From positions 1-28,114 of IMG/VR virus record IMGVR_UViG_3300034071_000726: DNA of 28,114 nucleotides. One strand, written 5' to 3'. Positions 1 through 28,114 of this stretch are shown in pieces. Origin of the DNA: a virus. A program made the translations under genes and the position numbers. Under the pieces are notes generated by a model. The model was not told the origin of the DNA and searched no databases. It saw only the letters and a list, made by a program, of their open reading frames with translations. How positions within the stretch are numbered: position 1 is the first letter of the stretch; each line of letters begins with the position of its first letter.

Positions 1-492
1 GGAAGCGGAACCGAAGAAGATCTTTCTAATGTTATTGCAAATCTTACAAGCAAAGATAATAAATTAGTTGTATTATCTCCAGAACAAATATCTGCAGTTA
101 GTCAAACGCTGCAGGCTTTAACTCAAGAGGCAAAGGTTGAAGTTGCAGAAACCCTAGGAATTAAGGCTTCAGATGTTGCTCAAGTTGCAGAGGCTATGCA
201 AAGCAACCCAGAGCTCGCCCAGGCATTTGTTGAGTTTGAGTCTAGAGCAGAGTCCGCAGGAGATGCAAGCATGCCTTATACTTTAGCAGATGCAACAACA
301 GAGGTGCAAACCGAAGCATTTTTGGCGGATCCAATAGGAGCATTTACAGATATAGATTTTGGTAAGGTATTAAGTCCCTCAGAATGGGGTAAAGATATGA
401 CAGATGACCAAAGAGAAAAAGCGCAGGAAGTTGTAATACCAGTAATTATCGCATCAAATATTATTGCAGCTGCAATGACTAGGAGGATATAA
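1..492 (+). CDS. 3' end of an unknown, possibly structural protein (partial)
   Basis: The reading frame is open from the first base, so this is the C-terminal 163 residues of a longer protein whose start lies outside the window. The visible part is acidic and mostly helical, with a short hydrophobic stretch just before the end (VVIPVIIASNIIAAAM) and a final TRRI. I recognise no domain. Its place directly upstream of the lysis genes is where tail or other virion genes often end, so a virion role is possible but only inferred. An AGGAGG ribosome site (481-486) inside its last codons serves the next gene. Confidence 0.75.
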   Translation, partial: GSGTEEDLSNVIANLTSKDNKLVVLSPEQISAVSQTLQALTQEAKVEVAETLGIKASDVAQVAEAMQSNPELAQAFVEFESRAESAGDASMPYTLADATTEVQTEAFLADPIGAFTDIDFGKVLSPSEWGKDMTDDQREKAQEVVIPVIIASNIIAAAMTRRI

Positions 493-686
493 TGAAAATA
501 ATCAAGGCCCTATTTAAATATATATGGGAAGTAATCAAGGAAAGCATAGCCCAGATATTCACCCTATTGGGATTTTTTATTGCTTGGCTAACCCTTACTG
601 GCTCCGCCCAGCAGGTAGTTGGAGTTGCTACAGTTATTGCTACAGCAATATGGCTTCTAACTATACCACTACGAAAAGAGGACTAA
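492..686 (+). CDS. small holin-like membrane protein
   Basis: A 64-residue protein with an amphipathic basic N-terminus (MKIIKALFKYIWEVIKES), two hydrophobic segments (about residues 20-37 and 42-58) and a charged tail (RKED), the usual layout of a small two-span holin. Its start overlaps the stop of the gene before it (TAATG) and has a strong AGGAGG site. It lies in one block with a lipoprotein, a second two-span membrane protein and a CHAP endolysin, which supports a role in lysis. Holins are too diverse to name from sequence alone. Confidence 0.6.
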   Translation: MKIIKALFKYIWEVIKESIAQIFTLLGFFIAWLTLTGSAQQVVGVATVIATAIWLLTIPLRKED

Positions 687-688
687 TA

Positions 689-919
689 GTGTATAATTAT
701 CCTATGAAGAAAATAAGTGCTATTGCTTTAGCATGCTTGCTAATGCTATCATTAACTGGGTGCGACTCTTTAAACAGATACCGCTATCCATGCCAAGATC
801 CTAAAAATTGGGAAACAGCAGAATGCACTCCTCCAGAATGTGAAGCTTCACAGACTTGTACAAAAGATGTAATAAAAATTACACCTACAACACCAGAACA
901 GGAAATAACAAATGGCTAA
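689..919 (+). CDS. Cys-rich lipoprotein in the lysis block
   Basis: I choose the GTG at 689 because AGAGGA lies 6 nt before it; an in-frame ATG at 704 is the alternative, with a site 21 nt away. The protein (76 residues from GTG) has a signal peptide beginning MKKISAIALACLLMLSLTGC, whose LTGC is a classical lipobox, so it should be lipidated and face outward. The mature part is short and Cys-rich (PCQDP, AECTPPEC, QTC) and ends in a Thr/Pro-rich tail. Its position between two membrane genes suggests a role in lysis or in altering the host envelope, but a spanin is not expected in a host without an outer membrane. Confidence 0.7.
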   Translation: MYNYPMKKISAIALACLLMLSLTGCDSLNRYRYPCQDPKNWETAECTPPECEASQTCTKDVIKITPTTPEQEITNG

Positions 920-1322
920 ACAGAAACTAACGCCCGCAGATCTAGACGCTAGATTGAAATTTATTCTAGGAATAACTCTTGGAAGCATTCTTTTTATGAC
1001 AGCGCTTGGAATTATCTATGGTCTGTTGTTTGTAACACAACCTATTGGAGCCCAGTCAGAAAATGACAAGATGTTCTTCAATGTTCTAGGTAGCATTGCA
1101 ACATTTATTACAGGAACACTTGCAGGAATTTTGATTGGTAACTCAGGTGCTAAGGATATTATGGCAGCGCAGATAGCAAACAAAGAAGTAGATGCAAAAA
1201 ATACACAGGCTGATAAAAAGCTTGAAGCAGAAATTGATGCAACGGCAGCTCGCTTAGCAGCAAAGCCAGATGGACAAATGCCAGAAGAGCAGCCAGTTGA
1301 TACAGATTGGGACAAAGACTAA
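912..1322 (+). CDS. two-span membrane protein, candidate holin
   Basis: 136 residues with two membrane spans (about 17-41 and 57-76), then a charged, Ala/Lys/Glu-rich coiled tail (about 85-136) likely to be cytoplasmic. The start overlaps the lipoprotein gene by 8 nt, and its stop overlaps the endolysin start (TAATG), so translation is probably coupled. Phages often carry two small membrane proteins beside the endolysin, as a holin and an antiholin or a pair of holins; which is which cannot be read from the sequence. Confidence 0.65.
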   Translation: MAKQKLTPADLDARLKFILGITLGSILFMTALGIIYGLLFVTQPIGAQSENDKMFFNVLGSIATFITGTLAGILIGNSGAKDIMAAQIANKEVDAKNTQADKKLEAEIDATAARLAAKPDGQMPEEQPVDTDWDKD

Positions 1323-1951
1323 TGGCAGAACAGGGAACAGCAGAACGTTTAATAGAAGTTGCTACAGCAGAGATCGGAACCATTGAGGGTCCAAAAGATA
1401 ATGAAACTAAATACGGTGCTTATACAAAAGCTAATTTTCAACCATGGTGCGGAAGTTTTGTAAACTGGTGTGGTAATGAAGCTGGAGTAAAGATTCCTAA
1501 CACAGTATACACTCCAGGAGGAGCTGCAGCATTTAAGAAAGCTGGATCATGGATAGATGTGGATATTGCAGATCCAGAACCAGGTGATATCGCCTATTTT
1601 GATTTCCCTTCAGACGGTGTCGATAGAATTTCTCACGTAGGAATTGTTGTAAAAGATAATGAAGACGGAACAGTATGGTGTATAGAGGGTAATACTTCTT
1701 CAAACAAAAAGGGAAGCCAAAGAAATGGCGGAGAAGTTTGTAAACAACTTCGTGCATATAAGAAAAATAAGGCTGGAGTAATGATTTCTATTGTTGGGTT
1801 TGGTAGACCAAAGTTTGGCGGGGCAAAAAAAACTGAATCAAAGCCCTCATCAAAGCCATCTACATCACAAAAGATCCCAGCAAAGGTGGGCCCTGAAGTA
1901 AAAGCAGCAATTGATTTATTAACTAAAAATGGGTATACTGTCTCTAAGTAA
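1322..1951 (+). CDS. CHAP-domain endolysin
   Basis: 209 residues. The N-terminal 165 form a CHAP (NlpC/P60-like cysteine peptidase/amidase) domain that cuts peptide bonds in peptidoglycan. Visible signature: the nucleophile Cys43 in PWCGSFVNWC, His105 in ISHVGIVV, and Glu122-Gly-Asn124 as the third element. A Lys/Ser/Pro-rich linker (168-190) leads to a short C-terminal piece (PEVKAAIDLLTKNGYTVSK) that could be the start of a small binding module. I start at the ATG overlapping the previous stop, not at an ATG 15 nt upstream. There is no signal peptide, so export would need the holin. Confidence 0.9.
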   Translation: MAEQGTAERLIEVATAEIGTIEGPKDNETKYGAYTKANFQPWCGSFVNWCGNEAGVKIPNTVYTPGGAAAFKKAGSWIDVDIADPEPGDIAYFDFPSDGVDRISHVGIVVKDNEDGTVWCIEGNTSSNKKGSQRNGGEVCKQLRAYKKNKAGVMISIVGFGRPKFGGAKKTESKPSSKPSTSQKIPAKVGPEVKAAIDLLTKNGYTVSK

Positions 1952-2107
1952 ATGAATAAGTACTTAATAAAGCTAGTAATTGCAGCAGAAGTAGAAGCTT
2001 TTGATGAAAATGATGCAAGAGATTACATATCGGATATATTTGGTATAGACGATGAAGTAAGAAAAGTTAATATAGAAAGCGTTAAACTAATCAAGGAGAA
2101 AAAATGA
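1952..2107 (+). CDS. small protein of unknown function (51 aa)
   Basis: Begins right after the endolysin stop and ends in an ATGA overlap with the peroxidase-like gene, so it sits inside the same transcript. The sequence MNKYLIKLVIAAEVEAFDENDARDY... looks like a small alpha/beta fold with an acidic middle. No family recognised. Confidence 0.7.
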   Translation: MNKYLIKLVIAAEVEAFDENDARDYISDIFGIDDEVRKVNIESVKLIKEKK

Positions 2108-3021
2108 GCGTAATTGTTGAAGAAAAAGAAGTAACTCTAACTGCAGAACAGGTATTGGAAGAACTTAGAGCAAAAGCAGAAAGACGTGCTATGACTTGGC
2201 CAATTTGGGAAACAGGACTAGAATCAGCAGAAGGAGAAAAGGACTTTCTTAAGAAGTATGAGGGCAAGGTCTTGTTTTTTACTAATACAACAATTGGCTG
2301 TGGAAATGCAAACCAGCTAGAGGTTTTGCAATGGCTACAAGATGAATTTCAGGATCAAGGGTTTTCTGTAATTGGAGTGCCAACAAATGATTACTGTGGA
2401 GCTGGAATTACAAAATCAAATCACAAGCCAGAAAGATTTGCTAAGGGAATTACATGCGGATTAGACTCAAAGGAGTATAGCCAAGAAATTTATGGTACTA
2501 CATTTGAGTACTCAGAAATGACACATTCTAACCCAAACGATTTAGTTTCTGGAACTGTAGGCTCAGCTCCAGGACACAATGGAGTCGGCGAGCCTTATGG
2601 CGAGCCTCATATTTTTTGGAAAACAATTGCTGGAAGTTCTGAGCGCCTTACAGATTATGACAGATCAAATGGGGTCTCACAGTTTTTAGACGATTACTAC
2701 TCATGGTGGCTAAATCTTGGATTTCATGGAGGACTTAAAATGTCAGGTAATTACGAAAAGTATTTATTTGATAGAGACGGATATTTTTTAAAGAATTTCA
2801 ACTGCCAAGTTCTTACGTATGACCATGAAAAAATGGTTAAGGATCAAGCGGCATCAGTTGGAGCTCCTTTGTCAATGGCTCATGGCCGATCTACTAAGAT
2901 ATTCCAGGAAGAATATGAAGTCGTTAAGGCTGCAATTCAATCTGCTTTAGACGGAGAGCTTTCTTTGCTAAATCCAAAGCACCCGAACTGCATAGTATCT
3001 CCACAATATCAAAAAAAATAA
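2104..3021 (+). CDS. glutathione-peroxidase-like thiol peroxidase with large insert
   Basis: 305 residues, about twice the usual length of the family. The core after residue 54 follows the glutathione-peroxidase pattern: VLFFTNTTIGCGNANQ with Cys66 where the peroxidatic Cys/Sec sits, FSVIGVPTNDY (89-97) like the family's GFPCNQF motif, and NYEKYLFDRDGYFLKNF (216-232) like the late strand carrying WNF.KFLIDRDG. The classical Trp of the tetrad is not present there (Gly-Asn-Tyr), so activity may be altered. A helical N-terminus of about 50 residues and a long loop region (about 135-210) are extra. The start overlaps the previous gene (ATGA) with AAGGAG before it. It might protect the infected cell from oxidants. 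Confidence 0.65.
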   Translation: MSVIVEEKEVTLTAEQVLEELRAKAERRAMTWPIWETGLESAEGEKDFLKKYEGKVLFFTNTTIGCGNANQLEVLQWLQDEFQDQGFSVIGVPTNDYCGAGITKSNHKPERFAKGITCGLDSKEYSQEIYGTTFEYSEMTHSNPNDLVSGTVGSAPGHNGVGEPYGEPHIFWKTIAGSSERLTDYDRSNGVSQFLDDYYSWWLNLGFHGGLKMSGNYEKYLFDRDGYFLKNFNCQVLTYDHEKMVKDQAASVGAPLSMAHGRSTKIFQEEYEVVKAAIQSALDGELSLLNPKHPNCIVSPQYQKK

Positions 3022-3059
3022 TTGTCACAATATAATGATATAAATAATGTAAAAAGGTG

Positions 3060-3089
3060 TTGACAACATCTGTTGTATACCTGTATAAT
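3060..3089 (+). promoter_or_regulatory. sigma70-type promoter before the whiB operon
   Basis: TTGACA at 3060-3065 and TATAAT at 3084-3089 with an 18-bp spacer. It would drive the run of genes from 3123 to about 4661. The spacer also holds a small palindrome, ACAACA-TC-TGTTGT (3063-3076). Confidence 0.75.
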
Positions 3090-3103
3090 AATATACAGGT
3101 ATA
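3076..3103. promoter_or_regulatory. 12-bp perfect inverted repeat over the -10 box, candidate operator
   Basis: TATACCTGTATA (3076-3087), four bases, then TATACAGGTATA (3092-3103), a perfect 12-bp inverted repeat. It covers the -10 box and the probable start of transcription, the classic position for a repressor site. As RNA it would form only a weak AT-rich hairpin without a T run, so an operator is more likely than a terminator. Confidence 0.6.
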
Positions 3104-3122
3104 AAAAAGACAAATTGGACAA

Positions 3123-3356
3123 ATGCTACACTTATATGAAAACGGAGTAGAAATTCTAAGGAATAAAGTTCCTAAGAATAAATTTGATTTATACTGGAAC
3201 AATTATAGTTTAGTTGTATGGGAAAAAAATAATAGCGGATATTTTGATACCAAAGGCATCTATAGAAATAATTCCTGGGGGATCGCAAACGAATTCTCAG
3301 TTAATTCAAAAGGGACATGGACTCTTCCGCTAAAATATGTCAAATATTTTAAATAA
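3123..3356 (+). CDS. small protein of unknown function (77 aa)
   Basis: First gene after the promoter with the palindromic operator. It is rich in aromatic residues and Asn (DLYWNNYSLVVWEKNNSGYFD), suggesting a small beta-strand protein. The end overlaps whiB by 20 nt. No strong ribosome site is seen before the ATG. No family recognised. Confidence 0.6.
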   Translation: MLHLYENGVEILRNKVPKNKFDLYWNNYSLVVWEKNNSGYFDTKGIYRNNSWGIANEFSVNSKGTWTLPLKYVKYFK

Positions 3357-3648
3357 ATTAGATTCAGACGAACAGTCAGTAAGATGGTGGCATTTAGCTG
3401 CATGCAGCGGAATGAACACTAATTTATTTTTTGACCAATACGAGTCTGATGTAAATATGGCTAAAGCAGTAGATCAATGCTGTCTTTCTTGCCCAGTAAT
3501 GTCAATCTGTTATGAATCTGGAGTTAAAAATAATGAGTATGGTGTTTGGGGCGGAGTCTTTTTGTCATCTGGATTGGTTGATAAAATGAAAAATGCTCAT
3601 AAAACAAAAGATGTATGGAAGCAATTAAAGGCAAAACAAAATGTCTAA
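3337..3648 (+). CDS. whiB-like: WhiB-family iron-sulphur transcription regulator
   Basis: 103 residues with the full WhiB signature: Cys23, then Cys49-X2-Cys52-X5-Cys58, the four ligands of a 4Fe-4S cluster, followed by the GVWGG turn (69-73) and a basic C-terminal part (KMKNAHKTKDVWKQLKAK). WhiB proteins act through the primary sigma factor in Actinobacteria and are carried by many of their phages, for example TM4 WhiB, which represses host whiB2 and promotes exclusion. A redox- or NO-sensitive switch in infection is plausible. It overlaps both neighbours, and its promoter carries a strong palindrome, so it may be self-regulated (inference). Confidence 0.93.
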   Translation: MSNILNKLDSDEQSVRWWHLAACSGMNTNLFFDQYESDVNMAKAVDQCCLSCPVMSICYESGVKNNEYGVWGGVFLSSGLVDKMKNAHKTKDVWKQLKAKQNV

Positions 3649-3946
3649 TGTTTACGATAATCATCACTTTAAACACGGAATGAATCAGTGGACTGGTGAA
3701 CCCAATAAGCCAGTTTTTTATAATGAGGAAATGAAAAAAAAGCTAAGAGAGCTAAATAAACCAATGTTTCTTTTAATGGATGTTGTAAAGTATCCAGAGT
3801 TTTTAGCGCTTAGATTGTATGAAGATAATTTTATTCAGTTTGATGGTATAGAAAAAGAAAAAGTAATAGACTATGTTTCAAAAGCAAAAAAACTTCTCGA
3901 ATCTTACGGTGTTCGAGTAGAACTAGAAGGAAGACCTATAGCATGA
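3641..3946 (+). CDS. protein of unknown function (101 aa)
   Basis: Starts 8 nt inside whiB and ends in an ATGA overlap with the next gene. The protein is soluble with mixed charge; the C-terminal part (DGIEKEKVIDYVSKAKKLLESYGVRVELEGRPIA) looks like a helix plus strand. I do not recognise it. Confidence 0.7.
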   Translation: MSNVYDNHHFKHGMNQWTGEPNKPVFYNEEMKKKLRELNKPMFLLMDVVKYPEFLALRLYEDNFIQFDGIEKEKVIDYVSKAKKLLESYGVRVELEGRPIA

Positions 3947-4425
3947 GTGAATTAGAAGCAGAAGCATTAAGACCAGAGCATTTCTCTATTGTTGACAGCT
4001 TTTTAAAAGAAAATGAAAACTTAAGAGAGGTTCATTATATGTTAACTATTGCAAGAGATGGAGAGAGTCCAGAAAGATCAATTTATCATTATAGTAGTCC
4101 GCTAGATGTGGCTGAAGCCTATAGCAGATATACTGATTGGGGATTTGCAAAGGAATACCTAACAGTTACGATATACGGCCCAGGGGGAAAGCTGGCGCAA
4201 AAAGTTCTTCGTAGACCATCTGGAGGCACACAAGGCGACTGCACTTTTGTAAGAGAAGATTACGTAAGAGCAGAAAAAATAATATTAAAGTATAAAAAAG
4301 ACATGCCAGAAGATAGATACACTGCTTTAGTAAAAGATTTTGCTAAACTTTTTTCAAGAGACAACGTTAGATTTAACGTAAGTCGTTTTTTTAAAGAAAC
4401 TGAATGTGAAGAGGTTTTTGAATGA
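3943..4425 (+). CDS. two-domain phage protein, fused form of two minus-strand genes in this window
   Basis: 160 residues in two parts. Residues about 30-90 contain YTDWGFAKEYLTVTIYGPGG, matching FTDWGFANEYSTVNLYTPSG of the minus-strand gene at 24522-24728. Residues about 103-152 (FVREDYVRAEKIILKYK...FAKLFSRDNVRFNVSRF) match the minus-strand gene at 24334-24525 (TRKDYVATAEILKYA...FAEMFAKDNERFDVTRF). The order is the same, so one locus has them fused and the other split. The second domain resembles a small protein common in actinophages. Function unknown; it is translationally coupled on both sides. Confidence 0.8.
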   Translation: MSELEAEALRPEHFSIVDSFLKENENLREVHYMLTIARDGESPERSIYHYSSPLDVAEAYSRYTDWGFAKEYLTVTIYGPGGKLAQKVLRRPSGGTQGDCTFVREDYVRAEKIILKYKKDMPEDRYTALVKDFAKLFSRDNVRFNVSRFFKETECEEVFE

Positions 4426-4661
4426 GTGAAAAGATATTTTGTTATTCATGTAACAAAACAAAGAACAAGTTAAATTTGAAAAAATCCTCATTGCTTACAA
4501 TTAATTTGTTTTTATGCCAGACATGTATAGATAATAAATTTGAGCCAAGGTGGGTGGTTCTTATTGCTGGAAGGCAAAACGGTCACGAAACAGTTAAAGA
4601 TTTTATACAAAAAAAGAGATATATTGGCGTAGAGATTACAGCATCGGAGCTATTAGTTTAA
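4422..4661 (+). CDS. small zinc-ribbon-like protein (79 aa)
   Basis: Two CXXC knuckles, CYSC (7-10) and CQTC (about 32-35), suggest a bound zinc ion. The second half (PRWVVLIAGRQNGHETVKDFIQKKRYIG) looks like a conserved small phage domain. The start overlaps the preceding stop (ATGA). Function unknown. Confidence 0.7.
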   Translation: MSEKIFCYSCNKTKNKLNLKKSSLLTINLFLCQTCIDNKFEPRWVVLIAGRQNGHETVKDFIQKKRYIGVEITASELLV

Positions 4662-4686
4662 ACTAATTATAAGGTATAATTAGTTT
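4660..4686. promoter_or_regulatory. 12-bp inverted repeat containing a -10 box
   Basis: AAACTAATTATA (4660-4671), AGG, then TATAATTAGTTT (4675-4686): a perfect 12-bp inverted repeat with a 3-nt centre. The right arm holds TATAAT (4675-4680), nine nt before the ATG at 4690, giving a probable near-leaderless start. The repeat overlaps the stop of the previous gene. It may be an operator, a weak terminator for the upstream operon, or both. Confidence 0.55.
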
Positions 4687-4689
4687 ATA

Positions 4690-5004
4690 ATGGAAATAAC
4701 TTATATAACGTTTGTAGTATCAATATTAGCTGCAACGCTTAGCGGATTTGCTACTGCGTTAGTTAATGGATTTAGGGATGCTAAAAAAGAAAGAAATAGG
4801 CGGGAAGAGCGTGAAAAAGACCACCTTAAATTAGATATAAAAGATCTAAAGATAGAGCTTTATCAGCTTGAAAAAGAATTAAATGAGTGGAAAGGCAAGT
4901 ATTATAAAGCCATTCAGGACTTAATTGAAATGAAATCTGAGCTGGAAAGCGTATTGTCACAATTAAATCATATTGAATATCATGAAATGATGGACACAGA
5001 ATAA
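4690..5004 (+). CDS. membrane-anchored coiled-coil protein (104 aa)
   Basis: One N-terminal membrane span (about residues 5-27), a basic stretch (RDAKKERNRREEREK) on the cytoplasmic side by the positive-inside rule, then a coiled coil of about 50 residues with heptad Leu/Ile (LKLDIKDLKIELYQLEKEL). The layout resembles spanin-like or membrane-tethered adaptor proteins, but no family is recognised. Its -10 box lies within an inverted repeat just before the ATG. Confidence 0.7.
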   Translation: MEITYITFVVSILAATLSGFATALVNGFRDAKKERNRREEREKDHLKLDIKDLKIELYQLEKELNEWKGKYYKAIQDLIEMKSELESVLSQLNHIEYHEMMDTE

Positions 5005-5019
5005 TTAAAATAGTACAAT
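4991..5019 (+). promoter_or_regulatory. promoter for the Ntn-hydrolase gene, leaderless
   Basis: TGGACA (4991-4996), 17 bp, TACAAT (5014-5019); the ATG follows six bases later at 5026, so transcription should begin at or next to the start codon. Confidence 0.6.
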
Positions 5020-5025
5020 AAAGGT

Positions 5026-5583
5026 ATGACTTGTATTGTTGCAATTGCCCAAGGTGGTGTCGTCTATATGGCATCAGATCATGCTGCCTCTGATGATAAA
5101 ACTGGATGGATCCTTTCAAGAAAAGAACCAAAGTGTTTCAAGGTTGGCCAATATGGAATTGCATTCACAGATTCCTTTCGTATGGGGCAAATCCTTCAAT
5201 ACATGTGGACCCCACCAAAGTATACTCCAACAAAAACCAATTCTGGTTTAGATAAGTTTATGAGAACAAAGTTTGTTGATTCAGTTAAGGCTGCATTTAA
5301 AGAGCATGGATACGGAAGCATTGGATCCTCTTCAGAAGAGGATACGGGTGGAATTTTTATAGTTGGCCTTGAAGGTAGAATCTTTACTATAGATGAAGAC
5401 TTCCATGTTGGCGAAAATGTTGTAAACTATATGGCAGAAGGTAGCGGTGGAATGATTGCGCTAGGTGCACTTCATGCCACAAAGAATCAAAAAAACCCTA
5501 GGCTAAGACTTAAAGCAGCACTAGAAGCAGCAACAGAGTTTAATATGAGCGTAGCTGCCCCCTATACATACATTCAAGTTTAG
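5026..5583 (+). CDS. proteasome-beta/HslV-like Ntn-hydrolase
   Basis: 185 residues. After loss of Met1 the N-terminal residue is Thr2 (MTCIVAIAQGGVVYMASDHAA), as in proteasome beta subunits and HslV, where this Thr is the nucleophile. Asp18 fits the conserved Asp, a Lys at 33 or 36 fits the catalytic Lys, and GSGGMIALGAL resembles the family's GSGG.YA.GA motif. There is no propeptide. No ATPase partner (HslU- or ARC-like) is encoded in the window, so it may act alone, join host parts, or serve in head maturation; these are inferences. It has its own leaderless promoter. Confidence 0.8.
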   Translation: MTCIVAIAQGGVVYMASDHAASDDKTGWILSRKEPKCFKVGQYGIAFTDSFRMGQILQYMWTPPKYTPTKTNSGLDKFMRTKFVDSVKAAFKEHGYGSIGSSSEEDTGGIFIVGLEGRIFTIDEDFHVGENVVNYMAEGSGGMIALGALHATKNQKNPRLRLKAALEAATEFNMSVAAPYTYIQV

Positions 5584-5597
5584 TGTATAATTAGTTG

Positions 5598-5807
5598 ATG
5601 GATATAAACGACTTAAGACCAGATTACTCTCAGTCCATGGACATAAGAGGTGTGCCAACACACACATGCCCCTGTGGTTGTGAGATTTGGAATCTTAAAG
5701 TAATTTTTGATAGTTGCGAAATTGCAACTTACTTTTTAGATATGGAGTGTGCTAATTGTGGCACACTGGCAACTGCACCAACGCCACTTGATAGAGATGA
5801 AGAATAA
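5598..5807 (+). CDS. Cys4 zinc-binding phage protein (69 aa)
   Basis: The Cys pattern CPCGC (about 23-27) and CANC (about 53-56), separated by a strand-rich stretch (IWNLKVIFDSCEIATYFLDME), suggests a zinc ribbon, ending in the conserved-looking TAPTPLDRDEE. I place the start at the ATG six bases after TATAAT (5586-5591), not the in-frame TTG at 5595. Similar short proteins are frequent in environmental actinophages (from memory). Function unknown. Confidence 0.7.
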   Translation: MDINDLRPDYSQSMDIRGVPTHTCPCGCEIWNLKVIFDSCEIATYFLDMECANCGTLATAPTPLDRDEE

Positions 5808-5983
5808 TGAGAGCACAAAGAAGAATTGATTTGCTAGAACTTGAGCTATTTAAACTTAGAATTGAATTAGACATAATGCATGAAATTATGAGCAACATTG
5901 TAAATACTCAGGTACAGGCGGCGGAAGCCAAGAATATGGATTCTGGCAAATGGTATCCACGCACAAGACCCCCGCAGAACTAA
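5807..5983 (+). CDS. small helical protein (58 aa)
   Basis: Starts in a TAATG overlap with the zinc-binding gene. The first 40 residues form a probable coiled coil (IDLLELELFKLRIELDIMHE); the tail is polar with WYPRTRPPQN. No family recognised. Confidence 0.65.
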   Translation: MRAQRRIDLLELELFKLRIELDIMHEIMSNIVNTQVQAAEAKNMDSGKWYPRTRPPQN

Positions 5984-5990
5984 CAACCTA

Positions 5991-6019
5991 TTGACAATAC
6001 TTGGTCGATTTAGTAGAAT
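5991..6019 (+). promoter_or_regulatory. leaderless promoter of the subtilisin-like gene
   Basis: A consensus TTGACA (5991-5996), a 17-bp spacer and TAGAAT (6014-6019); the ATG is at 6027, seven bases after the -10 box. The -35 box begins 7 nt after the previous stop. Confidence 0.8.
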
Positions 6020-6026
6020 TAGGTTT

Positions 6027-6986
6027 ATGAAAAAACTAATAACTATGGCACTTGCTGCCACACTAATCGCTATGACATCTATGCCCGCTGAGGCAAACTT
6101 AAAGCCAAAGACAGTTACACCAACATTGGCTATCCTAGACACTGCTCTTGACACATCAATTCCTAGCATTAAGTCACGAATTGTTGCAGAAGTTTGTATT
6201 TTAGATTGGCCATCATGTCCAAATGGAAAAACATTTATGGAGGGGCCAGGATCATCTGTTCTTCCACTAAATATGCTTTCAACATCAGCATTTAATCATG
6301 GAACTCAAATGGTTTCAGCAGCGCTTAATGCAAATCCAAACTTAAATATTGTTTTTGTAAGAATTGTTGGAAATACAAGATCAGGTGCTCAGCAGACATA
6401 TGGAATTAATACACTTGTAAATGCTTTGACTTGGGTTAATAATAATAAATCAAAGTATAATATTGTTGCTGTGGCATCATCAAATGCAACAAATGCTCCA
6501 GTAATTAAAATGAAAACTGCAAACTACTGTTCACCTACCAAGCTTGATCCAGTTATTTCTACTTTAAATAACTCTGGGATTCCAGTGTTTTTCCCTTCAG
6601 GAAATAGCGGTACTAATGCATCTATGAAGGATAAGATTGAATGGCCAGCATGTATTAAGCAGTCAATTGCAGTAGGTGGAGTTGAAACTCTTAACCTAGA
6701 TCAGCCACAAATTTCTTTAATAAGTAACTATGACAAGAACTTGGTGGATTTATGGGGAGAGGTTCAGATTGCAACCATATACCCTGGCAATAAGCCTGGA
6801 TTCTCTTATGGAACATCTGTCTCTGTTCAAGCAATTGCAGCAAGATATGTGCAGCTAAAGACCGTGTTTCCAACATACACATCTGATCAATTGATTACGC
6901 TCATGAAGTCTTCTTCTGTACAAGTTCCATCAATTAATGGGCAAAACGTTTATCTGTTTAATTTGCTAAAGGCCATTAATGGATAA
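6027..6986 (+). CDS. secreted subtilisin-like serine protease (S8)
   Basis: 319 residues. A Sec signal peptide (MKKLITMALAATLIAMTSMP, cut near AEA at 21-23) is followed directly by an S8 catalytic domain without an obvious I9 prodomain. The triad and oxyanion residue are all visible: Asp38 in LAILDTAL, His91 in FNHGTQM, Asn193 in FPSGNSG, Ser264 in SYGTSVS (normally GTSMA). Cys57, 64, 168 and 209 may form disulphides. The start is set by the leaderless promoter, 36 nt after an alternative in-frame ATG that would spoil the signal peptide. It probably acts outside the cell or on the envelope. The next gene starts 8 nt before its end. Confidence 0.88.
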   Translation: MKKLITMALAATLIAMTSMPAEANLKPKTVTPTLAILDTALDTSIPSIKSRIVAEVCILDWPSCPNGKTFMEGPGSSVLPLNMLSTSAFNHGTQMVSAALNANPNLNIVFVRIVGNTRSGAQQTYGINTLVNALTWVNNNKSKYNIVAVASSNATNAPVIKMKTANYCSPTKLDPVISTLNNSGIPVFFPSGNSGTNASMKDKIEWPACIKQSIAVGGVETLNLDQPQISLISNYDKNLVDLWGEVQIATIYPGNKPGFSYGTSVSVQAIAARYVQLKTVFPTYTSDQLITLMKSSSVQVPSINGQNVYLFNLLKAING

Positions 6987-7188
6987 CAAGCTTACGGTAC
7001 TAGAAGAAATTATTAAGGACATTGGAGAGGAGTTGTATCAGAAATGGTACAACGCCCTAGCCATTGAGGATAGAACAGAGGAAGCATCAAAAGCGATGTC
7101 TTCTAATGCTGGTGAAACAGCTATTTGGGTTATTCAAAAATTTATGGATAAGTTTAACCAAGCAGCGGATGAACTAAAAGGAGAGTAG
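6979..7188 (+). CDS. small helical protein of unknown function (69 aa)
   Basis: Overlaps the end of the protease gene by 8 nt. All-helical appearance, acidic (LTVLEEIIKDIGEELYQKWY), with Ala-rich positions that could pack a helical bundle. It lies between the protease and thioredoxin in one transcript. No family recognised. Confidence 0.65.
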   Translation: MDNKLTVLEEIIKDIGEELYQKWYNALAIEDRTEEASKAMSSNAGETAIWVIQKFMDKFNQAADELKGE

Positions 7189-7189
7189 A

Positions 7190-7492
7190 TTGATCGTAAC
7201 TGATGAAAGTTTTGATAATGTTCTTAAATCTCACGATTTAGTTCTTATCGACTTTTGGGCTCCATGGTGTGGTCCATGCAAAAAAATATCTCCAATCCTA
7301 GATGAGATATCAGAAGAGCGTGGATTATGGGTGGGGAAGTTAAATGTTGATGAGAATCCTGTAAAATCAGCAGAATACTCTATCACCTCTATCCCATATA
7401 TGGTATTATTTAAGTCTGGTAAGCCAGTAAAGTCTATTACTGGAGCAAAACCTAAGCATGTAATGCTAGAAGAACTTTCAGAATGGATCTAG
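7190..7492 (+). CDS. trxA-like: thioredoxin
   Basis: 100 residues with the complete thioredoxin fold pattern: VLIDFWAPWCGPCKKISP with the redox pair Cys27/Cys30, and the cis-proline loop TSIPYM before FKSGKPV.SITGAKP. It reduces disulphides in the cytoplasm; no signal peptide. It starts with TTG, supported by AAAGGAGAG just upstream, two bases after the previous stop. Phages use thioredoxins for ribonucleotide reductase or as polymerase factors; neither partner is in this window, though a peroxidase-like gene at 2104 could use it as reductant (inference). Confidence 0.93.
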   Translation: MIVTDESFDNVLKSHDLVLIDFWAPWCGPCKKISPILDEISEERGLWVGKLNVDENPVKSAEYSITSIPYMVLFKSGKPVKSITGAKPKHVMLEELSEWI

Positions 7493-7677
7493 AGAATATA
7501 GATTCAAATCATTTAGAGTTTGAAATATGGCTCAAGAATGGTTATGATAGAGGTTGGGTGTCAGATGTATTTTGCGATACACATGATGGACCGCCTTTAA
7601 CTGATGAAGAAATGCAAGAATGGGAAGAGGGTGGAGACCCATGTTCTTTCCATGTAAAAATAAATGCACTACACTAA
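7483..7677 (+). CDS. acidic conserved phage protein (64 aa)
   Basis: Overlaps the thioredoxin end by 10 nt. Notable stretch: FCDTHDGPPLTDEEMQEWEEG followed by DPCSFHVKI; the two Cys and two His could bind a metal. I recall similar sequences from other actinophages but know of no function. Confidence 0.65.
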   Translation: MDLENIDSNHLEFEIWLKNGYDRGWVSDVFCDTHDGPPLTDEEMQEWEEGGDPCSFHVKINALH

Positions 7678-7681
7678 CATT

Positions 7682-7702
7682 CTGTGATCGCAAAGATTAC
7701 AG
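7682..7702. repeat. imperfect inverted repeat upstream of the secreted protein gene
   Basis: CTGTGATC-GCAAA-GATTACAG, 8-bp arms with one mismatch, located between the stop at 7677 and the AAGGAG ribosome site before 7726. It partly resembles the TGTGA half-site seen repeatedly in the right arm. It could be a leader hairpin or an operator. Confidence 0.35.
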
Positions 7703-7725
7703 AGGAAATAAGGAGAATAAATTAA

Positions 7726-8961
7726 ATGAACTCATTTAAAAAAATCGCTCTAGCCATGGTTGCAGCCATGACTTTGGGCACAATGGTAGCAACACCTGCA
7801 AGTGCTAACACCATGTCAGTTGTAGCAACAACATGGAACGCAGCAAGAGTGGTAAATGCTGTAGTAACCCCTGGTTACGATACTCCAGCAACTGCTGGAA
7901 CAGCGCTAAACACTGCAATCGTACGTCCAGTACCTGCAGATAACACTATTGACAACACAGATGTTGTTAAGATAGAAGCAACAGTTGTAGCGGGAACATC
8001 AGTTACTGCAACATCAACAAATGCAACAATCGTATCTGCACTACACTCAACTGCTGCACCAGTAGGAGCAACATCAGGATCATCATCCCTGACAGTTGCA
8101 ACTGGTACAGGAACAACAGCAACTTTTTATGTCTATACAAAGACAACAGCAATTGGTACAGTTGTAATCACAAACGGCCCAGTGACTTTGACATACTATG
8201 TTCAGGGTACTGCTGGTCTTATTAACAACCTAACAGTTTCTGCACCTGCTACAGGTGCTGCTGGTACAAAGCAGGATATTACAGTAACTGCAACAGATAC
8301 ATTTGGAAACAAGGTATCAGGTAAGTCAATTACTGCAACAATCTTTGCTGCATCAGCAACAGTAGACACATCAACAGTGACAACTGGTGCTACACTTTCA
8401 GATTTTGGAGTTGCTACATTTAAGGCAACACTTCCAGCAACTGGAACACGCTCACTTATCACATTTGCTCCAACAACTGCAGGAGATGCAACAACTGCAG
8501 ATGTAGTTGGATTGACTCCTCGCACACTTGCACCGTTTGCAGAGATTGCAATTCGTGATCTAGTATCAGAACTTGCTGCTGAGAAGGCTGCAAAGGATGC
8601 TGCAATTGCCGCAAAGGCCGTGGCCGATGCTGCGGTTCTAAAGGCTGCTGCAGATGCAGTTGCTGCTAAGACAGCTTCAGATGCGGCTCTTGCTGCTGAG
8701 AAGGCTGCTTCTGCAAAGGCACTTGCTGATGCTAAGACAGCTTCAGATGCGGCTCTTGCTGCCGAGAAGGCTGCTTCTGCTAAGGCACTTGCTGATGCAA
8801 AGACAGCTTCAGATGCGGTTGTACTTGCTAAAGATGCAGCCATTGCCAAGCTAACAGCAGATAATGCTGCTGCACTTAAGGCAATCAAGGCATCATTTAA
8901 TGCACTCGCTAAGAAGTGGAATGCAAAGAACCCAAAGGCTAAGGTTACCTTAGTTAAGTAA
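7726..8961 (+). CDS. large secreted Ala/Thr-rich surface protein with Ig-like domain and helical tail
   Basis: 411 residues. A Sec signal peptide (residues 1-27, cut after PASA) leads to a Thr/Ala/Val-rich beta region. About residues 166-245 contain LTVSAPATGAAGTKQDITVT and TDTFGNKVSGKSITATI, the pattern of bacterial Ig-like (Big_1/invasin) domains. From about 275 the protein is an Ala/Lys/Asp helix with a 22-residue unit repeated (KTASDAALAAEKAASAKALA, twice, plus partial copies), ending in a basic KKWNAKNPKAKVTLVK. No sortase motif or C-terminal span is seen. It looks like an actinobacterial S-layer or wall protein carried by a phage. It has an AAGGAG ribosome site and a strong hairpin after the stop, so it may form its own unit. 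Confidence 0.85.
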   Translation: MNSFKKIALAMVAAMTLGTMVATPASANTMSVVATTWNAARVVNAVVTPGYDTPATAGTALNTAIVRPVPADNTIDNTDVVKIEATVVAGTSVTATSTNATIVSALHSTAAPVGATSGSSSLTVATGTGTTATFYVYTKTTAIGTVVITNGPVTLTYYVQGTAGLINNLTVSAPATGAAGTKQDITVTATDTFGNKVSGKSITATIFAASATVDTSTVTTGATLSDFGVATFKATLPATGTRSLITFAPTTAGDATTADVVGLTPRTLAPFAEIAIRDLVSELAAEKAAKDAAIAAKAVADAAVLKAAADAVAAKTASDAALAAEKAASAKALADAKTASDAALAAEKAASAKALADAKTASDAVVLAKDAAIAKLTADNAAALKAIKASFNALAKKWNAKNPKAKVTLVK

Positions 8962-8970
8962 TTAGTTTTT

Positions 8971-8996
8971 AGCGGGGCGAGGAAACTCGCCCCGCT
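8971..8996 (+). terminator. GC-rich hairpin after the secreted protein gene
   Basis: AGCGGGGCGAG, a GAAA loop, CTCGCCCCGCT: a perfect 11-bp stem closed by a GNRA tetraloop, 9 nt after the stop. No run of T follows on either strand, so this would be a U-less terminator of the kind described for Actinobacteria, or an mRNA-stabilising 3' hairpin. Confidence 0.7.
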
Positions 8997-9022
8997 AATA
9001 CTATTATGATAAAATTAATATT

Positions 9023-9175
9023 ATGGAATGGGATCACTTTCACACAATTCAAAAAAAAGTTTTAAATGAATTAATTAAAGAAATGGAAGATTTAGAAATT
9101 CCACCAGACTGGAGACCACGAGAGGTCTTAAGGTTAGTAATTAGAAAATTAAAAGAAAAAGAGGAATCATGTTAA
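9023..9175 (+). CDS. small charged protein (50 aa)
   Basis: Likely leaderless: TAAAAT (9010-9015) ends seven bases before the ATG. The product ([20 protein letters not shown]...) is helical and highly charged with an [13 protein letters not shown] segment. It overlaps the KAPAK-repeat gene by 7 nt. Family unknown. Confidence 0.6.
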
Positions 9176-9468
9176 CTAGATTAAAGATTTGGCTAGGAAT
9201 CACACCAAAAGAAGTTATGTTTGAAAAGGTTATTACGGATGCGCTTCTAGCATCAATTAAGGCACCAGCCAAGAAGGCACCAGCCAAGAAGGCACCAGCT
9301 AAGAAGGCACCAGCCAAGAAGGCACCAGCTAAGAAGGCACCAGCCAAGAAGGCACCAGCTAAGAAGGCACCAGCCAAGAAGGCACCAGCTAAGAAGGCAC
9401 CAGCCAAGAAGGCACCAGCTAAGAAGGCACCAGCTAAGAAGGCACCAGCTAAGAAGGCAGTCAAGTAA
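9169..9468 (+). CDS. protein with 13 KAPAK repeats, histone-H1-like tail
   Basis: 99 residues. The first 30 ([20 protein letters not shown]...) form a short helical head; the other 69 are thirteen exact KAPAK units followed by KAVK. Such Lys/Ala/Pro tails occur in H1-like bacterial proteins and in tails of actinobacterial HU and bind DNA or RNA without a fixed fold. A nucleic-acid-condensing or polyanion-binding role, for example in the wall, is inferred. The start overlaps the gene before it, and the stop overlaps the next (TAATG). Confidence 0.85.
9259..9453 (+). repeat. 15-bp tandem repeat array (13 units) with 30-bp superperiod
   Basis: Thirteen copies of AAGGCACCAGCYAAG, 195 bp, in frame. 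Units differ only at one silent position (Y): C C T C T C T C T C T T T. The alternation in the middle shows that expansion happened in 30-bp pairs. The array is coding, not CRISPR: there are no spacers. Confidence 0.97.
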
Positions 9469-9686
9469 TGGACTCTAAAAGAAGATCATTACTAAAAACT
9501 ATCAGTTGGCCATTTGTACACTTTACTTTTGTTTCTGGAATAATTTATTTTACTCTTAAATATTTTACTGGAGAAGCAGAGTGGGAGTATGTTGGTCTTT
9601 ATGGACTATCATACCTAGCGCTAGAAATGTCATTCTTCTTTATTCATGAAAGATTATGGGCAAAGTTTGGCGGGAAAGTTAAGTAA
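9468..9686 (+). CDS. DUF2061-family membrane protein
   Basis: 72 residues: basic start [12 protein letters not shown], two membrane spans (about 15-33 and 42-60), and a conserved ending [13 protein letters not shown]. This is the pattern of DUF2061 (predicted membrane proteins with RSLLKA.SWR and YY.HER.W). Function unknown. Starts in a TAATG overlap. Confidence 0.75.
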
Positions 9687-9826
9687 TGGGAAAGCACCTT
9701 GATAAGATGCAAAGAGCATTAGCTCAAAGACAAGCAGGAACATATGCTAGTGGACAGAAAAAACCTGGGTCTATGAATATTAAAAAAACTGGCTATAGAG
9801 GGCAGAAGGCAAAGGGATCTAAGTAG
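9686..9826 (+). CDS. small basic protein (46 aa)
   Basis: TAATG start overlap with the DUF2061 gene; GTG of the next gene shares the last base of its TAG. Very basic (RALAQRQAGTYASGQKKPG...GYRGQKAKGSK), likely disordered and possibly nucleic-acid binding. Family unknown. Confidence 0.65.
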   Translation: MGKHLDKMQRALAQRQAGTYASGQKKPGSMNIKKTGYRGQKAKGSK

Positions 9827-9951
9827 TGTTTGAAGATACTTGCCAATGGTCTAAAGAATGTAGCAATAAAGCAACAAGAATCGCAGCAAAAAAAGAAGGT
9901 CCCATATTAGACATCTGCGATAAATGCTGGCACAAGGAGTTTAAGTCGTGA
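9826..9951 (+). CDS. small Cys4 zinc-finger-like protein (41 aa)
   Basis: GTG start overlapping the previous stop. Cys6-X5-Cys12 and Cys31-X2-Cys34 (DTCQWSKEC, DICDKCWHKEF) form a plausible zinc site. It ends in a GTGA overlap with the oxygenase gene. Function unknown. Confidence 0.6.
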   Translation: MFEDTCQWSKECSNKATRIAAKKEGPILDICDKCWHKEFKS

Positions 9952-10514
9952 TTAATATAAGAGAAGAAGTACTAAAAGCAAAAGAAAGCCATAGAGCTTA
10001 TATTCATAAGGGATACTGGAAAGATGTTCCGTCATGGCAAGAATTTTTAAACTGCATATTTAAAGAAATACAGTCAGAAATAGTAATAGAGACAGCAGGT
10101 AATAGCTCTCAGGATGAAAAAGGCGTTGGAAATGTTGTAGTAACAGATAGCGTATATTTTAGTCCACAAGTTTCACACATGGAATATTTTAGTACCATGT
10201 CTAGTTTTTTAAAAGATTTTGAAAATACAAACGGAATAATAATGGGTGTATCTGGACCCAAAATCTCGGTAGGACCAAGAAAAGTTGATGCTCATAGTGA
10301 TCAATGGGACGCATTTTCATTGCAATGCCAAGGCACAACCATATGGACAATAAGCTACCCAGAAGATGGGTATTCAGAAGAATTTCACATGGAGCCAGGG
10401 GACCTTTTATTTTTCCCAAAAGAGACCATGCATGAGCTTTACTGTGAAGAGCCTAGGGCTGGGATTATATTTAATTTGCCAGATGTTAGAAAAACGCAGT
10501 ATAGGTCGGCCTGA
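9948..10514 (+). CDS. cupin/JmjC-like Fe(II)-2-oxoglutarate oxygenase
   Basis: 188 residues. The C-terminal half carries a double-stranded beta-helix pattern: His116-Ser-Asp118 (DAHSDQWDAFSLQ) as the HxD metal pair, then GTTIWTISYP, EPGDLLFFPKETMH with the second His162, and AGIIFNL. This matches JmjC/cupin-type hydroxylases, which hydroxylate amino acids in proteins. The N-terminal half (1-90) is helical. Substrate unknown. It starts with GTG overlapping the previous gene and is followed by a separate promoter. Confidence 0.72.
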   Translation: MINIREEVLKAKESHRAYIHKGYWKDVPSWQEFLNCIFKEIQSEIVIETAGNSSQDEKGVGNVVVTDSVYFSPQVSHMEYFSTMSSFLKDFENTNGIIMGVSGPKISVGPRKVDAHSDQWDAFSLQCQGTTIWTISYPEDGYSEEFHMEPGDLLFFPKETMHELYCEEPRAGIIFNLPDVRKTQYRSA

Positions 10515-10526
10515 TCAAAATAATGC

Positions 10527-10562
10527 TATAATAGTTCTATAAGCGGAATACTAGTCCCGCTT
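10527..10562 (+). promoter_or_regulatory. -10 box and leader hairpin
   Basis: TATAAT (10527-10532) followed by a leader that can form AAGCGG(10541-10546)/CCGCTT(10557-10562). No clear -35 box is seen. The first ATG is at 10590 with ATAGGAG before it, so this unit has a real 5' leader, unlike the leaderless ones. Confidence 0.5.
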
Positions 10563-10589
10563 AAATAAATAACCTATAGGAGTAATAAC

Positions 10590-10742
10590 ATGTCAGACGG
10601 AAAAGATTTAAACGGATTTACGTCACCAAAGGTAAATGATTCAACTGTTTGGGGAAACAACGAGCAGTATGCAGCTGATCCAAAGGCAGCATTCCCATCA
10701 ACAGACGTTTCAAACCAGGCACAGGCTCAGGGCCCTAAGTAA
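10590..10742 (+). CDS. small polar protein (50 aa)
   Basis: Good ribosome site (ATAGGAG, 8 nt before ATG). The sequence is polar and low in hydrophobics (MSDGKDLNGFTSPKVNDSTV... ending NQAQAQGPK), probably disordered. Begins a run of four microproteins. No family recognised. Confidence 0.6.
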   Translation: MSDGKDLNGFTSPKVNDSTVWGNNEQYAADPKAAFPSTDVSNQAQAQGPK

Positions 10743-10743
10743 T

Positions 10744-10836
10744 ATGTGCGTTGAATGCGGCTGCGAAAGCTTAGGCAGTGAAACTGGTATTAAAGAAGTT
10801 AGTATCCAGGACGTTTCAGATCAGGGTAATCAGTAA
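10744..10836 (+). CDS. Cys-rich microprotein (30 aa)
   Basis: Starts MCVECGCESLG, three Cys in the first seven residues, a likely metal knuckle. It lies one base after the previous stop and overlaps the next gene (TAATG). The next product also starts MCKDCTCG, so the two look like related tandem copies. Confidence 0.55.
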   Translation: MCVECGCESLGSETGIKEVSIQDVSDQGNQ

Positions 10837-10946
10837 TGTGTAAAGATTGTACTTGCGGTAATGCAGAAGAACTTCAATATGAGTCTTCTGTTGACCCATC
10901 TATGAATAATAACGTTGTAACCATATCACAAATTAAAGGTGCATAG
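10836..10946 (+). CDS. Cys-rich microprotein (36 aa)
   Basis: Starts MCKDCTCGNAEEL with the same CxxCxC pattern as its upstream neighbour, then an acidic and Asn-rich tail. TAATG start, and its stop overlaps a GTG start. Function unknown; metal binding is inferred. Confidence 0.55.
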   Translation: MCKDCTCGNAEELQYESSVDPSMNNNVVTISQIKGA

Positions 10947-11128
10947 TGTCAGAAAACGTTGTGAACTCTGGAGAAGCAACTAAAAAAAATCCTTCTCAGG
11001 GTAAATTTAAATCAGGAATACAGGCTAAAAGGCCTCCCATGAAAATTGATGTCAATAAGCATGGAATAAGAAGAGAAACGCCATCTGTACCACAAGCACC
11101 CAAAAAATTTGGTAGAAAGAAGGTTTAA
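10946..11128 (+). CDS. small basic disordered protein (60 aa)
   Basis: GTG start overlapping the previous stop. Rich in Lys, Arg and Pro (GKFKSGIQAKRPPMKIDVNK, ending FGRKKV). It precedes the oxygenase gene by two bases and is likely co-translated. No family recognised. Confidence 0.6.
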   Translation: MSENVVNSGEATKKNPSQGKFKSGIQAKRPPMKIDVNKHGIRRETPSVPQAPKKFGRKKV

Positions 11129-11130
11129 TT

Positions 11131-12021
11131 GTGGAAGCATTATCACAGCAAACAAGTCAGCTTGGAGGGAAACTTCTAGGCGGTGGCGGAACTGGGATTT
11201 GGCAATATGAAAACTTTATTTCTAAAGAAGAGTGTGAAGAGTTAATTAAATTCTTTAATGCAAATGAAGAAGAGTGGCGATTCATTTGTTTCTATGGATC
11301 ATATGGAATGCATGTTGTTTCTCCATTTACTAAGGAGCATGGAACTTCTATAACTGAAGAATACATGGCTAACTTGCGAGAAAGAATGATTCAGTATTGT
11401 TCTGATGCTGCTGGTAGACCAATGAAAATCAACAGCATGCATGCACAAAAATGGGAAATTGGAGCTTATGCTAATGATCATTCAGATAACACAGACCTGG
11501 ATGGTAAAGACATGGGCTGGGCAGATAACAAACAGTACTCTGGAATTTATTTAAACAGCCAGCCAGACTACGAAGGCGGAGTTTTAAAGTTTAGAGATCA
11601 TGGACTAGACGTAGTTCCACCAACAGGATCATTTGTTTCATTTCCTGGAGGAGTAGAAAATATTCATAGCGTATCTGAAATTACTGCTGGAACAAGATAC
11701 ACTATAGTTATATTCTGGGATTATGCAGATGCATGGTATTCTGAAGCTCAACTTCAAGAGTGGGAAAGATTAATATTTAAGGAAAGAATCCATCAGTATC
11801 AATTAAAACAGCAGTGGAAAGATGGAGTAGCACACCCATTGTTAGAAGATCCTTATGCTGGAGTAGATAATCCAGATGAATTGCCATCAGGATTGATGGA
11901 AAGCTTAACTTCAGCAGACATTAAATGCAATGCTAGAAGAAATCAAGAGGCAGTAATTAAAGCAGGCAAGGTGCCAGCAGGAGTTATTGTGGATCAAATA
12001 ATAGAAGAAGAAAAGGATTAA
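11131..12021 (+). CDS. prolyl-4-hydroxylase-like Fe(II)/2-oxoglutarate dioxygenase
   Basis: 296 residues, GTG start. The core (about 95-200) has the 2OG-Fe(II) motif: His117-Ser-Asp119 (ANDHSDN), YSGIYLNSQPDYEGGVLKF, PGGVENIHSVSEI with His179, and TAGTRYTIVIF with Arg189 for the 2-oxoglutarate carboxylate. This matches the prolyl 4-hydroxylase type common in phages. The N-terminus (1-90) and a charged C-terminal part (200-296) are extra. The substrate, probably protein, is unknown. It is the second such enzyme in about 2 kb. Confidence 0.85.
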   Translation: MEALSQQTSQLGGKLLGGGGTGIWQYENFISKEECEELIKFFNANEEEWRFICFYGSYGMHVVSPFTKEHGTSITEEYMANLRERMIQYCSDAAGRPMKINSMHAQKWEIGAYANDHSDNTDLDGKDMGWADNKQYSGIYLNSQPDYEGGVLKFRDHGLDVVPPTGSFVSFPGGVENIHSVSEITAGTRYTIVIFWDYADAWYSEAQLQEWERLIFKERIHQYQLKQQWKDGVAHPLLEDPYAGVDNPDELPSGLMESLTSADIKCNARRNQEAVIKAGKVPAGVIVDQIIEEEKD

Positions 12022-12023
12022 TA

Positions 12024-12320
12024 ATGACTAAAGAAGAACTAGATGCGTTAATAGAAGACCACTCACAATATCTTTTTGGAAAAGCACAAAGCTCGTCTGG
12101 GATTGATGCGTCAGGAGATGAGTACGATCATGCTTTCCCAACTGAAGATGGAAGAGTTTCATATACTTATAATGAGGATGGCTCATACTCAGTAGTTTTA
12201 ACTAAATCTGATGGGTATGCTGAAACAAGACCTATGTCGTTTGAAGTGCTATCTGGTTGGTTTTACAATCCATCATCTGATTATTTTAATTCAAGTGTAT
12301 CTGTAATAGATACTATTTAA
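12024..12320 (+). CDS. protein of unknown function (98 aa)
   Basis: Two bases after the oxygenase stop, same unit. Acidic and Ser/Tyr-rich with beta-strand patches (GRVSYTYNEDGSYSVVLTKS), perhaps a small beta-sandwich. No family recognised. Confidence 0.65.
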   Translation: MTKEELDALIEDHSQYLFGKAQSSSGIDASGDEYDHAFPTEDGRVSYTYNEDGSYSVVLTKSDGYAETRPMSFEVLSGWFYNPSSDYFNSSVSVIDTI

Positions 12321-12333
12321 TACAGAAAAAGCA

Positions 12334-12362
12334 TTGACTGGCGTTATTAATTATAGTATAAT
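12334..12362 (+). promoter_or_regulatory. leaderless promoter upstream of groES unit
   Basis: TTGACT (12334-12339), 17 bp, TATAAT (12357-12362); the ATG at 12369 comes six bases after the -10 box. Confidence 0.75.
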
Positions 12363-12368
12363 TAATAT

Positions 12369-12530
12369 ATGACAACTTTTATTATTATTTTCATTCTATC
12401 TTTATCCGTATGTGGATATTTTGGGTATAGACTTTACCAAGAAATCTCAACTATAATGGAAGCAAAAAGAATACACGATAAAATGGTTCAGGATCATTTT
12501 TGGGCAACTCAACAGTCGTTTGAAGAATAG
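12369..12530 (+). CDS. single-span membrane protein (53 aa)
   Basis: The first 20 residues form one membrane span (MTTFIIIFILSLSVCGYFGY), followed by a charged helix (YQEISTIMEAKRIHDKMVQD). Start set by the leaderless promoter. It precedes the GroES gene by 10 nt. Family unknown. Confidence 0.6.
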   Translation: MTTFIIIFILSLSVCGYFGYRLYQEISTIMEAKRIHDKMVQDHFWATQQSFEE

Positions 12531-12540
12531 GCTTACCTTT

Positions 12541-12837
12541 GTGATTAAACCATTTGGCAACTTATTATTAGTTAAAGAAAACAAAGTAGAAGATAGGACC
12601 ACCTCTTCTGGTATAGTTCTTATGGCCTCGCTTAGTGATTCTCCTCTAAGGGTTGGAAAGATAGTCGATCTTGGAAACGGTGAGCACAATTATAAAGGTG
12701 AGCTGATACCAATTAATGGATTAGATATTGGTGATAGTGTCTATTACAATCAAAACAGCGGAACTGATATTGAAGACGAAGACGGCGAAAAATATCTGCT
12801 TTTAAATACAAAAAGCGTACTAGCAATTAAGGGATAA
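12541..12837 (+). CDS. groES-like: GroES-like co-chaperonin
   Basis: 98 residues from a GTG start, close to the usual 95-100 of GroES. IKPFGNLLLVKENKVEDRTT opens the fold, SSGIVLM is the mobile-loop motif that contacts GroEL, and the rest (VGKIVDLGNG, IGDSVYYNQNSGTDI, KYLLLNTKSVLAIKG) follows the family. An upstream in-frame TTG at 12520 would add seven residues not seen in GroES. No GroEL is present in the window, so it probably works with host GroEL, as T4 gp31 does for capsid folding. Confidence 0.88.
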   Translation: MIKPFGNLLLVKENKVEDRTTSSGIVLMASLSDSPLRVGKIVDLGNGEHNYKGELIPINGLDIGDSVYYNQNSGTDIEDEDGEKYLLLNTKSVLAIKG

Positions 12838-12840
12838 AAT

Positions 12841-13026
12841 TTGAGAAAGCTTTTTAATTTTAAAACAATCTCTACTGCAGTTGTTCTTCAGGTTAAAACT
12901 AAATCTCCAGAAAAATGGTTGCTTGTTGACAGAGAAACTGGACAAGTTTATCAAGGTAGTGAAAATGGTCATTGGGATAGGTTAGACCCAGTTATTAAAT
13001 ATAACGATGACAATACTGTTTTGTAA
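12841..13026 (+). CDS. small protein of unknown function (61 aa)
   Basis: TTG start, with AAGGG upstream, three bases after groES. The core KWLLVDRETGQVYQGSENGHWDRLDP is a probable beta hairpin of a type I recall from other phages. Function unknown. Confidence 0.6.
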   Translation: MRKLFNFKTISTAVVLQVKTKSPEKWLLVDRETGQVYQGSENGHWDRLDPVIKYNDDNTVL

Positions 13027-13031
13027 GTCTA

Positions 13032-13060
13032 TTGACAGCATCTTATACATATTATATACT
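13032..13060 (+). promoter_or_regulatory. leaderless promoter
   Basis: TTGACA (13032-13037), 17 bp, TATACT (13055-13060); the ATG follows at 13069. Confidence 0.7.
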
Positions 13061-13068
13061 TAACCATA

Positions 13069-13200
13069 ATGATAAATAAAATCGTATGCAGAATAAAAGG
13101 TCACACACTTGTTATGGCAGGAACATGCCCATACACTGGATCAACTTATAATTTATGCACTAGGTGCTTGATAATGATTCCAATTCAGGTGGCAGTATGA
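13069..13200 (+). CDS. small zinc-binding protein (43 aa)
   Basis: Possible ligands Cys7, His12, Cys20, Cys30 and Cys33 (VCRIKGH, GTCPYTGSTYNLCTRC). Starts at a leaderless promoter and ends in an ATGA overlap. Similar short proteins are common in actinophages (from memory). Function unknown. Confidence 0.6.
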   Translation: MINKIVCRIKGHTLVMAGTCPYTGSTYNLCTRCLIMIPIQVAV

Positions 13201-13307
13201 AAGAGCCTAGAATTATGAAAATGGACTGGCGCTCATTAGGATATTGGCCAGTGTATAAAAATGGAAAGCTTACATGGGAAAAGGATCCTGAAAAAGATGT
13301 GCAATAA
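13197..13307 (+). CDS. microprotein (36 aa)
   Basis: ATGA overlap with the preceding gene; 11-nt overlap with the next. Trp/Tyr- and Lys-rich (MDWRSLGYWPVYKNGKLTW). Function unknown. Confidence 0.5.
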   Translation: MKEPRIMKMDWRSLGYWPVYKNGKLTWEKDPEKDVQ

Positions 13308-13389
13308 GTGCGGGATGGAAAAAGAAAACATTAACTATTGGGATAATCACCAGACTATGTCAGATACCAATGTATGGTGTGCTAAATGA
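13297..13389 (+). CDS. Cys-containing microprotein (30 aa)
   Basis: MCNKCGMEKENINYWDNHQT, then a final WCAK. The CNKC pair with a later His and Cys resembles a minimal HNH/Arc-type zinc knuckle (C-x2-C...H...C). ATGA overlap with the next gene. It may be translated only by coupling. Confidence 0.5.
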   Translation: MCNKCGMEKENINYWDNHQTMSDTNVWCAK

Positions 13390-13592
13390 CATATGATGAT
13401 TTATGCAAAAAGGTTGAAGCTCTTTGGCATGATTCATATAAAAGCAAATCCTGGGAAATAATTTGGGATCTTGTTAAACTACATAAGCCTTTTGATTTAC
13501 CATGGGAAATAAAAGATTTAAAAGGTTGTGAAGGTTGTGGTCACATGTACCCATGCAAAACCATAGAGGTTATAGAGAAGGAATTGTTATGA
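13386..13592 (+). CDS. small Cys-containing phage protein (68 aa)
   Basis: N-terminal helical part (VEALWHDSYKSKSWEIIWDL) and C-terminal CEGCGHMYPCKTIEVIEKELL with three Cys and a His in a possible metal site. Start and stop overlap both neighbours by four bases. Function unknown. Confidence 0.65.
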   Translation: MTYDDLCKKVEALWHDSYKSKSWEIIWDLVKLHKPFDLPWEIKDLKGCEGCGHMYPCKTIEVIEKELL

Positions 13593-13858
13593 TAGATTGG
13601 TTAGTGCATAAGTTATTTTGGTGGGCACCACTAAGACAAGCTATATTTGAAGAAGTCCATTTCTACGATCAGATAGAGGCTGCCATGAATGAGCCTACAA
13701 CTAATTTAACATGGGAAGAAAACGGTAAATGGTACGGATACACCTTAAATGAGATGCATAAAATATATCTATTTGATGATACAGGACATGAAAGTATGAC
13801 TGATCTATGGGATGATCTCTGGAGAAGAGATTCAGATTACAATTTAATGTATCGATAA
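13589..13858 (+). CDS. protein of unknown function (89 aa)
   Basis: I start at the ATG in the ATGA overlap (13589), not at an in-frame ATG 54 nt upstream inside the previous gene. Trp-rich start (MIDWLVHKLFWWAPLRQAIF) could be a membrane-surface helix; the rest is acidic. Function unknown. Confidence 0.65.
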   Translation: MIDWLVHKLFWWAPLRQAIFEEVHFYDQIEAAMNEPTTNLTWEENGKWYGYTLNEMHKIYLFDDTGHESMTDLWDDLWRRDSDYNLMYR

Positions 13859-14050
13859 ATGTCAAAATTTTGGGAGGATAAATCTCAGTGGATAACTAAT
13901 TGCCCAATATGTTATTGTGCAGTCACTCATCAATTAAGAGATTATCATATTCAATATCATGAAGATTTGATCGCAATTAGTGAGGTCGGCGAAAATAGAG
14001 AGATCCCAGTCAACTACGTTGACACAACTGATGGTATAATAGATACCTAA
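13859..14050 (+). CDS. C2H2-like zinc-finger protein (63 aa)
   Basis: CPICYCAVTHQLRDYHIQYH contains Cys15-X2-Cys18 with two following His, a C2H2-type arrangement. It starts directly after the previous stop. A nucleic-acid or protein contact role is inferred. Confidence 0.62.
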   Translation: MSKFWEDKSQWITNCPICYCAVTHQLRDYHIQYHEDLIAISEVGENREIPVNYVDTTDGIIDT

Positions 14051-14065
14051 CGATAAGGGTATAAT

Positions 14066-14296
14066 ATGTGGTGGTCTTGGGTACTTGCCGTAATTGGCGT
14101 AGCTGGAATATATTTTGTGGGCAGAAAAGATAAATGGGGTTGGTTTGTACTCCTATTTAATGAATGCCTTTGGATAGCATATGCAGTAATAACTAAACAG
14201 TATGGATTTATATTCTCAGCAATTGCTTATGCTGCGGTATATATTAAATCTTATATACATTGGTCTAAAGAGCCAGTAAATAAGATACATTTGTAG
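14066..14296 (+). CDS. three-span small membrane protein (76 aa)
   Basis: Three hydrophobic segments (about 3-17, 24-41, 47-63) separated by short charged loops (GRKDKWGW, KQYG). AAGGG ends six bases before the ATG, so the TATAAT that touches the ATG is probably not its promoter. The pattern resembles small phage membrane proteins and loosely half-transporters; the function is not assigned. Confidence 0.68.
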   Translation: MWWSWVLAVIGVAGIYFVGRKDKWGWFVLLFNECLWIAYAVITKQYGFIFSAIAYAAVYIKSYIHWSKEPVNKIHL

Positions 14297-14305
14297 GGGG
14301 AACAG

Positions 14306-14560
14306 ATGGCATATTCTAGATTCACAGATAGCGATATATACATATACGCTCATGTAGGCGGATGGATAGAATGTGCAGCATGTTGGTTAAATGAACCTTC
14401 AGATGAGTACTCTTTGCTCTCAATGTCAGAAGAGATACATGATGATGGGCACCTTATTACACATGTTCGGGAGCATATTAAAGCTGGACATGATGTACCT
14501 GTTGGTTTATTAGCAGAAATTCTCAATGATCCAGATAGATATGGGATGATGGTTGACTAA
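14306..14560 (+). CDS. small zinc-finger-like phage protein (84 aa)
   Basis: CAAC (about 22-25) followed by several His (EEIHDDGHLITHVREHIKAGHDVP) suggests a Cys2-His2 type metal site. AGGGGGAA precedes the ATG. I recall similar proteins ending in AGHDVP from other actinophages. Function unknown. Confidence 0.7.
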   Translation: MAYSRFTDSDIYIYAHVGGWIECAACWLNEPSDEYSLLSMSEEIHDDGHLITHVREHIKAGHDVPVGLLAEILNDPDRYGMMVD

Positions 14561-14568
14561 GATTATGG

Positions 14569-14574
14569 TACAAT
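14569..14574 (+). promoter_or_regulatory. -10 box (TACAAT), leaderless start
   Basis: TACAAT ends six bases before the ATG at 14581. A TTGACT lies upstream (14553-14558), but the gap is only 10 bp, too short for a normal -35 box. Confidence 0.45.
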
Positions 14575-14580
14575 AATAGA

Positions 14581-14778
14581 ATGGACAATACAATGGATTA
14601 CTTATCAGACAACGAAGAAGAAGACAAATGGGACAATATTCAGAAAGCTTGCTGGAGCGGATATAAGCAGGTTGGAATGAAGGATAAAGGCGGTAAGCAG
14701 GTCCCTAATTGCGTACCCGTAAAGAAGTCCTTGTTCGGCACAGAAGGGCCTCAGAAGCTCATACCAAGGAATAAGTAG
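14581..14778 (+). CDS. small protein with GYKQVG..VPNCVP motif (65 aa)
   Basis: The middle ACWSGYKQVGMKDKGGKQVP followed by NCVPVKK is a motif I recall from several phage proteins, where it forms a basic, Cys-bearing turn. Acidic head, basic tail. Function unknown. Confidence 0.65.
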   Translation: MDNTMDYLSDNEEEDKWDNIQKACWSGYKQVGMKDKGGKQVPNCVPVKKSLFGTEGPQKLIPRNK

Positions 14779-14779
14779 C

Positions 14780-14944
14780 ATGGGTATACTAGATAACCTG
14801 GAAGCCTACATGGAGGCGGAAGAGGCAGAAAAATGTCATTACTGCCAAGCCCTTGCTACATATAATGATTTAGCTGAAGTAGATAGAACCTATCAAATAG
14901 TAGGCGTATGTGCATGTCATTCATATAAAGGATTAGTTTCCTAA
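14780..14944 (+). CDS. small zinc-binding protein (54 aa)
   Basis: Cys19-His-Tyr-Cys22 and Cys44-Ala-Cys46-His (EKCHYC, VCACHSY) form a probable zinc site around a short sheet (DRTYQIVGV). It starts one base after the previous stop. I recall similar proteins in other actinophages. Function unknown. Confidence 0.65.
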   Translation: MGILDNLEAYMEAEEAEKCHYCQALATYNDLAEVDRTYQIVGVCACHSYKGLVS

Positions 14945-14990
14945 TTAGATTAATATTGACCGAAAGTGAAGTCGAAAAGTAGAGACACCC

Positions 14991-15005
14991 AGTCACTACG
15001 TGACT
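14991..15005. repeat. short hairpin upstream of the DUF1232-like gene
   Basis: AGTCAC-TAC-GTGACT, a perfect 6-bp stem with a 3-nt loop, 15 nt before the ATG at 15021. It might mask translation or mark an operator. Confidence 0.4.
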
Positions 15006-15020
15006 ATATAGATTGGCAGC

Positions 15021-15401
15021 ATGAAGAATTTAAATCAGGTATTTAAGCCTTATAAGGCTCAGTTTGATAGGTGTCCTACCCATATTAAGATCCTAGCCAT
15101 ATTGTGCGTCATGTACCTATCAATAACGCCTGACCCATTTGATATACTATTTCCATGGGCGGCATTCTCAGATGATATATTCATAGCAGGCATCCTACTC
15201 AAGATATTGCACAAACACGGCGGGCTACCAGAAGAAGATAGAACTACCCCTATAGATCTACTAAGAGATATATTCAAGAGAGTAGATAAGAAACAAGAAG
15301 ATACTTACTTAAAAGTAGATGATTCTTCCTTGGCAGTACATTTATTTAAAGATAATGTATGTAGCCATTGTGGACTTATATCCCCTAATAATACCAAATA
15401 G
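15021..15401 (+). CDS. DUF1232-like membrane protein with Cys tail
   Basis: 126 residues. ITPDPFDILFPWAAFSDDIF followed by IAGILLKIL fits the DUF1232 core (SPIDLIPDFIP..G..DD), a short membrane-associated helical hairpin. A charged helix (about 75-100) and a Cys pair (VCSHCGL) near the end follow. It is the last plus-strand gene of the left arm before the convergent gap. Confidence 0.62.
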   Translation: MKNLNQVFKPYKAQFDRCPTHIKILAILCVMYLSITPDPFDILFPWAAFSDDIFIAGILLKILHKHGGLPEEDRTTPIDLLRDIFKRVDKKQEDTYLKVDDSSLAVHLFKDNVCSHCGLISPNNTK

Positions 15402-15480
15402 ACCAAGAAATAAGCTTAGAGAAATAGAGCATTTTGGTCTCTACCCATTATATCCCCCCTCCCTTTATCTCCCTTGTATG

Positions 15481-15495
15481 AGCCTCCTAGAGGCT
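15481..15495 (+). terminator. hairpin after the left-arm genes
   Basis: AGCCTC-CTA-GAGGCT, extendable by AT pairs on both sides, then TTATATAG. A weak intrinsic terminator for the plus strand is likely. Confidence 0.45.
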
Positions 15496-15680
15496 TATAT
15501 AGTGGAGTATTGTGGAGTAAAGTGGAGAATCATACTATCAATTTAGATCCAAATACTATCATTATATATATCTAGATATACCTATGTAATAGAACGCTAC
15601 CATTTGATGTTCATAATGTCAATAGGGCCTATATAAAGCATATTGGCCAATATTTGTCAATAGCTTTCATATAAAAAATT

Positions 15681-15706
15681 CCAGGATATTTAAAATTTGT
15701 TCGTAA
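15681..15706. repeat. intergenic element copy 1 (CCAGG-N16-CGTAA)
   Basis: TTCCAGG, 16 bp, CGTAA, then 13 bp and CCC. One of nine copies, all in the same direction. This copy has no DnaA box; AT-rich spacer. Confidence 0.6.
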
Positions 15707-15824
15707 AGAGAGAATTTGGCCCATATTTATGCAGAAAAAATAGATCTAATTCTGTCATATTTATATAACATTTTGTTATATTCTATATAGATATTGACAG
15801 ATTTTGATCGATATGCTGCAAATT

Positions 15825-15850
15825 CCAGCGTATTTTTATATGCGTCGTAA
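15825..15850. repeat. intergenic element copy 2
   Basis: TTCCAGC-N16-CGTAA, then 13 bp and CCC; shares GAAATTTGGCCCATA-like sequence with copy 1, making these two the closest pair among copies without DnaA boxes. Confidence 0.6.
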
Positions 15851-15934
15851 AGAAGAAATTTGGCCCATAAGATGGGCATACAAAAATGGGACATATAACT
15901 AATTAAAGCTATATGCCCCATAGGGGAAATCATA

Positions 15935-16279
15935 TTAGAATGAATCTAGATCCATTATGTACTTACTATCTCTTACTCTTGTTTCTTTCAAAGAGTCTAT
16001 TGTTAGGTTTCTATCTACCGCCCCGTATTTTGCTTCGAGCATGTCATTGAGAGCATCTGCTAAAAGCAATCCTTCGGATGTGTAGCCTTTATCCCATTCT
16101 GACTTTAATCTAAGGGAATTGTATTGGATAATATATCTAACTAGTTCCATTAGCCTGTCTTGGGTGTATAAGGTATGTTCAGTTGTTAGTACATTTGCCA
16201 TTACGGCAGGTGAGAAGTTAGCATTGTTTAGATAGTCTGTTAGTTTTTCTGCTGCTTTGAATTCGTTTGCTTTAGCCAT
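15935..16279 (-). CDS. helical protein of unknown function (114 aa)
   Basis: Last minus-strand gene of the right arm. I start at the ATG at 16279, behind GAAAGGCGG and the TGTCAG-type promoter; an open frame continues further upstream through the promoter but cannot be transcribed from it. All-helical (FKAAEKLTDYLNNANFSPAV, RLMELVRYIIQYNSLRLKSE) with a basic N-terminus. No family recognised. Confidence 0.75.
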   Translation of the reverse strand: MAKANEFKAAEKLTDYLNNANFSPAVMANVLTTEHTLYTQDRLMELVRYIIQYNSLRLKSEWDKGYTSEGLLLADALNDMLEAKYGAVDRNLTIDSLKETRVRDSKYIMDLDSF

Positions 16280-16300
16280 TGAGTTCCGCCTTTCGTTTTG

Positions 16301-16322
16301 ATTATACCATTGACCACTGACA
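16301..16322 (-). promoter_or_regulatory. TGTCAG-N10-TATAAT promoter (P1)
   Basis: On the minus strand TGTCAG (16322-16317), 10 bp, TATAAT (16306-16301). Subtype TGTCAGTGG. Drives the gene at 15935-16279. Confidence 0.8.
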
Positions 16323-16394
16323 TTTGTAAATGAAGCGAGGACCCTCCCCTTTCCCAGTTTCCCACCAGAGAGGAGGATCCCCACACTTAGATTG

Positions 16395-16544
16395 TTACTT
16401 GACGTTCTTCTTGTCTGTGAAGACTACGCCTTCTTGTGCTGCCTTGTTGATGACTCCTAGAGCTGCAGCTGAGAAGCGACCACGCTTTCCTACTGAGATT
16501 CCTTGGGCCTTTAGGTATTCACGAGTTGTTGTTGGTGTTGACAT
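16395..16544 (-). CDS. lsr2-like: Lsr2-like DNA-binding protein, C-terminal domain only
   Basis: 49 residues: TREYLKAQGISVGKRGRFSA followed by AALGVINKAA matches the C-terminal domain of Lsr2 (REWA...G..VS.RGR.P..V..AY..A), whose RGR inserts into the minor groove of AT-rich DNA. The N-terminal oligomerisation domain is missing, so it could bind without bridging and act as an antagonist of host Lsr2, or use its short tail otherwise (inference). Start at 16544 follows GAAAGGATC. It has its own sigma70-type promoter, unlike its neighbours. Confidence 0.75.
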   Translation of the reverse strand: MSTPTTTREYLKAQGISVGKRGRFSAAALGVINKAAQEGVVFTDKKNVK

Positions 16545-16578
16545 TTAGTTTGATCCTTTCTAGATCTTTGTTATATAT

Positions 16579-16607
16579 ATTATATCCCATTTCCAGGGAA
16601 TTGTAAA
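16579..16607 (-). promoter_or_regulatory. sigma70-type promoter of the Lsr2-like gene
   Basis: On the minus strand TTTACA (16607-16602), 17 bp, TATAAT (16584-16579). The spacer contains the CCTGGAA part of the repeated element (copy 3). No TGTCAG box. Confidence 0.65.
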
Positions 16608-16619
16608 TAGGGTACGTAA
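16593..16619. repeat. intergenic element copy 3
   Basis: TTCCAGG-N17-CGTAA then 13 bp and CCC. It overlaps the spacer and -35 box of the Lsr2-like promoter, so a protein binding here would affect that gene directly. Confidence 0.6.
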
Positions 16620-16693
16620 AGCAATATTTTTGCCCGTGTCCCTTAGCTTAATGACCGTTATGTCCGAATTGTCCATAACGGCCAAAGCTATCT

Positions 16694-16879
16694 TTATTTA
16701 GTTGTTACTTCTAATTCTACTACGTTGTATGGTTCAATGATGTCATTAACTGGAATCTCAGTCCAGCCTTCTGCAGGAATCCTAAGTGATGACTCCCACG
16801 CAAGGTCGTGAGACTCTGCATTAATGATTACATAAAAATCCTGCTTGCGGTCACCATAGATTTTATAATCTTTTCTCAT
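16694..16879 (-). CDS. protein of unknown function (61 aa)
   Basis: Last gene of the operon starting at 18927. ATGA overlap with the gene before it. Strand-rich (KQDFYVIINAESHDLAWESS) and ending NVVELEVTTK. No family recognised. Confidence 0.65.
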   Translation of the reverse strand: MRKDYKIYGDRKQDFYVIINAESHDLAWESSLRIPAEGWTEIPVNDIIEPYNVVELEVTTK

Positions 16880-17019
16880 AGCCCCACCTGCTCTACCTTA
16901 TCTTTAATTAATTTAGCAATGATGTTATGGGCCTCGATGTTTTCAGTTTCGCTGCCACCCCATAGCAAAGCTTGGGCCTTACTAAGTTGATCGTTTAAGT
17001 ATTCATCACTCATCTTCAT
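16876..17019 (-). CDS. small helical protein (47 aa)
   Basis: I choose the ATG at 17019, six bases after AGGAGG; an ATG two codons later (17013) is the alternative. The gene starts inside the acidic tail of the previous gene. Sequence YLNDQLSKAQALLWGGSETE...IIAKLIKDKVEQVGL is helical. Unknown function. Confidence 0.6.
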   Translation of the reverse strand: MKMSDEYLNDQLSKAQALLWGGSETENIEAHNIIAKLIKDKVEQVGL

Positions 17020-17323
17020 CTTCGTCCTCCTCATCTTCCTCAAACATTGTATCCACAATGTAGTCACGGTTAGTCATCCATTCAAGGACATCGTCTTGGT
17101 GTTGTTCGGCACCGTACTCCAAGGAGAACCCTTGGCCAGCCTCCACGGCCTCGCACAGGTGGTCCCACATTTGGTCTTGTGTAACCTTAGCCCTGTATGT
17201 CTCATCGTCTAGGATGTTATTAATAGTTGACCATGTCCATAGCCAAACAAGCGATAGGCCAAGGTCGGTGCTGTCTAGAATCTCTAAACACTTGTTTAGT
17301 TTATCTTTATCTTCAGGCTTCAT
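17006..17323 (-). CDS. acidic-tailed protein (105 aa)
   Basis: Helical body with Trp-rich stretch (LSLVWLWTWSTINNILDD) and a C-terminal run of Asp/Glu (about 93-105). Such tails can mimic DNA or bind basic partners. Overlaps the upstream gene by 11 nt and the downstream one by 14 nt. No family recognised. Confidence 0.68.
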   Translation of the reverse strand: MKPEDKDKLNKCLEILDSTDLGLSLVWLWTWSTINNILDDETYRAKVTQDQMWDHLCEAVEAGQGFSLEYGAEQHQDDVLEWMTNRDYIVDTMFEEDEEDEDEDE

Positions 17324-17609
17324 TCAATGGCTCCGAATCTATTCTCTCTTGAATTGCAAATGAGAGTTGATATGTTAGTTGATACAGGTCAACTAGCATG
17401 TCGAGTCGTCCTTCACACTCTGTACGGACCATAGAGTCCATTGCCTCTTCGGACCTTTCTTCTTGTGCTAATGCCTCTGATAGGTCTTGCTCAGCAATTA
17501 GCATTAGATTCTTTAGTTCACCATGCAAGATATCAAGGCCTGATACTCCAGCATTAACCATGCGTTGCAAATGGGGCGGGAGCCCAATGTCTTCTGCAGT
17601 CATATTCAT
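17313..17609 (-). CDS. helical protein of unknown function (98 aa)
   Basis: Almost all helix, acidic, Leu/Glu-rich (ELKNLMLIAEQDLSEALAQE). Two possible Met starts (17609, 17603); the first overlaps the preceding stop (TAATG). No family recognised. Confidence 0.68.
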   Translation of the reverse strand: MNMTAEDIGLPPHLQRMVNAGVSGLDILHGELKNLMLIAEQDLSEALAQEERSEEAMDSMVRTECEGRLDMLVDLYQLTYQLSFAIQERIDSEPLNEA

Positions 17610-17815
17610 TAATACACCCTTTCGTTATCAAGCATTATATCAGTTGCCACTGACAAAATATGTTCCATAGTATCAATTGCTCCTGTGTAATATGCATCTG
17701 ATTCGAAATACTCATCTTCATTTAAAGGTATGTTATTTCTAGCATCCTCTAAATCTTGTTCTAAACTAATCTTATGTATCTTTAGATATTCCATAAAATG
17801 TGATGACCTAGTCAA
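17609..17815 (-). CDS. small acidic protein, TTG start (68 aa)
   Basis: The TTG at 17815 has GGAGGG five bases before it, much better than the internal ATG at 17794, so TTG is favoured. Helical (FMEYLKIHKISLEQDLEDAR), acidic. Overlaps the upstream gene by 8 nt. Unknown. Confidence 0.6.
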   Translation of the reverse strand: MTRSSHFMEYLKIHKISLEQDLEDARNNIPLNEDEYFESDAYYTGAIDTMEHILSVATDIMLDNERVY

Positions 17816-17984
17816 AATAACCCTCCGCCCATAGTCCCTGGAGAAAACTAACTGTCATCTCCAAATCAGTTCTAAGTTGTGTCTTGTCCATTAAATCGGA
17901 CGGGGATCGAAGATAGAATAACTTAGCATCATGTACTGAGTTAATCATAGTATCTAAATCATCTTTAGTATATCCTAGCATCAT
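17808..17984 (-). CDS. small helical protein (58 aa)
   Basis: ATGATG start overlapping the previous stop. MMLGYTKDDLDTMINSVHDA and a C-terminal TVSFLQGLWAEGYFD; helical hairpin likely. I recall similar short proteins in other phages, without function. Confidence 0.62.
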   Translation of the reverse strand: MMLGYTKDDLDTMINSVHDAKLFYLRSPSDLMDKTQLRTDLEMTVSFLQGLWAEGYFD

Positions 17985-18193
17985 AAGCAGAACTCATCTC
18001 CTTCAATATATCCATAGTATTCATTGTATGATTGTTTTAAGTTATCAGGAGCAAATTCCATAAACTTAAATTCAGCATATGCTGTGCCCTCATCTAAATT
18101 AGCATTGTTCCATTGCTCAAATAGATGTTGCTCAATATCTACTTGAATTGCTCCAAGAAGATGCTCTCCTACTGTATCTGTAAATGCTTCCAT
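17981..18193 (-). CDS. small acidic protein (70 aa)
   Basis: Between the YubB-like gene (TAATG overlap) and the 58-aa gene (4-nt overlap). Acidic and aromatic (SYNEYYGYIEGDEFCL at the end). No family recognised. Confidence 0.65.
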   Translation of the reverse strand: MEAFTDTVGEHLLGAIQVDIEQHLFEQWNNANLDEGTAYAEFKFMEFAPDNLKQSYNEYYGYIEGDEFCL

Positions 18194-18927
18194 TATGCTT
18201 CCGCCTTTCTATATTCAGGAACTTTGGTTTCTAAGTATACACTATGGGTCTGACATTCTTTAACAGCCTCTAGGTCTGCCTCGCCAAGCCAGTTGCAAGC
18301 ACCGCAGATTTCTCCACATTCATTCTCGCAGTATTCCATTTGATTAGTTGCATCACAATCACGGCACATGTTATCGTATTCTGATTCTGAGATAACTTCA
18401 CCACGGAGGAATTCCATTTCCCCACCCCAACCTGTTTCTTCTTCATATGATAAAGTAAATAGTAGTGTTGGGTATTGTGCAGATAGTTTAGAGATAGCAC
18501 CAAGAGGCCGTGACCATGCAGTATTAAAGTTATAATGAACTACATAGTTCTCGCCATTCTCGGCTTCCTCGATAGTTGTATCAGGATACTTGTCATCTTC
18601 TGATACAGCAACATCCCACTTAGTACCCCACTCACGAACATTAAAGTTGTACCAGTCATTGGTCTCAAACTTCATTGCCTGAGAAAAGTCGGTGGAACGA
18701 GGAGGCTGTCCATGATATACCTCATCAGTAATACCAGCATCTCTATAGTTATAGATATTATGAAAAGCAAAGATAGGATTAACATACTTAGTCTGCTTGA
18801 CATCATATGATAAATCACCTACAGGTGTAATTGAATAGATGAATGGCTTATTCATCTGCTTGATTAAAGATTTTACTTGCTCAGGATTACCTTCGATAGT
18901 TAATCCATTAAATACCCAATTTGGCAT
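18193..18927 (-). CDS. YubB/Api92-like ferredoxin-fold protein with Cys cluster
   Basis: 244 residues. MPNWVFNGLTIEG at the start, and NFNTAWSRPLGAISKLSAQ followed by YPTLLFTLSYEEETGWGGE, match the YubB (DUF1281, Api92-like) family of phage and plasmid proteins with a ferredoxin-like fold. The family's function is unknown. Residues about 193-220 add a Cys-rich insertion (CRDC, YCENECGEICGAC) that could bind zinc. First gene of an eight-gene operon from promoter P2. Confidence 0.72.
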   Translation of the reverse strand: MPNWVFNGLTIEGNPEQVKSLIKQMNKPFIYSITPVGDLSYDVKQTKYVNPIFAFHNIYNYRDAGITDEVYHGQPPRSTDFSQAMKFETNDWYNFNVREWGTKWDVAVSEDDKYPDTTIEEAENGENYVVHYNFNTAWSRPLGAISKLSAQYPTLLFTLSYEEETGWGGEMEFLRGEVISESEYDNMCRDCDATNQMEYCENECGEICGACNWLGEADLEAVKECQTHSVYLETKVPEYRKAEA

Positions 18928-18954
18928 TTTATATCCTTTCGTTGATATGTTCCT

Positions 18955-18976
18955 ATTATATATTAGACCACTGACA
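18955..18976 (-). promoter_or_regulatory. TGTCAG-N10-TATAAT promoter (P2)
   Basis: Minus strand TGTCAG (18976-18971), 10 bp, TATAAT (18960-18955). Subtype TGTCAGTGG. Upstream is GGGTCA(18993-18998)...TGACCC(19011-19016), a possible operator in place of the CRP-type site. Confidence 0.8.
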
Positions 18977-19030
18977 AATGTCTATATGATATGGGTCACA
19001 AACGATAATTTGACCCCTCCAAATTAGTGT

Positions 19031-19066
19031 TTACACTTCTATATGTAAATCAATATAGATGTGTAA
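19031..19066. repeat. 14-bp inverted repeat, one mismatch
   Basis: TTACACTTCTATAT (19031-19044) and ATATAGATGTGTAA (19053-19066), 8-bp centre. About 100 bp upstream of the P2 start. Candidate operator; as RNA a weak hairpin. Confidence 0.45.
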
Positions 19067-19093
19067 GCTTTGTGGTCAAGATCATAGCAAATT

Positions 19094-19119
19094 CCAGGGA
19101 ATATAATTGACAGTCGTAA
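19094..19119. repeat. intergenic element copy 4
   Basis: TTCCAGG-N16-CGTAA then 13 bp and CCC, followed by CTTTGC-GG-GCAAAG (19142-19155). Confidence 0.6.
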
Positions 19120-19159
19120 CGACAATATGCTACCCTCATGTCTTTGCGGGCAAAGAAAA

Positions 19160-19180
19160 ACCCCCCAGCTAGTGGGGGGT
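19160..19180 (-). terminator. strong intrinsic terminator, minus strand
   Basis: Minus strand ACCCCCC-ACTAGCT-GGGGGGT followed by TTTTTCTTT: a 7-bp, nearly all-GC stem plus a U run, a textbook intrinsic terminator. It ends transcription about 130 nt after the gene at 19308. Confidence 0.88.
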
Positions 19181-19306
19181 CTTGAATAATGGCTGCCTGG
19201 ATTTCCAACGAAAGAAATAAACCCGCTTTACTTAGCGCCTGGCCATTGAGACTGATAGACGCACCATTATATTTCCTATTAAAACCAGGACCTTAGTCCT
19301 AGTCTA
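19160..19306 (-). ncRNA. candidate structured RNA between gene end and terminator
   Basis: The ~145 nt between the stop at 19308 and the terminator have no gene but have structure on the minus strand: AGGAC-TAAG-GTCCT hairpin (about 19287-19300) and AATGGC(19247-19242) pairing with GCCATT(19193-19188) around a 48-nt domain, then the terminator. -10-like boxes occur at 19307-19312 and 19266-19271 but without good -35 boxes, so this may be a 3' UTR-derived RNA or an independent one. Confidence 0.4.
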
Positions 19307-19307
19307 A

Positions 19308-19673
19308 TTATACCATAACTAGTCGACTGTATTTGTCTACGAATGCCGCCAAGGATAGACTGAATACAACCGTGCTCATATCTTCCTCGTACAGTGTAAA
19401 CGTTTGAGAGGCCCAGTTAATTACAGGCACCTTGTGTTCGTTGTCCCCTAGTTGATTTACGTAGAGCCCCCATGATAATGTTTGATTCCAGTCTTCTCCA
19501 ATTAAATGAGAGATTGCAATACGTGTTGCATATGATGGGTCCTGCCAACGTGTCTCTGCAGCGCTGACAGCATTTGCCAGTTTGGCTAGCATGTCGTGGC
19601 CTGCCCAGTGCCCGTATAAAAATATTGTATCGCCCTTTTGGTCTTTAAAACCAAAGTTTGCTCTGTCGCCCAT
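19308..19673 (-). CDS. conserved phage protein of unknown function (121 aa)
   Basis: MGDRANFGFKDQKGDTIFLY, then GHWAGHDMLAKLANAV and YATRIAISHLIGEDW, a sequence type I recall as widespread in actinophages. It looks like a compact alpha/beta domain, with NEHKVPVINW near the end. Last coding gene of the operon from promoter P3; followed by a candidate RNA and a strong terminator. Confidence 0.75.
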   Translation of the reverse strand: MGDRANFGFKDQKGDTIFLYGHWAGHDMLAKLANAVSAAETRWQDPSYATRIAISHLIGEDWNQTLSWGLYVNQLGDNEHKVPVINWASQTFTLYEEDMSTVVFSLSLAAFVDKYSRLVMV

Positions 19674-19674
19674 A

Positions 19675-19884
19675 TTATTCCGCCGTTTCTAAAGTAGGTA
19701 CTGCTTCTTCTATTTTGTTCAATTCTATCACTTCGTATGCGACCTTGTCAAGGCCACGCTTGCTTGCATTGTAGTGGTGACCGCAAAAGAACAGTTCACC
19801 TTCTACTAGTTTAACTAAGTACATTGCTTGAGCTGTGTTACATTGATCACATGCTATCCATCTTGTTAGATCTTCCGTTGTCAT
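19675..19884 (-). CDS. DUF7455-like zinc-binding protein (69 aa)
   Basis: IACDQCNTAQAMYLVKLVEG followed by ELFFCGHHYN fits the small actinobacterial DUF7455 pattern (CD.C...A.V......LLFC.HH), with Cys12, Cys15, Cys34 and His as zinc ligands. ATGA overlap upstream; two bases before the next gene. Function unknown. Confidence 0.7.
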   Translation of the reverse strand: MTTEDLTRWIACDQCNTAQAMYLVKLVEGELFFCGHHYNASKRGLDKVAYEVIELNKIEEAVPTLETAE

Positions 19885-20027
19885 AGTTTTCCTCCTTCGA
19901 TCATCTCAGATAGACGGTCAAGGATCCAGGAATCAATGTCGTTGATATCAATCTCTGACAACTTTTCCATGATCTCTTCACGAGCAAACTTGTATCCATC
20001 TGCCCAGCCATCTTTATATTCTGACAT
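19881..20027 (-). CDS. small phage protein (48 aa)
   Basis: MSEYKDGWADGYKFAREEIM and then DINDIDSWILDRLSEMIEGG: two helices; AAGGAGAG precedes the ATG. ATGA overlap with the DUF7455-like gene. I recall this kind of DGYK...SWILDR protein in many phages; function unknown. Confidence 0.65.
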   Translation of the reverse strand: MSEYKDGWADGYKFAREEIMEKLSEIDINDIDSWILDRLSEMIEGGKL

Positions 20028-20036
20028 AATCTCTCC

Positions 20037-20240
20037 TTAGTAACCTGTTGTTTCGTAGTCTGATATGTATGATTCAGTTAAGTTGTACTTATCACGCAGA
20101 CGACTTACTTTCTCAATACTACCAGTTCCAATGTTGAATGTCAATGGAGCCATTCTCTGTGGGTCGAGCCCGTTGATTTCTGCATCCCAATAGGCCCTCT
20201 CCATGGAGAGCCTATTAGGAGCGGTGAGTTCAAAATACAT
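20037..20240 (-). CDS. conserved small phage protein (67 aa)
   Basis: MYFELTAPNRLSMERAYWDA...RMAPLTFNIGTGSIEKVSRL. Its start overlaps the stop of the gene before it (TAATG). A compact alpha/beta domain seems likely. Family recalled from actinophages, function unknown. Confidence 0.68.
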   Translation of the reverse strand: MYFELTAPNRLSMERAYWDAEINGLDPQRMAPLTFNIGTGSIEKVSRLRDKYNLTESYISDYETTGY

Positions 20241-20893
20241 TATGCCTCCCTAACGTTGCAAACTTCGGTGTCATCAATTGTGATGTTGCCGTCATTTGAT
20301 TCAGCATATAATGAATCTGTTATAACTGACTCAAGGTCGTACTCTGAATAGTCTGATAGAACATCATATGAATATGTTCCAGTAACTTCTACAGATGCAG
20401 TAAACTGAACTTCCTTGATAAGTTCGATACCAAGCGCTTCAGCAATGTCACGCAATGTATCTTGGTCTTGTGAATCTGCATATGCCTCGCAGATGATTTC
20501 CTTGACTGCATCAATCTTAGATTGAATAGAATTTAAAGTCTTCTGCGATTGACGGGCATTGTGAAGGTCCCATTCAATACTGGTAACCTTATCTGTAATG
20601 TACTCAGGATTAGAATAACCATTAATCTTTTTATACGTTACTAATAGATTAGAGTTATATGTATCTGGTACTAAGTGCTCTGTTGTTTCCATTTTTACCT
20701 CTTCCGTTGTTGTTGGTGCAATTGTAGCATGCTCGACTGACAATAATGTAGTCTTACGCCCGCATGGGCATGTGAGTTCTGTCACACCTGAAGGAAAGCC
20801 AAATCCATCAGATGATGTAAGTTCAATTAAACAATCGCAATGCTCAGGATCACATGCGAATGTGTATTTACTTGATATGAGTTCGTTGGTCAT
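20240..20893 (-). CDS. protein with N-terminal Cys cluster (217 aa)
   Basis: The start at 20893 is set by a leaderless promoter: TATAAT ends seven bases upstream. Residues 14-45 contain CDPEHCDC and CPCG, a likely zinc site; the middle has a coiled helix (VTSIEWDLHNARQSQKTLNS); the C-terminal part is an acidic beta region (VEVTGTYSYDVLSDYSEYDL). No family recognised. First gene of the five-gene operon ending at the strong terminator. Confidence 0.7.
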   Translation of the reverse strand: MTNELISSKYTFACDPEHCDCLIELTSSDGFGFPSGVTELTCPCGRKTTLLSVEHATIAPTTTEEVKMETTEHLVPDTYNSNLLVTYKKINGYSNPEYITDKVTSIEWDLHNARQSQKTLNSIQSKIDAVKEIICEAYADSQDQDTLRDIAEALGIELIKEVQFTASVEVTGTYSYDVLSDYSEYDLESVITDSLYAESNDGNITIDDTEVCNVREA

Positions 20894-20900
20894 GAAGAGA

Positions 20901-20922
20901 ATTATACACCAGGCCACTGACA
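20901..20922 (-). promoter_or_regulatory. TGTCAG-N10-TATAAT promoter (P3), leaderless
   Basis: Minus strand TGTCAG (20922-20917), 10 bp, TATAAT (20906-20901), ATG at 20893. A one-mismatch CRP-type site, TGTGA-N6-ACACA (20950-20965), is centred about 64 bp upstream of the start. Confidence 0.82.
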
Positions 20923-20935
20923 TTTACAAGGAATT

Positions 20936-20961
20936 CCAGGGAATATTTATGTGAGTCGTAA
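20936..20961. repeat. intergenic element copy 5
   Basis: TTCCAGG-N16-CGTAA then 12 bp and CCCC. It overlaps the degenerate CRP-type site and lies 30-60 bp downstream of the tRNA. Confidence 0.6.
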
Positions 20962-20994
20962 CACACTTTTGCTCCCCTTAGCTTTGAGGGCGCT

Positions 20995-21071
20995 TGGCGA
21001 TCCATATCGGACTTGAACCGACGGCCTCTACCGTGACAGGGTAGCGCTCTAACCAACTGAGCTAATGGACC
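20995..21071 (-). tRNA. tRNA-Asp (GUC), with encoded CCA
   Basis: Minus strand, 77 nt. Acceptor GGTCCAT pairs with ATGGATC (one G-U), D-arm AGCTCAGTTGGTTAGAGC, anticodon stem CTACC/GGTAG with loop CTGTCAC (anticodon GTC), T-arm GTCGG-TTCAAGT-CCGAT, discriminator G and an encoded CCA (20997-20995). It lies 47 nt after the DUF932 gene and probably shares its transcript. Confidence 0.96.
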
Positions 21072-21117
21072 AAGAAAAATTGTGAGCAGTTTTTAATCAT
21101 GCTCAGGATTTTATTTA

Positions 21118-22125
21118 TTAAAACGCAGAAACTAATTTTTTAATTTTATTTTTTTCTGCGGTTAGAATTGGGTCAAAGCCTGATGCACCAGCCATAAGTG
21201 TTTCAGAATTGCCACGACCTGAACGATAATAGTCAAGGCGTTCAGTAAGTGCATTGAAAGCACCCCACTTTGTACCCTTGATGTTAGCGTTAGTTGGTGA
21301 GTTATGATAAAGGTCATCAAGCAAAACGACTTTATTCTCCCACTTAGTTAGCGCAACCTTAGCAGCATCCTTATCTGGCTTAGGATAAATTGTCTGAATC
21401 AACTTTGAGAATTCTGCATCAGTAATTGATTGAGAATAAAGTGCTTGCGCTTCCTTCTCAAATTCATCAAAGTAACCAAGAGCAAGACCAAGAGTCTCAC
21501 GAGCAACTTGGATGCGACCTTCAACAGATTGCGTGTGACGAATCTTAAATGATTGCTTTGCATTACGCATTGCAAGATTAAGAGTGTTTTGGCATACTAC
21601 ACGAACAGGGGTAACAGCAGCCTGAACAGCCACAGACCCGTCATGAGATGTCCATACGATTAGATACAACTTAGTTGCATCATTTGCGCCTTGTGGGTCA
21701 AGCACCATTGTGCGAGGAATGTCCACAGTACCAAATACAACTTTACCGCTACGCAATGAGCCAGCAGACTCCCAGCGACAGTCAGCGTTTGCATCATGAA
21801 TTGCATCAGCAAATGCAAATAGTTCCTCATTCTGCACAGGCTTGTAACGCTTGCCAACAGTGGCAAGAACATCAGTACCCTGATTGAATGGGTTATCACG
21901 AATAACTAACTGAGCATTTGATACATCATTCCATGTATCTGAGATGTGGTCAGTTAGTGGAGACAGGCGAACATTCCAATTGGAAAGTTTTGCCTCATCC
22001 AACATCATTTGAGTTGTAACATCCTCATCTTGTGTAAAGATGCGATTTGCGAGATTGTGCCATGCAGGTGCGCCACGCAATGCAAAAGCAACTTGACCGT
22101 TTTCGGTTTCGAGATTATGAGCCAT
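21118..22125 (-). CDS. DUF932/TIGR03299 phage-plasmid protein
   Basis: 335 residues of the DUF932 family (phage/plasmid-like TIGR03299), recognised by GAPAWHNLANRI near the start, YKPVQNEELFAFADAI, VVFGTVDIPRTM, the hallmark PVRVVCQNTLNLA and the C-terminal KWGAFNALTERLDYYRSGRG. Full length. The molecular function is unknown; it is common on phages and plasmids and often among early genes. It is the first gene after promoter P4 and is followed by tRNA-Asp. Confidence 0.93.
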   Translation of the reverse strand: MAHNLETENGQVAFALRGAPAWHNLANRIFTQDEDVTTQMMLDEAKLSNWNVRLSPLTDHISDTWNDVSNAQLVIRDNPFNQGTDVLATVGKRYKPVQNEELFAFADAIHDANADCRWESAGSLRSGKVVFGTVDIPRTMVLDPQGANDATKLYLIVWTSHDGSVAVQAAVTPVRVVCQNTLNLAMRNAKQSFKIRHTQSVEGRIQVARETLGLALGYFDEFEKEAQALYSQSITDAEFSKLIQTIYPKPDKDAAKVALTKWENKVVLLDDLYHNSPTNANIKGTKWGAFNALTERLDYYRSGRGNSETLMAGASGFDPILTAEKNKIKKLVSAF

Positions 22126-22155
22126 TATTTTTTACCTTTCGTTTGATTAGTTGTA

Positions 22156-22177
22156 AGTATAACAGACCCCACTGACA
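22156..22177 (-). promoter_or_regulatory. TGTCAG-N10-TATACT promoter (P4)
   Basis: Minus strand TGTCAG (22177-22172), 10 bp, TATACT (22161-22156). Subtype TGTCAGTGG. This one also has TAGACA at normal -35 distance. CRP-type site centred about 74 bp upstream. Confidence 0.82.
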
Positions 22178-22215
22178 TTGTCTAGGATTAGTTACTATAT
22201 GTCCGAATTGGTCCA

Positions 22216-22231
22216 TGTGATTAATCTCACA
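22216..22231. promoter_or_regulatory. CRP/FNR-type palindrome (site A)
   Basis: TGTGATTAATCTCACA, a perfect TGTGA-N6-TCACA. Centre about 74.5 bp upstream of the predicted P4 start, five bp from element copy 6. Confidence 0.75.
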
Positions 22232-22236
22232 AAATT

Positions 22237-22274
22237 CCAGGGATATCCACAGGCAGTCGTAACCCTGTGGATAA
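22237..22274. repeat. intergenic element copy 6 with DnaA boxes
   Basis: CCAGG-N16-CGTAA (22237-22262), with ATATCCACA (22243-22251) and a consensus DnaA box TGTGGATAA (22266-22274). These are inverted: TATCCACAGG/CCTGTGGATA is a perfect 10-bp inverted repeat. Confidence 0.7.
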
Positions 22275-22321
22275 CCCCTCAGATTTGCGGGCCAGCTGCA
22301 TATGCAACTGGTGTTAGATCT

Positions 22322-22576
22322 TTACAGACCTAACTCATCCCTAGTTAATTTATTTGTTCTCCCATAATTAATAACTTCGGACGGGAGGTAAAGAGCAGTA
22401 GTCTTAGTCTTCTTCAATGTATCATACACATAAGCACGTACATCACCAAAGAAGTTACGTCGATTAGAAAATGCTAACTCAGTTAAGTATTCTTTATCTA
22501 CGCCTTGCTCTGAATAAATTGTTAAATCATTTAACTTATTTGCGTCATAAATTTCTACACGAAATCTATTTTTCAT
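22322..22576 (-). CDS. protein of unknown function (84 aa)
   Basis: MKNRFRVEIYDANKLNDLTI, YSEQGVDKEYLTELAFSN: a small alpha/beta protein that I recall from other phages. AAAGGC precedes the ATG. It follows the gene at 22648 by 71 nt, with a TCCC-TTCG-GGGA tetraloop hairpin between. Function unknown. Confidence 0.68.
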   Translation of the reverse strand: MKNRFRVEIYDANKLNDLTIYSEQGVDKEYLTELAFSNRRNFFGDVRAYVYDTLKKTKTTALYLPSEVINYGRTNKLTRDELGL

Positions 22577-22647
22577 TTTGTTGCCTTTGTTAGTAGTTGT
22601 CCCCGAAGGGAGAGCAGTTTGGCGACATACTCAGGTCGTTGGATTAT

Positions 22648-23064
22648 TTAGAGATAACGAGCAATTTGCTTCATTGTAGAAGCATTTACTGTTTCCTCAT
22701 CTGTCATCTTGAGAATTGTAAGAGCATTTGTGATGTCATCTTTCATTTCCTTGTATGTGTGCTGATGAATTGTCTCAAAGTCCTTCTCAGGCTCAGCAGG
22801 GAAATCGCTTTCGCCTGTTGTGATGTCAAAATCAACATTGAGAGTTTTGTTCCAAGAGCGATAAGATGTTCTGATGTTCTCAGCCTTTGAGAAGCGGTCA
22901 ATAGCCCACTTTCCAATTTCCTTCTGCCACTTTTCATAAGCCTTCTTATACTTTGCTTCGTTGGCTTCTTGTGAGGCATAGTTCTTTTCTAGTTCTGCTA
23001 GACGAGTCTCTAGTGCCTTGATTACCTTTGGTGTTGCCACCTTTACTGTGATTGCTCTACTCAT
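22648..23064 (-). CDS. coiled-coil protein of unknown function (138 aa)
   Basis: The first 60 residues form a basic coiled coil (VIKALETRLAELEKNYASQE), followed by a basic Trp-containing segment and an acidic hinge (FDITTGESDFPAEPEKDFET), then two helices. First gene after promoter P5, with an AACGAAAGG leader. No family recognised. Confidence 0.7.
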   Translation of the reverse strand: MSRAITVKVATPKVIKALETRLAELEKNYASQEANEAKYKKAYEKWQKEIGKWAIDRFSKAENIRTSYRSWNKTLNVDFDITTGESDFPAEPEKDFETIHQHTYKEMKDDITNALTILKMTDEETVNASTMKQIARYL

Positions 23065-23102
23065 TGTTATTACCTTTCGTTGGTTGTTTAGTTTGTTTGA
23101 GT

Positions 23103-23124
23103 ATTATAGCAGGGGGGTCTGACA
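23103..23124 (-). promoter_or_regulatory. TGTCAG-N10-TATAAT promoter (P5) within a GC inverted repeat
   Basis: Minus strand TGTCAG (23124-23119), 10 bp, TATAAT (23108-23103); subtype TGTCAGACCC. The box lies in AGGGGGGTC (23111-23119)...GACCCCCCT (23132-23140), a 9-bp inverted repeat that may also end the upstream transcript. No CRP-type site. Confidence 0.8.
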
Positions 23125-23149
23125 TTTCTGCGACCCCCCTGCCGTTAGA

Positions 23150-23332
23150 TTATACGCCTAGTAGGGTTTGAGCAGATACCGAAGTCCAACGAGTTTCCTT
23201 GTTGGGCATTTCTAGTAGCACACGCACCGAGCCAGATGTTTGTGGGTGGATTTCCTTAATCACACCTGTTTTCTTTGACTTGAGAGTGGTGAATAAATCG
23301 CCCACCTGATACAACTTGTCGTTGATTGTCAT
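23150..23332 (-). CDS. small beta-rich protein (60 aa)
   Basis: MTINDKLYQVGDLFTTLKSK followed by KTGVIKEIHPQTSGSVRVLL reads like a small KOW/SH3-type beta barrel. Own transcript from promoter P6; GAGG precedes the start. Function unknown. Confidence 0.65.
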   Translation of the reverse strand: MTINDKLYQVGDLFTTLKSKKTGVIKEIHPQTSGSVRVLLEMPNKETRWTSVSAQTLLGV

Positions 23333-23362
23333 TTATTGCCTCTTTTCTTTGTTAGGTTGGTA

Positions 23363-23384
23363 ATTATAGCATTGGGGTCTGACA
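23363..23384 (-). promoter_or_regulatory. TGTCAG-N10-TATAAT promoter (P6)
   Basis: Minus strand TGTCAG (23384-23379), 10 bp, TATAAT (23368-23363); subtype TGTCAGACCC. CRP-type site centred about 74.5 bp upstream. Confidence 0.82.
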
Positions 23385-23422
23385 TTAGTCTAGCCCTATC
23401 TCACTATGTGAGAAAGTTATTG

Positions 23423-23438
23423 TGTGATAAAAATCACA
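23423..23438. promoter_or_regulatory. CRP/FNR-type palindrome (site B)
   Basis: TGTGATAAAAATCACA. It overlaps the last codons and stop of the gene at 23434-23574, so coding sequence and regulatory site share bases. Confidence 0.75.
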
Positions 23439-23574
23439 AGTATTCGGTTAGATCGCCATCCATGATCTCATTTAGCTCTAAGCCTTCTGAGTCTGCGATT
23501 GCTTCCCATAGATCCATTTCATTAAAGTCTCCATCAGGATGTCGCTCTGATAAGATAGAATAAAGATTATTCAT
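23434..23574 (-). CDS. small acidic protein (46 aa)
   Basis: MNNLYSILSERHPDGDFNEM, DLWEAIADSEGLELNEIMDG. Starts in a TAATG overlap with the gene before it. Its stop lies inside CRP-type site B. Helical and acidic; no family recognised. Confidence 0.6.
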   Translation of the reverse strand: MNNLYSILSERHPDGDFNEMDLWEAIADSEGLELNEIMDGDLTEYL

Positions 23575-23843
23575 TAGTAATCCTCCTCTGGTAGCCAAGC
23601 GTGTAAGTGGTGTTGCTCTATGATTGCGCTAGCGGGTGCATGGTTGCTTCCACGATAAGATACGCCTTCTGGCATTTCGATTAGTCTATTGTAATCTTCT
23701 TCGTAGTAGGCATCAATAGCCTCGATGCAAGGTTGCACCATAGAAAGTGGAACGGGTGGGTAATGATTACCTTGTAAGTGATAGCCTAGTGCTACTTCTA
23801 AATCTAATTCGTTAGATAAATCTAATGCTGTATTGTATCCCAT
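23574..23843 (-). CDS. conserved phage protein (89 aa)
   Basis: LGYHLQGNHYPPVPLSMVQP, then EAIDAYYEEDYNRLIEMPEG and NHAPASAIIEQHHLHAWL. I recall this PPVP...ASAI.E.HHL.AW pattern from many actinophages; the several His suggest metal binding but no function is known. It begins directly after the previous stop. Confidence 0.72.
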   Translation of the reverse strand: MGYNTALDLSNELDLEVALGYHLQGNHYPPVPLSMVQPCIEAIDAYYEEDYNRLIEMPEGVSYRGSNHAPASAIIEQHHLHAWLPEEDY

Positions 23844-24050
23844 TTATTCTGCCACCTTTAGAATAGCCCATGAGCCACCCTTGTTAATTTCATCTAGTGC
23901 AGGCTTAAGTGTTGGTGCAATAAGTGTTTTTAGCATTCCTTCTAGCATAAGTATTTGGTCTGACTTATCAAGTGCAAGTAGCATAGCACCTGTTGGATTA
24001 GTTTCATCAACTTCAGTTACGAAGCGGAGAGAGTGTTCGATAGTTATCAT
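23844..24050 (-). CDS. small helical protein (68 aa)
   Basis: First gene after promoter P7 with an AACGAAAGG leader. MITIEHSLRFVTEVDETNPT, then a Leu-rich helix (DKSDQILMLEGMLKTLIAPT). No family recognised. Confidence 0.65.
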   Translation of the reverse strand: MITIEHSLRFVTEVDETNPTGAMLLALDKSDQILMLEGMLKTLIAPTLKPALDEINKGGSWAILKVAE

Positions 24051-24079
24051 TTTTTGCCTTTCGTTGTTGGTATAAGAGT

Positions 24080-24101
24080 ATTATAGCGTAGGCCACTGAC
24101 A
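24080..24101 (-). promoter_or_regulatory. TGTCAG-N10-TATAAT promoter (P7)
   Basis: Minus strand TGTCAG (24101-24096), 10 bp, TATAAT (24085-24080); subtype TGTCAGTGG. CRP-type site centred about 73.5 bp upstream. Confidence 0.82.
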
Positions 24102-24138
24102 AATTGTGCAACACTCCCAAGATTAATCTAATTTATTT

Positions 24139-24154
24139 TGTGATTAATCTCACA
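24139..24154. promoter_or_regulatory. CRP/FNR-type palindrome (site C)
   Basis: TGTGATTAATCTCACA, identical to site A, four bases from element copy 7. Confidence 0.75.
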
Positions 24155-24158
24155 AATT

Positions 24159-24214
24159 CCAGGGGGTTGTGGATAACGCCCGTAAGCCTGTGGATAACCC
24201 CGCAGTATTGCGGG
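24159..24214. repeat. intergenic element copy 7 with two DnaA boxes and hairpin
   Basis: CCAGG-N17-CGTAA (24159-24185); DnaA boxes TGTGGATAA at 24168-24176 and 24189-24197, same direction, 21 bp apart; then hairpin CCCGCA-GTAT-TGCGGG (24199-24214), probably a terminator for the upstream minus-strand unit. Confidence 0.72.
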
Positions 24215-24290
24215 CTTCCCGCAGCTTTTATTGATCAAATTTATTTTTATGTTTTATTTTGCGGGTGTATTTTTTTTTATTACGAACAGG

Positions 24291-24314
24291 TTGCGCCGCA
24301 TTACTGCGGCGCAA
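24291..24314 (-). terminator. 10-bp GC hairpin
   Basis: TTGCGCCGCA-TTAC-TGCGGCGCAA, perfect 10-bp stem, 19 nt after the stop of the gene at 24334. No T run on the minus strand; it may be a U-less terminator. A run of nine T on the plus strand lies at 24271-24279. Confidence 0.6.
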
Positions 24315-24333
24315 TTCCTGAATTCGTTTTACT

Positions 24334-24525
24334 TTATCTCGAAGTGAATTTTGGAACATTGTATCCACTCGCTTCGTGAAATCGTGTTACATCAAATCGC
24401 TCATTATCTTTAGCAAACATTTCAGCGAAATCATTTACCATTTTAGAAAAAACAGCGGGGTGAGTTTTATCGCTAGCATACTTTAGAATTTCTGCGGTTG
24501 CGACATAATCTTTGCGTGTCATCAT
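24334..24525 (-). CDS. small phage protein matching the second domain of the 3943 gene
   Basis: 63 residues: MTRKDYVATAEILKYASDKT, then DFAEMFAKDNERFDVTRFHE. Aligns with the C-terminal domain of the plus-strand protein at 3943-4425. The DFA..FA.DN.RFD..RF pattern recurs in actinophages. ATGA overlap with the partner gene. Function unknown. Confidence 0.75.
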   Translation of the reverse strand: MMTRKDYVATAEILKYASDKTHPAVFSKMVNDFAEMFAKDNERFDVTRFHEASGYNVPKFTSR

Positions 24526-24728
24526 TTTGTTACGACCTTTCGACCTTCACGATAGAAAATTTTTGTGTAGCATTTGCCTGATGGCGTATAAAGATTTACA
24601 GTTGAGTATTCGTTAGCAAATCCCCAATCGGTGAAAGAGAAAAAATCTTTCCATGCTTCGAATTCATCATTGAACGGCTTACTCCAATGAGGAGCATTTT
24701 CATCATAGGCAATAGTTATTTTATACAT
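24522..24728 (-). CDS. small phage protein matching the first domain of the 3943 gene
   Basis: 68 residues from the ATG at 24728 (TAATG overlap), not from an earlier ATG inside the gene before it. MYKITIAYDENAPHW...FTDWGFANEYSTVNLYTPSG aligns with the N-terminal domain of the protein at 3943-4425. Together with the next gene it equals that fused protein. Confidence 0.75.
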   Translation of the reverse strand: MYKITIAYDENAPHWSKPFNDEFEAWKDFFSFTDWGFANEYSTVNLYTPSGKCYTKIFYREGRKVVTK

Positions 24729-24853
24729 TAGTTGTTCTCCAATTCTTTTACACAATCGCATTGTTCGCAATCGTAGTCGTTATCATTACCAAAAAAGATT
24801 ACTCCGTATCCGTGGCAATCTATACAATCTATTCTTATTAGTGAGTTTATCAT
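24728..24853 (-). CDS. small Cys-rich zinc-ribbon-like protein (41 aa)
   Basis: RIDCIDCHGYGVIFF then DYDCEQCDC: two CXXC knuckles, the first with CxxCxGxG as in DnaJ-type zinc modules. First gene after promoter P8, with a GAAAGG leader. Function unknown. Confidence 0.62.
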   Translation of the reverse strand: MINSLIRIDCIDCHGYGVIFFGNDNDYDCEQCDCVKELENN

Positions 24854-24882
24854 TTAGTTTTCCTTTCGTTTTGTTATTGCTT

Positions 24883-24904
24883 ATTATAGCCTAAGCCACT
24901 GACA
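24883..24904 (-). promoter_or_regulatory. TGTCAG-N10-TATAAT promoter (P8)
   Basis: Minus strand TGTCAG (24904-24899), 10 bp, TATAAT (24888-24883); subtype TGTCAGTGG. The box lies three bases after the stop of the upstream gene. No CRP-type site. Confidence 0.8.
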
Positions 24905-24906
24905 TT

Positions 24907-25050
24907 TTAGTCCGCTTCGGGGGTAGTGAATAAGGCTCCCTCATTAAGTAGCCCTACCTCAATGTTAAATAGTTCATCAGGGGTGGCTTCGGATAAATCT
25001 ACCCAGCCCGCACCATTTTGATCAATTCTAAAAATCTCAATGTATCCCAT
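24907..25050 (-). CDS. small acidic protein (47 aa)
   Basis: MGYIEIFRIDQNGAGWVDLS, EATPDELFNIEVGLLNEGAL. TAATG overlap with the upstream gene. A small beta-alpha protein, unknown family. Confidence 0.6.
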   Translation of the reverse strand: MGYIEIFRIDQNGAGWVDLSEATPDELFNIEVGLLNEGALFTTPEAD

Positions 25051-25214
25051 TAGTGTTGTTCCTCGCAATCTTTGTCATAGTCAAATCCGCAAAAGTAGCA
25101 ACCCATAAATTCTAGGTGTTCGATACAGTAATACTTAAATTGACTTTCATCACAGCAAAAATGTTGCTCGTCTGCGATTTCATAGAAATCGGTTTTGTCG
25201 ATTATGTTTAACAT
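25050..25214 (-). CDS. small Cys/His-rich protein (54 aa)
   Basis: Seven Cys/His clusters, including HFCCDESQFKYYCIEHLEF and MGCYFCGFDYDKDC, suggest a zinc-binding microprotein. First gene after promoter P9; GAAAGG before the start. Function unknown. Confidence 0.62.
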   Translation of the reverse strand: MLNIIDKTDFYEIADEQHFCCDESQFKYYCIEHLEFMGCYFCGFDYDKDCEEQH

Positions 25215-25243
25215 TAGTTTTCCTTTCGTTTGTTTATTTAGTT

Positions 25244-25265
25244 ATTGTACCGCAAGGGTCTGACA
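25244..25265 (-). promoter_or_regulatory. TGTCAG-N10-TACAAT promoter (P9)
   Basis: Minus strand TGTCAG (25265-25260), 10 bp, TACAAT (25249-25244); subtype TGTCAGACCC. No CRP-type site; the upstream gene ends three bases away. Confidence 0.8.
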
Positions 25266-25267
25266 AA

Positions 25268-25480
25268 TTAGTCAGACACCTTGACGGCTAAATAGCGGTA
25301 TGTATCTTTTAGATTTAGCGGGGCTGAATAATGAGGTCGAACCTGAACCTTGTATGTATCACAATTCGCATACCATACATCATCATTTTTTTCCGCTGAG
25401 ATAATTTCACCCTTTAGAGTTTTTGAGTGATAAGTTTTTCCTACAAGTAGGCTTTCGATAGAATAGACATTTGCTGACAT
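25268..25480 (-). CDS. small beta-rich protein (70 aa)
   Basis: I start at 25480, behind GAAAGGCGG; the longer frame would include the promoter leader. MSANVYSIESLLVGKTYHSK, EIISAEKNDDVWYANCDTYK: a probable small beta barrel. Own unit from promoter P10. Unknown family. Confidence 0.68.
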   Translation of the reverse strand: MSANVYSIESLLVGKTYHSKTLKGEIISAEKNDDVWYANCDTYKVQVRPHYSAPLNLKDTYRYLAVKVSD

Positions 25481-25512
25481 TTGAGTCCGCCTTTCGTTTG
25501 TTGATAGTAGCA

Positions 25513-25534
25513 ATTATAGCCTATCCCACTGACA
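25513..25534 (-). promoter_or_regulatory. TGTCAG-N10-TATAAT promoter (P10)
   Basis: Minus strand TGTCAG (25534-25529), 10 bp, TATAAT (25518-25513); subtype TGTCAGTGG. CRP-type site centred about 84.5 bp upstream, one helical turn further than at P4, P6, P7 and P11. Confidence 0.82.
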
Positions 25535-25582
25535 TTTTCTAATTACTAGCGAGTAATTCCAAATAATGAGACGCTCAAGTCA

Positions 25583-25598
25583 TGTGATAAAAATCACA
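25583..25598. promoter_or_regulatory. CRP/FNR-type palindrome (site D)
   Basis: TGTGATAAAAATCACA, identical to site B. Confidence 0.75.
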
Positions 25599-25606
25599 AA
25601 ATCTCG

Positions 25607-25705
25607 GGCGTGTCGCAAATTCCAGGGGTTGTGGATAACTCCCGTAACCCTGTGGATAACCCCGCTCTTTTGCGGGCGCATCAACTTTTGTCAAGTCGAC
25701 ACGCC
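25607..25705. repeat. element copy 8 with two DnaA boxes, flanked by CGACACGCC inverted repeats
   Basis: GGCGTGTCG (25607-25615) and CGACACGCC (25697-25705) flank CCAGG-N16-CGTAA (25622-25647), DnaA boxes at 25630-25638 and 25651-25659 (21 bp apart) and hairpin CCCGC-TCTTTT-GCGGG (25661-25676). Confidence 0.7.
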
Positions 25706-25710
25706 GTTAC

Positions 25711-25809
25711 TTATTTAAAATCTTTAAAAATTTCCTCAAGCTTTAAAATTTGCTCATCTGTTAAATGATCAATTTCAATTGCTTTTTCAAATCCAAAAAA
25801 ATCCGTCAT
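25711..25809 (-). CDS. microprotein (32 aa)
   Basis: MTDFFGFEKAIEIDHLTDEQ, ILKLEEIFKDFK. ATGA overlap with the upstream gene; two helices. Last of a four-gene unit. Unknown. Confidence 0.55.
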   Translation of the reverse strand: MTDFFGFEKAIEIDHLTDEQILKLEEIFKDFK

Positions 25810-26021
25810 TCGCTCATCAACCTTTCTAAATCGTCTGCGTTATCTCTCATGTAATTATCTTGAAAATCTAGTAACGCCTCATTGTAAGCAATTGGGTCAC
25901 AATCTTTTAAGATTTGGGAGGGATAAAAAACAGCGTTACCCATTTCATAGACGGGATAACAATCATCAAGCATTTCATCAAATAATTGTTTAATCGCAAA
26001 AGTAATTTCAAAATCTAGCAT
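25806..26021 (-). CDS. small phage protein (71 aa)
   Basis: EMLDDCYPVYEMGNAVFYPS, QILKDCDPIAYNEALLDFQD: a conserved-looking LKDCDPIAY pattern that I recall from phage and plasmid small proteins. Overlaps both neighbours (TAATG, ATGA). Function unknown. Confidence 0.68.
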   Translation of the reverse strand: MLDFEITFAIKQLFDEMLDDCYPVYEMGNAVFYPSQILKDCDPIAYNEALLDFQDNYMRDNADDLERLMSE

Positions 26022-26182
26022 TAGTTAGTTTCCTTATCTTGTAAAATGTTAAGAATAATTTGTAATTGTTCAACAGAAAGAAGTGCTTGAGCACAGCCCC
26101 ATGTAAATGCTAAATCCATTTCTTGATAATGTTTTTTAGCAAGTGTATTTATTTCTTGAGTTAATTCGAAATTAGTTTTCAT
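26021..26182 (-). CDS. small helical protein (53 aa)
   Basis: MKTNFELTQEINTLAKKHYQ, EMDLAFTWGCAQALLSVEQL. Four-base overlap with the upstream gene and TAATG downstream. Helical hairpin; unknown. Confidence 0.6.
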   Translation of the reverse strand: MKTNFELTQEINTLAKKHYQEMDLAFTWGCAQALLSVEQLQIILNILQDKETN

Positions 26183-26355
26183 TTAGATACATACCAATCT
26201 GTCCACATAGGAAGTTGCTCAGGGTCACCATCATAGTAGTAACGCTCAATGTTTTGTTCACAATCCATACAGAAAGTGTATTGCTCATCTCCGATTTCTG
26301 AGATAGCGGATTTCATAGGGTTATGTTCTTTACATAGTGTGTTTAGTGTAGTCAT
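26179..26355 (-). CDS. small zinc-binding phage protein (58 aa)
   Basis: TLCKEHNPMKS and YTFCMDCEQNIERYY give Cys/His and CXXC ligands, ending in PMWTDWYVSK. I recall similar CEQNIERF proteins from actinophages. I start at 26355 (GAAAGGTGG leader), first gene after P11. Function unknown. Confidence 0.68.
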   Translation of the reverse strand: MTTLNTLCKEHNPMKSAISEIGDEQYTFCMDCEQNIERYYYDGDPEQLPMWTDWYVSK

Positions 26356-26389
26356 TTGAGACCACCTTTCTTTTTGTTTGTATGTCGCT

Positions 26390-26411
26390 ATTGTAGCAGG
26401 GGGGTCTGACA
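26390..26411 (-). promoter_or_regulatory. TGTCAG-N10-TACAAT promoter (P11)
   Basis: Minus strand TGTCAG (26411-26406), 10 bp, TACAAT (26395-26390); subtype TGTCAGACCC. CRP-type site centred about 74.5 bp upstream. Confidence 0.82.
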
Positions 26412-26428
26412 TTTTGACCTGTTTCTCG

Positions 26429-26558
26429 GGCGTGTCGCAAAACTATTTTTGTGATAAAAATCACATAAATCCTGGGGTTTTCCACAGATGCCCGTAAGCC
26501 TGTGGATAACTCCCGCAAGTACTTGCGGGCCAGCTTGACAATGTCAAGCCGACACGCC
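26429..26558. repeat. element copy 9 complex, flanked by CGACACGCC inverted repeats
   Basis: GGCGTGTCG (26429-26437) and CGACACGCC (26550-26558) enclose CRP-type site E, CCTGG-N17-CGTAA (26471-26497), DnaA-like TTTTCCACA (26478-26486), DnaA box TGTGGATAA (26501-26509), a perfect 18-bp palindrome CCCGCAAGTACTTGCGGG (26512-26529) and GCTTGACA-A-TGTCAAGC (26533-26549). Confidence 0.7.
26450..26465. promoter_or_regulatory. CRP/FNR-type palindrome (site E)
   Basis: TGTGATAAAAATCACA, identical to sites B and D, five bases from element copy 9. Confidence 0.75.
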
Positions 26559-26564
26559 GTTAGG

Positions 26565-26687
26565 CTAGTGTGATTCTTGCCACATCTCACGCATCTCCGC
26601 TATGAAGTCACGATAGACGATCCTCGCCATGTATAGGGCGGGGATAGCAAGGGCTAACTGTACTAGTGTAGTAAGTAGTCTATTCAT
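26565..26687 (-). CDS. single-span membrane microprotein (40 aa)
   Basis: MNRLLTTLVQLALAIPALYM forms one membrane span; the rest (ARIVYRDFIAEMREMWQESH) is a charged amphipathic helix. ATGA overlap with the upstream gene; last gene of its unit. Confidence 0.6.
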   Translation of the reverse strand: MNRLLTTLVQLALAIPALYMARIVYRDFIAEMREMWQESH

Positions 26688-26851
26688 GCGGTCACCTTTA
26701 TGTTCTGAACATTAGCGGTAAACTTTTTACCCTTTCCTAATTCGCTATCGTTAAGCGTTTTAATTAGATTATCAATAGCCTTAACATCATGAGCGACATT
26801 ATCGATTGAGATTAGTTTAGAGCCTTGCCAAATTGAGTAAGTGATAGTCAT
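26684..26851 (-). CDS. small protein of unknown function (55 aa)
   Basis: Start at 26851 (shorter than the open frame). MTITYSIWQGSKLISIDNVA, DVKAIDNLIKTLNDSELGKG: beta-alpha pattern, ends KFTANVQNIKVTA. Unknown family. Confidence 0.6.
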   Translation of the reverse strand: MTITYSIWQGSKLISIDNVAHDVKAIDNLIKTLNDSELGKGKKFTANVQNIKVTA

Positions 26852-26853
26852 TA

Positions 26854-27042
26854 TTAGTTCTCCCATGTTAGTGCGAATAGTTTTGCTAGTGCTTCATCAT
26901 CTTCATCATCAAAGTCATCAAAGTCAAGCGCTGGCGCTTCATCTAGTTCATCATCAAGGTGACGATAGGCGTCTGATACATCTGATTGGATAGTGTCCCA
27001 CTTAGAGACGGAATTATTTTCGTATGAGTATGCGTATGACAT
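26854..27042 (-). CDS. very acidic protein (62 aa)
   Basis: Central run DDELDEAPALDFDDFDDEDD. Such acidic proteins in early phage regions can be DNA mimics (for example Ocr, Arn, anti-restriction types), but length and composition alone cannot show this. TAATG overlap upstream. Confidence 0.62.
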   Translation of the reverse strand: MSYAYSYENNSVSKWDTIQSDVSDAYRHLDDELDEAPALDFDDFDDEDDEALAKLFALTWEN

Positions 27043-27155
27043 TATTTATTCATCTCCTTAGCGATAGCCTCTGACTTAGTTAGTGCCTCTAGGGCGATTG
27101 CTAGGGAGGCAAGGCGTTGCGCCTCTACCATTTGCTTGTATTCATCTAGGTTCAT
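27042..27155 (-). CDS. helical microprotein (37 aa)
   Basis: MNLDEYKQMVEAQRLASLAI, ALEALTKSEAIAKEMNK: one long amphipathic helix. First gene after P12 with an AACGAAAGAAGG leader. Unknown. Confidence 0.58.
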   Translation of the reverse strand: MNLDEYKQMVEAQRLASLAIALEALTKSEAIAKEMNK

Positions 27156-27187
27156 TTATGACCTTCTTTCGTTGTTGTTATTCTGTA

Positions 27188-27209
27188 ATTGTAGCGTATG
27201 GGTCTGACA
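27188..27209 (-). promoter_or_regulatory. TGTCAG-N10-TACAAT promoter (P12)
   Basis: Minus strand TGTCAG (27209-27204), 10 bp, TACAAT (27193-27188); subtype TGTCAGACCC. CRP-type site centred about 63.5 bp upstream, one helical turn closer than usual. Confidence 0.82.
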
Positions 27210-27236
27210 AATTGGGGAGGTTGGCTAGTGTGTCGG

Positions 27237-27252
27237 TGTGATACTAGTCACA
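27237..27252. promoter_or_regulatory. CRP/FNR-type palindrome (site F)
   Basis: TGTGATACTAGTCACA. It overlaps the stop codon of the gene at 27244-27420, as site B does for its neighbour. Confidence 0.75.
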
Positions 27253-27420
27253 CTCTCCACATGGGCATTGAGGAAACTCTCGCTCTTGCTTTATGCGGTT
27301 AGCGAGTCGCTCTACCTTTAGGTAGGTATCAGCGGAGGCACCTCGGAAAGATACTACCTTTCCTTCAGCGATAAGGTGAGCAGCCTTAACAATCTTTTGC
27401 TCTAGTGTTAGTGAAGTCAT
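27244..27420 (-). CDS. small protein with Cys tail (58 aa)
   Basis: MTSLTLEQKIVKAAHLIAEG, VSFRGASADTYLKVERLANR and a C-terminal CPCGECD. The helical, basic middle with SFRGAS could contact nucleic acid (inference). First gene of the minus arm, after P13; its stop is inside CRP-type site F. Confidence 0.65.
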   Translation of the reverse strand: MTSLTLEQKIVKAAHLIAEGKVVSFRGASADTYLKVERLANRIKQEREFPQCPCGECD

Positions 27421-27452
27421 TATTTAACTTCCTTTCTTTTTGTTATACCTTA

Positions 27453-27474
27453 AGCATAACATGGGGGTCTGACA
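27453..27474 (-). promoter_or_regulatory. TGTCAG-N10-TATGCT promoter (P13)
   Basis: Minus strand TGTCAG (27474-27469), 10 bp, TATGCT (27458-27453); subtype TGTCAGACCC. A one-mismatch CRP-type site (27514-27529) is centred about 75.5 bp upstream. Confidence 0.75.
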
Positions 27475-27652
27475 AAAATCAAGTCGAGAAAGGCACAATT
27501 CGGACATTTTGACTATGAGTTACATCACATTAGCAAAAAATAAAGGGCAATTCGGACATTATGGGCGCACTATCTGAAATTATTTTCGTTTTTTAACTCT
27601 GTATCATACATGTAAAAAATATATTAACATTTTCTTAAATCTGAAAAAGCAG
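27475..27652. promoter_or_regulatory. divergent control region
   Basis: Between the two divergent units. It has CAATTCGGACATT twice (27496-27508, 27548-27560; 52 bp apart), and between them TATGA-N6-TCACA (27514-27529), a CRP-type site with one mismatch. The rest (27565-27650) is AT-rich without clear features. Confidence 0.55.
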
Positions 27653-27680
27653 TTGACTAGAATATAGGGCGGGGTATAAT
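27653..27680 (+). promoter_or_regulatory. leaderless plus-strand promoter
   Basis: TTGACT (27653-27658), 16 bp, TATAAT (27675-27680); the ATG at 27687 comes six bases later. Confidence 0.75.
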
Positions 27681-27686
27681 AAGGGT

Positions 27687-28114
27687 ATGGAACCATATGC
27701 ATCTATAGTGAAGAAACAACTTGCTCAAATATTAGAGAAAGAACCCAATGCTGTTTTAATTGAGAAGAACATTGTTGTATTAAAAAACTGGCTATCAGAT
27801 GATCTTTGCGACAGATTAGTAGCTCATGTAGAATCCTTTGGAGAAGATGCTTGGTGGGAAAAAAATAAACGAGAATGGTGGCATGGCAAATTCTTTTTTA
27901 TAGAAGATCCAGATCTTGATGCAGAGCTAAAACATATGCGTATAAGGCTACAGGAGCTCTTTAGACAGGAGCTTTGGGTAGAAAGCATGAACTCTGTTCA
28001 TAGAATGACTAAAGGGCAGTCTATGTTCATACATGCTGATAATTTGGCGGAATCCCTTGGATTAGATAATAAGTGCGTATTTGGTGTTACACACTATATA
28101 AGCAATTTTGACGG
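27687..28114 (+). CDS. Fe(II)/2-oxoglutarate oxygenase-like protein (partial)
   Basis: The first 142 residues of a gene cut by the window end. NIVVLKNWLSDDLCDRLVAH is the typical opening of prolyl-hydroxylase-like enzymes, and VHRMTKGQSMFIHADNLAES carries the HxD metal pair (His116-Ala-Asp118), followed by FGVTHYISNFDG, the strand that leads to the second half. The distal His and Arg would lie beyond the window. It resembles the 11131 gene in fold, not closely in sequence. Confidence 0.75.
   Translation, partial: MEPYASIVKKQLAQILEKEPNAVLIEKNIVVLKNWLSDDLCDRLVAHVESFGEDAWWEKNKREWWHGKFFFIEDPDLDAELKHMRIRLQELFRQELWVESMNSVHRMTKGQSMFIHADNLAESLGLDNKCVFGVTHYISNFD

Follow-up and report, generated by a model that had tools for sequence, protein, structure and literature searches.

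Fused and separate genes in the window

The stretch of viral DNA analysed here (an IMG/VR virus record of 28,114 bases, hereafter the window) encodes on its plus strand a 160-aa protein composed of two domains, A and B, which are also encoded by two small genes on its minus strand. The latter belong to a cassette of mini-genes, D-E-A-B-C-F. The features are listed below, with the evidence for each in brackets.

3943-4425, plus strand: fused A-B protein, 160 aa (ORF call, BLASTP, recurrence, dN/dS 0.04-0.2)
3943-4035, plus strand: predicted helical N-terminal extension, residues 1-31, missing in the split form (alignment, model)
4036-4215, plus strand: domain A of the fused protein, residues 32-91, predicted beta-beta-alpha-beta-beta (BLASTP, alignment, model)
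4216-4248, plus strand: predicted linker, residues 92-102, with pLDDT <50 at 94-98 (model)
4249-4392, plus strand: domain B of the fused protein, residues 103-150, three predicted helices (BLASTP, alignment, model)
25268-25480, minus strand: cassette gene D, with a probable ATG start at 25480, the choice of start being inferred (HMM)
24728-24853, minus strand: cassette gene E, a 41-aa, four-cysteine, zinc-ribbon-like mini-protein directly upstream of A, with a 1-bp overlap (TAATG) (sequence, HMM)
24522-24728, minus strand: split domain A gene, 68 aa (BLASTP, homologue search, model)
24334-24525, minus strand: split domain B gene, 63 aa, sharing its first 4 bp with the end of A (BLASTP, homologue search)
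23844-24050, minus strand: cassette gene C, 68 aa (HMM)
23574-23843, minus strand: cassette gene F, 89 aa, with an NHYPPVP motif (HMM)

Over 64 columns, residues 32-91 of the fused protein are 44% identical to the 68-aa protein (BLASTP E 3e-14), and residues 103-149 aligned with the 63-aa protein at 46% identity (E 2e-10). When the fused protein was searched against the entire record, three places were retrieved, namely the fused gene, split A and split B, and no others. The domain-by-domain match to two overlapping minus-strand genes described in the initial annotation was thus confirmed, with exact coordinates and the order kept. The separate A and B proteins are homologous, in the same order, to non-overlapping parts of the fused chain, which is the Rosetta-stone criterion. 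Like other such pairs, A and B occur as separate proteins in some genomes and as one chain in others. Unlike Rosetta-stone pairs in general, the two forms coexist here within a single genome, the separate genes being part of a larger, reshuffling cassette. The N-terminal extension (31 residues), the linker (11 residues) and the C-terminal tails of the fused protein have no counterpart in the split form.

The split genes overlap through the sequence ATGA (24522-24525). The fused gene is located in the arm oriented opposite to them, on the lysin side, between genes encoding proteins of 101 and 79 aa, and overlaps each neighbour by 4 bp (3943-3946 and 4422-4425).

The window has a GC content of 38% and contains a WhiB gene (Pfam E 1.4e-11). 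WhiB serves as an actinophage marker (PMC6802176, PMC10202952), and its presence points to an actinobacterial host; the virus probably infects freshwater actinobacteria. Other plus-strand genes encode a GroES-like Cpn10 protein (12520-12837; Pfam E 3.4e-16) and a low-complexity, lysine-rich protein with an (APAKK)n repeat (9169-9468).

Distribution in other viruses and the mini-gene cassette

The fused protein retrieved 44 IMG/VR loci: 42 with a genuine fusion and two with the split form. With split A as the query, 148 IMG/VR stretches were found (80 retrieved), and with split B, 589. The gene order around the fused gene is kept in most of the 42 loci: lysin, g1952, glutathione-peroxidase-like (GSHPx-like), g3123, WhiB, g3641 and the fused gene, followed on its 3' side by g4422, g4690, HslV-like, g5595, subtilase, g6979 and thioredoxin. 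The glutathione-peroxidase-like gene (2104-3021, plus strand; Pfam E 1.3e-9) is present in some fused loci and absent in others. The HslV-family peptidase-like protein (5026-5583, plus strand; PHROG 1040, E 1.4e-20), encoded in one run with the subtilase and the thioredoxin, is 78-97% identical among the fused loci compared. In more distant phages, the fused gene adjoins genes that, from a reading of their sequences, putatively encode a 2-oxoglutarate oxygenase and methyltransferase-like and tail-fibre-like proteins.

A survey of 35 records (all possibly incomplete) showed the fused form in 19 and split forms alone in the remaining 16. The fused gene, split A and split B were found together in 10 of the 35, all of them large contigs, in agreement with the proposal that each arm keeps its own version of the protein. 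As a rule, the proposal does not hold: a 107-kb record has the fused form and a lone B, a 125-kb record has the fused form alone, and so do seven further records of 18-92 kb. Searches of host genomes gave a single match, a split-A homologue on a 3.8-kb contig of a Methylophilaceae MAG, which is probably a stray, mis-binned viral contig.

Profiles for C, D, E, F and G were constructed from small genes recurring near distant A/B loci. The cassette is kept over more than 100 loci, most commonly in the order of the window (D, E, A, B, C, F) or as a subset of it, and other phages reshuffle it (e.g. C B D E A F G or D C B A F G). Since the cassette comprises at least six mini-genes, and C, D, E and F are close too, the closeness of A and B is one case of a general cassette closeness. 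The two genes are co-oriented in all 267 scored cases. Where A precedes B, their spacing is -4 in 133 out of 164 cases; with B before A, about 0.25-3 kb separates them. Many related phages have the two genes apart, B lying first, 0.3-3 kb upstream of A. Some loci contain extra B copies. Moreover, Mycobacterium phage Konstantine, Pelagibacter phage HTVC033P and Rhizobium phage RHph_X3_9 encode B-type small proteins and differ from the window in having no detectable A homologue nearby. B can therefore work without A. Among the 21 possible pairs of the seven cassette domains, A and B are the only pair found fused.

Two near-identical promoter-like stretches, GTCAGTGGCYTAxGCTATAATA, which contain TATAAT, lie on the minus strand about 45 bases before E and C (at ~24898 and ~24095), and a consensus scan revealed no excess of promoter-like sites upstream of these two genes. 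An element resembling GGGTTATCCACAGGSTTACGGGxGTTATCCACAACCCCTGGAATTT is present in four copies between minus-strand genes (22266-22275, 24168-24198, 25630-25660 and 26501-26510). It includes the perfect DnaA-box-like sequence TTATCCACA, observed six times against 0.3 expected. Across A/B loci, the DnaA-box-like site is biased toward the strand of A (657 vs 224). The element could be an operator or a promoter-associated site.

The A and B families occur in hundreds of virus contigs, yet Pfam and NCBIfam lack them and PHROGs barely include them. The D-E-A-B-C-F cassette, likewise absent from the libraries searched, is a recognisable module for grouping such phages.

Descent, selection and predicted folds

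In both the A and the B tree, the fused proteins form one clade of single origin, with an SH-aLRT of 100 in each and FastTree supports of 1.0 (A) and 0.80 (B). This makes the fused form an old paralogue. In the window, the fused copy groups apart from the split copies, which rules out a recent duplication followed by fusion within this virus. Phylogenies of both domains had been proposed as a way of telling whether fusion or fission came first. Each tree gave one fused clade, and the order of events fits either way: with the B proteins of cultured phages as the outgroup, an AU test did not reject a grouping of all split B proteins against the fused form plus outgroup (p-AU 0.475, 58-68 columns).

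The fused gene, split A and split B are all under purifying selection, with dN/dS of about 0.04-0.2 in almost all comparisons; one near-identical pair (dS 0.005) is uninformative for this ratio. Relatives of the fused protein are 40-80% identical to the window's copy, with constraint along the whole chain. The 42 fused loci, together with these dN/dS values, rule out a frameshift or an assembly artefact; along with the recurrence of split A and split B, they also show that the resemblance did not arise by chance. In the split A set, D9, D34, G36, A38, N45 and T55 are conserved, as are I13, N41, F44 and F49 in B. As far as can be seen from the sequences, these residues are unlike any known catalytic set.

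The fused protein was modelled with a mean pLDDT of 84.7 and a pTM of 0.54. After the helical extension, the model places strands at 32-38 and 46-50, a helix at 53-62 and strands at 72-79 and 82-90 in the A part; a linker with pLDDT <50 precedes the B part, which has helices at 104-116, 123-140 and 146-152. Split A, modelled separately, is predicted to have strands at 2-8 and 13-19, a helix at 22-31 and strands at 42-47 and 53-58, plus one at 64-67. The aligned parts of A thus appear to share the order of strands and helix rather than to adopt unrelated folds. This comparison of fused and split forms covers A, the structure of B being that modelled within the fused protein. Given the low-confidence linker and the pTM, the modelled packing of the two domains against each other carries no confidence.

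No match above the cut-off was found for the fused protein, split A or split B among the models of known families, including those of defence, toxins and antitoxins, in Pfam, NCBIfam and PADLOC. A family missing from such collections is not thereby excluded, and a so far undescribed system would escape them. In PHROGs, which have no curated cut-off, PHROG 19432 (unknown function) weakly matched split B (hmmscan E 3.9e-5); eight of 61 members matched at 0.001, and the fused protein did not match. The B HMM gave matches of 5.5e-11 to 6.9e-14 in three cultured phages, and Konstantine gp49 and HTVC033P gp07 share the B pattern TRKDY...A.IL...F...DN..F...RF. The nearest BFVD entries are uncharacterised proteins of uncultured Caudovirales, one of which, of 60 aa, shows 36% identity over 53 columns.

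A fold search of the PDB (Foldseek, E<=0.001) gave no match for the fused protein or A, and a PDB sequence search gave nothing significant for the fused protein, A or B. The A profile matched residues 22-79 of an uncharacterised protein (PDB 2mct) with a non-significant E of 0.019. Literature searches on 2mct and on split or fused phage mini-genes returned nothing useful. For A alone, VIA-align ranked the anti-CRISPR AcrIF9 first (Z 5.0, 58 aligned, 3.5 A); the fused model retrieved AcrIF9 together with the T4 antitoxin Dmd (VIA Z 4.2). Each of these two proteins is similar in size to A. These modelled resemblances, at 10-18% identity and with no Foldseek match, are a lead only: unrelated rows, including SpyCatcher and FN3 domains, reach similar Z scores.

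Possible meaning of the fusion

A and B are uncharacterised phage domains, and their fused/split pattern is real and common to many related viruses, which hints at cooperation between them. Our preferred reading, to which we assign a probability of roughly 45%, is that they are small, undescribed, probably non-enzymatic phage accessory modules acting in the same process, and that the fused protein is a diverged paralogue of the pair. Speaking for it are the homology, the recurrence of both forms, the common orientation and frequent overlap of A and B, the cassette, the single fused clade with its conserved gene neighbourhood, purifying selection and the restriction of fusion to A and B. Speaking against it are the separation of the two genes in many phages, the extra copies of B and its occurrence without A, the lack of specific co-divergence in the adjacent group and the lack of any family, structure or function match that would indicate a role. 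A and B would commonly be made as separate proteins from the minus-strand cassette, and their translation may often be coupled through the ATGA overlap. On a single occasion, in an ancestor of this group of viruses, a diverged A-B pair would have become one chain, gaining an N-terminal helix and a flexible linker. On this reading, the event would be fusion rather than fission. The resulting gene would then have been retained, still functional, as a paralogue of the split pair in the oppositely oriented, lysin-side arm, and the two arms may differ in being expressed early or late. Judging by the size of the proteins and their cassette context, their role would most likely be host take-over or counter-defence.

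A narrower version of cooperation is that the split proteins bind each other directly as a heterodimer, of which the fused protein would be the covalently tethered version. The initial annotation held that a fused and a split form in one genome strongly imply such binding. The co-occurrence of the two forms does speak for it, together with the ATGA overlap on the same strand and the restriction of fusion, within the cassette, to A and B. These observations carry less weight than was claimed, since adjacency is a property of the cassette in general and many phages have lost it, B occurs without A, the fusion arose only once, and the model of the fused protein has a pTM of 0.54, with low confidence in the linker. 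Distance correlations point the same way: in the adjacent group, the A-B value (r 0.18) shows no excess over the remaining cassette pairs (0.06-0.24). The non-adjacent group gives a moderate A-B value of 0.28, where only B-F is higher (0.34). A higher value over all loci (r 0.48), considered as a sign of co-divergence, was dropped, as it fell within the adjacent group and thus largely reflects group structure. We regard direct binding as rather doubtful.

Adjacent overlapping genes fuse easily, and the fusion could have been incidental, two overlapping mini-genes becoming one frame that was then carried along while A and B did independent jobs, sharing only a cassette and its timing. The free reshuffling of cassette mini-genes, the single fusion event, the flexible linker and the lack of specific A-B co-divergence all accord with this explanation. 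However, the fused protein is widely kept and constrained throughout, and no other neighbouring pair in the cassette is fused. We consider an incidental origin unlikely.

It is improbable that A and B each supply half of an effector for host takeover or anti-defence, with the separable pair and its diverged, tethered version giving each phage two target-specific editions of one two-part inhibitor. The fused form provides a single construct with which to find a partner or target of the mini-gene cassette.
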